Shown piece after piece: positions 1 through 64,000 of a DNA stretch of 64,000 nucleotides; within the stretch, counting starts at the first letter, position 1, and each line of letters starts with the position of its first letter. The translations under genes were made by a program, and so were the position numbers. The DNA comes from Microlunatus endophyticus (GTDB taxonomy: Bacteria; Actinomycetota; Actinomycetes; Propionibacteriales; Propionibacteriaceae). The stretch is from positions 186,001-250,000 of the forward strand of contig NZ_BMMZ01000002.1 in NCBI RefSeq assembly GCF_014646195.1. The letters are read 5' to 3'. The notes beneath the pieces are model-generated. The model worked only from the letters and a program-made list of their open reading frames with translations. It was not told where the DNA came from and searched no databases.

Positions 1-1
1 G

Positions 2-820
2 AAGATCGAGAGCATCGCCAACCTGGCGATCCGTGACGATCTGGGTGTGGTCGCGCGCGAGATGCCGATCGGCGAGGCGCGGGCGTCCGGCGCGATCGGC
101 CTCTTCGGCGAGGTGTACGGCGATGTCGTCCGGGTGGTCGACATGGGCGAGGGCTGGTCCCGGGAGATGTGCGCGGGTACCCATGTCCAGCAATCGGCCC
201 AGGTCGGCCTGATCGCGGTCAACGCCGAGTCGTCGGTCGGTTCGGGGATCCGCCGGGTCGAGGCGTTCGTGGGCATGGAGGCCTTCCAGCAGCTGGCGCG
301 AGAGCGGGCGCTCGTGCACGGCCTGACAGAGACGCTCAACGTGCAGCCCGATCAGTTGGTGGACCGGATCAACCGGATGGTCTCCCAGTTGAAGGACGCG
401 GAGCGGCAGATCGCCGATCTGAAGAGCCAGAATCTCTCGACCGCGATCGACCCGATCCTGGCCAAGGCGCACGAGATGTGGGGCGTCTCCTACATCGCCG
501 AGCACGTCCCGGGTGTCAGCGGCGGCGATCTCCGCACGCTGGTCACCCAGGTCCGGGACCGGGTCCAGGGCCAGGCCGCCGTGATCGCGCTGATCGGCGG
601 GGAGCTGGACAAGCCGAGCGTGGTGATCGCGACCACCGAGGGTGCCCGGCACCGTCAGCTCAAGGCCGGCGAGCTGGTGCGGGTCGCGACCCAGACGCTG
701 GGTGGACGTGGCGGTGGCCGCGACGACATCGCCCAGGGCGGCGGCAGCGAACCGGGCAAGGTCGTCGAAGCGCTCCGCGATGTCGAGTACGCCATCGGCC
801 ACACCCTGCAGACCAGCTGA
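2..820 (+). CDS. alaS: Alanyl-tRNA synthetase, C-terminal part (5' truncated by window edge)
   Basis: The gene charges tRNA-Ala with alanine; only the last ~272 residues are present, open from base 2. What remains is the end of the editing domain and the C-Ala domain. The editing-site motif is visible as EMCAGTHV, whose Cys and His are metal ligands that clear mischarged Ser and Gly. It is followed by a helical stretch near residues 105-145 and a Gly-rich tail segment GGRGGGRDD typical of C-Ala. The stop lies 13 bases before ruvX. The alaS-ruvX-mltG-aro order is standard in actinobacteria, so identity is firm even though the catalytic domain lies outside the window. Confidence 0.96.
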   Translation, partial: KIESIANLAIRDDLGVVAREMPIGEARASGAIGLFGEVYGDVVRVVDMGEGWSREMCAGTHVQQSAQVGLIAVNAESSVGSGIRRVEAFVGMEAFQQLARERALVHGLTETLNVQPDQLVDRINRMVSQLKDAERQIADLKSQNLSTAIDPILAKAHEMWGVSYIAEHVPGVSGGDLRTLVTQVRDRVQGQAAVIALIGGELDKPSVVIATTEGARHRQLKAGELVRVATQTLGGRGGGRDDIAQGGGSEPGKVVEALRDVEYAIGHTLQTS

Positions 821-833
821 GCAGGCTCGTCCG

Positions 834-1337
834 ATGAGCATCCGGAGGGGTCGCCGACTCGGCATCGACTGGGGAGACGCCCGGATCGGTGTCGCGGTCA
901 GCGACCCCGATGGGCTGCTCGCGGTCGCGCTCGACTTCGTGCCGGGCGGCGACGGTGAGTTCGGCCGGATCGCCGAGCTCGTCGGGGAATACCAGCCGCT
1001 GGAGGTTGTCGTCGGCCTGCCGCGGTCGATGAACGGTGGCGAGGGACCGGCTGCTGTGAAAGTGCGGGGCAAGGCAGAGCGATTGCGCACGGTCCTGCGG
1101 CAGCGGTTCGCGGACGACACGCCGTCGATCCGCCTGGTCGACGAACGGCTGAGCACCGTGGCGGCGGCCGGACGGCTGCGTGCAGGCGGAAAATCGGCGA
1201 AGAAACAGCGGGGATTGATCGACTCCGAAGCTGCGCGCGAGATCCTCGATCGGGCGTTGGACACCGAGAGATCCACGGGTACGGCGCCAGGGGAGTTACT
1301 ATCGTCCACCGATCGGGTGGATGGGAGCCGATCATGA
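834..1337 (+). CDS. ruvX: Putative pre-16S rRNA nuclease / Holliday-junction resolvase-like protein RuvX (YqgF)
   Basis: A 167-residue RNase H-fold protein of the YqgF family, which in other bacteria matures the 5' end of 16S rRNA. The N-terminal GIDWGDARIGVAVSD segment carries the first catalytic Asp. VVVGLPRSMNG is the central strand and loop, and LVDERLST with the later IDSEAA segment supplies the other acidic residues. The ATG at 834 was chosen because it follows the alaS stop closely and gives family length; an upstream in-frame extension would overlap alaS. The last codons overlap the mltG start by four bases (ATGA), so the two are translationally coupled. The C-terminal 20-30 residues are poorly conserved in character. 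Confidence 0.93.
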   Translation: MSIRRGRRLGIDWGDARIGVAVSDPDGLLAVALDFVPGGDGEFGRIAELVGEYQPLEVVVGLPRSMNGGEGPAAVKVRGKAERLRTVLRQRFADDTPSIRLVDERLSTVAAAGRLRAGGKSAKKQRGLIDSEAAREILDRALDTERSTGTAPGELLSSTDRVDGSRS

Positions 1338-2521
1338 GCGAGCAGCGCATCGACGAGCGCGACGACCAAGAGATCGACCAGGGGACAAGGACACCCGACG
1401 ACGTGACAGATCTGCTCGACCAGGCGCCGCAGCCGCGCAGCAGGACCGCTGCCCGGTGGGGCAAGAGCTGTCTGTCCGTCCTCATCGCGCTCGCGGTGAT
1501 CGTCGGTGGCGGCTTCTTCGCCTGGCACAAGTTCTCCAGCTTCGCCGCGGAGACCCTGTCCACGCCCGACTACACCAACGCCAAGGGCACCAAGGACATC
1601 CACTTCACGGTTCCCAGCGGTGCGCCGCTGACCACGATCGGCGAGGACCTGCAGAAGGACGACGTGATCAAGTCCACGAAGGCGTGGAAGAAGGCGATCG
1701 CGGCCTACGACGGGACCCCGACGGTGCAGGCGGGCACCTACCGGTTGCGGACCCAGGTGCCGGCCGCCACCGCGCTGTCGCACCTGACCCATCCGGCCAC
1801 CTACCGGATCCGCAACACCGTCCAGGTGCTCGAGGGGCTGCGGCTCAGCGACCAGATCGCCGCCCTGGCCAAGGGGACCAAGATCAGCGTCAAGTCCTAC
1901 GATGCGGCGCTGCGGAAGCCGCAGGATCTCGGCCTGCCGCCCTGGGCCAAGAACAAGCCCGAGGGATTCCTCTTCCCCGACACCTACGAGCTGACCGACG
2001 GTGCCACCGCAACCTCGGTCCTGCAGCAGATGACCGGCCGGTTCACCCAGGTCTCCGATTCGATCGACCTGACCCAGCGGGCCCAGGCGCTGCACGTCAC
2101 GCCGTACCAGGTGGTCATCGTCGCCAGCATCATCGAGAAGGAGGTCAACCGGCCTGCCGATCGGCCGAAGGTGGCGCGGGTGATCTACAACCGGTTGGCC
2201 AAGGGGATGAAGCTGCAGCTCGACTCCACCGTGCTGTACGCCGTCGGAAAGGACGGCGAGCTGACCACCAGCGATGCCGAACGGGCCAGCAAGTCGCCGT
2301 ACAACACCTATGTGCATGCCGGGCTTCCGCCCGGCCCGATCTCGGCACCGGGCGAGGCGGCCTTGAAGGCCGCGGCGAATCCGGCGAGCGGGCCGTGGAT
2401 GTATTGGGTGGTCGTCAATCCGAACACCGGCGAGACGGTGTTCAGCACCACCAAGACACAGCACGATGCCGCCGTCATCAAGTTCCAGCAGTGGTGCACG
2501 GCACACAAGGGCAAGTGCTGA
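1334..2521 (+). CDS. mltG: Endolytic peptidoglycan transglycosylase MltG (YceG-like)
   Basis: A 395-residue membrane-anchored lytic transglycosylase that cleaves nascent glycan strands during wall growth. The first ~44 residues are charged and cytoplasmic, a single transmembrane helix spans about residues 45-65, and the rest is extracytoplasmic. The YceG catalytic core shows EGFLFPDTYEL (about 210-220) and ASIIEKE (264-270), where Glu268 matches the catalytic Glu of the family. The C-terminus has the usual substrate-groove segment with SPYNTY and GLPPGPI. The start overlaps the ruvX stop by four bases. Placement between ruvX and aroE is the classic actinobacterial order. Nothing unusual is seen. 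Confidence 0.95.
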   Translation: MSEQRIDERDDQEIDQGTRTPDDVTDLLDQAPQPRSRTAARWGKSCLSVLIALAVIVGGGFFAWHKFSSFAAETLSTPDYTNAKGTKDIHFTVPSGAPLTTIGEDLQKDDVIKSTKAWKKAIAAYDGTPTVQAGTYRLRTQVPAATALSHLTHPATYRIRNTVQVLEGLRLSDQIAALAKGTKISVKSYDAALRKPQDLGLPPWAKNKPEGFLFPDTYELTDGATATSVLQQMTGRFTQVSDSIDLTQRAQALHVTPYQVVIVASIIEKEVNRPADRPKVARVIYNRLAKGMKLQLDSTVLYAVGKDGELTTSDAERASKSPYNTYVHAGLPPGPISAPGEAALKAAANPASGPWMYWVVVNPNTGETVFSTTKTQHDAAVIKFQQWCTAHKGKC

Positions 2522-2542
2522 ACCGACCATGAACATCGGATC

Positions 2543-3358
2543 ATGATCAGGTGCGCCGTGCTCGGATCGCCGATCGAGCATTCGTTGTCGCCAGCGCTGC
2601 ACCGGGCCGCCTACCGCCATTTGGGTCTGGCCGACTGGGAGTATCAGCGTCACGAGGTCGACGCTGATCAACTCGGCGGCTTCGTTGCCGGTCTTGACGA
2701 TTCCTGGCGCGGGCTGAGTCTGACCATGCCGCTCAAGGTGGTCGCCCTGGAGCTCGGCGAGCCCGACGAGCTGGCCGTGCTCGCCGAAGCGGGCAACACG
2801 ATGATCTTCGAGGCCGGCACGACGCCGAGGGTCTACAACACCGATGTCGGCGGTCTGGTCTCAGCCTTCGCGGCGGCCGGCGTCGACAAGGTCGATTCCG
2901 CGACGGTGCTCGGATCGGGTGCCACGGCGCGATCATCGGTGATCTCCGTCGCGCAGATGGGCGCCGGTGTCGTACGGCTGATGGCGCGTCGTCCTGAGCA
3001 CGCCCGCGACGTGTTCGCCGGTCTGGCTGATCGTCTCGAGATCGCCGTGGAGGTCGTTGGGTGGGGGCCGCGGGTCCCGGAGTCCGATGTGCTGATCTCG
3101 ACGGTGACCAAGGGCGCCACCGATCCGGTCGCCGAGCAGGCGGCCGCTGCCGCGCCGGTGATCTTCGACGTCATCTACGATCCGTGGCCGACCGCACTGG
3201 CGGTGGCGGCCGGCGCCGCCGGCCGGACGGTGATCAACGGCCTGGACCTGCTGGTGCACCAGGCCGTCGGGCAACTGGAGTTGATGACCGGCCGTACGGT
3301 GCCGTACGCGGTGCTGCTGGACGCCGGTCGGGCCGCGCTCGGCGGCGTGAAAGGATAG
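2543..3358 (+). CDS. aroE: Shikimate dehydrogenase
   Basis: A 271-residue NADP-dependent enzyme reducing 3-dehydroshikimate to shikimate, the fourth step of the chorismate pathway. The N-terminal substrate domain shows [16 protein letters not shown] and the LTMPLK segment with the catalytic Lys. The nucleotide-binding loop is [10 protein letters not shown], and the C-terminal [11 protein letters not shown] helix closes the active site. The ATG at 2543 is 21 bases after mltG. The stop lies 4 bases before aroC, making it the first aro gene of a four-gene run with aroC, aroK and aroB. Placing all four together suggests co-expression from upstream. Confidence 0.95.
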
Positions 3359-3362
3359 CTTC

Positions 3363-4559
3363 ATGCTGCGTTGGTTGACCGCCGGCGAGTCCCATGGCCA
3401 GGGTCTCGTGGCGATTCTGGAAGGACTCCCGTCCGGTGTCGAGGTGACCTCACAGGACATCTCGGAAGCCCTGGCGCGGCGCCGGCTCGGCTTCGGCCGC
3501 GGCGCCCGGATGAAATTCGAGGCCGACAAGGTCACGATGATCGGCGGCCTGCGGCACGGCGTCACGCTCGGTTCGCCGGTGGCGATCGAGATCGCCAACA
3601 CCGAGTGGCCGAAATGGGAGACCGTGATGTCCCCGGACCCGGTGGACGCGCAAACGCTGGCCAGTCAGGCCCGCAACGCGCCGCTGACCCGCCCGCGCCC
3701 GGGCCATGCCGACCTGGTCGGCATGCAGAAATACCGGGTCGACGAGGCACGCCCGATCCTGGAGCGGGCCAGCGCCCGCGAGACCGCCAGCCGAGTGGCA
3801 TTGGGACGGATCGCGATGGCCTATCTGCGGCAGGCGTACGGGATCACGATCCTCAGCCACGTCGTCGAGATCGGGCCGATCCGGGCGCCGTACGGCCTGA
3901 TGCCGACCATCGACGACCTGCCCGCGATCGACGACCACGAGCTGCGCTGTTTCGACGCCGAGGCGGGCGACAAGATGCTCACCGAGGTCAAGGCGGCGCA
4001 GAAGGAGGGTGACACCATCGGTGGTGTGGTCGAGGTGCTCGCCTGGGGACTGCCGCCGGGCCTGGGCTCCCACATCCAGGGCGACAAGCGGCTGGACGCC
4101 CGGCTCGCCGGAGCCCTGATGGGGATCCAGGCGATCAAGGGGGTCGAGGTCGGCGACGGCTTCGAGCTGGCCCGCGTCCGCGGCAGCCGCGCCCATGACG
4201 AGATCCTGCTCGAAGGCGGCGGCATCGCCCGCGCTTCGCATCGGGCCGGTGGCACCGAGGGCGGGATGAGCACCGGCGAGGTGCTGCGGGTCCGGGCCGC
4301 CATGAAACCGATCTCGACGGTGCCGCGCGCGCTGCGGACCATCGACACCAGCACGCTCGAGCCGGCGGTCGCCCACAACCAGCGGTCGGACGTCTGCGCG
4401 GTGCCCGCGGCAGGCGTGGTGGCCGAGGCGATGGTGGCGCTGGTCCTCGCCGATGCGGCGGTGGAGAAGTTCGGCGGCGACTCGGTCGCCGAGGCGGCAC
4501 GTAACTATCGCGGCTATCTCGACGACGTGGCCGAACGCGGGCTGCAACTCCATGAGTGA
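3363..4559 (+). CDS. aroC: Chorismate synthase
   Basis: A 398-residue FMN-dependent enzyme that converts 5-enolpyruvylshikimate-3-phosphate to chorismate, the last common step of aromatic synthesis. The N-terminus [20 protein letters not shown] carries the invariant first His. [14 protein letters not shown] and [11 protein letters not shown] follow, as does the [12 protein letters not shown] segment. [16 protein letters not shown] contains the second conserved His region. Length and motif order match the family throughout. The last codons overlap the aroK start (ATG at 4552, aroC stop ending 4559), so aroK is translationally coupled. Confidence 0.97.
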
Positions 4560-5127
4560 TGCCACCGGCGACCGCGGTCAGGGGGCGATGGGGCCGATCG
4601 TGCTGGTCGGCGCGCCGAGCTCGGGCAAGTCGACCGTCGGCCGGGCGCTCGCGGCACGGCTGGGCGTCGACTTCGTCGATATCGACGCGCTGATTGAGGA
4701 ACGGGCCGGCAAGCCGATCGCCGAGATCTTCGCCAGCGATGGTGAACCGGTCTTCCGCGACCTGGAGACGGCGACCACGATCCGTACGCTGGGCGAGCTG
4801 TCGGCAGCGCCGGCGGCGAGCGGAGCGATCGTGTCGCTGGGCGGGGGAGCAGTCACCTCGGAGCCGATCCGGACGGCGCTGGCCCCTTACCGGGTGGTCT
4901 GGCTGCAGGTCGGGATCGCCGCAGCCGCCGACCGGATCGGCCTGAACACCGCTCGTCCGCTGCTGCTCGGTAACGTACGCGGACAGTTGATCAAGCTGAT
5001 GCGCGAGCGGGAACCGCTGTATCGCGAGGTGGCGACCATCGGACTGGCGACTGATCATCATGAGCCCGCCGAGCTGGTGAAATTGATCATCGAGCAATTG
5101 CCGGGGTTGCAGGGATCGCAGTCCTGA
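4552..5127 (+). CDS. aroK: Shikimate kinase
   Basis: A 191-residue ATP-dependent kinase that phosphorylates shikimate at the 3-position. A short polar N-terminus precedes the P-loop GAPSSGKST (about residues 19-27). [11 protein letters not shown] supplies the shikimate- and Mg-binding Asp residues, SLGGGAV is the Gly-rich substrate loop, and [11 protein letters not shown] is the conserved C-terminal motif. The ATG at 4552 overlaps the aroC stop by 8 bases; an in-frame ATG at 4588, directly before GPIVLVG, is the alternative and would give a product nearer the minimal family length. A 77-base gap with two palindromes separates it from aroB. Confidence 0.94.
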
Positions 5128-5141
5128 CCGATCGTTCGCCT

Positions 5142-5181
5142 ACGTGGCAAGCCACGTGACAAGTCGGCCGGAACCGGCCGA
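5142..5181. repeat. Two back-to-back perfect inverted repeats between aroK and aroB
   Basis: Two perfect palindromes sit side by side in the 77-base aroK-aroB gap. The first has arms ACGTGGC and GCCACGT around AA (5142-5157). The second has arms TCGGCCGG and CCGGCCGA around AA (5164-5181). Only six bases separate them. Both have the same architecture of 7-8 bp arms with an AA centre. As RNA they would fold into two small hairpins about 24 bases before the aroB start; as DNA they could be operator sites. Function is unknown. Confidence 0.6.
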
Positions 5182-5204
5182 GGAGACCAGGAACCGGAAG
5201 TGGT

Positions 5205-6326
5205 GTGATCTTGACTGATCCGACGGGGACCGAGCCGGCGACGGTGATCATCGACGTGGAGTCCGAACAGCCGTACCGGGTGTCCGTCGGCCACGGCATC
5301 CTCGACACCGTGCTCGGGCTGGCCGAGGGCAGCCTGCGGGTGGCGATCATCCACCAGCAGACCACCATCGATCTGGTGTCCGGGCTGGAAAGACGGTTGA
5401 TCAAGAGCGGCTTCTCCGTGCTGCGGGTGCCGGTTCCCGACGCCGAGGCGGCCAAGAGCGCCGAGGTGCTCGCTTACTGCTGGACGTCGTTGGGCAAGGC
5501 CAACTTCACTCGGTCCGACACGATCATCGGCGTCGGCGGTGGCGCGGCGACCGATCTGGCCGGCTTCGTGGCCGCGACCTGGCTGCGCGGCGTCCGGTTG
5601 ATCACCGTGCCGACCAGCCTGCTGGGCATGGTCGATGCCGCGGTCGGCGGCAAGACCGGCATCAACACGGTCGAGGGCAAGAATCTCGTCGGCGCCTTCT
5701 ACGAGCCGGCGGGCGTGGTCTGCGATCTCGACGCACTGCGCACGCTGCCGACCGACGAACTGGTCCCCGGCCTGGCCGAGGTGATCAAGTGCGGATTCAT
5801 CGCCGACCCGGCCATCCTGGACCTGGTCGAAGGACGCCCTGAGCGGGCGGTCGACCCCGCCTCGGCGGAGCTGGCCGAACTCGTCCGACGCTCGATCGCG
5901 GTGAAGGCTGTCGTGGTCGCCAAGGACCTTCGGGAGACGACCTCTATCGGCACCCGGGTCGGCCGGGAGCTGCTGAACTACGGTCACACCCTGGGTCACG
6001 CGATCGAGCGGCGCGAGCGCTACCAGTGGCGGCACGGCAACGCCGTCAGCATCGGAATGGTCTTCGTCGCCGAGCTGGCCCGACGCGCCGGAATCCTTTC
6101 CGACGCCGTCGCCGCCCGGCATGCGCGCACGTTGATGCTGGTCGGACTGCCGGTCAGCTATGCCCGAAACGCGTTCGACGAGCTGCTGGCGAACATGGCC
6201 CTGGACAAGAAGACCCGCGGCTCGACGCTGCGGTTCGTGGTGCTCGAGGACCTGTCCAGGGCGCGGATCCTTCAGGGCCCGGACGAGCAGCTGTTGCGGG
6301 ACAGCTACAGTGCCGTCAATCCCTGA
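5205..6326 (+). CDS. aroB: 3-dehydroquinate synthase
   Basis: A 373-residue NAD- and metal-dependent enzyme making 3-dehydroquinate from DAHP, the second step of the shikimate pathway. It has the NAD-binding GVGGGAATDLAGFVAAT loop. PTSLLGMVDAAVGGKTGIN is the catalytic Lys region, and LAEVIKCGFI and NYGHTLGHAIE supply metal ligands. The start could be the GTG at 5205 or the TTG at 5211; the first is used because it gives the longer product just after a purine-rich stretch (GAGGAGACCAGGA, 5180-5192). It is the last gene of the aroECKB run. No strong terminator follows; a small hairpin with arms TCGGT and ACCGA lies near 6454-6468. Confidence 0.95.
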   Translation: MILTDPTGTEPATVIIDVESEQPYRVSVGHGILDTVLGLAEGSLRVAIIHQQTTIDLVSGLERRLIKSGFSVLRVPVPDAEAAKSAEVLAYCWTSLGKANFTRSDTIIGVGGGAATDLAGFVAATWLRGVRLITVPTSLLGMVDAAVGGKTGINTVEGKNLVGAFYEPAGVVCDLDALRTLPTDELVPGLAEVIKCGFIADPAILDLVEGRPERAVDPASAELAELVRRSIAVKAVVVAKDLRETTSIGTRVGRELLNYGHTLGHAIERRERYQWRHGNAVSIGMVFVAELARRAGILSDAVAARHARTLMLVGLPVSYARNAFDELLANMALDKKTRGSTLRFVVLEDLSRARILQGPDEQLLRDSYSAVNP

Positions 6327-6564
6327 CAGAACCTCGAATGTCCGCGCGATTCCCGCTGGGTTTTGCGCGGGCGGTTCCGGTGCGGTCGGACGGGTCGTCG
6401 GAGGGGGTCGTCGCGACTGAAAGGAGCGTTACAGCACGGTGGTTGTGTATCGGGTCGGTAAAGGACCGATAAAGATTGCTCCGTGCGGTTGGCGCCGGGT
6501 CCGCCGATCTGGTTATCTCGATGCGGGCTTGACTTAACCGGTCCGAACCAGAGGGGTGAAGCGG

Positions 6565-8244
6565 ATGTCGGTGCGTACCGCGGTTCGCCGTGCGATGACG
6601 GCTGTTGCCGCGTTCGCACTGGCGCTGCTGGGGTTCGCCGTCGGCCCGGTTCTGTCCGCAGCCGCAGCGCCGGCTGCCAGCGACTCTTCGGTCCAGGTGC
6701 CCTCCCAGTTCATCGCCAAGATCTACACCGAGGCGCTGGGACGGCTGCCGTACCAGTCGGAATGGACCAGCGACGCTCAGACCTTCAGCCAGGCCGGGTG
6801 CAGCCTCCAGACGCTCGCCGACGTCGGGCAGCAGGTTTACACCTCGGCCGACTACGCGCAGCTGGGCTACGACAACACCTCACGGCTGATCACGCTCTAT
6901 CGCGGTGTCTGGAACAGCGAGGCCGACGACACCCTGTCGAGCTGGCGGCAGGCCCTTGACCACGGCGAGGCCTGGTCGACCGTGGTGGCCCGGTTCTTCG
7001 CCGATCCGCAGTTCACCGATCTGGTGCCGAAGATCTGCTCCGGTGCGCGCGACTCCAGCGCCACCTCCTACGCCCTGGCGGGTAAGAGCCCGTTGCCGCT
7101 GCAGACCGCGACTGCGGGCTTCGACGGCAGCCAGCAGGAACTGCAGGCGCTCCTGGACGACACCGCTCCCGGTGGCAGCGTGATGCTGGCCCAGCGGGCG
7201 CTCGTGGTGTTGACCAGTCCGCTGACGATTCCCAACGGAGTCACGCTGACCACCGCCGACAATCCCGATCCGGAGCACTACGCCCAGATGGGCCGGCTGG
7301 TCCGGGGCGGTTCGTTCGACCAGCCGATGGTCGACGTGACCAACGGCGCGAAGCTCACCTCGGTCTGGGTGGATGGAGCGCGGAACAGCCCGGGCAACTT
7401 CAGCCCGAACCGGTACGACGTACGGGTCCTCGGCGGTCACCAGACCACGGTCAGCAACGACAAGATCTCCAATACCGCCGGTTCGGCCAGCATCCAGGTG
7501 CTCGGCCAGGGCGGCGGCTACGCCTGCTCCGAGGTGAGGGTCAGCAAGAACGTCATCACCGCGTACAGCAATGATCACTACCTGACCCGGCAGCTGTCCG
7601 ACGGTACGACCGCGGGGGCCTGGAGCGACGGTATCGCCTCGGGCTGTGCCGACACGGCGATCACCGACAACCAGATCGTCGACACCGGCGGGGTCGGCAT
7701 TTCGCTCACCCGTGGCAGCCGGCTGCCCGACGTCGGCGTCGTGCAGAAGTCCGTCGTCAGCGGCAACTCGATCCTGTCCGCGGGCGTCTCGATGTACGCC
7801 GGGATCGTCGCCGATCCGTTGTTCTACGTGCCGGGAACGGGCAGCCAGTCGCGCTACGACTTCAGCGGCGCCCGGATCGTCGACAACACCGTGTGGTCCG
7901 GGCCGAGCACTCACCTGGTGATCGGCATCAGTGCCGGATCCCGCGCCTGGTACGCCGGCACCGCGATGATCGGTGCCAACAGCGGCCACGGGCTGACGGT
8001 CACCGGCAACACCACCGGCGGGGTCGGCGCCAGGGTCCGGATCGGGATCGCGATCAGCGGCATCTCGGCGGTCCGGCTCGGCGTGAATCCGGCGGACTGG
8101 ATCCACTCCGGTGTCCCGGGCAAGCAGGGCAACGCCTGCCCGACGGCCGACGTCGCGGCCGCGGTCTCGGCTGGCGACGCGGCCGATCTGCAGACCGACC
8201 AGCCCTACACCGATGTGTCGTTCGACGGCTGCATGGGCGAGTGA
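6565..8244 (+). CDS. Secreted protein with DUF4214-like N-terminal region and parallel beta-helix domain
   Basis: A 559-residue exported protein of unknown role. Residues 1-36 form a Sec signal peptide: basic start, hydrophobic core AVAAFALALLGFAVGPVL, and a likely cleavage after an Ala-rich stretch. About residues 45-160 resemble DUF4214 repeats (FIAKIYTEALGRLP, then LITLYRGVW), a module known from S-layer-associated proteins. From about 185 onward come repeated short strands with Asn/Asp/Gly turns (SNDKISN, VSKNVITA, ITDNQIVD, VSGNSILS, IVDNTVW), the pattern of a right-handed parallel beta-helix. Three or more Cys suggest disulfides. The ATG at 6565 follows GAGGGG; a GTG at 6556 is possible. 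The 3' end overlaps the convergent GNAT gene by 40 bases. Confidence 0.8.
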   Translation: MSVRTAVRRAMTAVAAFALALLGFAVGPVLSAAAAPAASDSSVQVPSQFIAKIYTEALGRLPYQSEWTSDAQTFSQAGCSLQTLADVGQQVYTSADYAQLGYDNTSRLITLYRGVWNSEADDTLSSWRQALDHGEAWSTVVARFFADPQFTDLVPKICSGARDSSATSYALAGKSPLPLQTATAGFDGSQQELQALLDDTAPGGSVMLAQRALVVLTSPLTIPNGVTLTTADNPDPEHYAQMGRLVRGGSFDQPMVDVTNGAKLTSVWVDGARNSPGNFSPNRYDVRVLGGHQTTVSNDKISNTAGSASIQVLGQGGGYACSEVRVSKNVITAYSNDHYLTRQLSDGTTAGAWSDGIASGCADTAITDNQIVDTGGVGISLTRGSRLPDVGVVQKSVVSGNSILSAGVSMYAGIVADPLFYVPGTGSQSRYDFSGARIVDNTVWSGPSTHLVIGISAGSRAWYAGTAMIGANSGHGLTVTGNTTGGVGARVRIGIAISGISAVRLGVNPADWIHSGVPGKQGNACPTADVAAAVSAGDAADLQTDQPYTDVSFDGCMGE

Positions 8245-8828
8245 TCCGCTGATCCCACGGCGTCCGGCGACTCGTCGAGGGCGCCCGGGGCCAGGATCGC
8301 CATCACGATCTCGTCGTACCAGCCGCGATCCCATTGCAGCGCGTGTCGGAGTCGGCCCTCGAACTCGAATCCGATCTTCTGGTAGGACTTGATCGCCCGC
8401 TCATTGAAGGCGTACACGCCGAGGCTGATCCGGTGCAGTCCGACCAGTCCGAGCCCGAAGTTGATCACAGCGAGCCCGGCCTCGGTGCCGTAGCCCTGTC
8501 CGACCACATCGAGTCCGCGCAGGGCGATCCGGTAGTTCATCGACTCGTTGCCGCGATCCAGGTCGTTGAGCACGACCTCACCCAGATAGCTGCCGTCCTC
8601 GGTGCGGACGATCGCCCAGTCGGCTCGGTCGCCCCGGCGGGAAAGGCTGTCCAGATGGCCGCGCACCTGTTCCTCGGTGAAGCTCGCATGGGTACCCGTC
8701 AGCCGCGCCACCTCGCGATCCTGCAGTGATCGCCAGACCTGGGGGAAGAACCGGGGTCCCATCGGCACCAACTGGGTCCGTGCCGTCTTCAGGGTGGGTT
8801 GCTTGGCCAGGAACTCCGTACGAATCAC
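8205..8828 (-). CDS. GNAT-family N-acetyltransferase (RimJ/RimL-like)
   Basis: A 207-residue acetyl-CoA-dependent transferase of the Acetyltransf_3 (RimJ/RimL) type; the substrate cannot be read from sequence. SYLGEVVLNDLD and MNYRIALRG form the central strands. GQGYGTEAGLAVINFGL is the acetyl-CoA pyrophosphate loop, and HRISLGVYAFNERAIKSYQKIGF is the hallmark strand-helix that ends with Asn and Tyr near the thioester. The GTG at 8828 was chosen as the start; ATG at 8762 would be a shorter alternative. The last 13 codons overlap the oppositely transcribed secreted-protein gene. It is divergent from efp with a 202-base gap. Confidence 0.85.
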   Translation of the reverse strand: MIRTEFLAKQPTLKTARTQLVPMGPRFFPQVWRSLQDREVARLTGTHASFTEEQVRGHLDSLSRRGDRADWAIVRTEDGSYLGEVVLNDLDRGNESMNYRIALRGLDVVGQGYGTEAGLAVINFGLGLVGLHRISLGVYAFNERAIKSYQKIGFEFEGRLRHALQWDRGWYDEIVMAILAPGALDESPDAVGSADHSPMQPSNDTSV

Positions 8829-9030
8829 GCTGCGACGATATCGGCAGCCTCGCCTGTGCGTTCTCGGACCGGTCGGCACCGGATTGATCAACTCGCCCGG
8901 GCCGGGGGACCGGCAGTAGACTTGGACGCTGCCCGTACGACCGGGCTGGATAGCAGACAAGTGCATGACGACGGTGCTCGACGACGGTGCGTGACACCGT
9001 CCGGAAGCCGCAACACGAAGGACAATCGCT

Positions 9031-9594
9031 GTGATCTCCACCAACGATCTCAAGAACGGCACGGTTCTCGACCTCGACGGCCAGCTGTGGACCGTGACCT
9101 GGTTCCAGCACCACAAGCCCGGTAAGGGCAACACCGTCGTCCGGACCAAGCTGAAGCACGTGCTCTCCGGCAAGGTGGTCGACCGCACCTTCAACTCCGA
9201 CACCAAGATCGCCGACGCCCAGGTCGATCGCCGGGACATGCAGTACCTCTACTTCGACGGCAGCAACTGGGTCTTCATGGACACCAACACCTACGACCAG
9301 CTGAGCCTGGACGAGAGCGTGGTCGGCGACGCCAAGAACTATCTGCTCGAGGAGCAGGTCGTGACGGTCGCGCTGCACGACGAGAACCCGCTCTACATCG
9401 ACCTGCCGGCCTCGGTCGAACTCGAGGTCACCTACACCGAGCCCGGTCTGCAGGGCGACCGAAGCACCGGCGGCACCAAGCCGGCCACGGTCCAGACCGG
9501 GTTGCAGATCCAGGTCCCGCTGTTCATCACCACGGGCGAGAAGGTCAAGGTCGATACCCGGACCGGCGAGTACCTCGGCCGGATCGGCGGCTGA
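9031..9594 (+). CDS. efp: Translation elongation factor P
   Basis: A 187-residue three-domain factor that relieves ribosome stalling at polyproline. The N-terminal KOW-like domain carries the loop [10 protein letters not shown] with Lys32, the tip that reaches the peptidyl-transferase centre. The two OB domains follow, ending in the conserved [14 protein letters not shown] signature. The GTG start at 9031 gives exact family length. nusB begins 6 bases after the stop, so the pair is an operon. A TAGACT box at 8917-8922 is a candidate -10, which would leave a leader of about 100 bases. The epm modification genes are not in the window. Confidence 0.97.
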
Positions 9595-9599
9595 CCCAG

Positions 9600-10016
9600 G
9601 TGCCGTCAGCCCGTACGAAGGCCCGCAAACGGGCCCTGGACATCCTCTTCGAGGCTGAACTGCGTGGTCGTACGCTGTCGGAGACGCTGGCCGAGCGGAG
9701 CCTTGACGCCGATCCGCCGCTGCGCGACTACACGGTCGAGTTGGTGCGCGGAGTCGAGGCCCACCAGGAGTCCATCGACCGCCGGATCAGTGCCCACCTG
9801 GCCAAAGGCTGGTCGCTGGCCAGGATGCCACGCGTCGACCGGGCGGCCATCCGGATCGCGACGTACGAGATCGACTATATCGACGACGTACCGGATGCGG
9901 TCGCGGTCGCCGAGGCGGTCGAGCTGGTGGGGGAGTTGTCCACCGACGAGTCGCCCGCCTACGTCAACGGCCTGCTCGGCAGTGTCGTCGAGGACAAGGC
10001 GGCTGCCAAGCAGTAG
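9600..10016 (+). CDS. nusB: Transcription antitermination factor NusB
   Basis: A 138-residue all-helical RNA-binding protein that joins NusE/S10 on boxA to prevent premature termination in rRNA operons. The N-terminus SARTKARKRALDILFEAELRG is the basic RNA-binding helix. The C-terminal half has the conserved core VDRAAIRIATYEI and the segment DESPAYVNGLLG. The GTG at 9600 lies 5 bases after the efp stop. A strong symmetrical hairpin ends the operon 18 bases downstream. In many actinobacteria bldD or pyrR follows; here a transporter gene lies on the opposite strand. Confidence 0.96.
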   Translation: MPSARTKARKRALDILFEAELRGRTLSETLAERSLDADPPLRDYTVELVRGVEAHQESIDRRISAHLAKGWSLARMPRVDRAAIRIATYEIDYIDDVPDAVAVAEAVELVGELSTDESPAYVNGLLGSVVEDKAAAKQ

Positions 10017-10033
10017 CCGCACCACCATGCACG

Positions 10034-10079
10034 AACGGCTCGGGCCGGACCCCACGAATGGGATCCGGCCCGAGCCGTT
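10034..10079. terminator. Bidirectional hairpin terminator between nusB and the MFS gene
   Basis: A long, nearly perfect inverted repeat. The left arm runs AACGGCTCGGGCCGGA and the right arm TCCGGCCCGAGCCGTT, with a CCCC/GGG closing section and a short ACGAAT loop. No U-tract follows, which is common for GC-rich actinobacterial terminators. It sits between two convergent genes and can serve both. Confidence 0.85.
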
Positions 10080-10114
10080 GGCGAACTAGTGCTGTTGGTG
10101 GACCGGGGAGGCGA

Positions 10115-12439
10115 TCAGCTCTGCTGATGGTCGCCGCTCGGCGTCCGCAGCTGCTCGGTGACCCGGCCGCTCAGCTCGCGCTCCACGCCACGCAGCTGCT
10201 CGATGCGCTTCTCCAGTTCGGCACGCTCGTGCTCGGCCTGGGCCAGCGTCCGCTCGGCTTCGGCACGGGCCAGCCGGGTGACCCGGTCGGCCGTCTGCTG
10301 GCTGTCCAGCAGCAGGTTGTACTCGTACTGGCGCAACTCGTCGCCACCGGCCCCGTCGGGAGCAGGAGCGTGCCGCTCGGGCTCGGCCGACAGCAGCTGC
10401 TCGCGGATCTCCTGGACCTGGCGATGGAAGCCGCCGATGGCTGCGTCCACGTCATGGGACAGGGTGTTGAGCCTGGCGACCAGCTCGGAGACCTTTTCGT
10501 GGCCGAGCGACTCCTGCGCCCGCGCCCGGTCCTGGGCTGCGGTCAGTACGTCCAGTGCGGCAACCGAGACCCGCTCCGCAGGGTCGTCGAGGGCCGATGG
10601 ATCCCAGTCAGCCGACGTGGCCGGGGCTTCGTCCTCTGCGTCAACCCGGGCATCCACTCGGGAGTCGATGCGGCCGGCGGCCGGAGCGCCTGCCTGGACC
10701 GGGAGCGGCTTGTTCACGCCATTGGTGCCCGCCGGCTGTCCGGCGCCATCGGTCTGGTCGACGACCCGGGCGACATTGGGCTCGGTGGCCAGCTTCTCCA
10801 GCTCGGCCGCTGCCGGGACCGCGACCGCGGCCGCACCCCCCTCGGCGGGCTTGTGCATCTCGACCGTGGTCCGCAGCGGAACCTCGTGGACCAGGATGAC
10901 CGCGATGAATGCGGCGATCCCGATGATCGCGGCGATCAGGAACAACAGTCCGAAGGTGTCGCCGTACGCGTGGTGCACGATCGTACGCAGCGGCTGCTGC
11001 AGACTGTTGATGTCCAGGTTCATCCCGGCCTTCTTCATCGCTGCCGCCTCGACCCCGGCCTTGGCCTGGTCAGCGGGGGACAGCGACGAGAACGCCGCGG
11101 TGATCTTCTCCGGAACCTTGGTGGCCAGCACCGCGCCGAGGACGGTCACGCCGACCGCGCCGCCCAGCGAACGGAAGAACGAGACTGTCGCTGACGAAGC
11201 GCCGATGTCCTTGACGTCGACCGTGTTCTGGACGGCCAGCACGATGTTCTGCAACATCGCGCCGATGCCGATACCGCCGATCGCGACCCACATGGCGATC
11301 TGCCAGTACGGGGTGCTGTGGTCGAGGAAGTGGCCGAGACCACCGAAGCCGATCAGGAACAAGGTCGCGCCCAGGACCATGACGGGCTTCCACCGGCCGG
11401 TGCGGCTGACGATCTGGCCGCCGATCACCGAACTGAGCAACTGCGCGACGATCATCGGCAGGGTCATCAGACCGGCCTTGGTCGGGCTGTAGCCGGCGCC
11501 GAGCTGGAAGTACTGGGTCAGGAAGGTGCCTGCGCCGAACATGCCGACGCCGACTGCAAGACCGGCGATGATCATCAACGCCGTGGTGCTGTTGGCGATC
11601 ACCCGGATCGGGACGATCGGCTCCGGATGCTTGAGCTCGACGATGATCGCGACGCCCGCCGCCACGACGAACGCAGCGAGGAAGAGGCCGGACTGCCAGG
11701 AGATCCAGTCGTAGTCACTGCCGGCGAAGGTGACCCACATCATCGGGGCCGCTGCGGCGCACGCCAGGAAGAAGGCACCGAAGTAGTCGATCCTGACCTT
11801 GCGCTTCGGGCGGGACGGAAGGTGCATCTTGGCCTGCAACAGGATCAGCGAGATCACCGCCAGCGGCACGCAGACGAAGAAGACCCACCGCCAGTTCCAG
11901 GTCTGGGTGATCCAGCCGCCGACCAGCGGGCCGGACACAGTGGCAACCGCCATCACCGCCCCCATGTAGCCGGAGTACCGTCCCCGCTCGCGCGGGGCGA
12001 TGATGCTGCCCATGATCGCCTGCGTCATGGCCATCAGACCGCCCATCGCGACACCCTGGGCGGCGCGGGCGATCATCATCTGCCAGATCTCCTGCGACAG
12101 GCCGGCACCGACGGATCCCAGCACGAACAGGATGATCGAGAGCTGGATCAGCAGCTTCTGGTTCAACAGGTCGGCCAGCTTGCCCATGATCGGCGTGGAG
12201 ATAGTCATGGCCAGCAGCGACGCGGTGATCACCCAGGTGTACTGGCGCTGGGTGCCGTGCAGATCGGACATGATGGTCGGCAGCGCCGTCGACACGATCG
12301 TCGAGGAGATCAGGGCGGTGAACAGAGCGGCCAACAGGCCGATCATCACCTCGAGGATCTCAGCGTGCGACAGCGGTCCCCCGTCGCGGTTGTGCTCGGC
12401 AGCGATGGCGGGGCTGCGCTCGGCTACAGCTGCGCTCAT
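10115..12439 (-). CDS. DHA2-family (EmrB/QacA-type) drug efflux transporter with long C-terminal coiled-coil tail
   Basis: A 774-residue protein. About residues 20-515 form a 14-helix MFS drug:H+ antiporter: STIVSTALPTIMSDL is the DHA2 motif on helix 1, and PIMGKLADLLNQK and GPLVGGWITQTWNWRWVFF follow. About residues 515-610 are a Pro/Ala-rich linker. The last ~170 residues are charged and helical, with heptad-like runs such as AEAERTLAQAEHERAELEKR. This tail recalls DivIVA/Wag31 coiled coils and is absent from ordinary EmrB proteins. The ATG at 12439 overlaps the stop of the upstream MarR gene by four bases, so regulator and pump form one operon. The substrate is unknown. Confidence 0.88.
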   Translation of the reverse strand: MSAAVAERSPAIAAEHNRDGGPLSHAEILEVMIGLLAALFTALISSTIVSTALPTIMSDLHGTQRQYTWVITASLLAMTISTPIMGKLADLLNQKLLIQLSIILFVLGSVGAGLSQEIWQMMIARAAQGVAMGGLMAMTQAIMGSIIAPRERGRYSGYMGAVMAVATVSGPLVGGWITQTWNWRWVFFVCVPLAVISLILLQAKMHLPSRPKRKVRIDYFGAFFLACAAAAPMMWVTFAGSDYDWISWQSGLFLAAFVVAAGVAIIVELKHPEPIVPIRVIANSTTALMIIAGLAVGVGMFGAGTFLTQYFQLGAGYSPTKAGLMTLPMIVAQLLSSVIGGQIVSRTGRWKPVMVLGATLFLIGFGGLGHFLDHSTPYWQIAMWVAIGGIGIGAMLQNIVLAVQNTVDVKDIGASSATVSFFRSLGGAVGVTVLGAVLATKVPEKITAAFSSLSPADQAKAGVEAAAMKKAGMNLDINSLQQPLRTIVHHAYGDTFGLLFLIAAIIGIAAFIAVILVHEVPLRTTVEMHKPAEGGAAAVAVPAAAELEKLATEPNVARVVDQTDGAGQPAGTNGVNKPLPVQAGAPAAGRIDSRVDARVDAEDEAPATSADWDPSALDDPAERVSVAALDVLTAAQDRARAQESLGHEKVSELVARLNTLSHDVDAAIGGFHRQVQEIREQLLSAEPERHAPAPDGAGGDELRQYEYNLLLDSQQTADRVTRLARAEAERTLAQAEHERAELEKRIEQLRGVERELSGRVTEQLRTPSGDHQQS

Positions 12440-13002
12440 ACGGCAGTCCTCTCCCACTCGGTCATTGGCTGGCTCTCTTGTGTTTCGGTCGGTGTGGTGG
12501 TTCGTTCCGTGGCAACCGCGGTTGTCCTCAGCGGGTCGGTCCCTGCCCCAGCGGCACTCGCGAACTGGTCCACCAGTTCGTCGACGCTGTGCTCGAGCCG
12601 CTGCAGGATCCGGATCGATTGATCCGCGTCCTCCGGCGACCAGTCGGACAGAGTACGAGCGACCAGGTCGAGGGCCCAATCCTCACGCGCCCTCAGGTAT
12701 TCGCGCCCGGTCGGGGTGATCCGGATCCGGCACGCCCGTGCGTCGTCGGGATCGGGATCGCGACTGACATAGCCCTCGGTCTCGAGGGCCGCGACGGCCC
12801 GAGAGGCCACCGACGGCTTGACCCGCAGCTGTTCGGCGAGGTCGCCGAGGCGGGGATCGGTCTCGGAGACCAATCGAAGCAACGCGATCGGCGTTGCCGT
12901 CACGCTGTGCGCCGAGTCCCGGTGGGCGAACGTTCTCGTCACCCGGACCAGCGACACCAGCGCTTCCAGGACGCTTGCCGCCTGGTTACGTTCGATGGTC
13001 AT
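12436..13002 (-). CDS. MarR-family transcriptional regulator of the adjacent efflux gene
   Basis: A 188-residue winged-helix regulator. The core has PRLGDLAEQLRVKPSVASRA as the helix-turn-helix and VSRDPDPDDARACRIRITPTG as the wing. The N-terminal helix and the C-terminal helical tail form the dimer interface. The ATG at 13002 is preceded by AGGAGTTCC, a good ribosome binding site; a start at 13035 would run through the operator. The gene is the first of a two-gene operon with the efflux transporter (ATGA overlap). By analogy with the family it probably represses its own operon and releases DNA on binding a small molecule. Confidence 0.9.
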   Translation of the reverse strand: MTIERNQAASVLEALVSLVRVTRTFAHRDSAHSVTATPIALLRLVSETDPRLGDLAEQLRVKPSVASRAVAALETEGYVSRDPDPDDARACRIRITPTGREYLRAREDWALDLVARTLSDWSPEDADQSIRILQRLEHSVDELVDQFASAAGAGTDPLRTTAVATERTTTPTETQESQPMTEWERTAV

Positions 13003-13021
13003 CGGTAGAGGAACTCCTTTG

Positions 13022-13060
13022 GTTGCTGTAAGCAACTATAGACCTGTGTTGTTGCTTAAC
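13022..13060. promoter_or_regulatory. Candidate MarR operator (two related half-site elements)
   Basis: Twenty bases upstream of the MarR start lies a perfect palindrome, GTTGCT-gta-AGCAAC (13022-13036). A second copy of the half-site, GTTGCTTAAC, begins at 13051. The region is more A/T-rich than its surroundings. Palindromes just before a marR-efflux operon are the usual site of autorepression, but binding is inferred. Confidence 0.55.
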
Positions 13061-13171
13061 GAAACTAACCGCCGACCACTGACAGTTTTCTCAGCTACAA
13101 CTCAGGCCGGCGATCGTACGAACCGGATGCGGGTTCCTGCCGGGTGTTGTCGGCGGCCCACCAGTCGCGAC

Positions 13172-13297
13172 GTCGTGACAACGCGAGTTTCGCGGCCAGA
13201 CGGCGTCGTCGGATCTGGCACCGGACTCGCGACAACTCGACCTTGCGGTCTACGAGCCGCCTCGGGGCGCGCAGAGTCGTGACAAACGCGACTTCGC
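13172..13297. repeat. Three degenerate tandem copies of a ~50 bp repeat (core GTCGTGACAACGCGA)
   Basis: The 328-base gap between the two MarR genes contains three related units starting at 13172, 13226 and 13276, spaced 54 and 50 bases apart. Their cores read GTCGTGACAACGCGAGTTTC, CTCGCGACAACTCGACCTTG and GTCGTGACAAACGCGACTTC. A fourth copy of the core occurs 38 kb away at 51914. No coding potential is seen in this stretch. It looks like a member of a dispersed intergenic repeat family. Confidence 0.6.
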
Positions 13298-13330
13298 AGG
13301 GTTGATGGGTTGTCCGTCCGGCTGGCGGGC

Positions 13331-13813
13331 TCAGAGTTCGGGGCTCAGTGCGCGGCTGAACCGCTGCAGCAGGGTGGCGAGCTGGGCGAGATCGTCGGGC
13401 TCCCAGGACTCGAGCCGGCTGAGCATCAGCTCGCGACGTCCGACCCGGGAGTTCTCGACGGCGGTCCGGCCGCGTCCGGTCAAGGTGACTAGCCGGGCAC
13501 GGGCATCCTGCGGATCGCGGACCCGAGCGATCAGCCCGAGCCGCTCGAGATCGGCGATCGAACGGCTCAGCGTCGACTTGTGCAGATTGGTGCGGCTGGC
13601 GACGTCGACTGCGCGGACGCCTTGATCATCGGGGTCCAATTCGAGGATCGTTGCCAGCAGCGCATAGCCGGGAGAATCGAGATCGGGGTGGATGTGGCCG
13701 GCGATCCGTTCGGAGAGGCTGCGAGCGCTGCGGAAGAAGAGACTGATCTCGCGTTCGAGGTCGGCCATCGCGGCCGCGCGGTCGTCCGCAATACCGGGCC
13801 CATCGGTTGTCAC
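13331..13813 (-). CDS. MarR-family transcriptional regulator
   Basis: A 160-residue MarR-type winged-helix protein, unrelated in detail to the one at 12.4-13.0 kb. It has RAVDVASRTNLHKSTLSRS as the recognition helix-turn-helix and ARVRDPQDARARLVTLTGRG as the wing. Helical ends form the dimer interface. The start is the GTG at 13813. The gene is divergent from carA, with 151 bases between starts. No target gene is evident beside it: the downstream gap carries only repeats and then the other MarR operon. It may regulate itself or a distant gene. Confidence 0.87.
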   Translation of the reverse strand: MTTDGPGIADDRAAAMADLEREISLFFRSARSLSERIAGHIHPDLDSPGYALLATILELDPDDQGVRAVDVASRTNLHKSTLSRSIADLERLGLIARVRDPQDARARLVTLTGRGRTAVENSRVGRRELMLSRLESWEPDDLAQLATLLQRFSRALSPEL

Positions 13814-13915
13814 GTCCCGCAGCGTAGTCGGCGGCGATGTGCGCCGGATCCGATGGCTGCGGCTCGCGTGCCCGGATGCGTGCGACCGCCACCAGTGCTG
13901 ATATCCTCGCCTGGA

Positions 13916-13921
13916 TACAAC
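13916..13921 (+). promoter_or_regulatory. Candidate -10 box for carA
   Basis: TACAAC fits the actinobacterial TAnnnT-like -10 except at the last base. It would start transcription near 13927-13928, exactly where the PyrR-type hairpin begins. No convincing -35 is visible. An alternative -10 is GATATC around 13900. Confidence 0.35.
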
Positions 13922-13926
13922 GCCAA

Positions 13927-13958
13927 CCTTTAAGACCTGTCCTGTGAGGCAGGAAAGG
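13927..13958 (+). promoter_or_regulatory. PyrR-binding RNA hairpin overlapping the carA ribosome binding site
   Basis: The RNA can form a lower stem CCUUU/AAAGG (13927-13931 with 13954-13958). A 5'-side purine bulge AAGA follows, then an upper stem CCUG/CAGG (13936-13939 with 13950-13953), and a loop UCCUGUGAGG. The loop fits the PyrR-binding consensus UCCNGNGAGG. The 3' strand of both stems is the Shine-Dalgarno region AGGAAAGG, 6 bases before the carA ATG at 13965. Binding of PyrR-UMP would therefore hide the ribosome binding site. This is the translational-repression arrangement described for the pyr leader of Mycobacterium smegmatis, rather than a terminator switch. Confidence 0.75.
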
Positions 13959-13964
13959 ACGGTA

Positions 13965-15187
13965 ATGTCGCATTCTGCGTCTCTGCCTGACCATGCCCTC
14001 TCGACGCCGCTCTCGACGGCGATTCCCCCTCTGGCGGCGAATCCGGGGACGGGCCACCAACGAATTCCAGCGATCCTGGTCCTGGAGGACGGTCGCAGTT
14101 TCCCGGGGTATTCCTACGGGGCGACCGGCGAGACTTTCGGCGAGGCGGTCTTTCAGACCGGGATGTCGGGATACCAGGAAACCCTCACCGATCCGAGCTA
14201 CCACCGCCAGGTGGTGGTCGCGACCGCGCCCCACATCGGCAACACCGGGTGGAACGACGAGGACGACGAGTCGAAGCGGATCTGGGTCGCCGGTTACGTG
14301 ATCCGCGACGCCGCGCGGATCCCGAGCAGTTGGCGTTCCCGCCGCAGCCTGGACGCCGAACTCAAGGCCCAGGGCATCGTCGGCATCGCCGGAGTCGACA
14401 CCCGGGCACTGACCCGGCACCTGCGCGAGCAGGGGGCCATGCAGGTCGGCATCTCGACCACCGAGTTGGATCCACAGAAACTGCTCGTACGCGTCCGGCA
14501 GCAGCCGTCGATGATCGGCGCCCACCTGGCCGACGACGTCACCGTCACCGACACCGCGGTCGTTCCGGCGGTCGGGGAGAAGCGGTTCACCGTCGCCGCG
14601 ATCGACCTCGGCATCAAGACGATGACCCCGCACCGGATGGCCGAGCGGGGGATCGAGACGCACGTGCTGCCGTCCACAGCGTCATACGACGACCTGCGCG
14701 CGATCGGCGCGGACGGTGTCTTCTTCTCCAATGGTCCCGGTGATCCCGCCGCCGCCGAGATCCAGGTCGATCTGCTGCGGGAGGCGTTGGCCGATGATCT
14801 TCCGTTCTTCGGGATCTGTTTCGGCAACCAGGTCTTCGGCCGCGCGCTGGGCCTGGGGACCTACAAGCTCACCTACGGCCACCACGGCATCAACCAGCCG
14901 GTGATGGATCTCGGCACCCGCAAGGTGGAGATCACCGCACACAACCACGGGTTCGCGGTCGACGCGCCGATCGGTGAGGACATCGACACGCCGTACGGCA
15001 CCGCACGGGTCAGCCACGTCGACCTCAACGACAACGTGGTCGAGGGCCTGGAGCTGAAGGATGATCAAGGAAAGTTGAAGGCATTCTCGGTGCAGTACCA
15101 CCCGGAGGCAGCGGCCGGTCCGCACGATGCGGCTTATCTCTTCGATCGGTTCGTGCAACTGCTCTCTGATGCAAAGGGTGGCAACTG

Positions 15188-15188
<1 letters not shown>
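13965..15188 (+). CDS. carA: Carbamoyl-phosphate synthase, small (glutaminase) subunit
   Basis: A 407-residue subunit that hydrolyses glutamine and channels ammonia to CarB for carbamoyl phosphate (pyrimidines and arginine). A polar ~30-residue N-terminus precedes the CPSase small-chain domain, with [15 protein letters not shown]. The class I glutamine amidotransferase domain shows FSNGPGDP, the nucleophile loop [20 protein letters not shown], and the His-Glu of [12 protein letters not shown]. The ATG at 13965 follows AGGAAAGGA; a GTG at 13944 would lie inside the hairpin loop. The stop overlaps the carB start (TGATG). Confidence 0.96.
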
Positions 15189-18514
<3,326 letters not shown>

Positions 18515-18540
18515 ACGGGACCGGCGGCGGAGTTGAGCTG

Positions 18541-19599
18541 ATGAGCGGCATCGAGCGGGCCTACCGCGGCATTGCCCGGCCGTTGATCTTCCGGATGGAC
18601 GCCGAGCGGGCCCATGAGGTGACGCTCCGTGCACTCGCAGTCGCGGGACGGCTCGGGCCGGCGCGGGTAGCAGCTGCCGGGTTGTTCAACCGGCACCGGC
18701 GTCCGGTCCGGGTTGCCGGCATCGAGTTCCCGGGGATCGTCGGCCTGGCGGGGGGTCTGGACAAGAACGGCGTTGCGGCGCGGATGTGGGGAAGTCTCGG
18801 ATTCGGTTTCGCCGAGCTCGGCACCGTCACCTCCCAGGCACAACCGGGCAACCCGCAGCCCAGACTGTGGCGGCTCGCCCAGAGCCGGGCGGTGATCAAC
18901 AGAATGGGCTTCAACAACCTCGGAGCAGCGGCTCTGGCACGCACGCTGGCCGCCGCCGGCGTACGACGGGGCAACAACGCGCTCGGCATTCCGGTCGGGG
19001 TCTCGATCGGCAAGACCAAGATCACGCCGCTGGAGCACGCCGTCGATGACTACCTGACGTCCTTCCGACTGCTGGCCGACCGCGCCGATTACGTCGCGGT
19101 CAACGTCTCCAGCCCGAACACGCCCGGCCTGCGATCCCTGCAGGACAAGGAATCCCTGACCGATCTGCTGACGGCCCTGACAGCGGAGGCGATCACAATC
19201 GACAAATCGGGCCCGGTGCCGATCTTCGTCAAGATCGCCCCGGACCTGAGCGAGTCGGCGCTGGACGAGGTGCTCGAGGTGTGCGGTAGCACCGGCGTCC
19301 AAGGACTGATTGCGACGAACACCACGCTGTCGCGTGACGGCATCGGCCCTGCTGATCTTGAGCTCGCGGCCGAGGCGGGTGGGCTGTCCGGTGCACCGCT
19401 GACCCGGCGGGCTCGGCAGGTTGTCGCCCATCTCGCGGCCCGGACCGACCTGCCGATCATCGGCGTCGGCGGGATCGAGTCGGCGGCCGACGCCCGGGCG
19501 ATGCTCGACGCCGGTGCCCGGCTGCTGCAAGTGCTGACCGGCTTCATCTATCACGGTCCCGGTCTGATCGACCGCATCAATCAGGAGGTCTCGCTATGA
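18541..19599 (+). CDS. pyrD: Dihydroorotate dehydrogenase, class 2 (quinone)
   Basis: A 352-residue FMN enzyme oxidizing dihydroorotate to orotate with quinone as acceptor, peripheral to the membrane. The N-terminal helical extension (RAYRGIARPLIFRMDAERAH) is the class 2 quinone-tunnel domain. GLAGGLDKNGVAA and FAELGTVTSQAQPGNPQPR bind FMN, and VNVSSPNTPGLRSLQ carries the catalytic Ser region typical of class 2. IGVGGIESAADARAML is the phosphate site. The ATG at 18541 follows GGAG by 8 bases. A GTG at 18511, overlapping the carB stop, would add ten residues. The stop overlaps the pyrF start by four bases. Confidence 0.95.
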   Translation: MSGIERAYRGIARPLIFRMDAERAHEVTLRALAVAGRLGPARVAAAGLFNRHRRPVRVAGIEFPGIVGLAGGLDKNGVAARMWGSLGFGFAELGTVTSQAQPGNPQPRLWRLAQSRAVINRMGFNNLGAAALARTLAAAGVRRGNNALGIPVGVSIGKTKITPLEHAVDDYLTSFRLLADRADYVAVNVSSPNTPGLRSLQDKESLTDLLTALTAEAITIDKSGPVPIFVKIAPDLSESALDEVLEVCGSTGVQGLIATNTTLSRDGIGPADLELAAEAGGLSGAPLTRRARQVVAHLAARTDLPIIGVGGIESAADARAMLDAGARLLQVLTGFIYHGPGLIDRINQEVSL

Positions 19600-20429
19600 C
19601 TGGCTCCTACGGCGAACGGCTGCGTACGGCTGTTGCCCGCTACGGCCCGCTGTGTGTCGGCATCGACCCGCATCCGGGCGTCCTCGATCGCTGGGACCTC
19701 CCGCGGGATGCCTACGGCCTGGAGCGCTGCGCACGGACCATGATCGAAGCCGTCGCCGGCCGGGTCGCGATCGTCAAGCCGCAGTCGGCGTTCTTCGAGG
19801 CGTACGGTTCGGCGGGGATCGCGGTGCTCGAGCTGCTGATCTCCGATGCCCGCGAGGCCGGCGTCCTGGTGCTGCTGGACGTCAAGCGTGGCGACATCGG
19901 GTCGACGATGGACGCCTACACTGCCGCCTATCTGACCGACGGCTCGTCGCTGGCTGTTGATGCGATGACGGCCAGTCCGTTCCTCGGTCCGGGGTCGCTG
20001 GACGGGGCGATCGCACAGGCTGAGCGGTCCGGGCGGGGCGTCTACGTGCTGGCGGCCACCAGCAATCCCGAAGGTGTGACGGTCCAGCAGGCGGCCAGCC
20101 CCGAGGGCGGCACGATCAGCCAGGCCATGATCGACTTCGCCGCCGGTCACAATGCCGACGCCGCGGTGAGAGGCGAGTGGGGGAGCGTCGGCGTCGTCGT
20201 CGGCGCCACCATCGATCCCGGTACCGGGTTGGACTTCGCCGCACTCAACGGCAGCATCCTGGCACCCGGTCTGGGCACCCAGGGCGGGACCGCGGACGAC
20301 CTGCGGAAGATCTTCGGTGACGCCTACCCACTGGTCATCCCTTCCAACAGTCGCGGCATCCTCAATGCCGGTCCCGGGGTCGCGGGGATCCGCGCCGCTG
20401 TCGAGGAGACCCAGCAGTCTCTCGGCTGA
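19596..20429 (+). CDS. pyrF: Orotidine-5'-phosphate decarboxylase, type 2
   Basis: A 277-residue decarboxylase producing UMP, the last step of de novo pyrimidine synthesis. It is of the longer actinobacterial type. CVGIDPHPGVLDRW is the N-terminal substrate strand, IVKPQSAFFEAYG follows, and LLDVKRGDIGSTMDAY is the catalytic Asp-x-Lys-x-x-Asp loop. LAPGLGTQGGT is the phosphate loop near the C-terminus. The gene overlaps pyrD by four bases and ends the carAB-pyrDF operon. The convergent DUF4037 gene ends on the very next base, with no room for a terminator hairpin. Confidence 0.96.
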   Translation: MTGSYGERLRTAVARYGPLCVGIDPHPGVLDRWDLPRDAYGLERCARTMIEAVAGRVAIVKPQSAFFEAYGSAGIAVLELLISDAREAGVLVLLDVKRGDIGSTMDAYTAAYLTDGSSLAVDAMTASPFLGPGSLDGAIAQAERSGRGVYVLAATSNPEGVTVQQAASPEGGTISQAMIDFAAGHNADAAVRGEWGSVGVVVGATIDPGTGLDFAALNGSILAPGLGTQGGTADDLRKIFGDAYPLVIPSNSRGILNAGPGVAGIRAAVEETQQSLG

Positions 20430-21476
20430 TCATTCCGAGCGCCCAAGCCGGTCCCAGTAGTCGCGCAGCAGTCGGGACCGGGCTGCTGAGGACAGCACGT
20501 CGGTGGAGTCAACGAACTGGTCGACCGAGCCGACCAGGGGCAGCCGGCGAAGTTGATCATCGGCGATCGCGGCACGACAGGCCGTGGCGAATTCTCCGTG
20601 CAATACCGCATACGGCCGGGTGAAATAGCATCCGATCGACCAGTCGATCCGATCGGTGATCCCAAGATCATCGTGCGCGGTCGCGATGATCTTGTACGCC
20701 CGGACCAGGCCGGCTTCCCGGGTGGGGTAGTCGACAGCATCGACCGCTTGCCCGAGTGCGGCTGCCAGCCCGTCGCTGTCCGGCAGCCCGGCGAAGGCCG
20801 ATCCGAACCATTTGGTGTAGGGCCAGTAGTTCCGGTGCTGCAAGAGGCGTAGCCGCATCACCTCGCGCGCCAACCGGGCGGCGATGATCTTCGACCCGAG
20901 ATCGTCACCGACCTCGGCGGCTCGTCCGACGAAGGCGATCTCCTGGAAGATCCGGGTCCACTGGCAGGCCAGCAGCCAGAGCCAGACGTCGTGCGGATAC
21001 CAGGCCAGCCGATCGCGTACGGACTGGAGTTCGCGATCGGGATCGGCGTAGACGGCGCCACGCGTCACCCCGAGCAGTTGCTGTTGCGGGATCGCCAGCC
21101 AGTCCAGATTGTCCAGACCACCTCTGGGATCGACACCGAGCTGTCCTACCAGCCACGACCCCAACGGCTGCACGTCGACCCGGTGGGCGGGTGCCCGCTC
21201 GTCCGAACCGATGCGCGTCGGCCGATCACGGAAGCGATCCGGCAGCCGGCCCGCCAGCGCCGCCCTGGCTGTCTCGACGGCGTCCGGTTCGACGAAGATC
21301 TGCAACCGCGGACCCCAGTCGTGGTCGGTCGACCGGTCTGTGTCGTAACCGAGTACTTCGGAGCCGGTGCCGAACAATGCGGCGCTGTGCCGGTGATCGC
21401 GAAGAAGCCGGGCGACCACCTCGCGGTAGAAGTCGCGGCTGAGGTCGAGCGCGGGAACGAACGGCGGGGTCGGCAC
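20430..21476 (-). CDS. DUF4037 protein with nucleotidyltransferase-like fold
   Basis: A 348-residue protein with a minimal nucleotidyltransferase signature near the N-terminus: SAALFGTGSEVLGYDTDRST followed by DHDWGPRLQIFV, i.e. a Gly-Ser helix then an Asp-rich strand. The rest is helical and matches the DUF4037 pattern (DVWLWLLACQWTRIFQEIAF, then LLQHRNYWPYTKWFGSAFA). The molecular role is unknown; the fold suggests nucleotide transfer to a small molecule or RNA. The GTG at 21476 is used because the upstream in-frame sequence belongs to a different, frameshifted gene. It is convergent with pyrF, with no spacer. Confidence 0.8.
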   Translation of the reverse strand: MPTPPFVPALDLSRDFYREVVARLLRDHRHSAALFGTGSEVLGYDTDRSTDHDWGPRLQIFVEPDAVETARAALAGRLPDRFRDRPTRIGSDERAPAHRVDVQPLGSWLVGQLGVDPRGGLDNLDWLAIPQQQLLGVTRGAVYADPDRELQSVRDRLAWYPHDVWLWLLACQWTRIFQEIAFVGRAAEVGDDLGSKIIAARLAREVMRLRLLQHRNYWPYTKWFGSAFAGLPDSDGLAAALGQAVDAVDYPTREAGLVRAYKIIATAHDDLGITDRIDWSIGCYFTRPYAVLHGEFATACRAAIADDQLRRLPLVGSVDQFVDSTDVLSSAARSRLLRDYWDRLGRSE

Positions 21477-21479
21477 CCC

Positions 21480-22159
21480 GCCATGGTGGAGACTTGTGCG
21501 GACCGGCCGCAACCGGTTTGGATCGGTCGGAACAGGTTGTCGCTGGTTTCGGAGCCCCGCGCGGCATGCAGCTGGTTCGCCAGACGTCGAGCCGAAGGTC
21601 CCTTTCCCGATAACGATCTCCAGACTCGGCCGTCTACTGACCAGAAGTCGATGAAGTCCAACAGCTGCCGGAAGAACCCGAACACCTGCTCGGTCAGCAC
21701 AGCACGCCTGAACAGAACGCCGAGCTTCCTTCGCAGGCGCGGTGGCCCCCGACGGAGTCGCCTGCAGCTCGTGATGCGGCCCAGGGCTGCGCAACACCCA
21801 GCCGCCGTCCGCGCGCTGCTCCCGTAGCGGCGCACTCGCCGGCGTCGGCTCATCGACGGCGGAGCAGCTGAAGTCGATCACGCTCGGGTTGTCGTAGGGC
21901 GGCTGGTACAGCACTGCCCGGGTCGCGCCCTCCGGAATCGTCGCGCCGATGCGTTCGACCGCCGTCGTCGCCACGTCGAGGTGAGCCGCGACATCGGGGT
22001 CGAGGTTCTCCCACCCGGCGACTTCGTGCTCGGCCCATTCGCGCCCCGCGGACCGCTGCCCACGCCGACAGCCAGCTCCTTGGACATGTTGACGTTGACC
22101 CGATTGCGGACCGCCGGCGGCAGGGCAATCTTCACGCGGTAATTCGCAGCCACGCCCAT
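21480..22159 (-). pseudogene. Frameshifted gene of unknown function (needs two frame changes)
   Basis: A protein-like reading starts at the ATG at 22159 (MGVAANYRVKIALPPAVRNR) and continues to about residue 40 (SKELAVGVGSG). It must then change frame near 22050 to read WENLDPDVAAHLDVATTAVE and AVLYQPPYDNPSVIDFSCSA. A second change near 21740 continues as FRRAVLTEQVFGFFRQLLDF and on toward 21490. The pieces look like one ~220-residue protein with normal codon use in each segment. I do not recognise the family. The 3' limit is uncertain because no frame gives a clear stop before the DUF4037 start. Either the gene has decayed or the assembly has indels. Confidence 0.45.
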
Positions 22160-22793
22160 CAGGCTAGGAATCCACAGGGGCGGGCGCACCGTCCCAAAAC
22201 GATCGGGTGCCGGCAACGATCCTTGGCCGGACAAGATCGCTGTTTCTATCTTCGCTGATTCTGTCGCCGACGATCGAGCCGCCACGGCGTGTCGCCCCGG
22301 GGGCAGACCATCCTCGGTCACAAAACCAGCGGCTCTGCAAGACGTTCTACCCGGGGGCCGCGCCCGGTGACCAGCGGAGTTACCGATGCCGCGAGACCCG
22401 TCCGGCTCCGATGTCTGCAAGGGTGTGTCATACGCAACAGGTTCGTCGTAACGGAAACGACCGTTACCGGGATGCCGGTTACGAATCGACGCCGGAAACG
22501 GCGGCGAGGCAGGCTTACCCCGCCCTCGCAAGGTCACGGGGCTGAAGCTGTCCCGGAAGTTGAGTTGATCATGGTCTGATCATCCGGCTTGTCGTGGAGG
22601 CATAGATGGATCGACCGCGCGCGGAGTGACCTGCGATTCACCATCAGCAATCCAGGATCCCTTGCCTGGAGGAAATTGGCTGCGCTCGATGCTGGACCAG
22701 CGGAACCGACACCAATCGAACAGCACGGTCCCTCCCTGACGGCGCTTCCGGGCAGGCCTTGTTGACATCGGCACCCGGTGGGAGGCTCATGGC
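22160..22793. other. 634-base gap with no convincing gene
   Basis: Open stretches exist on both strands (for example 22207-22545 and 22289-22579 on the plus strand), but their translations are rich in Arg, Pro and Ser. They have no recognisable motif or ribosome binding site and lack the third-position bias of real genes here. GGAGGCTC at 22781-22788 is the ribosome binding site for the following VOC gene. The 5' part presumably holds the promoter of the frameshifted gene on the minus strand. I see no repeat, hairpin or RNA gene. Confidence 0.5.
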
Positions 22794-23177
22794 ATGACCA
22801 CTGTCACCGGCATCAGCACCGCGATGTTCGCCGTCGCGGACCAGGACGTCGCGATCGCGTTCTACACCCAGAGGCTGGGCTGGGAGCTTCGATCGGAGAC
22901 CAGGTTCACCGAAGGCGACGACGCCGGCCGCTGGGTCGAGGTCGCCCCACCGGGCTCGGAAGCCGTGCTCGCACTGAACCTGCCGATGGGCGGTGCGCCG
23001 GGTGGCGGCTCCATCGGCGTCGTCGCGTCCGATGTGAACGCGGAGTACGAGCGTCTCACGGCCACCGCCGGCATCGAGGTCGGCCAACCGCTGGGCGGTG
23101 AGGGCCCGGTGCCGAAGATGTTCTCGGTCACCGATCCCGACGGGAACTGGATCTGGATCGTGCAAGCAACCGACTGA
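22794..23177 (+). CDS. VOC (glyoxalase/bleomycin-resistance) family protein
   Basis: A 127-residue protein with the paired beta-alpha-beta-beta-beta modules of the vicinal oxygen chelate superfamily. AMFAVADQDVAIAFYTQRLGW is the first strand-helix, GRWVEVAPPGSEAVLAL the middle, and MFSVTDPDGNWIWIVQ the typical C-terminal strand. Members include metal-dependent glyoxalases, dioxygenases and drug-binding proteins, so the substrate cannot be told. The metal ligands are not fully conserved in appearance: the first module begins with Thr-Ala rather than His. The ATG at 22794 follows GGAGGCTC. It is a single-gene unit upstream of mihF. Confidence 0.85.
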   Translation: MTTVTGISTAMFAVADQDVAIAFYTQRLGWELRSETRFTEGDDAGRWVEVAPPGSEAVLALNLPMGGAPGGGSIGVVASDVNAEYERLTATAGIEVGQPLGGEGPVPKMFSVTDPDGNWIWIVQATD

Positions 23178-23182
23178 TCGCC

Positions 23183-23230
23183 GGCGGGATCGACGGTGGG
23201 ATTGACGGTGGGATTGACGGCGGGATCGTG
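23183..23230. repeat. Four-copy 12 bp tandem repeat
   Basis: Four consecutive 12-base units read GGCGGGATCGAC, GGTGGGATTGAC, GGTGGGATTGAC and GGCGGGATCGTG. They sit directly after the VOC stop, in front of mihF. The outer and inner units differ at the same two positions, which suggests slippage expansion. Copy number may vary between strains. Confidence 0.7.
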
Positions 23231-23313
23231 CGACCGGGCCGGGATCGACCATCGGCGCAGGTCACGGTAGGTTTTCACCCGAGTAGCCGTGATCAGTTGA
23301 TGGAGTTGTTCTT

Positions 23314-23637
23314 GTGCCGATCCCACACCTGAGCGAGGAACAGCGCCAGCAGGCACGCGACGCTGCGACGCAAGCGCGTCGGCGCCGGGCAGAGGTCAAA
23401 GACCGGCTGCGTACCGGCGAGCTGACGATCCAGGACGTGTTGCGCCTGGCAGGTACGGACGAGGTGATCGCGCACACCAAGGTTGTGGATGTCCTCAAGT
23501 CGCAACCGCGGGTCGGCGAGGTCCGTGCCACCAAGGTGATGGAGCGGTTGAAGATTGCCTCCAACCGCCGGTTGCGTGGACTGGGTAAACACCAGATCGA
23601 TGGCCTGATCGCCGAATTCGGCACCGACGAGGCCTAG
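23314..23637 (+). CDS. mihF: Actinobacterial integration host factor mIHF
   Basis: A 107-residue nucleoid-associated DNA-binding protein, essential in mycobacteria and Streptomyces, unrelated to enterobacterial IHF. The basic N-terminal helix (AATQARRRRAEVKDRLRTGE) binds DNA backbone. The following helix-two-turn-helix segment includes VLKSQPRVGEVRATKVMERL and RRLRGLGKHQIDGLIAEF. The GTG start at 23314 gives normal length. It is followed 3 bases later by gmk, the invariant actinobacterial arrangement. This gene is one of the clearest taxonomic markers in the window. Confidence 0.95.
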   Translation: MPIPHLSEEQRQQARDAATQARRRRAEVKDRLRTGELTIQDVLRLAGTDEVIAHTKVVDVLKSQPRVGEVRATKVMERLKIASNRRLRGLGKHQIDGLIAEFGTDEA

Positions 23638-23640
23638 GGC

Positions 23641-24201
23641 GTGGGCATCGACACCAGCCGTCTGGTCGTTCTCTCCGGTCCCTCGGCGGTCGGCAAGGGC
23701 ACGGTGATGAACCGGTTGCGCGAGGTCCATCCGGAGGTCTTCATCTCGGTCTCCGCCACGACGCGCCGGCCACGGCCCGGCGAGCAGGACGGTGTGCACT
23801 ATCTCTTCGTCTCTGAGGCCGAATTCGACGAGTTGATCGCCTCCGGCGCCCTGCTGGAGTGGGCCATCGTGCACGGCGCACATCGGTACGGCACCCCGCG
23901 GCAACCGCTGCTGGACGCGTTGGAGGCCGGGCGGCCCGCGATCCTCGAGGTGGACCTGCAGGGCGCGCGGCAGGTCCGCGCCAGTTGGCCGGAGGCACGC
24001 TTCGTCTTCCTGGCACCGCCGACCTGGGAGGAGTTGCTCCGGCGCCAGCAGGTCCGCGGCACCGAGGACGTGGCCGAACAGCAGCGACGGATGCAGACCG
24101 CCCAGCAGGAGATGGCAGCGCAGGGCGAATTCGACCACACGATCGTCAATCGTGATGTCGAGCAGGCGGTCCAGGAGTTGGTAGACTTGCTACACCTGTG
24201 A
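23641..24201 (+). CDS. gmk: Guanylate kinase
   Basis: A 186-residue kinase converting GMP to GDP with ATP. The P-loop is [16 protein letters not shown] at the N-terminus. [19 protein letters not shown] supplies the GMP-binding residues, GALLEWA is part of the GMP domain, and [12 protein letters not shown] carries the Asp of the Walker B strand. It starts with GTG, 3 bases after mihF. A TAGACT box inside its last codons (24182-24187) may be the promoter for rpoZ downstream. Confidence 0.96.
24182..24187 (+). promoter_or_regulatory. Candidate -10 box for rpoZ inside the gmk 3' end
   Basis: TAGACT matches the actinobacterial TAnnnT -10 and recurs before other genes here. It would give an rpoZ leader of about 90 bases. 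There is no clear -35. Confidence 0.35.
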
Positions 24202-24284
24202 CTCCGTGCGTCTTTGGCGTGCCATCAGATCACCTCCGTGATCGGGTCCCAGAGCCACACTCCATCCCGCTTTTAAGGGGCATC

Positions 24285-24635
24285 TTGACCGACAACCAGA
24301 CCGCGTTCCAGGGCATCAACAACCCGCCGATCGACGAACTGCTGACCAAGACCGACTCGAAGTATCGGCTGGTGCTGTTCGCCGCCAAGCGCGCCCGGCA
24401 GATCAACTCCTACTACAGCCAGCTCGGTGAAGGGCTGTTGGAGCACGTCGGCCCGCTGGTCGAGACCGGCGTCCAGGAGAAGCCGCTGTCCATCGCGCTG
24501 CGCGAGGTGAACGCCGGAGTCCTGCAGTGCACCGAGACCGACGACGAGGGCAACGTGCCCGGCGAGGAGAATCTCGGGCTGAGTGCTGTCGAGGACATCC
24601 CGGCCGGCTTCGACGACACCGAGCCGAGCGCCTGA
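24285..24635 (+). CDS. rpoZ: RNA polymerase omega subunit
   Basis: A 116-residue subunit that helps beta' fold and joins the core enzyme. [20 protein letters not shown] and [14 protein letters not shown] are the conserved omega segments; the acidic C-terminal tail is variable, as in relatives. The start is the TTG at 24285, preceded by AAGGGG at a good distance. An in-frame GTG at 24198 overlapping the gmk stop would add 29 residues unlike the family. coaBC follows after 49 bases in the standard gmk-rpoZ-coaBC-metK order. Confidence 0.93.
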
Positions 24636-24684
24636 CCCGCCGCATCGGGCCAGGCATCCGACTGCAGAAAAGCACGCCGACACG

Positions 24685-25953
24685 ATGAGCCGGATCCTGT
24701 TGGGCGTCGCCGGTGGCATCGCGGCGTACAAGGCTGCGGAGCTGCTGCGCAGGCTCAAGGAGTCCGGCCACGAGGTCACGGTCGTGCCCACCGAGGCTGC
24801 ACTGAAATTCGTCGGCGCGGCAACCTGGGCGGCACTGTCCGGAAACCCGGTCACGACCCAGGTCTTCGACGACCCGGCGTCGGTCCCGCACGTGAGGCTC
24901 GGGCGGCAGGCCGATCTGGTCGTGGTCGCCCCGGCGACGGCCGACCTGCTGGCCCGTGCGGCAGCCGGCCGGGCCGATGACCTGCTCACCAACTGCCTAC
25001 TGACCGCCACCTGCCCGGTGCTGTACGCGCCGGCCATGCACACCGAGATGTGGCGCCACCCGGCGACCCAGGCCAATGTCGCCACGTTGCGGCAGCGCGG
25101 CGCAATCGTCGTCGATCCGGCCTCCGGCCGGCTGACCGGGGCCGACAGCGGCCCCGGCCGGCTCCCCGAAGCCGCCGAGCTGGCCGCCATCGCCCAGGTG
25201 CTGCTGGACCGACCCGAACTCGCGGCACCCGCGTCGGCCCGCGATCTCGCCGGGCTGCGGGTCCTGATCAGCGCCGGGGGGACCCGGGAGCCGATCGACC
25301 CGGTGCGGTTCATCGGCAACGCGTCCTCCGGACTGATGGGGTACGCCCTCGCACGCGCTGCCGTGCTGCGCGGTGCCAAGGTCCAGCTGGTTGCAGCGAA
25401 TGTCGAGCTGCCAGACCCCGCCGCAGCCGCTGTGTCCGTTGTCGGGACGACGGCCGAGCTGCAGGAGCAGATGCTCAAGTACGCAGCCGAGGCGGACATC
25501 ATCGTGATGAGCGCCGCGCCCGCCGACTTCCGCCCGGAGACTGCCGCCGGCCAGAAGATCAAGAAGACCTCCGCCGAACAGGAACTTGATCTGCACCTGG
25601 TGCAGAATCCCGACATCCTCCTGCGGCTGGTCACCGAGCGCACCGATCCAGATCAGGTCATCGTCGGATTCGCGGCGGAGACGGCGCCCGATCCCGAGCA
25701 GCTGATCGAGCTGGGACGAGCCAAGCTCGCTCGCAAGGGCTGCGACCTGCTGGTGCTCAACGCGGTCGGCGGCGGGCGGGTCTTCGGACGGTCCGACTCC
25801 GAGATCCGGCTGCTGGTCGCCGACACCGACAGCGGTGCTGACGACGCACCCGACGATGGAGCTGCCAGCCAGCCGCACGCGGTCGCCGGATCCAAGGACT
25901 TGTTGGCCCACCACATCTGGGATGCAGCCGGAAAAATCCGGTCGCGCCGTTAA
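24685..25953 (+). CDS. coaBC: Bifunctional phosphopantothenoylcysteine decarboxylase / phosphopantothenate-cysteine ligase
   Basis: A 422-residue bifunctional enzyme making 4'-phosphopantetheine for coenzyme A. Residues ~1-180 are the FMN-dependent CoaC half: GVAGGIAAYKAAELLRRL, the active-site His in SVPHVRLG, and PAMHTEMW. Residues ~190-422 are the CTP-dependent CoaB half: ISAGGTREPIDPVRFIGNAS followed by SSGLMGYALA, and KIKKTS for nucleotide and substrate contacts. The ATG at 24685 fits the family start; upstream in-frame sequence overlaps rpoZ. metK follows after 62 bases. Confidence 0.95.
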   Translation: MSRILLGVAGGIAAYKAAELLRRLKESGHEVTVVPTEAALKFVGAATWAALSGNPVTTQVFDDPASVPHVRLGRQADLVVVAPATADLLARAAAGRADDLLTNCLLTATCPVLYAPAMHTEMWRHPATQANVATLRQRGAIVVDPASGRLTGADSGPGRLPEAAELAAIAQVLLDRPELAAPASARDLAGLRVLISAGGTREPIDPVRFIGNASSGLMGYALARAAVLRGAKVQLVAANVELPDPAAAAVSVVGTTAELQEQMLKYAAEADIIVMSAAPADFRPETAAGQKIKKTSAEQELDLHLVQNPDILLRLVTERTDPDQVIVGFAAETAPDPEQLIELGRAKLARKGCDLLVLNAVGGGRVFGRSDSEIRLLVADTDSGADDAPDDGAASQPHAVAGSKDLLAHHIWDAAGKIRSRR

Positions 25954-26015
25954 GCTGGCGCGGACATGTAGTGACCGCGGCGGTTCTGCGGCGTATCTAG
26001 GAGAGGCAATCGCGG

Positions 26016-27209
26016 ATGGCGACTCGACTTTTCACCTCGGAGTCTGTGACGGAGGGGCACCCCGACAAGATTTCCGACCAGATCAGCGACTCCGTGCTGG
26101 ACGCGCTCCTGGAGCAGGACCCCGAGAGCCGTGTCGCGGTCGAGACCCTGAACACGACCGGGCTGGTGGTGGTGGCCGGCGAGGTGTCGACCAAGGCCTA
26201 CGTCGAGATCCCGCGGATTGTCCGGGACCGGATCCTCAAGATCGGCTACGACTCCTCGACCAAGGGCTTCGACGGTGCCTCCTGCGGTGTCCAGGTCGCC
26301 ATCGGTCAGCAGTCTCCGGATATCGCCCAGGGCGTGGACAAGTCCTTCGAGGGCCGGTCCGGCGAGACGGCCGATGACTTCGACTTCCAGGGCGCCGGCG
26401 ACCAGGGCCTGATGTTCGGCTTCGCCTGCAGCGAGACGCCGACCCTGATGCCGCTGCCGATCGATCTGGCCCACCGGCTGGCCGAGCAGCTGAGCGCGGT
26501 GCGCAAGAACGGTGAGATGGCCTACCTGCGGCCCGACGGCAAGACCCAGGTCACCATCGAGTACGAGGGCGACACGCCGGTCCGGCTGGACACCGTCGTC
26601 GTCTCCAGCCAGCATGCCGCCGACATCGACCTCGACGCGGTGCTGAGCCCCGACGTCCGCAAGCACGTCGTTGCGCCGGTGCTCGAGAAGTACGAGATCG
26701 ACGCCAGCGACTACAAGCTGCTGGTCAACCCGACCGGCCGGTTCGAGATCGGCGGCCCGATGGGTGATGCCGGTCTGACCGGTCGCAAGATCATCGTCGA
26801 CACCTACGGCGGCTACGCCCGGCACGGGGGCGGCGCATTCTCCGGCAAGGATCCGTCCAAGGTCGACCGGTCAGCGGCGTACGCGATGCGCTGGGTCGCC
26901 AAGAACGTCGTCAAGGCGGGTCTGGCCGAGAGATGCGAGTGCCAGGTCGCGTACGCGATCGGCAAGGCCCACCCGGTCGGCTTCTACGTCGACACCTTCG
27001 GCACCGAGAAGGTACCGGTCGAGCAGATCCAGGCCGCGGTCCTCGAGGTCTTCGACCTGCGTCCGGGTGCCATCGTGCACGATCTGCAGCTGAAGCGTCC
27101 GATCTTCGCCGCGACCGCGGCATACGGGCACTTCGGTCGCGAGCTGCCGGAATTCACCTGGGAGGCGACCGACCGCGCTAATGCGCTGGCCGCCGCCGTC
27201 AAGGGCTGA
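26016..27209 (+). CDS. metK: S-adenosylmethionine synthetase
   Basis: A 397-residue enzyme forming SAM from methionine and [23 protein letters not shown] is the N-terminal ATP/metal motif, [12 protein letters not shown] the methionine-binding loop, and [19 protein letters not shown] the phosphate-binding loop. Length is exactly that of the family. AGGAGAGG precedes the ATG. The upstream gap of 62 bases is too short for a SAM riboswitch. It supplies the methyl donor used by rsmB and trmI elsewhere in the window; metH, which regenerates methionine, lies 15 kb away. The TPR gene converges on it after 43 bases. Confidence 0.97.
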
Positions 27210-27252
27210 CCGACCTCAGTTCCGTACGCCCGCCTCCGGGGCTTCCGCAAGA

Positions 27253-28587
27253 TCAAAGTCTGAGCTTGCGGATCCGTGGTGCCGAGGACGCAGGCAGCGA
27301 ACTGGCGGCCTCATCCCGCCAGCGGCGGTCCCGCGGCGAATGCCGACGGTCGAGCCGTGTATCCAGTACGTCCCGGGCCTCGAGGTAGCGCCCGGCGCGG
27401 AGCAGTGCGGCGATCCGGGTCTCCTCGACGATCTCCCGCTGCGCCTCGCTGCCACCGACCCGCCACAGCTGGGACTCGATCGCGGCCAGGTCATCGGCCG
27501 CCTTGCCGGGATCGCCGGACGCCAGCCGGCGCAGCGCCTGGGTCAGCGGCGTACAGACCTCGCGGATGCAGCGGTTGTCGCTGCGGGCACACCATGATTC
27601 GAGCGAGACGAGCGCAGCGGTGTCACCGGCCGCGCAGTGCGCCACGGCCACATGCATCGCCATGAACGCCGTCGGGGGTGCGGCCACCACGTCCGGCGCG
27701 ATCGCCAGCACGTCGTCGATCGGTGGCACGCCGTCGGCACCCGGTGTGATCGACCAGCGCCACAGCAGCGAGCCGGAATCGACCAGGGCCCGGCAGCCCA
27801 GCGCGGGGGTGGGCTGCAGCTGGTCGTCGTAGCGCCGGGCAACCGCGTCGAGGTCGCCCAGGGACAGCTCGTGCATCGCGGCATGCCAGGAGAAGTGCGC
27901 CAGCCGTTCAACGGTCCGGCCGTCGTGGGTGATCCAGTCGTCCATCCAGGCCAACCCGCTGACGTGGTCGCCGGTCTCGTAATGGGCGTGCGCGCGGGCG
28001 TGAGCCGCGTGGCCGCCGGCAGGCTCGGCGTCCAGCGATCGGCAGGCGAGGTCCATGGCCTCGTCGAACCGGTGCTGTTCCTGCCGCATGAAGGCCAGCA
28101 ATCCGGTGAACCACCAGTCGTCGCCGTAGGCCGGCCGGCAGCTCTCGACCAGGTCCCAGGCCTGACCGGGCAGGATCGGTGCACCGGTGAAGGCGATGGT
28201 CGGAACGGCAACGGACAGCAACAGGGAGTCGGCCGGCCACTGCTCCAGGTGCCGCAGCAGCGGGCCGGAGTCACCGCCGACATGGCGCTCGACGGCGTGC
28301 ACGTGACTGCGTTCACGCTCGGTGGCTCCCACTGCGTGGCGGCGCGCTGCGGCCAGCCGGGCCGAGATGTCGACCCGCTCACCGAACTCGTAGCCGAGCA
28401 GGGCCACAGCCGCATGACCGAGGGCGAAGGTCGGATCGAGAGCGATCGCGCGGGAAGCGCCGCCGATGGCTCCCGGGTGCAGCCGCAGCACGGCCGCGAT
28501 CGCCTCGTTGTAGGCGCGGCCGGCCTGCTCACCGGTGGTGAGCCGGAGGCCGTACAGGTCGCGCATCATCCTCGTAGGGTACGACAT
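27253..28587 (-). CDS. TTC38-like tetratricopeptide-repeat protein
   Basis: A 444-residue all-helical protein resembling the TPR-38 family found in bacteria and animals; function unknown. It has Ala/Leu-rich helix pairs, including AIALDPTFALGHAAVALLGY, GWARAHAHYETGD-like repeats (AHARAHAHYETGDH), and a conserved SWHAAMHELSLGD segment. No signal peptide or membrane segment is seen, so it is cytoplasmic. Three near-N-terminal Met codons (28587, 28569, 28566) could serve as start. It lies opposite to and between metK and priA, which are usually close neighbours, so it is likely an insertion into a conserved block. Confidence 0.78.
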   Translation of the reverse strand: MSYPTRMMRDLYGLRLTTGEQAGRAYNEAIAAVLRLHPGAIGGASRAIALDPTFALGHAAVALLGYEFGERVDISARLAAARRHAVGATERERSHVHAVERHVGGDSGPLLRHLEQWPADSLLLSVAVPTIAFTGAPILPGQAWDLVESCRPAYGDDWWFTGLLAFMRQEQHRFDEAMDLACRSLDAEPAGGHAAHARAHAHYETGDHVSGLAWMDDWITHDGRTVERLAHFSWHAAMHELSLGDLDAVARRYDDQLQPTPALGCRALVDSGSLLWRWSITPGADGVPPIDDVLAIAPDVVAAPPTAFMAMHVAVAHCAAGDTAALVSLESWCARSDNRCIREVCTPLTQALRRLASGDPGKAADDLAAIESQLWRVGGSEAQREIVEETRIAALLRAGRYLEARDVLDTRLDRRHSPRDRRWRDEAASSLPASSAPRIRKLRL

Positions 28588-28663
28588 CCCTACCGTTGCG
28601 CCGGGAAACCGGCTCCGTCGGCACCGGACTGAAACGTGGGCGAGATATGAGAGCCTGTCCGCT

Positions 28664-30676
28664 GTGTCGCCTACTCCCGTCGAGCCGCCGGAGAATCCGG
28701 TCGCGCGGGTCGTGGTCGATGTATCGCTGCCGCACCTGGACCGGCCCTTCGATTACGCGGTGACGGCCGCCCAGGATCTCGACGCGGTGCCCGGTGCCCG
28801 GGTCCGGGTGCGGTTCGCCGGCAAGTTGCGGGACGGTTTCATCCTCGAACGGGCGGCCGACACCGACCATGCCGGCACCCTGGCGCCGCTGTACAAGGTC
28901 GTGTCCGCCGAACCGGTGCTGACTCCCGAGGTCGACCGCCTGGTCCGTTCGGTGGCCGATCACTACGCCGGCTCGTACGCCGATGTGCTGCGGCTTGCGG
29001 TGCCACCTCGCCACGCGGCAACTGAGAAGGCGACCAGGCCGCAGCGGCCCCCGGTGGCGCCGCAGCCGGGCGACGGGCCGTTCGCCGGGTACCCGACCGG
29101 ACCGGCGTTCCTGGCGGCACTGCGCCGGGGCGACAGTCCGCGGGCTGCCTGGCAGCTGATGCCGGCGGCCGACCCGGTCGGCGACTGGGCCGCCGGACTC
29201 GCTACCGCAGCGGCCGCGACCCTGGAAGCAGGCCGGGGGAGTCTGCTGATCGTCCCGGACCTGCGTGATCTCGACCGGCTCCGGGTCGCATGCCGGGAGT
29301 TGCTCGGCGAGCAGGGATTCGTCGCGCTCACCGCGGATCTGGGACCCGCGGCCCGCTACCGGGCCTTCCTGGCAGCAGTCCGCGGCGATGTCCGGGTGGT
29401 GATCGGGACGCGTGCGGCCGCCTTCGCACCGGTCCGCGATCTCAGCCTGGTGGCCCTGTACGACGACGGCGACGACCTGCTGGCCGAGCAGCGGGCGCCG
29501 TATCCGCATGCCCGGGAGGTGCTGGCGATCCGGGCCGCCGACGTCGGGGCTGCGGTCCTGATCGCCGGCTACAGCCGCAGCTGCGAGGTGCAGCGAATGG
29601 TCAACCGGCAGTGGTTGATCCCGCTGGTCGCGGAGCGCGGTCAGCTGCGCCGGACCGCGCCGCGGACCCGGATCGCCGCCGACACCGACCAGGCGCTGGC
29701 GCGGGACCCCGCGGCTCGGGCAGCGCGGCTGCCGCACGATGTCTTCGAGACCATCCGGGTCGGGCTGGCGGCCGGGCCGGTCCTGGTGCAAGTGCCCCGG
29801 GCGGGCTACCTGACCAGCCTGGTCTGTCAGGACTGCCGGGAGCCGGTGCGCTGTGGCCACTGTCACGGCCCGGTCCGGGCGGGCCGCGCCGACCACGGTG
29901 CGGACGACTACGGCCGTACGGTCATGCTGTCCTGCCGGTGGTGCGGGCGGATGCTGCCGCAATGGCAGTGCCCGACCTGTGGATTCCGGCGTTGGCGGGC
30001 GCCGGTCGTCGGCGCCGCCCGGACCGCCGAGGAGCTGGGCCGCGCGTTCCCGTCGACGACGGTGCGCCAGTCGATGGGCGGCAGCGTGCTGGACCGGGTG
30101 CCGTCGACCCCGGCCCTGGTCGTGGCCACGCCGGGTGCCGAACCCCCGGCCGACGACGGCTATGCGGCCGCTGTCCTGCTCGACACCGGGCTGATGCTGC
30201 TGCGTGCCGACCTGCGGGCGTCGGAGGAGGGGCTGCGGCGGTGGCTCAACGTCACGGCGCTGGTCCGCCCGGGTGAACAGGGCGGGACCGTGATCGCCGT
30301 GGGGGACACCGGGTCCCGCCCGCTGCAGGCTTTGGTGCGTACGGATCCAGCCGGATTCGCCGCGCGGGAGCTGGCCGAGCGCGCCGAGGCGCGGTTTCCG
30401 CCGGCGGTGAAGCTGATCACCGTGGACGGCAGGACGGAGTCACTGGCCGACTTCACCGGGCTGCTCGAACCACCGGAGCCGACCGAGATCCTCGGGCCGG
30501 TCGAACTCGGCCCGAACGCCACCGGCGACGTCATGATCAACAGACTCACCCTGCGCTCGCCGCTGACCGTGGGGAACCGGCTGACGGCTGCCGTGAAGGC
30601 GGTCAGTGCCACACGCTCGGCGAAGAAGGCCGAGGGAGCGTTGCGGATCCAGGTTGATCCGGTGGAGATCGGCTGA
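28664..30676 (+). CDS. priA: Primosomal protein N' (PriA), actinobacterial form without helicase motifs
   Basis: A 670-residue replication-restart protein homologue. The N-terminal 3' DNA-binding domain is present (VARVVVDVSLPHLDRPFDYA). The zinc-binding module keeps all eight cysteines as four pairs: CQDC, CGHC, CRWC and CPTC. The helicase core is degenerate. No GKT Walker A loop occurs where expected, around residues 175-190, and the DEEH box is replaced by LYDDGDD. This loss is known for actinobacterial PriA, which is thought to act without unwinding activity. The GTG at 28664 is chosen; longer in-frame sequence upstream is antisense to the TPR gene. fmt follows. Confidence 0.92.
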   Translation: MSPTPVEPPENPVARVVVDVSLPHLDRPFDYAVTAAQDLDAVPGARVRVRFAGKLRDGFILERAADTDHAGTLAPLYKVVSAEPVLTPEVDRLVRSVADHYAGSYADVLRLAVPPRHAATEKATRPQRPPVAPQPGDGPFAGYPTGPAFLAALRRGDSPRAAWQLMPAADPVGDWAAGLATAAAATLEAGRGSLLIVPDLRDLDRLRVACRELLGEQGFVALTADLGPAARYRAFLAAVRGDVRVVIGTRAAAFAPVRDLSLVALYDDGDDLLAEQRAPYPHAREVLAIRAADVGAAVLIAGYSRSCEVQRMVNRQWLIPLVAERGQLRRTAPRTRIAADTDQALARDPAARAARLPHDVFETIRVGLAAGPVLVQVPRAGYLTSLVCQDCREPVRCGHCHGPVRAGRADHGADDYGRTVMLSCRWCGRMLPQWQCPTCGFRRWRAPVVGAARTAEELGRAFPSTTVRQSMGGSVLDRVPSTPALVVATPGAEPPADDGYAAAVLLDTGLMLLRADLRASEEGLRRWLNVTALVRPGEQGGTVIAVGDTGSRPLQALVRTDPAGFAARELAERAEARFPPAVKLITVDGRTESLADFTGLLEPPEPTEILGPVELGPNATGDVMINRLTLRSPLTVGNRLTAAVKAVSATRSAKKAEGALRIQVDPVEIG

Positions 30677-30716
30677 GCGAGCCGCCGATCACGGCCTGCT
30701 TGCAGCATGATCCCTC

Positions 30717-30722
30717 TAGACT
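30717..30722 (+). promoter_or_regulatory. Candidate -10 box for a leaderless fmt transcript
   Basis: TAGACT ends 8 bases before the fmt GTG at 30731, so transcription would begin at or next to the start codon. No Shine-Dalgarno sequence is visible. Confidence 0.45.
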
Positions 30723-30730
30723 CGGCCGGC

Positions 30731-31657
30731 GTGAGACTTGTCTTCGCCGGAACCCCGGACGTGGCCGTGCCGTCGCTGCAGGCATTGCTGGAATCCGACC
30801 ACGAGGTGGTCGCGGTCGTCACCCGGCCGGATGCCCCCAGTGGCCGCGGCCGCCGGTTGCAGGCGAGTCCGGTCGCCGAGCGGGCCGCCCGCGAAGGACT
30901 GGAGATCCTGAGACCGGAACGTCCCCGGGACCCCGACTTCATCGCCCGGCTGACCGAACTGGCCCCGGACTGCTGCCCGGTGGTCGCGTACGGGGCGTTG
31001 ATCCCGCAACAGGTGATCGACATCCCGGCCCACGGGTGGGTGAACTTGCACTTCTCGTTGTTGCCGGCCTGGCGCGGGGCCGCCCCGGTGCAACATGCGG
31101 TGATCAACGGCGACCCGGTCACCGGGGCCGCGACCTTCTCGCTGGTCAGGGAGCTCGACGCCGGGCCGGTCTACCGGACGATCACCGAACCGATCGGCCC
31201 CACGGACACCGCCGGCGACCTGCTGCAACGATTGTCGGTCTCGGGAGCGCGGCTGCTGGTGGAAACCCTGGACGGCATCGCCGCCGGCGATCTCGAGCCG
31301 GTACCGCAGCCGACCGAGGGGATCAGTCCGGCGCCCAAGATCACCGTCGAGGACGCCAAGATCAACTGGGCCGACAGCGCGTTGACGGTCGACCGGCTGA
31401 TCCGCGGCTGCTACCCGGCGCCCGGGGCCTGGAGCACTTTCCGCAACGAGCGTTTCAAGATCAACTCTGCTACTCCCGATGATCGTGATGATCTTGGTCC
31501 GGGGGTCCTCGAGGTCACGAAGCGATCGGTCCGGGTCGGTACCGGTCGGGGGAGTCTGCTGCTCGGACGGGTCCAGGCACAAGGCAAGAAGCCCATGCAG
31601 GCGGCGGATTGGGCCCGCGGGGTGCAATTCGTCCCCGATGAGTCACTGGGCGAATGA
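30731..31657 (+). CDS. fmt: Methionyl-tRNA formyltransferase
   Basis: A 308-residue enzyme that formylates initiator Met-tRNA using 10-formyltetrahydrofolate. [20 protein letters not shown] begins the Rossmann-like domain. The catalytic signature is seen as [20 protein letters not shown], with Asn/His/Asp in the usual order. The C-terminal OB-like domain binds tRNA. The GTG at 30731 gives family length, although no ribosome binding site precedes it (see the TAGACT box). The stop overlaps the rsmB start by four bases. Def (peptide deformylase), often adjacent, is not present here. Confidence 0.96.
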
Positions 31658-33012
31658 GTCCACGGAACCAGGCCCGCTCCGGTGCCAGCGATCCGGCACG
31701 CACGCTGGCCTTCGACGCGTTGCGCGAGGTGCACAGCCAGGACGCGTACGCCAACCTCGTGCTGGCTCGGTTGCTGCGGGAACGCAGATTGTCGGTACGC
31801 GACGCTGCCTTCGCCACGGAACTCCTGTCCGGCACTTGCCGGCTGCAGGGCAGCTACGACGTGATCATCGAAGCGGCATCAGGCCGCGGACTGTCGTCGC
31901 TGCAGCCGGCCGTGGTCGATCTGCTTCGGCTCGGCGCGCACCAGGTGCTGTCGATGCGGCTGCCGGACCGCGCCGCAGTCTCGGCCACGGTGGAACTAGC
32001 GGCGGCGACGGTGGGCCGTCGGGTGACCGGGCTGGTCAACGCCGTGTTGCGCAGGATCACCGTGCGCTCCTACGACGACTGGGTGGCCGAGCTGTCCGCC
32101 GGTCTCGACGACCGGGACGCCCTGGCGCTGCGAACGGCGCATCCACGGTGGATCGTCGACTGCTACGCCGACCTGCTGCCCGCCGAGGAGGTCGAGACCG
32201 CGCTGCTGGCCAACAACACCCAGCCGGTCACCACCCTGGCCGTACGCCCCGGGCTCGCCTCGGTCGAGGAGTTGGAGGCCGATGGTGCCGAAGCCGGGCG
32301 GTGGTCCCCGTACGCCGCGACGATCACCGGGGATCCCGGTCGACTGCCGGCTGTCCGGGAAGGGCGGGCCGGCGTCCAGGACGAGGGCTCGCAGCTGGTC
32401 GCCCTGGCCTTGGCGCGGGCCGCAGCCGGGCCCGGCCCGTGGCTGGACCTGTGTGCCGGGCCGGGTGGCAAGTCGGCCCTGCTCGCCGGGCTGGCCGGCG
32501 CCCAAGGCGCTCTCTTCGTCGCGAGCGAGCCGGCCCGGCACCGGGCCGCACTGGTGCAGTCCGCTCTCCGGGGCTATCCCGCCGACGGCGGTCGCGTCGT
32601 GCTCGCCGCCGACGGCACCTGCCCGCCGTGGAAACCGGACTCGTTCGCCCGGGTGCTGGCCGACGTCCCCTGTACCGGCCTGGGCGCGCTGCGGCGCAGA
32701 CCGGAGTCCCGCTGGCGGCGGCCGCCCGAGGCGGTCACCGAGCTGCATCCGCTGCAGCGCGCACTGCTCGGGTCGGCACTACAGTCCGTGCGGCCCGGTG
32801 GAGTGGTCGCCTATGTCACCTGTTCGCCGCATCACGACGAGACAGCGGTCGTCGTCGAGGAGGCGTTGGCCGGACGCGAGGACCTGGAGTTGCTCGACGC
32901 CCCCGCGCTGGTCCCCGAGGTACCGGACGCTGCGTTGGGAGCGTTCCTCCAGCTGTGGCCGCACCGCCACGGCACCGATGCGATGTTCCTGGCGCTCGTT
33001 CGCCGGCTGTGA
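31654..33012 (+). CDS. rsmB: 16S rRNA (cytosine-967-C5)-methyltransferase RsmB (Sun)
   Basis: A 452-residue SAM-dependent enzyme. Residues ~10-150 are a NusB-like RNA-binding domain ([20 protein letters not shown]). The rest is the Rossmann methyltransferase: [20 protein letters not shown] is motif [18 protein letters not shown] carries the Cys that releases product, and [11 protein letters not shown] has the nucleophilic Cys. Both cysteines are intact. It overlaps fmt by four bases. The fmt-rsmB-rpe order is conserved in actinobacteria; here a lipid-kinase-like gene lies between rsmB and rpe. Confidence 0.94.
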
Positions 33013-33123
33013 TCCGCGAGCCACGGCGCAGTGTGGGTACTGAGCGGTGGTGACCGACACGACGATCCCCACTGCGGCTTCGCCCGTGACTCCCGAGGAC
33101 GGCTGCACCCAGGCCGGTCGCAG

Positions 33124-34044
33124 ATGACCGATCGGCGGCTGGCCGTCATCTCCAATCCGGCCAAGATCAGCGATCGGTTCGCCGAACTGCTCACCGAGCG
33201 TGCCCGGAGGGCCGGCTGGGCCGATCCGGTATGGCTCGAGACCAGTACGGATGACCCCGGGCGTGCAGTGGCCCGACAGGCGGTCTCCGACGGGGCCCGG
33301 CGGGTGCTGGCGGCGGGCGGCGACGGCACCGTCCGGGCGGTCGCCTCCGGGCTGGCCGACTCCGACGCGTCGCTCGGCATCATTCCCGCCGGGACCGCCA
33401 ATCTGCTGGCGCGCAATCTCGGCATCCCGCTGACCGAGCCCGAGGCAGTGGACGTCGCCCTCGGCCAGCGGACGCGCAGTCTCGACCTGGTCCGGATCAC
33501 CACCGACGACGGGGTGTCCGACCGGTTCGCGGTGATGGCCGGCATCGGGCTGGACGCCGCGATCATGAGCAGCAGTGACTCTGTGCTCAAGGACAAGACC
33601 GGTTCACTGGCCTATGTGGTCGCAGCCGCCCGGGAGCTGGGCCGGGAGCCGCGGACGATGCGGATCAGGGTTGACAACGGCCCGGTGCTGCGGCGCCGGG
33701 CGATGATCTGCCTGGTCGGCAACGTCGGAGCGATCCAGGGCCAGATCGAGCTGATCCCGAACGCCAAGCCCGACGACGGGCTGATCGACGTTGTGGTAGC
33801 CAGCCCGACCCGGCTCCGGCACTGGATCCGGGTCGCGATCCGACTGATCACCCGCAGACAGCGATCCGGAGATCGGGTGGACCAACTGATCGGGCGTCGG
33901 GTCGAGGTGCTGATGGACGAGCCGGACGAGTACGAGCTCGACGGCGACACGATGGGCAGCTGCCGCCGGCTGGTGGCCGAGGTCGAGCCCGGAGCGCTGC
34001 AGGTCTGCGTCGCGGCCACGGAGTCGGGGCGGGCGGCCCGATAG
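33124..34044 (+). CDS. Diacylglycerol/sphingosine kinase-family lipid kinase
   Basis: A 306-residue DAGK-catalytic-domain protein (YegS/DagK/LCB5 group), likely phosphorylating a lipid or polyprenyl alcohol. The catalytic loop is AAGGDGTVRAVASGLADS, and the substrate segment is GIIPAGTANLLARNLGIP. EYELDGDTMG near the C-terminus matches the family motif that ends DGE/DGD. ATG at 33124 is used, 111 bases after rsmB. The rpe TAGACT box lies across its stop region. The precise lipid substrate cannot be told. Confidence 0.88.
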   Translation: MTDRRLAVISNPAKISDRFAELLTERARRAGWADPVWLETSTDDPGRAVARQAVSDGARRVLAAGGDGTVRAVASGLADSDASLGIIPAGTANLLARNLGIPLTEPEAVDVALGQRTRSLDLVRITTDDGVSDRFAVMAGIGLDAAIMSSSDSVLKDKTGSLAYVVAAARELGREPRTMRIRVDNGPVLRRRAMICLVGNVGAIQGQIELIPNAKPDDGLIDVVVASPTRLRHWIRVAIRLITRRQRSGDRVDQLIGRRVEVLMDEPDEYELDGDTMGSCRRLVAEVEPGALQVCVAATESGRAAR

Positions 34045-34047
34045 ACT
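34042..34047 (+). promoter_or_regulatory. Candidate -10 box for a leaderless rpe transcript
   Basis: TAGACT overlaps the stop codon of the lipid kinase gene and ends 6 bases before the rpe GTG. The spacing matches leaderless actinobacterial promoters, and no Shine-Dalgarno sequence is present. Confidence 0.5.
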
Positions 34048-34053
34048 TACCGC

Positions 34054-34728
34054 GTGCCGGAAGCCAGCAATCGTAGGAACAAGATCATGCCGAGCATCCT
34101 GTCGGCCGATTTCGCCAACCTGCAACGCGAGATCGAGCGGGTGCCCGGCGCCGACGCGTTGCACATCGACGTGATGGACAACCATTTCGTCCCGAATCTG
34201 ACGCTCGGCCTGCCGGTGGTGGAGGCGATCCGCACGATCACCGACAAGTTCCTCGACATCCATCTGATGATCGAGGACCCCGATGTCTGGGCACCGGCCT
34301 ATGCGGAGGCCGGAGCGGAGTCGGTGACCTTCCACCTCGAGGCAGCCAAGGCGCCGGTCCGGTTGGCTCGTGAGCTGCGGTCGAAGGGCGCCAGAGTCGG
34401 GATGGCGCTGAAACCGGCGACCCCGGTCGAGCCGTACGCCGAACTGCTGGCCGAGATCGACATGATCCTGATCATGACTGTCGAGCCAGGCTTCGGCGGC
34501 CAGAAGTTCCTGGACCTCACGTTGCCCAAGATCACCAAGGCCCGGGAGTTGATCAACGGGCGCGGCGGCGACATCTGGCTCCAGGTCGACGGGGGAGTCT
34601 CGGCCGAGACCATCGAGCGCGCCGCCGGCGCCGGTGCGGACGCGTTCGTCGCCGGCTCGGCGGTCTTCGGCGCCGACGACCCGGACTCCATGATCAGCTC
34701 ACTGCGGTCGCTGGCCGACAAAGCTTGA
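34054..34728 (+). CDS. rpe: Ribulose-phosphate 3-epimerase
   Basis: A 224-residue TIM-barrel enzyme interconverting ribulose-5-phosphate and xylulose-5-phosphate in the pentose phosphate pathway. [31 protein letters not shown] and [18 protein letters not shown] carry the catalytic Asp and metal-binding His. [16 protein letters not shown] is the flexible loop, and [19 protein letters not shown] the second Asp and phosphate site. The start is the GTG at 34054. A hairpin follows the stop and ends the rsmB-rpe block; riboflavin genes often found next are absent. Confidence 0.96.
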
Positions 34729-34742
34729 AACCGAAGTCTGAA

Positions 34743-34782
34743 AATAAGCCCGGTATTCCCTGCTGCTCAGGGCGGGATTATT
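34743..34782 (+). terminator. Hairpin terminator after rpe
   Basis: A stem of AATAAGCCCG paired with CGGGATTATT (one mismatch), an internal GTATT bulge, then CCCTG/CAGGG around CTGCT. The right arm overlaps the -35 of the next promoter by two bases. Confidence 0.6.
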
Positions 34783-34810
34783 GACAACGTATGCCGTGGT
34801 CGCATATAAC
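34781..34810 (+). promoter_or_regulatory. Consensus promoter of the PadR-sulfatase-MFS operon
   Basis: TTGACA (34781-34786), an 18-base spacer and TATAAC (34805-34810) form the best sigma70-type promoter in the window. Transcription would start near 34817, inside the palindrome that follows. Confidence 0.75.
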
Positions 34811-34814
34811 ACTC

Positions 34815-34840
34815 TTCATATGTGAGTTCTCACATATGAA
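34815..34840. promoter_or_regulatory. Perfect 12 bp inverted repeat, likely PadR operator
   Basis: The arms TTCATATGTGAG (34815-34826) and CTCACATATGAA (34829-34840) are exact inverse complements around TT. The site begins 4 bases after the -10 box and covers the expected start of transcription, an ideal position for repression. It lies 26 bases before a padR-type gene. PadR proteins commonly bind ATGT/ACAT inverted repeats, which this site contains. Confidence 0.75.
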
Positions 34841-34866
34841 CTGATGCAGAACTGCGAACAGGGACG

Positions 34867-35457
34867 ATGAAGTTCGAATACGTGATCTTGGGATTGCTGT
34901 CCTGGCGGCCCTTCAGCGGCTACGACCTGGCCAAACACCTCGAGGTCGAAGGCCGGTTCCTGAAGAACAAGGTGCACCTGAGTCAGGTCTACCGGCTGCT
35001 GGCACGGATGGTCGATTCCGGTTGGGTGCAGTACGAGGTCGTGGTCAACGACGGTCGACCGGACTCCAAGATCTACCGGCTGACCGATCTCGGAGTCGCC
35101 ACCCTGACCGATTGGGTGCGCAGCCCGTAAGAGCCCTCCACACGCTTTCAGGACCCGGAGTTCATGGTGCGGTTCAACTTCGGTGGCCCGTTGGACAGGG
35201 ACGCCTTGATCAGTCTGGTGCGAGTCGAGTTGGAGACCCGTCGCAACCAGGTGGCGAGATTCCGCACCCGGGATCGCAGCATCAAGGATCTGAGGCCGAT
35301 CGACGGCGTGGACATCCATCTGGTGCAGCGGCTCAGTGACCTGGGGCATGAGCACGGTGCCTCGGCGATCGATCACTGGATCGCCTGGTTGCAACGGGTG
35401 CTGGACGAACTCGAGCAAGATCATCATCTGAATCGGACCAAGGAGCACAGCGCGTGA
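34867..35457 (+). pseudogene. PadR-family regulator interrupted by an in-frame TAA
   Basis: The reading frame is continuous from 34867 to 35457 (196 codons) except for one TAA at 35128-35130. Before it, residues 1-87 are a complete PadR winged helix: FEYVILGLLSWRPFSGYDLA, LSQVYRLLARMVDSGWVQYE, and the wing YRLTDLGVATLTDWVRSP. After it the same frame resumes as EPSTRFQDPEFMVRFNFGG and the helical C-terminal domain that dimerizes (HWIAWLQRVLDELEQ). Relatives read straight through at this point, so the TAA looks like a point nonsense change. The upstream piece alone would lack the dimer domain; a downstream ATG at 35164 could restart. The stop overlaps the sulfatase GTG. Confidence 0.75.
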
Positions 35458-37253
35458 AGGCCATCATGGTCATGTTCGACACCCTGAATCGCAGGTTCCT
35501 GCCTCCCTACGGCAACGACTGGGTCCATGCGCCGAACTTCCGGCGGCTGGCTGAGCGGACGGCGACCTTCGACACGTGCTATGCGGGCAGCATGCCGTGC
35601 ATGCCGGCCCGGCGGGAGATGCACTCGGGTCGGCACAACTTCCTGCATCGCGGCTGGGGCCCGCTGGAGCCGTATGACGACTCGATGCCGGAGATTCTGA
35701 AGGACAACGGGATCTACACGCACCTGGTGACCGATCACCAGCACTACTGGGAGGACGGCGGTGCGACCTACCACAATCGCTTCCGCAGTTACGAATTCTT
35801 CCGCGGCCAGGAGGGCGATGCCTGGAAGGGGCACGTAGCGGACCCGGAGATCCGCCCGAACCTGAAGGCGATACGTCCCTCGATGTTCCGGCAGGATGTG
35901 ATCAACCGGCAGTATCTGACCGGGGTCGATGATCATCCGCAGACCAGGACCTTCGACGCCGGTCTGCACTTCATCCGTACCAATCATGATCAGGACGACT
36001 GGTTCTGCCAGATCGAGACCTTCGATCCGCACGAGCCGTTCTACAGCTTCGCCCAGCACAAGTCGCATTACCCGCACGACTACGACGGTCCGGACTTCGA
36101 CTGGCCCGATTACAAGCAGGTGCTGGAATCCCCGGAGCAGACCGAGCACCTGCGCTACGAGTACGCCTCGCTGTTGTCGATGTGCGACGAGTCGCTGGGC
36201 CGGGTACTGGACACGATGGATGATCTTGACCTGTGGGAGGACACGATGCTGATCGTCTGCACTGATCACGGATTCCTGCTCGGCGAGCACGGCTGGTGGG
36301 GCAAGAACGTCCAGCCCTGGTATGACGAGACGATCCACACGCCGCTGTTCATCTGGGATCCGCGATCACGTGTGCAGGGCGAACGCCGCGCCGCCATGGT
36401 GCAGACGATCGACTTCGCGCCGACGCTGCTGGAGTACTTCGGCATCGACCGCACCCCGGACATGCTGGGCGTACCGCTGCGAGACGTTGTCGCCTCCGAC
36501 CAGCCGGTGCGGGCGGCCGGCCTGTTCGGCGGATTCGGCGGCCACGTCAGCGTCACCGATGGTCGCTATGTCTACATGCGCGCCCCGGTTCGCGCGGACA
36601 ACACCCCGCTGGTCGAACACACCCTGATGCCGACCCACATGCGTGGCCGCTTCACACCGGCCGAGCTTCGCGATGCCGAACTCGTGCCGCCGTTCGGATT
36701 CACCAAAGGCGTCCCGCTGCTGAAGGTCCCGGGGCAGGCGATGTCGAGCCCGTACGCCTTCGGCACCCTGCTGTTCGACCTGCAGTCGGATCCCGGGCAG
36801 GAACATCCGCTGCGGGACGACGAACTCGAACTGACGATGATCGATCACCTGGTGGGCCTGATGCGGATCAACGAGGCACCGGCCGAGCAGTACGAGCGCC
36901 TGGGCCTGCCAGCCGAGGGACCTGTCGGGCGCGAACATCTGTTGGTCGAACGGCAGTGGCCCCAGGTCGACGCGTCGCTGGCTGGACCGCCGGATCCGTC
37001 CGAGTATCCGTCCGGGCCGCTGAGCGCTCACACTCCGCTGCATCAGCTGCTCGCCGATCCCGACGCCCGAGCTGTCGTGATCCGGCACCTGCCCCAGGCA
37101 GCCGGCGAGCCATTGGCGTCGATCGGCCGGGACCTCTCACTGATCCAGATCGCGGCGTTCGCGATCGGACTGCTGCCGATTCCAGTGTTGACATCCCTGT
37201 CCGACGATCTCGCTGCACTGACGGTGCCGGCGGAGAAGGCTGATCGCAGATGA
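35454..37253 (+). CDS. Sulfatase of the formylglycine-dependent type I family
   Basis: A 599-residue alkaline-phosphatase-superfamily hydrolase, probably removing sulfate esters. Asp9 in MVMFDTLNRRF is a metal ligand. The active-site cassette C-x-P-x-R is CMPAR at residues 49-53, where Cys49 would become formylglycine. LIVCTDHGFLLGEHGWWGK provides the metal-binding Asp-His and active-site Lys. No signal peptide is present, so it acts in the cytoplasm on an imported substrate, consistent with the adjacent transporter. The GTG start overlaps the padR stop, and the stop overlaps the MFS start. The C-terminal ~90 residues are a helical extension. No sulfatase-maturating enzyme is in the window. 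Confidence 0.87.
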   Translation: MKAIMVMFDTLNRRFLPPYGNDWVHAPNFRRLAERTATFDTCYAGSMPCMPARREMHSGRHNFLHRGWGPLEPYDDSMPEILKDNGIYTHLVTDHQHYWEDGGATYHNRFRSYEFFRGQEGDAWKGHVADPEIRPNLKAIRPSMFRQDVINRQYLTGVDDHPQTRTFDAGLHFIRTNHDQDDWFCQIETFDPHEPFYSFAQHKSHYPHDYDGPDFDWPDYKQVLESPEQTEHLRYEYASLLSMCDESLGRVLDTMDDLDLWEDTMLIVCTDHGFLLGEHGWWGKNVQPWYDETIHTPLFIWDPRSRVQGERRAAMVQTIDFAPTLLEYFGIDRTPDMLGVPLRDVVASDQPVRAAGLFGGFGGHVSVTDGRYVYMRAPVRADNTPLVEHTLMPTHMRGRFTPAELRDAELVPPFGFTKGVPLLKVPGQAMSSPYAFGTLLFDLQSDPGQEHPLRDDELELTMIDHLVGLMRINEAPAEQYERLGLPAEGPVGREHLLVERQWPQVDASLAGPPDPSEYPSGPLSAHTPLHQLLADPDARAVVIRHLPQAAGEPLASIGRDLSLIQIAAFAIGLLPIPVLTSLSDDLAALTVPAEKADRR

Positions 37254-38592
37254 CCATGAACGAGGCCACGCCCGTGGCACCGACATCGGCTGCCGAGCCG
37301 GAAGTGCGGGTGCCGCACCGGTGGCGCAATCTGGGCCTGATCACCGGCGGGTCCGTGATCGACAGCGGCGATACCTCGATCGTGCCCACGCTGTTCCCGA
37401 CCCTGCAGAACGTGCTGCACGTCCAGCTGAGCGCGTTGGGAATCTGACAGCGCTGGGCAAGATCGTCGGTGTCGTGTCGGGCCCGTCCATCGTCTACCTC
37501 GCCCGCCGCACCAACCGTAAGGTCGTACTCGCGATCTTCTCCGGGTTGTGGGGCGGCTGGTCGATCCTGGCGGCACTCTCGCAGAACTACACCCAGCTGT
37601 TGATCATGTTGTTGATCGCAATGGCCGGCTATGCCGGAGCCGCACCGATCACCAACGAACTCTTCTCCGATCTCTTCGGTGATCGACGGCGCGGCCGGGT
37701 CGCCGGATACTTCTACGGGATCACCTCGCTCGTGGGCTCCGGGGTCGGGGCAGCGATCGGGCAGCTTTCCAAAGTAGAGAACGGCTGGCGGTACGGCCTG
37801 GCAGGTGCCGGTGGACTGGCGATGGTTTTCGGTGTCGCGATCCTGATCTTCTTCAGGGATCCGGGAGTCGGGGCGGCCGAGCCCGAGCTGAGCCACCTGA
37901 GCCGCAGTCAGCGGGATGCCGAGGGCAAGATCACCTGGAGCAGGGTGGCGCGGCTGGCCAGGACGCGCAGCTTCGTCCTGATGATGATCCAGCGACTGCT
38001 GTCCGGGCATCTGCTGATCCAGACCTTCGGCGTCACCTTCCTGGTCCAGGTGCGGCACTTCGACAACGCGACGGCTGCCCTGGTGACGCTGCCGTTCGGC
38101 TTCGGCTACTTCTGCGCCGCCGTATTCGTCAGCCGGCTGACCGATCGGATCCACCTGCGGCACCCGCGCTTCGGTCGGATCGGGAGCCTGCAGGTCGCCC
38201 AGTTCGGCTTCGCCGTGGTGGCCTTCGCCGCCACTCAGTTCGACTGGGGCTCGACGATCACGATCTACATCGGATTCTGGTTCCTGATGGGCGGTCTGCA
38301 GGGCATCAATCCCAGCCTCAACAGGCCGATCGTCATGTCGGTGGTCTCTCCCGAGTTGCGGGGCGCCGCGTTCGCCATCATGTTGTCGATCTTCGAAACA
38401 GCCGGCTGGGCGGTCTTCAACTACCTCGGCGGCAGGCTGGGGGACTCGATCGGTCTTCAACACACGTTCTTGTGGATCCTGGTGATCCTGATGATCGTCA
38501 ACGCCGCCTTTGTGACGCTGTTGTACCGGCCGTACGCCCGTGACAGTGCAGCGGTACGCGACCTGCTTGCCCAGCGCGCCCGGCAGCACTGA
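37250..38592 (+). pseudogene. MFS transporter with a one-base frameshift after helix 1
   Basis: Translation from the ATG at 37250 gives LGLITGGSVIDSGDTSIVPT and ends early at a TGA after LSALGI (37445-37447). The protein continues in the -1 frame as LTALGKIVGVVSGPSIVYLA and on to 38592. It carries about eleven further helices, the MFS loop FGDRRRGRVAGYFYGITSL, and GLQGINPSLNRPIVM. Restoring one C in AATCTGACA (to AATCCTGACA) gives an unbroken protein of ~447 residues, SALGILTALGKIVG. It overlaps the sulfatase stop (ATGA), so it is the third gene of that operon and would be the uptake partner. Either a true mutation or a base-calling error. Confidence 0.75.
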
Positions 38593-38673
38593 CCGCCCAG
38601 CGGCACCCAAGGCTCGGATTGACTAGGCTGGGATTGACTAGGTGGGACGCCGAGACCGATCTCAGGGGGCAGC

Positions 38674-39060
38674 GTGCTCGTGGCGGGGCTGATCGCGGCA
38701 GGCCTGGCCGCCGCGGTGCACGTCTACATCTTCTATCTGGAGGCGTTCGCCTGGACCCGACCGAGGACGCGGTCGACCTTCGGCACCAGCGAGCAGGAGG
38801 CGGTGACGACCAGGCCGCTGGCCTTCAACCAGGGCTTCTACAACCTGTTTCTGGCGATCGGCACGGTGATCGGCATCGTGGTCATCGCGGCGGCGTCCGA
38901 ACCGGTCGGTTCCGGCCTGGTGCTGCTGGCCACCGGATCGATGCTGGCCGCAGCGATCGTGCTGGCCGGCTCGGATCCTACGAAGGCGCGGGCGGCCGCG
39001 GTGCAAGGCGCATTTCCGCTGATCGCGGTCGTACTGCTCCTGATCCACCTGGCCGGCTGA
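38674..39060 (+). CDS. DUF1304 small integral membrane protein
   Basis: A 128-residue protein of the DUF1304 family with four hydrophobic helices: about residues 2-22, 55-75, 78-98 and 108-127. The conserved HVYIFYLEAFAWTRP segment after helix 1 and the FNQGFYNLFLAIG segment are diagnostic. No function is established for the family. The GTG at 38674 follows an AGGGGGCAG ribosome binding site. It converges with the PAC2 gene, with a single base between the stops. Confidence 0.85.
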   Translation: MLVAGLIAAGLAAAVHVYIFYLEAFAWTRPRTRSTFGTSEQEAVTTRPLAFNQGFYNLFLAIGTVIGIVVIAAASEPVGSGLVLLATGSMLAAAIVLAGSDPTKARAAAVQGAFPLIAVVLLLIHLAG

Positions 39061-39061
39061 G

Positions 39062-39916
39062 CTACTGCTGGCGCCGCCGGCGCAGATAGCGTTCGAACTC
39101 GGCCGCGATCGCATCGCCACTGGCCTCGGGCAACTCGCTCTCGTCGCGCTGCTGCTCGAGGGCCTCGACGTATTCGGCCACCTCGGTGTCATCGGCGGCC
39201 AGCTCGTTCACTCCCCGTTCCCAGGCCCGAGCCAGCTCCGGCAGATCGCCGAGATCCAGCGACAGGTCAAGCAGGTCCTCCAACCGGTTCAGCAGCGCCA
39301 GGGTGCCCTTGGGCGAGGGCGGCGATGAAACGTAGTGCGGGATCGCGGCCCAGAGGCTGATCGTCTCGATGCCGACCTTGTCCAGGTGATCGTTGAGAAT
39401 GCCCAGGATCCCCGTCGGACCCTCGTAGGTGTTGGCCTCCAGGCCGAGCTCCTCGGCGACGGTCGGATCACCGGAACTGGCCGAGACCGGGATCGGCCGG
39501 GTGTGCGGATGGTCGGCGAGCAGGGCGCCGACCAGGTAGACGCGCTGGACGCCTGCCGAGCGCAGCGCAGAGGTGAGCAGCTGGCAGAACTGTCGCCACC
39601 GGAAGTTGGGCTCCAGGCCCTGGATGATCACCAGGTCCCTCCCGTTGGGCAGTTTGCCGACCCGGATCTCGGTGGTCGGCCAGGCGATCCGCCGGGTCTC
39701 GCCGCTGCCGCGGACCTCGGGCCGGTTGACCTGGTAGTCGTAGAAGTCGTCGGGATCGAGTGAGAATGCCTGCGAGGTGTCGCAGGTCTCGGCGAGATGT
39801 TCGACGGTCTGGGAAGCGGCGCTGCCGGCATCGTTCCAACCGCCGAACGCCACGAACGCCACGGGATCGGTCAGACCCCGCAAGCCGCTGATCTGCGAAG
39901 GGTTTTCGTCGGCCAT
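39062..39916 (-). CDS. PAC2-family protein (proteasome assembly chaperone-like fold)
   Basis: A 284-residue cytoplasmic protein of the PAC2 family, common beside proteasome genes in actinobacteria, though its role is unproven. Motifs include VAFVAFGGWNDAGSAASQ at the N-terminus. VYLVGALLADHPHTRPIPV follows, then YEGPTGILGILNDHLDKVGI and WAAIPHYVSSPPSPKGTLAL. The C-terminus is acidic and helical. arc, the proteasomal ATPase, lies 10 kb away on the other strand. The ATG at 39916 is 40 bases from the divergent dehydrogenase gene start. Confidence 0.88.
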   Translation of the reverse strand: MADENPSQISGLRGLTDPVAFVAFGGWNDAGSAASQTVEHLAETCDTSQAFSLDPDDFYDYQVNRPEVRGSGETRRIAWPTTEIRVGKLPNGRDLVIIQGLEPNFRWRQFCQLLTSALRSAGVQRVYLVGALLADHPHTRPIPVSASSGDPTVAEELGLEANTYEGPTGILGILNDHLDKVGIETISLWAAIPHYVSSPPSPKGTLALLNRLEDLLDLSLDLGDLPELARAWERGVNELAADDTEVAEYVEALEQQRDESELPEASGDAIAAEFERYLRRRRQQ

Positions 39917-39956
39917 AGTGCTTCCAGCGTAGTCCCCGGATCCCTAGGATGCGTCG

Positions 39957-40937
39957 ATGGACAAGCTGGTGGCCGTGATCACCGATGGCAATCTGCGCGG
40001 GCTGGCCGATGAGCTGCAGACGCTGGTCGGTGAAGAGGTCGAGTTGCGGTGGCCGTCCGGGCTGGAGCAGACGCGCGCCGCGCTGGCCGATGCCGATGCG
40101 ATCGTCGGCGGGCGGTTCGATGCCGAACTGGCCTGTGTCGCGCCCCGGTTGCGGCTGGTCCAGGTGTCCGGTGCCGGGACCGACGGCGTCGATCGTACGG
40201 CGCTCGGACCCGATGTCGTGCTGGCGAACACCTATCACCACGAGGACGCCATGGCCGAGTACGCCATCTGGGCGGCCATCGGATTGCGCCGCGGGCTGCC
40301 GACCGCGGACGCCCAGCTCCGAGAGCAGCGGTGGACCTCGCCGGCCCAGGATCCAGGCCTGCCGCTGCCGCTCAGCCTGGCGGGCGCTCGCGTCGGTCTG
40401 TACGGCTTCGGTCACGTCGGCGAGCGGGCCTGGCGAGCGTTCGCATCCTTCGGCTCCCTGGGGGCCGCCGTGACCGGGCGCGGCAGCGTCGATGCCGCTG
40501 AGCACGGACTGCAGTGGGCCGGCGGACCGGACGAGTTGCTACGGCTCTGCGCGGAATCGGACATCCTGCTGGTCTCGCCTCCGCTGACCGCCGAGACCAG
40601 GGGAGCGGTCGGTGCCGCCGAGATCGATGTGCTCGGTCCCGACGGCATCCTGATCAACGTCGCCCGCGGGCCGGTCGTCGACGATCGGGCCTTGTACGAG
40701 GCCTTGCGCGACCACCGGCTCGGTGCGGCCGCGATCGATGTCTGGTACAACTACCCGCCGCCGGGGACCCGGTCCGGAGCGCCGGCGAGTCTGCCCTTCG
40801 CCGACCTCGACAACATTCTCATGACCCCGCACATCTCCGGGGTGGCTCGGGCCACCTTCGAAGGCAGGATCAGCGACATCGCCGCCAACCTGCTGGCGTT
40901 GCGGGCCGGGAGGCCGCTGATCAACCTGACGACCTAG
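39957..40937 (+). CDS. D-isomer-specific 2-hydroxyacid dehydrogenase family protein
   Basis: A 326-residue NAD-dependent oxidoreductase of the phosphoglycerate/glyoxylate reductase fold. The N-terminal half-domain ends in VQVSGAGTDGVDRTAL. The NAD fingerprint is GLYGFGHVGERAW, INVARGPVVDDRALYEAL contains the catalytic Arg, and MTPHISG the catalytic His. The usual Glu in the ALDVFxxEP motif is replaced: here the sequence is AIDVWYNYPPPG, so one of the classical triad appears missing. The start ATG at 39957 is 40 bases from the divergent PAC2 start. The substrate is unknown. A strong hairpin follows. Confidence 0.88.
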   Translation: MDKLVAVITDGNLRGLADELQTLVGEEVELRWPSGLEQTRAALADADAIVGGRFDAELACVAPRLRLVQVSGAGTDGVDRTALGPDVVLANTYHHEDAMAEYAIWAAIGLRRGLPTADAQLREQRWTSPAQDPGLPLPLSLAGARVGLYGFGHVGERAWRAFASFGSLGAAVTGRGSVDAAEHGLQWAGGPDELLRLCAESDILLVSPPLTAETRGAVGAAEIDVLGPDGILINVARGPVVDDRALYEALRDHRLGAAAIDVWYNYPPPGTRSGAPASLPFADLDNILMTPHISGVARATFEGRISDIAANLLALRAGRPLINLTT

Positions 40938-40993
40938 GTCGGGCTCCACGCGGCGACGTTCGCTTCGCTTCGTACAGTCCTCGCTTCCCCATC

Positions 40994-41029
40994 ATGCGCG
41001 CGCTTCCGTTGCCCGGGAAGCGGGCGCAT
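40994..41029. terminator. Hairpin terminator between convergent genes
   Basis: Fourteen-base arms ATGCGCGCGCTTCC (40994-41007) and GGAAGCGGGCGCAT (41016-41029), with one mismatch and an 8-base loop. They lie between the dehydrogenase and the MHS symporter gene and can end transcription from both sides. Confidence 0.7.
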
Positions 41030-41124
41030 GGAGCTGAAGCGGGGAGCTTGCAGTCGGGATCAGCGGGAAGCGAGAACCACCGACGCCGCGCCGAATCGAG
41101 GCGCGACCCGACAACCCGTCCCGG

Positions 41125-42498
41125 TCAATCGGCAGCGGCCGGCATCGGGTCCCCGTGTCGCGCATCCGCCTCGGCGAGCAGATCGCGGCCGCGGGTCTCG
41201 GGAGCCCAGACGGCAGTGACGAGTCCGATCGCGGCCAGGACCATCAGGTAGACCACCACCGGGATGAAGCTACCGGTCGCCGCCAGCAGGCCCTGGGCGA
41301 TGAAGGGGCCGAAGCCGCCGACCGCGGCCGAGGTCTCGCGGCCGATCGCGACACCGGTGTAGCGATAGCGGCTGCCGAAGAGTTCGGGCAGGAAGGCCGA
41401 CTGCACGCCGACGGTGCCCTCGACCGCGACAATGAAGCCGACCACGACGACGAGACCGACGATCAGGACGCTGCGGGTATGCAGGAGCAGGAACGCCGGA
41501 TACGGCATCACCATCAGCATCGCGCAGATGACGATGTAGAGCGGCCGGCGCCCGAACCGGTCACTGAGCACGCCACCGGTGAAGGCCGAGATCATCGCGA
41601 AGATGCCGCCGATCAACAGCATCGGCGGCACCACGTCGGAGGGCATGTGCAGATCGTTCTCGATGTAGCTGCCGACGAACACCTGGTAGAAGTACGAATG
41701 CGCGATAGCGCCGATGTTGATGCCGAACACCCGGACGATCCCGCGCCAGCCGTTGCGGAAGGCCAGCCCGAGCGGCGTCCGCTCCCGCTCGACGATCTTG
41801 CCGCGCGACTTGGCCTCCTCGAAGACCGGTGATTCGCGGAGTCGGCGGCGGAAGATGTACGCCGCGATCGTGACCAGGATCGAGGACAGGAAGACGATCC
41901 GCCAGCCGATCGACTGGACCCGGTCGTCGGGCATCAGCTGGACGAGGATCCAGACCAGGGCACCGAGCACCGATCCGAGCGCGGCGCCGACGTAGACCAG
42001 CGACGCGTACCGGCCGCGCTTCGTTCGAGGCGCGGTCTCGGTCAACAGCACGATGCCACCGGCCTGCTCGGCACCGGAGCCGAAACCCTGCAGCAGCCGG
42101 CACAACGTCAGCAGGATCGGCGCGAGCACGCCGACGGTCCCGTAGGTCGGCAGCAGCCCGATCACGAAGGTCGCGGTGCCCATCAGGAACAACGTCCCGA
42201 TCAGCACCCACTTACGGCCGATCCGGTCACCGAAGTGGGAGAAGAACAGCCCGCCCAACGGCCGCGCGACGAAACCGACGCCGTACGTCGCGAACGACGC
42301 CAGGATGCCGATCGCCGGGTTGAGGTTGGGAAAGAACAGCTTGTTGAACACCAGTGCGGCGGCGGTGCCGTAGATCACGAAGTCGTAGTTCTCCAGCGTG
42401 GTGCCGATCATGCCCGCCAGTGACGCTCGGCGCAGGGTCGATCGGTCCACGGTGAGCGATTCACTGATCGAATCGCCCGCACTCAGGTCTTCAGACAT
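41125..42498 (-). CDS. MHS-family (metabolite:H+ symporter) MFS transporter
   Basis: A 457-residue 12-helix transporter of the ShiA/ProP/KgtP group that imports organic acids or betaine-like solutes with protons. Diagnostic segments are MIGTTLENYDFVIYGTAAAL in helix 1, RPLGGLFFSHFGDRIGRKW in loop 2-3, LLQGFGSGAEQAGG, and GVLSDRFGRRPLYI between helices 8 and 9. The substrate cannot be assigned. It lies 39 bases after metH on the same strand with its own GAGGAGACGACG ribosome binding site, so it may be cotranscribed with metH. Confidence 0.9.
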   Translation of the reverse strand: MSEDLSAGDSISESLTVDRSTLRRASLAGMIGTTLENYDFVIYGTAAALVFNKLFFPNLNPAIGILASFATYGVGFVARPLGGLFFSHFGDRIGRKWVLIGTLFLMGTATFVIGLLPTYGTVGVLAPILLTLCRLLQGFGSGAEQAGGIVLLTETAPRTKRGRYASLVYVGAALGSVLGALVWILVQLMPDDRVQSIGWRIVFLSSILVTIAAYIFRRRLRESPVFEEAKSRGKIVERERTPLGLAFRNGWRGIVRVFGINIGAIAHSYFYQVFVGSYIENDLHMPSDVVPPMLLIGGIFAMISAFTGGVLSDRFGRRPLYIVICAMLMVMPYPAFLLLHTRSVLIVGLVVVVGFIVAVEGTVGVQSAFLPELFGSRYRYTGVAIGRETSAAVGGFGPFIAQGLLAATGSFIPVVVYLMVLAAIGLVTAVWAPETRGRDLLAEADARHGDPMPAAAD

Positions 42499-42537
42499 CG
42501 TCGTCTCCTCTTCGGTTGCCCCCGAAGAGCCGGACGG

Positions 42538-46344
<3,807 letters not shown>

Positions 46345-46395
46345 GGGTGAACCTCGTTCAGGTCTTGGATGCCTCAGGTGCTCGGGTGGACGCCC

Positions 46396-46401
46396 AGTCT
46401 A
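46396..46401 (-). promoter_or_regulatory. Candidate -10 box for metH
   Basis: TAGACT on the minus strand lies 52 bases before the metH start, giving a leader of about 45 bases. This is too short for a cobalamin riboswitch, and no B12-box-like sequence is seen upstream. Confidence 0.4.
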
Positions 46402-46534
46402 GGGCCGGGTCTCAGCGGGGCGCCGGACTTTCCGGCCGTCGGGAATGTCCGCCCCGGGCTCTCCGTGACGTCAACGCCGGGGCGGGTGGCAGGAATTCCG
46501 GCCACCGCCCGGTCTTTGCGAGAATGGGCCTGCC

Positions 46535-47344
46535 ATGACCGATCCCGTAGCTGAAGCGCCAGCCGACCAGACCCATTCTCCCGAGACCGCGACGCTGACC
46601 GAGGAGACGCCGAGACCGGGCGGCCTGGCTGCAGCGCTCTGGGATTTCGACGGCACCCTCGCCGACACCGAGCCGATCTGGATCGCCGCGGAATACGAGC
46701 TGATTCCCCGGCTCGGCGGCGAGTGGAACGACCACCATGCCCACCAGCTGGTCGGCAACGACCTGATCGACTCGGGCACCTACATCGCCCAGGTGATCGG
46801 TCGCGACGATCTGTCGCCGGCCTGGATCGTCGAGCAGCTGTTGCAGCAGGTGGTCGAATACTGCCGGACCAATCCGATTCCGTGGCGGCCCGGAGCTGTG
46901 GAGCTGCTGGAGTCGCTGCGGGCGACCGGGATCCCGTGCGCGTTGGTGTCGGCGTCCTACCGGGAGCTGCTGGACGTGATCATCGGGCGGCTGCCCGAGG
47001 GGTCGTTTGTCACCTCGGTGGCCGGCGATGAGGTGACCCGCGGCAAGCCGGATCCCGAGCCGTACCTGCTGGCGTGTGAGAAGCTCGGCGTTCGCCCGCA
47101 GGACTGCGTCGTATTGGAGGACAGCCCGCCAGGGTCGCGGTCGGGACACGATGCGGGCGCGACGGTCGTCGTGATCGAGAATTTCGTGCCGGTGCCCGAG
47201 CTGCCCAATCAGATCCGCGTACAGTCCCTGGAGGAGTTGGACGCGACCTCACTGACCGAGCTGGTGGCGCGCTCCGCTGGGGGGCGAGCCCATGATCGCG
47301 TTGACACCCCAGAGATCGACCGCCGCGGCGCCGATGCGTTCTGA
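46535..47344 (+). CDS. HAD-superfamily hydrolase (beta-phosphoglucomutase/phosphatase-like)
   Basis: A 269-residue phosphohydrolase with a polar ~30-residue N-terminal extension. LWDFDGTLADTEPIWIA is motif I, with the nucleophile and general acid Asp pair. ALVSASYRELL is motif II (Ser), GKPDPEPYLLACEKLG motif III (Lys), and VVLEDSPPGSRSGHDAGA motif IV (the Glu-Asp metal site). The cap is of the helical C1 type. The substrate is unknown. Such a gene commonly sits near arc and PAC2 genes in actinobacteria. The 3' end overlaps the next gene by 53 bases if the upstream start of that gene is used. Confidence 0.9.
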   Translation: MTDPVAEAPADQTHSPETATLTEETPRPGGLAAALWDFDGTLADTEPIWIAAEYELIPRLGGEWNDHHAHQLVGNDLIDSGTYIAQVIGRDDLSPAWIVEQLLQQVVEYCRTNPIPWRPGAVELLESLRATGIPCALVSASYRELLDVIIGRLPEGSFVTSVAGDEVTRGKPDPEPYLLACEKLGVRPQDCVVLEDSPPGSRSGHDAGATVVVIENFVPVPELPNQIRVQSLEELDATSLTELVARSAGGRAHDRVDTPEIDRRGADAF

Positions 47345-48887
47345 ACTCCACCGAAGCAACCTGAACCGATTCTCTCGGAGACGCTCCTGGGCCGGTGTCG
47401 GCGTCGCGCTCGCCATGGTGCTGGCGTTGATCACCGGTTGCACCGGGCAGGCCGGCGACCCGAAGCCTTCACCCACGGCCAGCCCGACCCCGCGGCGGCC
47501 GTTCACGATCATGACCACCGACAGGATCGCCACCGCCGATCCGGCGGCAGTGGCCGACACCGGGTCGACGATGCTGACCGGCAACGTGTTCCAGCGGCTG
47601 ATGACCATGGATCCGACCCAGCCGCAGCTCAAGCAGTTGAAGCCCGATGCCGCACAGGACTGTGAATATCCGACCAAGACCGTCTACGAATGCGTCCTGC
47701 GGTCCGGGCTGAAATTCAGCAACGGCGACCCCTTGACGTCCAAGGACGTCAAATTCAGCATCGAGCGCGCACTGCGGCTCGACGTGGCCGGCTCGTCGGC
47801 GTCGCTGATGAGTTCGGTACGCAAGGTCGAGACTCCTGATCCGCTGACCGTACGCTTCGTGCTGAGCCGATACGACACCCAGTTCGCGGCCGCGATCGCC
47901 TCCCCGGCGGCCTCGATCGTCGACTCGAAGGTCTACAACCCCGACCGGATCGAGACCAATTCCGAACCGGTGGTCGGCTCCGGACCCTTCAAGGTCATCT
48001 CGCTGACCAAGGACCAGCTGGAGCTGGGGAAGTATCTCGGCTACGAGGGCGCTGCGGCGGCAAAGGTCGGCAGTGCGGTGATCAAGACGATGCCGGACTC
48101 GGCCAGCATCGAGGATGCAATGGCCAAGCACGAGACCGATGTGGTGTGGCGTGGTCTGAGCTCGGCCGCCCAGCAGCGGCTGGAGAGCCAGCTGTCCGGC
48201 TCCAAGCAGAGGACCACGAAGGCCGGCTTCAGCCAGCTCATTCTGCCGGGCGGCCGGGTGGAGCAGCTGATCTGGAATCCGGGTTCGTCGCGGCGCGGGT
48301 CGACGGCTCTGCGTGACGTCATCGCCGGGGCGCTGCAGGAGGACCGGACCCTGGACTCGGTGGTGCCGACGAATGTTCCGGGGCATCGCGCGTCCTTCCC
48401 GCTCGGCGGCAAGGCCGACATGAAGATCACCTGGGACAACCGGATCCGACTGACCCTCGGCTACGATCCGACCGCACCCAACAGCCTTGATCTGGCCACC
48501 CAGATCCGCACCCGGCTGGAGGAGACGGGCGGCCTGAGCGTCCTGCTCCGTCCCAATGATCCCGGCGCGGACCTCCAGCTGGTCGACAGGAAGGCCTGGA
48601 CCTCGACGGGGATCGCCTGGCTGCAGCCGGTGATCGACGACCCGCTGAAGCCGGAGCAGGCCGCCATCGAGACTGCTCTGCACAAGGCGCAAGAGGCGCC
48701 GAACGCCACCCCGCAGCTGACGGCGGCGCTGGCCGAGCTCCAGCAGGCCGCCGCCCAGGAGAAGACGGTGCTGCCGATCTCGCAAGGCCCGGAGTATGTC
48801 TACCTCGGGCCGCATGTCACCGCGACCGCCAACGCCTTCGGACCGGGCTGGCAGCTCGGCCTGTGGGGCTTCACGATTCAGAATTGA
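47292..48887 (+). CDS. ABC-transporter solute-binding lipoprotein, family 5 (oligopeptide type)
   Basis: A 531-residue lipoprotein that would capture peptides or other solutes outside the cell. The N-terminus is basic, followed by the hydrophobic core WAGVGVALAMVLALITGC, whose Cys is the lipidation site. A Thr/Pro/Ser linker comes next. SBP_bac_5 features include the TGNVFQRLM segment, CVLRSGLKFSNGDPLTSKDV followed by KFSIERAL, and VGSGPFKVISL. The start is either 47292, preceded by GGGGGGCGAG, or the ATG at 47334, which barely overlaps the HAD gene. No permease or ATPase genes are near, so it is an orphan component. Confidence 0.87.
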   Translation: MIALTPQRSTAAAPMRSELHRSNLNRFSRRRSWAGVGVALAMVLALITGCTGQAGDPKPSPTASPTPRRPFTIMTTDRIATADPAAVADTGSTMLTGNVFQRLMTMDPTQPQLKQLKPDAAQDCEYPTKTVYECVLRSGLKFSNGDPLTSKDVKFSIERALRLDVAGSSASLMSSVRKVETPDPLTVRFVLSRYDTQFAAAIASPAASIVDSKVYNPDRIETNSEPVVGSGPFKVISLTKDQLELGKYLGYEGAAAAKVGSAVIKTMPDSASIEDAMAKHETDVVWRGLSSAAQQRLESQLSGSKQRTTKAGFSQLILPGGRVEQLIWNPGSSRRGSTALRDVIAGALQEDRTLDSVVPTNVPGHRASFPLGGKADMKITWDNRIRLTLGYDPTAPNSLDLATQIRTRLEETGGLSVLLRPNDPGADLQLVDRKAWTSTGIAWLQPVIDDPLKPEQAAIETALHKAQEAPNATPQLTAALAELQQAAAQEKTVLPISQGPEYVYLGPHVTATANAFGPGWQLGLWGFTIQN

Positions 48888-48898
48888 GCCAGCGACTG

Positions 48899-49867
48899 AT
48901 GAACGACCCCGCAGTGAGCGGATTCCCCGACCCGGCCGACTACTCCGGAGTCCGGACCGGCCCGTTGCAGGTGGGCGAGCGGGTCACGCTCACCGATCCG
49001 AAGGGCCGCCGGCATTCGGTGGTTCTGGCCGCCGGGCAGCGCTTCCACACGGCCAAGGGCGCCATCGAACACGACGACCTGATCGGCGGGCCGGAGGGCG
49101 TGGTGGTGACCTCGGTCGGCGGCGTCGCCTATCTGGCGCTGCGGCCGCTGCTCGGTGAATTCACCGTCGGCATGCCGCGCGGCGCGCAGGTGGTCTATCC
49201 CAAGGACGCCGCCCAGATCGTGGTCGGGGCCGACATCTTCCCGGGCGCCCGGGTGCTGGAAGCCGGAGCGGGATCGGGAGCCCTGAGCCTGGCCCTGTTG
49301 CGGGCGATCGGCCCGACCGGGCGGCTGACGTCGTACGAGCGCCGTGAGGATTTCGCCGCCGTCGCGGCGAAGAACGTCCGCAACTTCCTCGGCACCGAGC
49401 ACCCGGCGTGGGACTTGCGGGTCGGTGACCTCACGGTCGCCCTGGGCGCCGGCGAGGGTGCGGACCCAGGTGCGCCGGAGCAGGTCGACCGGGTGGTGCT
49501 GGACATGCTGGCGCCGTGGGAATGCGTCGACACGATCGCCGAGCGGCTGGTGCCGGGCGGGGTGATCTGCTGCTATGTGGCGACCACCACCCAGCTGGGC
49601 CGGATCACCGAGACGTTGCGGGTGCACGGCGGATTCACCGAGCCGGAGGCTTCGGAATCGATGATCCGGGACTGGCATGTGGAGGGTCTGTCGATCCGGC
49701 CGGCACACCGGATGGTCGGGCATACGGGATTCCTGCTGACCTCGCGTCGACTGGCGCCCGGCGTCGTGGCGCCAACCCGCAAGCGGCGGCCGGCACCTGG
49801 TGCGTACGGAGAGGATTACACCGGGCCGCGTCGGGCCGAACCGGCTGCGGGCGGAACCGAAACGTAA
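48899..49867 (+). CDS. trmI: tRNA (adenine-58-N1)-methyltransferase TrmI
   Basis: A 322-residue SAM-dependent enzyme making m1A58 in the T-loop of tRNAs. The N-terminal beta domain is typical of bacterial TrmI (LIGGPEGVVVTSVGG). The Rossmann domain has VLEAGAGSGALSLALLRAIG as the SAM motif, TSYERREDF binding the ribose, and VDRVVLDMLAPWE as the catalytic Asp region. Candidate starts are TTG 48884 (overlapping the previous stop) and ATG 48899; the second is used. trmI directly before arc is the usual actinobacterial order. Confidence 0.93.
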   Translation: MNDPAVSGFPDPADYSGVRTGPLQVGERVTLTDPKGRRHSVVLAAGQRFHTAKGAIEHDDLIGGPEGVVVTSVGGVAYLALRPLLGEFTVGMPRGAQVVYPKDAAQIVVGADIFPGARVLEAGAGSGALSLALLRAIGPTGRLTSYERREDFAAVAAKNVRNFLGTEHPAWDLRVGDLTVALGAGEGADPGAPEQVDRVVLDMLAPWECVDTIAERLVPGGVICCYVATTTQLGRITETLRVHGGFTEPEASESMIRDWHVEGLSIRPAHRMVGHTGFLLTSRRLAPGVVAPTRKRRPAPGAYGEDYTGPRRAEPAAGGTET

Positions 49868-49923
49868 CACAATCGAGCGTCTCAGCCCGCCGAAATGACC
49901 CTTGGTGCGCGGGTGGCCGCGGG

Positions 49924-49929
49924 TACTGT
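49924..49929 (+). promoter_or_regulatory. Candidate -10 box for arc
   Basis: TACTGT fits TAnnnT and would start transcription near 49936, leaving a short leader with GGAGGT just before the ATG at 49950. Confidence 0.4.
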
Positions 49930-49949
49930 TTCGTCATGGAGGTGTCCAG

Positions 49950-51719
49950 ATGACTGAAACACCCGACCGTCGGAACCGGCACGACCAGGAGTCCGAGGGG
50001 CACGAGCCCGAGGATGTTCTGCTGAATCGGATCGGGCAACTGAATGACGAAGTGGACCGGCTGCGGGATCGGATTTCATCCCATCCGCACGACCTCGCGA
50101 TGATCGAGCGGAGGCTTGCCGACGCCCGGGCCGATGTCCGAGCGGCCTCGGCGAACAACGAACGACTCGCGGCCACGCTGCGGGAGGCGCGCGAACAGAT
50201 CATCTCGCTGAAGGCCGAGGTCGATCGGCTTGCGCAACCGCCGGCCAGCTTCGGCGTTTACCTCGGGCCCGTCGACGAGGCGACCGCAGACATCTGGACC
50301 TCGGGACGCAAGATGCGGGTCAGCGTCAGCCCCGAGGCCATCGAGAAGCTCGAGCCCGGTCGCGAAGTGATCCTCAACGAGGCGCTGAATGTGGTCGGCG
50401 TGCTCGACTTCGACGAGGTCGGCGAGGTGGTCAGCCTCAAGGAGGTCATGTCCGACGGCGAGCGGGCGCTGATCATCGGCCACGGTGACGAGGAGAGCGT
50501 CGTCCGGCTCGCCGACCAGTTGCGATCGGAGCGGCTGCGCGCCGGTGACTCGCTGCTGGTCGACCGCCGGGTGCATTTCGCCTACGAGCGGGTGCCGAAG
50601 ATGGAGGTCGAGGAACTGGTCCTTGAGGACGTTCCCGACATCGGCTACGAGGAGATCGGCGGACTGCGCGGCCAGATCGACGCGATCCGCGATGCGGTGG
50701 AGCTGCCGTTCCTCTACAAGGACCTGTTCGCCGAGCACGAGCTGAAGGCGCCGAAGGGCATCCTGCTCTACGGCCCGCCCGGCTGTGGCAAGACCATGAT
50801 CGCCAAGGCGGTCGCGAACTCGCTGGCCAAGAAGGTCACCGAGCGGACCGGCCGCGAGGGGCGCAGCTTCTTCCTGAACATCAAGGGGCCGGAGCTGCTC
50901 AACAAGTATGTCGGCGAGACCGAGCGGCACATCCGGCTGGTGTTCCAGCGGGCTCGGGAGAAGGCCACCGACGGCATGCCGGTGATCGTCTTCTTCGACG
51001 AGATGGACTCGCTCTTCCGGACCCGCGGCACCGGAGTCTCCTCCGACGTCGAGAACACCATAGTGCCTCAGCTGTTGAGCGAGATCGACGGCGTCGAGGG
51101 CATGGAGAATGTGATCATCATCGGCGCGTCCAACCGCGAGGACATGATCGATCCGGCGATCCTGCGACCGGGACGGCTGGATGTCAAGATCAAGATCGAA
51201 CGTCCGGACGCCGAGGCCGCCCGGGACATCTTCAGCAAGTACCTGACGCCGACTTTGCCGTTGCACGACGAGGATCTCAAGGAGTTCGACGGCGACCGGC
51301 AGCGGACCGTCGACGCGATGGTCGAGCGCACGGTCGCACGGATGTACGACGACTCCGAGGAGAACCAGTTCCTCGAGGTCACGTACGCCGGTGGGGACAA
51401 GGAGATCTTGTACTTCAAGGACTTCAACTCCGGTGCGATGATCCACAACATCGTCGACCGGGCCAAGAAGATGGCGATCAAGGACTTCCGCGACACCGGC
51501 AACAAGGGGCTGCGGATCGGTCACCTGATGCAGGCGATCGTCGACGAGTTCGCGGAGAACGAGGACCTGCCGAACACCACGAACCCAGACGACTGGGCCA
51601 AGATCAGCGGCAAGAAGGGAGAGCGGATCGTCTTCATCCGTACGCTGATCTCCTCCAACAAGGGCACCCAGCCGGGGCGGTCGATCGACACGGTCTCCAA
51701 CACCGGGCAGTACTTGTAG
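49950..51719 (+). CDS. arc: Proteasome-associated AAA ATPase Arc/Mpa
   Basis: A 589-residue hexameric unfoldase that captures pupylated proteins and feeds the 20S proteasome. About residues 35-95 form the N-terminal coiled coil that binds Pup. Two OB-like domains follow, to about 235. The AAA module has Walker [19 protein letters not shown], Walker [13 protein letters not shown] and the arginine-finger region. The C-terminus ends Gln-Tyr-Leu, the motif that docks into the proteasome alpha ring. The ATG at 49950 follows GGAGGTGTCCAG. dop, pup, prcB and prcA, which normally follow, are not downstream here. Confidence 0.95.
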
Positions 51720-51824
51720 GCGTCCGTCTGGGTGCCGCTGCCGCGAGCTGGTCTGGCCGGGTTGCGTTCGGGGGGACGACCCCTCGACCCCCGGACCGGT
51801 GGCGTCCATAGATGTCGTTGCGGC

Positions 51825-51852
51825 GCGGTTGCTCCGCGGGCTCCGCAACCGC
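51825..51852. repeat. Inverted repeat in the arc / histidine kinase gap
   Basis: Arms GCGGTTGC (51825-51832) and GCAACCGC (51845-51852) flank a 12-base loop that itself contains CCGCGG. It lies about 110 bases after the arc stop between convergent genes and may terminate transcription. Confidence 0.5.
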
Positions 51853-51913
51853 CTCGCTTCGCTCGCGGGGTGGGCCGGGTTCGGGGCGGCGGTCGGTCGG
51901 CGGTGGCGAAAAG

Positions 51914-51929
51914 GTCGTGACAACGCGAG
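51914..51929. repeat. Isolated copy of the GTCGTGACAACGCGAG repeat core
   Basis: The 16-base core is identical to that at 13172-13187. The flanking bases GCAGTCTCGTACGGCCG partly resemble the second unit there (GCGGTCTACGAGCCG). It lies in the non-coding gap after arc. Confidence 0.6.
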
Positions 51930-51979
51930 CGTGCAGTCTCGTACGGCCGTAGGGCGATCGGGGCCGGATTTCCAGCCGG

Positions 51980-53911
51980 CTAGCGGCGGGGAAGGGTGAG
52001 CACGAATCTGCCTGGTTCGGTGTCGTCTGCGGACCGGTACTCGGCCTCGCCACCGTGGATCCGGCAGATCTCCCGGACGACGTAGAGACCGAGGCCGGCG
52101 CCCCCGCTGCCAGGGCCCGAGACGAAGCGGTCGAAGAGCCGGTCCTGGACACCCGGATCGACACCCCGACCGGCATCGCTGACAGTGATCACGACATCGT
52201 GCCCGGACTCGGCGGCCGGAGCAGTGTCCGGGCCTGCGTCGGCGATCGGGACGGCCCCTGCGTCGGCGGTGATCGCGATCGGCGGACGGCCGTGTCGGAT
52301 CGCATTGCTGATCAGGTTGTCGATGGCCTGGCCGAGGCGTACGGAATCGACCGTGATCATGGTCTCGAGGTCGCCGTCGACCGTGATCGAGACCTCGGGA
52401 TGGACGATCCGGGCGCGTTCGGCGGCGCCGGAGAGCAGCGTGTGCAGACTGATCGGGGCGCGGTGCAGGGCCAGCGTCTCGGCATCGAGTCGCGAGGCCG
52501 TGAGCAGGTCGGCCGACATCTGGTGCAACTGCCGGGTGCTGGTGCGGACGCCCGCGAGCAGTTGTTCGCGCTCGTCCGGATCGAGTTGATCATGCTGAAG
52601 CACAGTCTCCACCGACCCGTCGATGACCGCAGCAGGAGTGCGCAGTTCGTGCCCGGTAACGGCGAGCAGTCGACGCTGCAATTCGATCACATGTTCTCGG
52701 TTCTCGTCCGCCACCCGACGCTCGGTCTGGTCCCGGGTGACCTTGGCGAAGCCGATGTGGCGCTTCTGGCGGTCGACGACGGCCGTGATCACGACGCTGG
52801 CCCAGAATCGGCTGCCGTCCTTGCGGATGCGCCAGCCCTCCTCGGCGTAGCTGCCTTTCTCCAGAGCCACCTGCAGCTCGTACTCGGGGTGTCGTTCGCG
52901 TTGTCGATCTTCGGGATAGAAGACCCGGAAGTGCTGGCCGACGATCTCCTCGGTGCGATATCCCTTGATCCGCTGGGCGCCGGGGTTCCAGCTGGAGACC
53001 CGGCCCTCGGTGTCCAGCATGAAGATCGCGTACTCCTCGACTGCATCGATCAGTAGCTGGAAGCGCTCTTCGCTGCGCCGGAATCGGTCTTCGGCAGCGC
53101 GTTGCGCCGTGATGTCCTGGACCTGGAGCAGGGCATAGAGGGCGGCGCCTTCGCGATCGCGAACCGGGGCGACGGTAGCCCGGGCGATGTGCGGATCGGC
53201 GTAGCCGGCGATCTCGTGTTCGAAGCTGGCCAGCGACTGTCCCGTACGGATCTGCTCGAGACTGCTGTCCAGTGCAGCGCCCTGGCCGCAGGTGAACTGT
53301 CCGTAGTCGAGCCCGACCAGATCGGCGGCGTCGCAATGCAGCAGGGCGGCCAGTGCCGCGTTGGCGCGCACCACGCTGCCGTTGAGGGTGAGGGTTGCCA
53401 TGCCGATGGCAGCGACGTCGAACACCTCGCGATATCGCTCGAGGTGTTCGTTGAGGACCTCTTGGTCGTGGCCGTCGCCGGCGTCACGACGGCTCCCGGC
53501 GATCATCCGCAGGCGAGCAGTCCGCGCCTGCGGCTCGGCTCCTGCGATCTTGGCCAATCGGTCCGGGAGCTGGTCGATCGGGAACGACTTCTCCACGAAG
53601 TCCACCGCCCCCAGCTCCAGCGCGACGTCGGCCAGGCTGCGGCCCTCGAAGCCGGTGTACATCACGACCCGGGTCTCGGGGGCGACGGTCATGATGCCGG
53701 GCAACGCCTCAAGTCCGTCCATGCCCGGCATGGATGTGTCCAGCAACAACAGCGTCGGCTGGTGTTGGTAGGCCAGCCCGATTGCTTCGGTGCCGTCCTT
53801 CCCGTCGCCGACCACGTCGAACATCCCCGAGCGGTGCAGCCTCAATCGCACCAGCCGCCGGAGCCCGTCGGAGTCATCCACCACGACCACCGTCGGCAGT
53901 CCCGATGTCAC
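51980..53911 (-). CDS. Hybrid sensor: N-terminal receiver, two PAS domains, histidine kinase
   Basis: A 643-residue cytoplasmic signalling protein with no membrane helix. Residues 5-125 are a receiver domain, with Asp12/Asp13 acidic pocket, phospho-acceptor Asp58 in LLLLDTSMPGMDG and the conserved Lys in DFVEKSFP. About 175-290 and 300-415 are PAS domains; the second is a clear PAS/PAC with SSWNPGAQRIKGY. HisKA follows with TGHELRTPAAVIDG, where His is the phosphorylation site. The HATPase domain has NLISNAIRHG, SDAGRGVDPG and GGAGLGLYVVREI. The GTG at 53911 is the chosen start. No separate output regulator is adjacent. It diverges from argG. Confidence 0.9.
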   Translation of the reverse strand: MTSGLPTVVVVDDSDGLRRLVRLRLHRSGMFDVVGDGKDGTEAIGLAYQHQPTLLLLDTSMPGMDGLEALPGIMTVAPETRVVMYTGFEGRSLADVALELGAVDFVEKSFPIDQLPDRLAKIAGAEPQARTARLRMIAGSRRDAGDGHDQEVLNEHLERYREVFDVAAIGMATLTLNGSVVRANAALAALLHCDAADLVGLDYGQFTCGQGAALDSSLEQIRTGQSLASFEHEIAGYADPHIARATVAPVRDREGAALYALLQVQDITAQRAAEDRFRRSEERFQLLIDAVEEYAIFMLDTEGRVSSWNPGAQRIKGYRTEEIVGQHFRVFYPEDRQRERHPEYELQVALEKGSYAEEGWRIRKDGSRFWASVVITAVVDRQKRHIGFAKVTRDQTERRVADENREHVIELQRRLLAVTGHELRTPAAVIDGSVETVLQHDQLDPDEREQLLAGVRTSTRQLHQMSADLLTASRLDAETLALHRAPISLHTLLSGAAERARIVHPEVSITVDGDLETMITVDSVRLGQAIDNLISNAIRHGRPPIAITADAGAVPIADAGPDTAPAAESGHDVVITVSDAGRGVDPGVQDRLFDRFVSGPGSGGAGLGLYVVREICRIHGGEAEYRSADDTEPGRFVLTLPRR

Positions 53912-54022
53912 GCAGTGCCTCCTGAGTTCGTCCGAACAGAGCGCGGGCGGACCCCAGTTACCCACTCGTCGGCCATGCACTCACACCGTCTCAGGCCGGT
54001 GATTGTGCATATCCATTCCTGA

Positions 54023-55453
<1,431 letters not shown>

Positions 55454-55475
55454 CTGACAGTGGCATGATCACCAC

Positions 55476-56222
55476 ATGGTTGATCAAGGTGTAGCAGTCG
55501 TCACCGGCGCGGGCTCGGGGTTAGGGCGCGCAACGTCGATCGCTCTGGTCGAGGCCGGATTCAAGGTCGCGTTGCTCGGACGGCACCGTGACACCCTGGA
55601 GGAGACCGCAGGCCTGGCCGGCGGAGAGACTCTGGTGCTGCCGGCCGACATCTCGCTGCCTGCCGACGTGGAAGCCGCGTTCGCAGCGGTGGTCGCGGAC
55701 TGGGGTCGGATCGACCTGCTCTACAACAATGCCGGACGGTTCGGGCCGACCGGTGATGTCGACGAGGTCGAGATCGACGACTGGGTTGCCTCGGTTGCGA
55801 CCAACCTGACCGGCACGTACCTCTGCTCGCGGGCCGCGTTCGCCCAGATGAAGAGACAGGACCCGCAGGGCGGCCGGATCATCAACAACGGCTCGATCTC
55901 GGCCCATGCACCGCGGCCAGGCAGTTCGGCGTACACGGCGACCAAGCACGCGATCGCCGGGCTGACCAAGTCGCTGTCGCTGGACGGGCGACCGTACCGG
56001 ATCGCCTGCGGTCAGATCGACATCGGCAACGCGGCTACCAGGATCACCGCCGGGATCGGCGAGGCGACCCGGCAGGCGGACGGGTCGATGCGGGCCGAAC
56101 CGACCTTCGACTCCCGGTACGCCGCCGAGGCCGTGGTGCAGATGGCGCTCCTGCCACTGGACGTCAACGTCCAGACGATGACGATCATGGCGACCAACAT
56201 GCCGTTCATCGGCCGCGGCTGA
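55476..56222 (+). CDS. Short-chain dehydrogenase/reductase
   Basis: A 248-residue classical SDR, NAD(P)-dependent. TGAGSGLGRATSIALVEAG is the cofactor loop, LYNNAGRFG the structural NNAG motif, and INNGSISAHAPRPGSSAYTA with the following TKHA supplies the Ser-Tyr-Lys catalytic set. The Arg in LLGRHRDTL after strand 2 hints at NADP preference. The C-terminus (IMATNMPFIGRG) matches a subfamily of unknown substrate. It begins 22 bases after argG and may be cotranscribed with it. Confidence 0.88.
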   Translation: MVDQGVAVVTGAGSGLGRATSIALVEAGFKVALLGRHRDTLEETAGLAGGETLVLPADISLPADVEAAFAAVVADWGRIDLLYNNAGRFGPTGDVDEVEIDDWVASVATNLTGTYLCSRAAFAQMKRQDPQGGRIINNGSISAHAPRPGSSAYTATKHAIAGLTKSLSLDGRPYRIACGQIDIGNAATRITAGIGEATRQADGSMRAEPTFDSRYAAEAVVQMALLPLDVNVQTMTIMATNMPFIGRG

Positions 56223-56339
56223 GCATCGAGCTGATCTGTCCCCGGCGACACGCCCACGCGGGACCGGCACGGACCGGACCGGCTGGGATACCGTGCGAAC
56301 GTCTGTTCGGATCCATCCGGATCCGTCGTGGGAGGTTCT

Positions 56340-56930
56340 GTGCGCGTCCTGGGGATCGATCCCGGCCTGACCCGGTGTGGCTTCGGCGTCGTGGACGGCA
56401 CGGTCGGACGGAGTCCCGGCCTGGTCGCGGTCGACGTCGTCCGCACCGACGCCAGCAGTGAGGTCGCGCAGCGGCTGTTGCGGCTTGAGGTCGCATTCGA
56501 GGAGTGGGTGGTGAAGTACCGGCCGGACGTGGTCGCGGTCGAGCGGGTCTTCGCCCAGCACAACGTCCAGACCGTGATGGGGACCGCGCAGGCCGCCGGG
56601 GTCGCGATGCTGGTGGCTGCCCGGCACCAGCTGCCGGTCGCGCTGCACACACCCAGCGAGGTCAAGGCCGCGATCACCGGTTCCGGGCGGGCCGACAAGG
56701 CCCAGGTCGGGGCGATGGTGACACGGATTCTGCGGCTGGACGAGACGCCGAAACCCGCGGATGCCGCCGACGCCCTGGCGTTGGCGATCTGTCACGTCTG
56801 GCGCGGTTCGGCCGGTGACAAGATCAGCCGGGCGACCGATCAGGCTGCCCAGCTGGCCGCCCGGCAGCGGAGGGCGTACGCCTTGGCCCGGCGCACGCTG
56901 CCCACCGACCTGAATTCACGAGGAGTCTGA
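56340..56930 (+). CDS. ruvC: Crossover-junction endodeoxyribonuclease RuvC
   Basis: A 196-residue Holliday-junction resolvase. [17 protein letters not shown] carries the first catalytic Asp, [20 protein letters not shown] the Glu, and [15 protein letters not shown] the final Asp residues. The GTG at 56340 follows GGGAGGTTCT, an excellent ribosome binding site. ruvA begins on the last base of the stop codon, so the pair is coupled. yebC, the usual upstream neighbour, is absent, and an SDR gene lies there instead. Confidence 0.95.
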
Positions 56931-57544
56931 TGATCGCGCAAGTCACCGGGAGCGTTGTCGCCGTCGGCGCGACCTGGGCGGTCGTCGACGTGGGTGGCAT
57001 CGGGATCAAGACCCTGTGCGGACCCAACACGACGGCTGAGCTGCGGCACGGGCAGCAGGCGACGCTGGCGACCTCGCTGGTCGTCCGGGAGGACTCGCTG
57101 ACCCTGTACGGCTTCGGCACGGCCGAGGAACGCGATTTCTTCGAGCTGCTGATGACGGCCTCCGGGGTCGGTCCGAAGCTGGCCCAGGCTGCACTGGCGG
57201 TGTTGACTCCGGATGATCTTCGGCAGGCGATCGTGACCGAGAATCTGGTCGCCCTGACCAAGGTGCCAGGGGTCGGGCGCAAGGGTGCCCAGCGGATCGT
57301 GATCGAGTTGAAGGACAAGGTGAATGCCGTCCTGGCCGGCCGGCCGAATGACGCGCCCGGTCCCGAGCCCGTGCCGACCGCCGAGTGGCGTGATCAGGTC
57401 AGCCAAGGTCTGCAGGGCCTCGGCTGGTCGGCCAAGGACGCCGAGGCCGCGTGCAGCCGCGTGGAACACCTGGCCGAGGAGGACTCGTCGGTGAGCGTGG
57501 CCGTGTTGATGCGGGCCGCGCTGCAAACACTGGCACGACCCTGA
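56930..57544 (+). CDS. ruvA: Holliday-junction branch-migration subunit RuvA
   Basis: A 204-residue junction-binding protein that tetramerizes around four-way DNA. The N-terminal OB domain starts [20 protein letters not shown]. Two helix-hairpin-helix motifs are visible: LLMTASGVGPKLAQAAL and LTKVPGVGRKGAQRIVIELK. The C-terminal three-helix domain that contacts RuvB is present (QGLQGLGWSAKDAEAACSRV). The start is on the last A of the ruvC stop. No ruvB follows, which is unusual because ruvCAB are nearly always contiguous in actinobacteria. Confidence 0.95.
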   Translation: MIAQVTGSVVAVGATWAVVDVGGIGIKTLCGPNTTAELRHGQQATLATSLVVREDSLTLYGFGTAEERDFFELLMTASGVGPKLAQAALAVLTPDDLRQAIVTENLVALTKVPGVGRKGAQRIVIELKDKVNAVLAGRPNDAPGPEPVPTAEWRDQVSQGLQGLGWSAKDAEAACSRVEHLAEEDSSVSVAVLMRAALQTLARP

Positions 57545-57558
57545 ATAGGTTGGGGATC

Positions 57559-57962
57559 GTGGCGCACTCCGAACCAACCAAGGACGTACCGGACAACGCG
57601 GCGGAGTGGCGGCACGGCAGTTTCACGGCCAGGTCGGTTCAGCACAAGTCCGGATTCCTCAACCGACGCACGGTTCCCGGACTCGACATCACGGTCGGTC
57701 ACGAGGGATCGGCTTCCTGAATCGTGAACTGGCGGACTTCTTCGACGGCCGTACGGACAATCTCGAAGCATCGTTCGGCGGTGCACTCTTTTACCTGTAC
57801 CGGGTGAACGACGCTCTGCCGCCGGCCGGTGGCAAGCCGCTGGAGGGTGTGCCGGTGGGGTCGATCACCGTGCTCGCGGCTTCGGGGCACGTCCTTGCCC
57901 CGCTGGTCGTCCTGCCCCCGTACGAAGCCGGCGACTTCAGCCGCTGGTTCGCGGCATTGTGA
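57559..57962 (+). pseudogene. Small unknown gene with an apparent one-base deletion
   Basis: The frame from the GTG at 57559 encodes AHSEPTKDVPDNAAEWRHGS and on to VPGLDITVGHEG, then hits a stop at 57720. The -1 frame continues directly as IGFLNRELADFFDGRTDNLE and ends GDFSRWFAAL at 57962. Adding one G in GAGGGATCGG (to four G) joins them into a smooth ~134-residue protein. I do not recognise the family and see no signal peptide or helix. It begins 14 bases after ruvA, in the place normally held by ruvB. The homopolymer context makes a base-calling error quite possible. Confidence 0.5.
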
Positions 57963-58226
57963 TCGGCGCCGTGCCGTGATCGAACTGGTTCCGTAGGATC
58001 ACGCTCGGGACTATCTCGCTTTTCGCGACTAACTGCGGGCCATCCGGCCGAGGTCGAGAGGTGCGCAGCTGCCACGCTTCGGCTTCTGCGGGATAGCCAT
58101 GTGATCCTGCTTGGTACGTCGACAACAGGGTCTGATTCGTCGACGCGAACTGGTCGCAGTGTCGGAGGCGGCTGGTAGGCAAGGGGCGAGCGGGCATGAC
58201 CCGGACCTGAGCCGAAGGAGGCTGCG

Positions 58227-58778
58227 ATGCAGCGGCCACGCGTCATCGTCAGTGTTGGGGCAAGCGCGGACGGCAAGGTCGCGCTGACGCGGAGGCAGAT
58301 CCTGATGGGGACCACCAGCGGCGAATTGTGGTTCACCACTGTCGACGGGCGTGGACGCGTGCGATGGGACGAAGATCACGAGAACTGGGACATCCTGGTG
58401 CTGGTCTGCCGCTCCACGCCACCCGAATACTTGGCCTACCTGCGCAGGCGGAGCATCTGCTATCTGGTCGCGGGTGATGATCGCGTCGATCTGACCCGAG
58501 CGATCACAGCGATGGCCACTGAACTCGGCATCACCTGCGTGCTCTCGACCGCGGGTGGCGGCCTCCAGGGTGCTCTGTTGCGCGAGGGACTGATCGATGA
58601 GTTGTACGTGTCGATCGCCCCGGCGCTGGTAGGCGGGCTCGGGACGCCGACGATCATGGACGGCCGACCATTGGACATCGGTGAGGCGCCGACCCCGCTC
58701 CATCTGCTCTCGGTGCACACCGACACGGCTGGCACCGTCAGACTGCACTACGAGGTGATGCGGGATTCGACCAGCTGA
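58227..58778 (+). CDS. RibD C-terminal (dihydrofolate-reductase-like) domain protein
   Basis: A 183-residue stand-alone reductase-like protein of the RibD_C/DHFR fold. VIVSVGASADGKVAL is the first strand, ITCVLSTAGGGLQGALLREG followed by LIDELYVSIAPALVGG is the hallmark NADPH-binding and dimer segment, and VRLHYEV closes the sheet. The deaminase domain of RibD is absent. Members reduce pyrimidine or pterin-like substrates, but many have no assigned role. The ATG follows GAAGGAGG. The 263 bases upstream contain no gene that I can support. Confidence 0.85.
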   Translation: MQRPRVIVSVGASADGKVALTRRQILMGTTSGELWFTTVDGRGRVRWDEDHENWDILVLVCRSTPPEYLAYLRRRSICYLVAGDDRVDLTRAITAMATELGITCVLSTAGGGLQGALLREGLIDELYVSIAPALVGGLGTPTIMDGRPLDIGEAPTPLHLLSVHTDTAGTVRLHYEVMRDSTS

Positions 58779-58872
58779 TGCGCCGGAGCGCAGCTACGCC
58801 CTGCACCACTGTTGGTGTGCGAGCACCGCGCGGCTCGGACGCGTCGGGACCCACGGATGAAAGGGTGGGCGG

Positions 58873-59622
58873 ATGAAGATCGCGGTGGCAGGAAGTAGCG
58901 GATTGATCGGTTCGCAGGTGTGTCGTCTTACCGAAGCGTCCGGGCACCAGATCGTGAGGATGAGCCGTACCGACGGGATCGATCTTCTGGATGTGGAAGC
59001 CGTCACGAAGGCGTTGACGGGCGTGGAGGCCGTTATCGACGTGTCCCGTCCGGCCCAGATGGAGCTGTCCGCTGCGCGAAACTTCTTCGAAATGGTCGCA
59101 CGGAATCTTGGCGACGCCGGCCGCGCGACGGGGGTCCAGCGGACGGTTGTGCTGTCGATCGTCGGCATCGAAGACGGTCAGGACTACGACTGGTACATCG
59201 CGACCCTCGCGCATGAGCAGGCAATACGTGATCATGCTCCGGGCGCGCGGGTGCTGCGTACCACCCAGTTCCACGAGTTCCCGGGCCAGGCCCTGCAGCG
59301 GGCTCTGGTTGGGCGGGAGCCGACCGGGACCGTCGAGATCATGGATGTTCCGACACAACCGGTGGACTCCGCCGAGGTCGCACGGGCGCTGCTCGAAATC
59401 GCGATCGACCCCGATGCCGGCAGCCGCCAGCTTGCCGGGCCTCAGCAGGAGCGACTGGTCGACCTCGTACGAGAGCTGGTTGTGCACGACGGGCTGGACC
59501 TGACCGTGCTGCCCGGTCCCGCCCCGGCGGTGAGCATGGCCGCCGGCTCGATGCTGCCCGGGCCGGACGTGCCGACCGCCGGCGTCGATTGGCACACCTG
59601 GCTGCGCGATCGCCGCGGCTGA
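58873..59622 (+). CDS. NAD(P)-binding atypical SDR / NmrA-like protein
   Basis: A 249-residue Rossmann-fold protein. KIAVAGSSGLIGSQVCRLTE is the cofactor motif (GxxGxxG-like). VLSIVGIEDGQDYDWYIATL lies where extended or atypical SDRs place the Tyr. The C-terminal half (VDSAEVARALLEIAIDP) resembles NmrA-like sugar-nucleotide or quinone-sensing proteins often annotated as NAD(P)H-binding. Whether it is an enzyme or a redox sensor cannot be told. AAAGGGTGGGCGG precedes the ATG. It is in a string of small unrelated genes on the plus strand. Confidence 0.82.
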   Translation: MKIAVAGSSGLIGSQVCRLTEASGHQIVRMSRTDGIDLLDVEAVTKALTGVEAVIDVSRPAQMELSAARNFFEMVARNLGDAGRATGVQRTVVLSIVGIEDGQDYDWYIATLAHEQAIRDHAPGARVLRTTQFHEFPGQALQRALVGREPTGTVEIMDVPTQPVDSAEVARALLEIAIDPDAGSRQLAGPQQERLVDLVRELVVHDGLDLTVLPGPAPAVSMAAGSMLPGPDVPTAGVDWHTWLRDRRG

Positions 59623-59669
59623 ACAGAAACCGTTCTTATCAGGAGTGACTGCGCGGGCAGGATAGGGCC

Positions 59670-60170
59670 ATGCCTGACGTTTCCGTACGGTTGGTCGCCG
59701 TTGGCGAAGATCGTCGTCGCACGCTCCAGAACCTCGCCCAGCTGTATCTTCATGATCTCTCCCGGACCGGCGGCTGGGATCTGCGCGACGACGGAACGTT
59801 CGACGGCAACCTGCTCGACGGTTGCTGGACCGAATCCCGGCGGCATCCATTCCTGTTCTACGCCGCCGAGTCGCTGGCCGGCTTCGCCGTTGTCGACCGG
59901 AGGAGCCATGACGGTGGTCGCGAGGACGTCTGGGACATGGCGGAATTCTTCGTTGTGAACCGCTGGCGGCGTGCAGGGGTAGGGCGGTCGGCCGCCCGGC
60001 AACTGCTCTCGGCATTTCCCGGCGACTGGGAAGTACGGCCTTTTCGCGGCTACCAACCTGCAGAGAGGTTCTGGAGCTCCGTCTGTGCGGAGGCGGCCTC
60101 GTCCGAGGTCGTGATCGACGAGGACCAGTCGCGGGCGGATGCGCGGATCATTCGGTTCTCAGTCGACTAG
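59670..60170 (+). CDS. GNAT-family N-acetyltransferase
   Basis: A 166-residue acetyltransferase-like protein. NLAQLYLHDLSRTGGWDL is the N-terminal helical segment. LFYAAESLAGFAVVDRR and DVWDMAEFFVVNRWRRAGVG lead into the acetyl-CoA loop RRAGVGRSAARQLL. FRGYQPAERFWSS matches the strand-helix near the active site. It resembles small single-domain acetyltransferases with unknown substrate. The ATG at 59670 is 47 bases after the previous gene. It converges with the phosphotransferase gene. Confidence 0.83.
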   Translation: MPDVSVRLVAVGEDRRRTLQNLAQLYLHDLSRTGGWDLRDDGTFDGNLLDGCWTESRRHPFLFYAAESLAGFAVVDRRSHDGGREDVWDMAEFFVVNRWRRAGVGRSAARQLLSAFPGDWEVRPFRGYQPAERFWSSVCAEAASSEVVIDEDQSRADARIIRFSVD

Positions 60171-60192
60171 CGGGACCGTGCGGCAGTACTGA

Positions 60193-61086
60193 TCAGCCGA
60201 GGAATCCTTCCGACAGCTGCCGGCGCACGTCGAAGTTGGCAGAGCGGCCGACATCGCCCCGGGCGAGATCCCAGAGCAGTCCGGTCACCGCTCGTGCCTG
60301 GACGCAGCGGCGGGACAACGCCGCATCGACTCCGGCAGCTTCGCTGAAGATCTCGACCCGGTGGGACATCTCGCGCACCAGATCGACCCCCGAGTGCGGC
60401 TCGGGCGGCCGGTCGGAGCACATGGTGAGCGCATCGAAGGCGGCCGTACCTGCAACGCCCTGCGGATCGATCGCAATCCAGCCGCGGTCGGAGTGCAGGA
60501 TGTTCTTGCTGTGAAGATCACCATGCAGCATGGTCTGCGTGTCGTCGTGTCCGAGGCCCCGGACTGTCTCGACAGCAGCATCGACGGTGCGGGCGGGCAG
60601 GGGATCGCCGGCCTGATGGTGATCGTCGCGAATCTGCTGCTCCCATTCGGAGACAGTGTCGGCCAACCGCTTCACATCCGGTGGTGCCGGAACAGCCAGT
60701 CGGGCAGAGAGCTGACCGCCGATGGCGATCGCCTCGTCGACTGGGGCAGCCAGTTCGCGGCCAGCGAGCCGCTCGAGAAGCAACGCGTGTCCTTCAGGGT
60801 CGGCGTCGAACAGGCGAACGGCGCCGTCGCCGTCCCAGGCCCGCAGCGCCTTGTGCTCGTCGGCGGTGCTGGGGTGCGGATAGCTGATCTTGACCACAGC
60901 CGCACCGACCGGTGTCCGGACAGGAATGACGACAGCGGTCGCACCTGCCACCACGGGTCCGTCGACCTGTCCGTGCCAGCGTGCCAGGTACTGGTCGGCG
61001 AGATCGGGAAAGTCGTTGATCCAGTCCTTGGCTGCATCCTCGGTGCGAAGCAACCGGACTCGGAGCGACTCCGGGACCGTGATCAT
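60193..61086 (-). CDS. APH(6)/hydroxyurea-phosphotransferase-like kinase
   Basis: A 297-residue aminoglycoside-phosphotransferase-fold kinase of the APH_6_hur (streptomycin 6-phosphotransferase / hydroxyurea phosphotransferase) group. VVKISYPHPSTADEHKALRA supplies the ATP-binding Lys and the helix Glu. LLLERLAGREL is the hinge, MLHGDLHSKNILHS the catalytic loop with Asp, and AIDPQGVAGTAAFDAL the Mg-binding Asp. Family members inactivate streptomycin, but the same fold serves unrelated metabolites, so resistance is only a possibility. The ATG at 61086 is 24 bases after the propeller-gene stop on the same strand, so they are likely cotranscribed. Confidence 0.85.
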   Translation of the reverse strand: MITVPESLRVRLLRTEDAAKDWINDFPDLADQYLARWHGQVDGPVVAGATAVVIPVRTPVGAAVVKISYPHPSTADEHKALRAWDGDGAVRLFDADPEGHALLLERLAGRELAAPVDEAIAIGGQLSARLAVPAPPDVKRLADTVSEWEQQIRDDHHQAGDPLPARTVDAAVETVRGLGHDDTQTMLHGDLHSKNILHSDRGWIAIDPQGVAGTAAFDALTMCSDRPPEPHSGVDLVREMSHRVEIFSEAAGVDAALSRRCVQARAVTGLLWDLARGDVGRSANFDVRRQLSEGFLG

Positions 61087-61110
61087 CGACTACCTGCAAC
61101 TCCTTCGGCG

Positions 61111-62280
61111 TCAGGGCCGTACGGCCACCTGTTGGAGGGTGCCGAATTCGGCCAAGGTGCGGGACTTCAGGCAGGCCCCGCTCGCTGCGCACCGGACGTC
61201 GACCGCCGTGAGATTTCCGTTCCGGTCGATCACGAACAGCCATCTGCCGTCCGGCGAAAAGACGAGCTGGCCGCTGCCCGGTGCCAGGACCTGCCAACCC
61301 ACGGCAGCCGACAGTCGCCGCGATGTTCCGGTGGTGAGGTCGACCAGCGTGACCGGATTCTCGGAAGGGTCTGACGCATCGGCCAATGCGGCGTAGCGAC
61401 CGTCGGGGGAGACCACGCCGTACCCGCTCGAGGCCGGCGTCTCCTCGTGCAGCTGTACGGTTCGGACTCGCTTGAGATCGCGGCCGTAGACGGCTGCGCT
61501 ACAGGAGTCCACTCGTCGGCAACTCGTGATCAACAAGCTCGTCGAGCCTGACGCCACCAGACGCCCGGGTGCCACCCGGGTGCGGCCGTCTGGCCGGACG
61601 TCGTACACGCCGTCATCCGTCTGGACGACGACGTACCCACTGCGATCGGATTGGGGCATGCCGACGATGTCGCTGGGCAAGGTCAGCGTCGTACGGGTCC
61701 GCGTCCCGTCGAGGCCCACCAGCACCAGATGCGTTGCGTCTTGGCGCACCCAGACGTGTCGGGAGTCGGGGCCCGGCAGCAGGTCAGTGCCCGCGGTCGT
61801 GAAACTGCTGGCGGAACCGCTGCCGTCAGGCACGACGTAGACCGTCCTGCTACCCGTCGCGAGGACCAGAACGCTGGAGCCGCTCGGCACTACAGCGCCG
61901 GGATCGTTGGCCGAGTCGGTGGCGAGCCGGGGGATCCACACCTTCTCGACATGGCCCGTACGGGCCGCGATCCGATAGACGGCGCCGCCAGCGTGAACGA
62001 CCAGGCTGTAGTCGGTCGGAGTATGTAGCCAGGACAGGTCGATGTCGAAGTCCAGACGCGACTGTTGGCTCGGAGCATCGGTCGGATCGGCCGCGGGAGG
62101 CGAGCTGGCGGCCGTTGGTTCTGGCAGCGGGACCTCCCCCTTTTGGACAGAATGCCAGAGGCCGATTCCTGCCAGGACAACGATCACGCAGACCGCGATC
62201 ACCAGCGGCGTCCGGCGGCGGGGCCCGACCTGCATGACCTCGCGATCTCCGAACGGATCGGGGTCGTCGGGCTCGGTCAT
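61111..62280 (-). CDS. Membrane-anchored beta-propeller-like extracellular protein
   Basis: A 389-residue protein of unknown function. Residues ~1-24 are cytoplasmic and polar, and a single membrane helix TPLVIAVCVIVVLAGIGLW spans about 24-42. A Pro/Ala/Ser linker follows. The outside domain has repeated four-strand blades with Gly-Asp/Asn turns, such as VVSPDGRYAALAD and VFSPDGRWLFVIDRNGNL, the pattern of a WD40/TolB-like propeller. Four Cys near the C-terminal half may pair. The ATG at 62280 is the likely start; longer sequence upstream looks non-coding. It is followed by the kinase gene and preceded by a lipoprotein gene on the same strand. Confidence 0.75.
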   Translation of the reverse strand: MTEPDDPDPFGDREVMQVGPRRRTPLVIAVCVIVVLAGIGLWHSVQKGEVPLPEPTAASSPPAADPTDAPSQQSRLDFDIDLSWLHTPTDYSLVVHAGGAVYRIAARTGHVEKVWIPRLATDSANDPGAVVPSGSSVLVLATGSRTVYVVPDGSGSASSFTTAGTDLLPGPDSRHVWVRQDATHLVLVGLDGTRTRTTLTLPSDIVGMPQSDRSGYVVVQTDDGVYDVRPDGRTRVAPGRLVASGSTSLLITSCRRVDSCSAAVYGRDLKRVRTVQLHEETPASSGYGVVSPDGRYAALADASDPSENPVTLVDLTTGTSRRLSAAVGWQVLAPGSGQLVFSPDGRWLFVIDRNGNLTAVDVRCAASGACLKSRTLAEFGTLQQVAVRP

Positions 62281-62357
62281 GATGTCATTCTGCCCACAGA
62301 TGAGAAGTCGATTCGATCGCTTGATCGAAGACGTCACGGCTGGTTCGCAAGGTCCCG

Positions 62358-62804
62358 CTACGCGCTGCCTATGGTGAACGTGAACGTCGCCCGAACCGGA
62401 TCGCGATCGTCGCGGACGACCGCCGTTCCCGCTGCGGTCTTCGGCGGGATGCGTACGGTCGCGGCGAATCCGAAGTCCGGTCCGGTTGGTGTGTAGCGAT
62501 CCAGGTGCTGGACGCGGCCGTCGGGGAGCGTGAGAGTCAGTCGTACTGATGGCAAGGGCTGGATCGGATCATGGCCGCCGCTGTCGTTGCAGGATTTCGC
62601 ATACCAGTGGCCGTAGACCGTGATCGAGTCACCAGGATGCACGGTCGGGGATGAGGCACCGAAACGACCTCCGACGCGTGGCTGATCATCGAGGTACGGT
62701 CCCACGCAGGACGCACCCGACAAAGTGTCTTGGCCGGCTACTGAGTTGGCGCCGCAGGCCATCAGGATCGGAAGGATGAGAGCCAACGCAAGCTTGTGTC
62801 TCAC
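62358..62804 (-). CDS. Small putative lipoprotein
   Basis: A 148-residue exported protein. The signal is MRHKLALALILPILMACG, a short basic start, a hydrophobic core and the lipobox LMAC, whose Cys would be lipidated. The mature part is all-beta in character (DSITVYGHWYAKSCND, VRLTLTLPDGRVQHLD, ATFTFTIG), like a small immunoglobulin-fold domain, with two further Cys. Family not recognised. The start is the GTG at 62804, preceded by AAAGGAAA. It is 77 bases upstream of the propeller gene on the same strand, and both act outside the membrane. Confidence 0.75.
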   Translation of the reverse strand: MRHKLALALILPILMACGANSVAGQDTLSGASCVGPYLDDQPRVGGRFGASSPTVHPGDSITVYGHWYAKSCNDSGGHDPIQPLPSVRLTLTLPDGRVQHLDRYTPTGPDFGFAATVRIPPKTAAGTAVVRDDRDPVRATFTFTIGSA

Positions 62805-62970
62805 AGCAGGATTGTTTCCTTTCCTGCGTCGGATCGTCAGCGCAGACAGCGAATCGCGAGCAGATCGTGATCAACCCGACCATGGCTCACAAGGCACGAT
62901 CCACCCGCCAGATGAAGCTGTCATGGGATAACCGGCCATCGACTTGCACCGGGACCTGTGCCGCCCGAGG

Positions 62971-63471
62971 TCAGGCCGGATGACCCGGCTCGACGTCGTC
63001 GATGTCGTGCAGCGTCAGGATGTCCGTTTCGCCCTCCTCGACCTCCTCAGCGATCGGCTCCAGCAGGAATCCGACATGATCACCCAGTGGCAGTGGCTTG
63101 AGGATCCCGCCGACCATCCGTCGCGGTAGATCGTCGAGCAACGGAACACCGTCTGGTCCGGGATGCCAGCGCACCCGGGCGAACTTGTCCACCTCGTCAC
63201 CGGTCGTACCGCCGAACAGCTCAGCTGCCGCGTGATCATCCGAGCCCATCACGTGGACGGCGAGGACAGTCGCGCCGGCGGCGACCCGACGGGTGTGGTT
63301 CGCCTCCGACAGACAGATCAACAGCCGCGGTGGGTCGATGCTTGTCTGGGTCGCAAATCCGACCAGGCAGCCGCCGCGCTTTTCGCCATCAGTTGTCGTG
63401 ACGACGAAGAGCGGGTAGTCCAGCCCATCGATGAACGCGTCGAACTCTTCTGTCGACAATGGCCGGGTCAT
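62971..63471 (-). CDS. Flavin-reductase-like (FMN-binding split-barrel) protein
   Basis: A 166-residue protein of the flavin reductase domain family. YPLFVVTTTDGEKRGGCLVG and FATQTSIDPPRLLICLSEAN form the FMN-binding split barrel. AAELFGGTTGDEVDKFARVR is the conserved loop after strand 5, and GDHVGFLLEPI the late strand. Such proteins supply reduced flavin to monooxygenases or reduce other substrates. The ATG at 63471 gives normal length. An upstream ATG at 63516 adds 15 residues and has no better ribosome binding site. It is divergent from the last gene, 51 bases apart. Confidence 0.85.
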   Translation of the reverse strand: MTRPLSTEEFDAFIDGLDYPLFVVTTTDGEKRGGCLVGFATQTSIDPPRLLICLSEANHTRRVAAGATVLAVHVMGSDDHAAAELFGGTTGDEVDKFARVRWHPGPDGVPLLDDLPRRMVGGILKPLPLGDHVGFLLEPIAEEVEEGETDILTLHDIDDVEPGHPA

Positions 63472-63522
63472 GGTCTGATTGTCGCAGCAGCCGATCACGG
63501 CACGACGTGTTTTCATGGGCTC

Positions 63523-64000
63523 ATGGCAGACAGCAGGTTCGCCGACACGGACGTCGTGGTCCCGGTGGCTGTGCGCTCCGTCGCTCGCGGTGGCGAAGTG
63601 GAGCCGGTGTGGTTGAGCGGCGACCAGGGCGTGACGTTTCGGATCCACGGAGCGTCCGTCCGATACGTGAAGTGGCGGCCCGGACCTGTGTCCGGAAGTC
63701 TTGAGGGCGAAGCGCGCCGCCTGGCTTGGGCGGGGAAGTTCGTTGCAGTGCCCGAAGTGGTCGAGTACGGGGCGGACGACTCCGGCGCGTGGCTCGTGAC
63801 AGCAGGAATCCCCGGCGAATCGGCGATCTCATCACGGTGGAAGGCCGATCCCGGCACCGCGGTGCGGGTGGCGGGTTTCGGACTGCGACGGTTGCACGAC
63901 CGTCTGCCGGTCGATGAGTGCCCGTACGACTGGTCAGTCGAAGCTCGTCGGCAGCAGATCCATCCGTCCAAGCTCGGGGATCGGAGGCTGTCGGAGAACA
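63523..64000 (+). CDS. APH(3')-like aminoglycoside phosphotransferase (3' truncated by window edge)
   Basis: The first 159 residues of a kinase-like protein, open to the window end. VTFRIHGASVRYVKWRPGPV gives the ATP-binding Lys, and LEGEARRLAWAGKFVAVPEV the helix C Glu and VPEV strand typical of APH(3'). VVEYGADDSGAWLVTAGIPG is the hinge, and AVRVAGFGLRRLHDRLPVDE precedes the catalytic loop, which lies beyond the window. The ATG at 63523 is the likely start. Like the APH(6)-type gene 2.5 kb away, it may modify an aminoglycoside or a native metabolite. Confidence 0.8.
   Translation, partial: MADSRFADTDVVVPVAVRSVARGGEVEPVWLSGDQGVTFRIHGASVRYVKWRPGPVSGSLEGEARRLAWAGKFVAVPEVVEYGADDSGAWLVTAGIPGESAISSRWKADPGTAVRVAGFGLRRLHDRLPVDECPYDWSVEARRQQIHPSKLGDRRLSEN

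Follow-up and report, generated by a model that had tools for sequence, protein, structure and literature searches.

A predicted DHA2-type exporter of Microlunatus endophyticus with a conserved C-terminal tail whose second helix resembles the DivIVA/Wag31 coiled coil

Results

A pump gene with a long C-terminal extension

The window, by which we mean the whole 64,000-nucleotide stretch of Microlunatus endophyticus DNA that was analyzed, contains on its minus strand an open reading frame that runs uninterrupted for 774 codons from an ATG at 12439 to a stop at 10115. The parts of this gene and the features next to it are as follows.

10115..12439, minus strand: whole gene (774 aa), predicted DHA2-type MFS exporter plus C-terminal tail (open reading frame, domain matches)
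10895..12439, minus strand: pump part, residues 1-515 (MFS_1 at 35-430; final transmembrane helix to ~516)
10583..10870, minus strand: Pro/Ala-rich linker, residues ~524-619 (predicted disorder, low conservation)
10385..10582, minus strand: tail helix 1, residues ~620-685 (kept within the tail family; no DivIVA likeness found)
10346..10384, minus strand: short Gly/Pro-rich break between the helices, residues ~686-698 (structure model)
10145..10345, minus strand: tail helix 2, residues ~699-765 (resembles the C-terminal coiled coil of DivIVA/Wag31)
12436..13002, minus strand: MarR-family regulator gene, overlapping the pump start (domain match)
13019..13068, no strand assigned: inverted repeat, candidate operator, directly upstream of the MarR gene (sequence only)

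The gene is predicted to encode a DHA2-type drug or metabolite exporter. Pfam MFS_1 matched residues 35-430 (E 1.6e-48; 165.8 bits against a cut-off of 33.4), the NCBIfam EmrB/OtrB models spanned residues ~9-544, with OtrB and EmrB as the closest models, and TIGR00711 was a near miss on residues 31-515 (224.5 bits against a curated cut-off of 230.2). The protein shares with known DHA2 exporters (EmrB/QacA; OtrB, Tcr3, and LfrA models) the MFS_1 domain, a match along the whole pump part, and an operon with a MarR regulator. Whereas the models of these exporters have ~485-565 positions, the window protein carries ~250 residues beyond its pump part, because the last transmembrane helix stops near residue 516 of 774. 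The original prediction of an EmrB/QacA-type pump fused in frame to a long tail was therefore borne out, and the Pro/Ala-rich linker and charged helical segment that it described are present.

The stop of the MarR gene and the start of the pump gene overlap in an ATGA junction, and the pump is in one operon with its own MarR regulator. The inverted repeat upstream has 18-nt arms that are 78% complementary, which makes it a candidate operator. A short repeat-like motif upstream of the MarR gene had no further copies within the window, and a PADLOC scan gave no match. Immediately upstream of the MarR and pump genes is a second MarR-family gene (13331-13813, minus strand), and a second MarR match was likewise seen at several related loci.

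The tail is a conserved and structured part of the protein

We ruled out a frame error or a chance open reading frame as the source of the tail, because the same tail is read in 16 other Microlunatus-group proteins, dN/dS in the helices is low, and third-position GC stays at 0.84-0.92 along the whole gene. Nei-Gojobori dN/dS, calculated for seven pairs, was 0.08-0.31 in the pump, 0.10-0.39 in helices 1 and 2, and 0.27-0.77 in the linker; purifying selection acts on the tail helices and to a much smaller degree on the linker.

When the tail was modeled alone, AlphaFold2 gave confident helices at residues ~620-685 and ~699-765 (block pLDDT mostly >90) and a disordered linker. The same two helices appeared in the model of the whole protein at lower confidence (pLDDT mostly 70-89). 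The helical character foreseen for the tail thus holds, with the amendment that the segment consists of two long helices and not one. Their mutual orientation is unsure (tail model pTM 0.38). A Foldseek search of the PDB gave no match, and a sequence search of solved structures returned a phage short tail fibre as its top match (E 2.9e-4, profile positions 78-121), followed by weak coil matches.

Distribution of the tail

Three tailed proteins are encoded in the window genome, namely the window gene and the genes at G000:C22:8683-10944 and G000:C2:370671-372752, and a search of that genome with the tail alone returned only these three. In the same assembly, two contigs (at G000:C15:7-948 and G000:C22:7-939) open partway through a DHA2 pump gene, which suggests that contigs break where pump sequence is repeated. 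Across 147 genomes of the family, strong tail matches were confined to the genus itself, the Microlunatus group, where they covered 12 of the 15 genomes listed and yielded 17 proteins; the genomes of this group include G059 (Microlunatus flavus) and G130 (M. kandeliicorticis).

A profile built from the Microlunatus-group tails revealed a second tailed lineage in another family, Kribbella, where 30 of 38 genomes carry the tail at E<=1e-8. Further tailed pumps were found at named loci in Nocardioides insulae, two Phycicoccus, and Knoellia koreensis, and two more genomes of one genus have the same kind of tail; a first scan of named genomes for the tail had given no match. The tail is not a feature of all close homologues. 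In Nocardioidaceae-like pumps that are 53-56% identical, 22-26 residues follow the pump, and a 56%-identical pump within the genus Microlunatus has a 21-residue end and no tail, which indicates that the tail is dispensable. We found no report of such a pump-tail fusion in the open-access full-text literature.

The tails vary in length. Some Kribbella proteins (L107, L209, L212-L215, L219) extend helix 2 by extra ~11-residue repeats, for example HLRETARTEAD, and others (e.g., L089, L093, L099) carry a Pro-rich extension behind helix 2 that includes a conserved C-terminal motif, ...NGYP...(R/E)(Q/E)(P/A)FG. At the short end, helix 1 of L058 and L059 (genomes G018 and G098) is reduced to its first motif and fused straight to helix 2, which leaves helix 2 as the part retained.

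Two pump subfamilies carry the tail

The Microlunatus tailed pumps belong to two subfamilies: subfamily A accounts for 12 of the 17, with a MarR gene adjoining in 12/12, and subfamily B for the other five, with a TetR gene adjoining in 5/5. The MarR gene next to tailed A-type pumps is conserved in Microlunatus and Intrasporangiaceae; no adjoining MarR or TetR of that kind was found at six tailed Kribbella loci. When the window A copy was compared with the five B copies, pump parts were 38-40% identical and tails 46-62%, while within B the pumps were 76-88% identical and the tails 41-58%. Seven of eight B-type relatives from other genera end 14-34 residues past the pump, and the eighth has CarboxypepD_reg domains. 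The tail tree was poorly resolved (B tails together, p-AU 0.37; A tails together, p-AU 0.42; neither rejected), so the case for transfer between A and B rests on the pairwise identities and the tailless B relatives. By these sequence comparisons, the tail module is apparently transferable between the two kinds of pump.

The pump tree placed the tailed A pumps from Microlunatus, Kribbella, Intrasporangiaceae, and N. insulae in a single supported group (97/94). Because three pumps from the same order that lack the tail also fall within it, the tree does not polarize gain versus loss of the tail. N. insulae was nested within Microlunatus, which suggests transfer. Other A-type relatives have three CarboxypepD_reg domains, two further tail types, or no tail. 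The presence of different tails at the same junction of homologous pumps marks the pump C terminus as a repeated fusion point.

Helix 2 resembles the C-terminal coil of DivIVA/Wag31

We searched the tail profile against six frames of 394 class and 296 phylum genomes. Its non-pump matches were mostly open reading frames of ~200-500 aa (E 1e-9 to 1e-3), and 45 of the 48 such loci examined were DivIVA, as identified with a profile made from members verified by Pfam. The remaining three were one fragment and two other proteins, which from their sequences we take to be V-type ATPase E-like. All 10 non-pump loci submitted to Pfam exceeded the PF05103 cut-off. With a DivIVA set that had been chosen by similarity to the tail, the DivIVA profile matched 31/31 tails at E<1e-3 (median 28 bits; window tail, 37.7) versus 2/31 reversed tails and 0/310 heptad-keeping shuffles, and hhalign gave probabilities of 97.9% for the whole tail and 98.0% for helix 2 alone versus 9.8% and 25.5%, respectively, for the ATP synthase b control. 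ATP synthase b compared with DivIVA, profile to profile, gave 47%.

The aligned DivIVA region is the coil that follows the DivIVA linker, and one stretch of its repeats is missing from the pump tail. Helix 2 shares with this coil the pattern LL.(S/A)Q.TAD...AR.EA(D/E)R and the end ERA.LE.RIE.LR.(V/F)ERE. From these profile comparisons, helix 2 resembles the C-terminal coiled coil of DivIVA/Wag31. HMM alignments had at one point led us to equate helix 1 with the DivIVA N-terminal coil, an assignment we dropped when helix 1 was matched by 0/45 DivIVAs at E<1e-3 and reached an hhalign probability of 3.6%. The "DivIVA-like coiled coil" of the original prediction consequently applies to helix 2 and not to helix 1.

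The tail does not contain a full DivIVA domain, as the N-terminal domain is missing and scores lie below curated cut-offs. The Wag31 model (NF050102) was the top NCBIfam match of the window tail (E 0.016; 15.1 bits against a cut-off of 260) and spanned model positions 91-238 of 256 only. PF05103 reached at best 21.5 bits against a cut-off of 28 on three other tails (in L200) and had no match in the window protein at E<=1. Lacking the N-terminal domain that defines the DivIVA family, the tailed pump does not belong to it; in DivIVA/Wag31 this domain binds the membrane, whereas the pump is anchored by its transmembrane helices instead.

None of 26 PF05103 proteins from 12 host genomes matched the tail at E<1e-3, and host proteins compared with the tail profile to profile gave 39-44% (helix 2, 44.3%), close to the 47% that ATP synthase b reached against DivIVA. 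This weak match means that the sequence does not indicate direct co-assembly with the host scaffold, and it leaves unsupported the idea that the tail is a recent copy of a host DivIVA. V-type ATPase subunit E coils also scored weakly in the tail comparisons, and the DivIVA signal may therefore be partly that of a generic coiled coil.

Discussion

We put at roughly 45% the probability that these proteins are exporters that gained a cytoplasmic adaptor, whose coil would cluster pumps and, with less certainty, bring them to DivIVA scaffolds. A DHA2 pump would have acquired a flexible linker and two long helices, with the transporter itself supplying the membrane anchor in place of the DivIVA N-terminal domain; a pump with the coil alone already sits in the membrane. 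The coil would bring pumps together with each other and might also draw them to scaffolds at poles or septa, and with this module also present on a second pump subfamily, the TetR-linked one, several pumps would be gathered in one zone. Of the two parts of the proposal, clustering is the better founded, the tail most likely self-associating; docking on DivIVA scaffolds, which the tail perhaps also performs, is the weaker.

Placement of the pump at the pole or septum is no more than suggested by what is described for the DivIVA/Wag31 C terminus in other species. The N-terminal domain of Wag31 tethers the membrane and its C terminus mediates protein interaction and multimerization (PMC12097788). 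A membrane protein that, like the tailed pump, has a cytoplasmic C terminus is RodA of Corynebacterium glutamicum, and this C terminus binds the polar scaffold DivIVA, an interaction mapped to the last 10 RodA residues and the DivIVA N-terminal domain (PMC4285798). Unlike the exporter, RodA is a cell-wall elongation protein, and the abstract of that study mentions no DivIVA-like coil for it (PMC4285798).

The coil could also act independently of poles and septa, simply multimerizing the pump (as a dimer or more) or stabilizing it, in which case the DivIVA likeness would reflect a shared type of coiled coil. The two confident long helices, the weak cross-matches to V-type ATPase subunit E, and the poor match of the hosts' own DivIVAs are all consistent with this explanation, yet the likeness is order-specific (lost in every shuffle and in 29 of 31 reversals), the helix 2 match far exceeds the ATP synthase b control, and DivIVA stood out in a search of every reading frame in several hundred genomes, so that we consider pure self-association possible but on the unlikely side. 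Less probable again is a regulatory tail, in which the helices would bind the cytoplasmic face of the pump, the MarR or TetR protein, or another cytoplasmic partner to gate transport or report substrate load. The regulator genes beside the Microlunatus A and B pumps fit such a role, and CarboxypepD_reg domains and two other tails at the same point are what a modular regulatory site would be expected to show; however, one tail is paired with two unrelated regulator families, the six Kribbella loci have neither as a neighbor, and a long, poorly conserved linker fits tethering better than gating. We give almost no credence to an artefact or neutral appendage, whether from a frame error, read-through, or a functionless low-complexity extension. 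In favor of this view, the linker varies and is rich in Pro and Ala, sequence of such GC often contains long open frames, and one pump of the same genus has no tail, but the tail is conserved across several genera and its helices show the low dN/dS given above.

A broader extension of the adaptor proposal, which we regard as doubtful, would cast these pumps as DivIVA counterparts embedded in the membrane. A mobile DivIVA-C module, exchanged among pump subfamilies, would have lost its own membrane-binding domain and taken the exporter as its anchor, bringing efflux into the polar or septal scaffold, and the pump C terminus would be a general socket for spatial or regulatory modules in actinobacteria.

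Drug exporters are usually assumed to be distributed over the membrane. Here a known pump family carries a scaffold-like module that is conserved and apparently transferable. Were a coil of scaffold origin to position or cluster the pumps, efflux could be focused at sites of new membrane and wall, and the tail would be a removable handle on whether pump position affects resistance or export. Since several unrelated modules are joined to homologous pumps at one junction, spatial or regulatory control of actinobacterial export could be sought there.

The other tails are of several kinds. The A-type pumps L170, L172, L173, and L183 have two further types of tail, and the two tails submitted to Pfam gave no match; one type ends ...KERKxQxAAAxYxAxxGKH, and the other carries ...CERLRRLGLSEDQIARVLG. 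The DHA2 pumps L190, L296, L297, and L290 have three CarboxypepD_reg (transthyretin-like) domains past the last transmembrane helix, at the same junction of a homologous pump as the window tail. On A-type pumps these domains occur in Streptomyces-like genomes and in the Microlunatus-group genomes G018 and G098, and they are also found on one B-type pump of another family. They form three beta-sandwich domains, in contrast to the helices of the window-type tail. CarboxypepD_reg folds are usually extracellular; with a 14-helix topology, those in these tails would be cytoplasmic.
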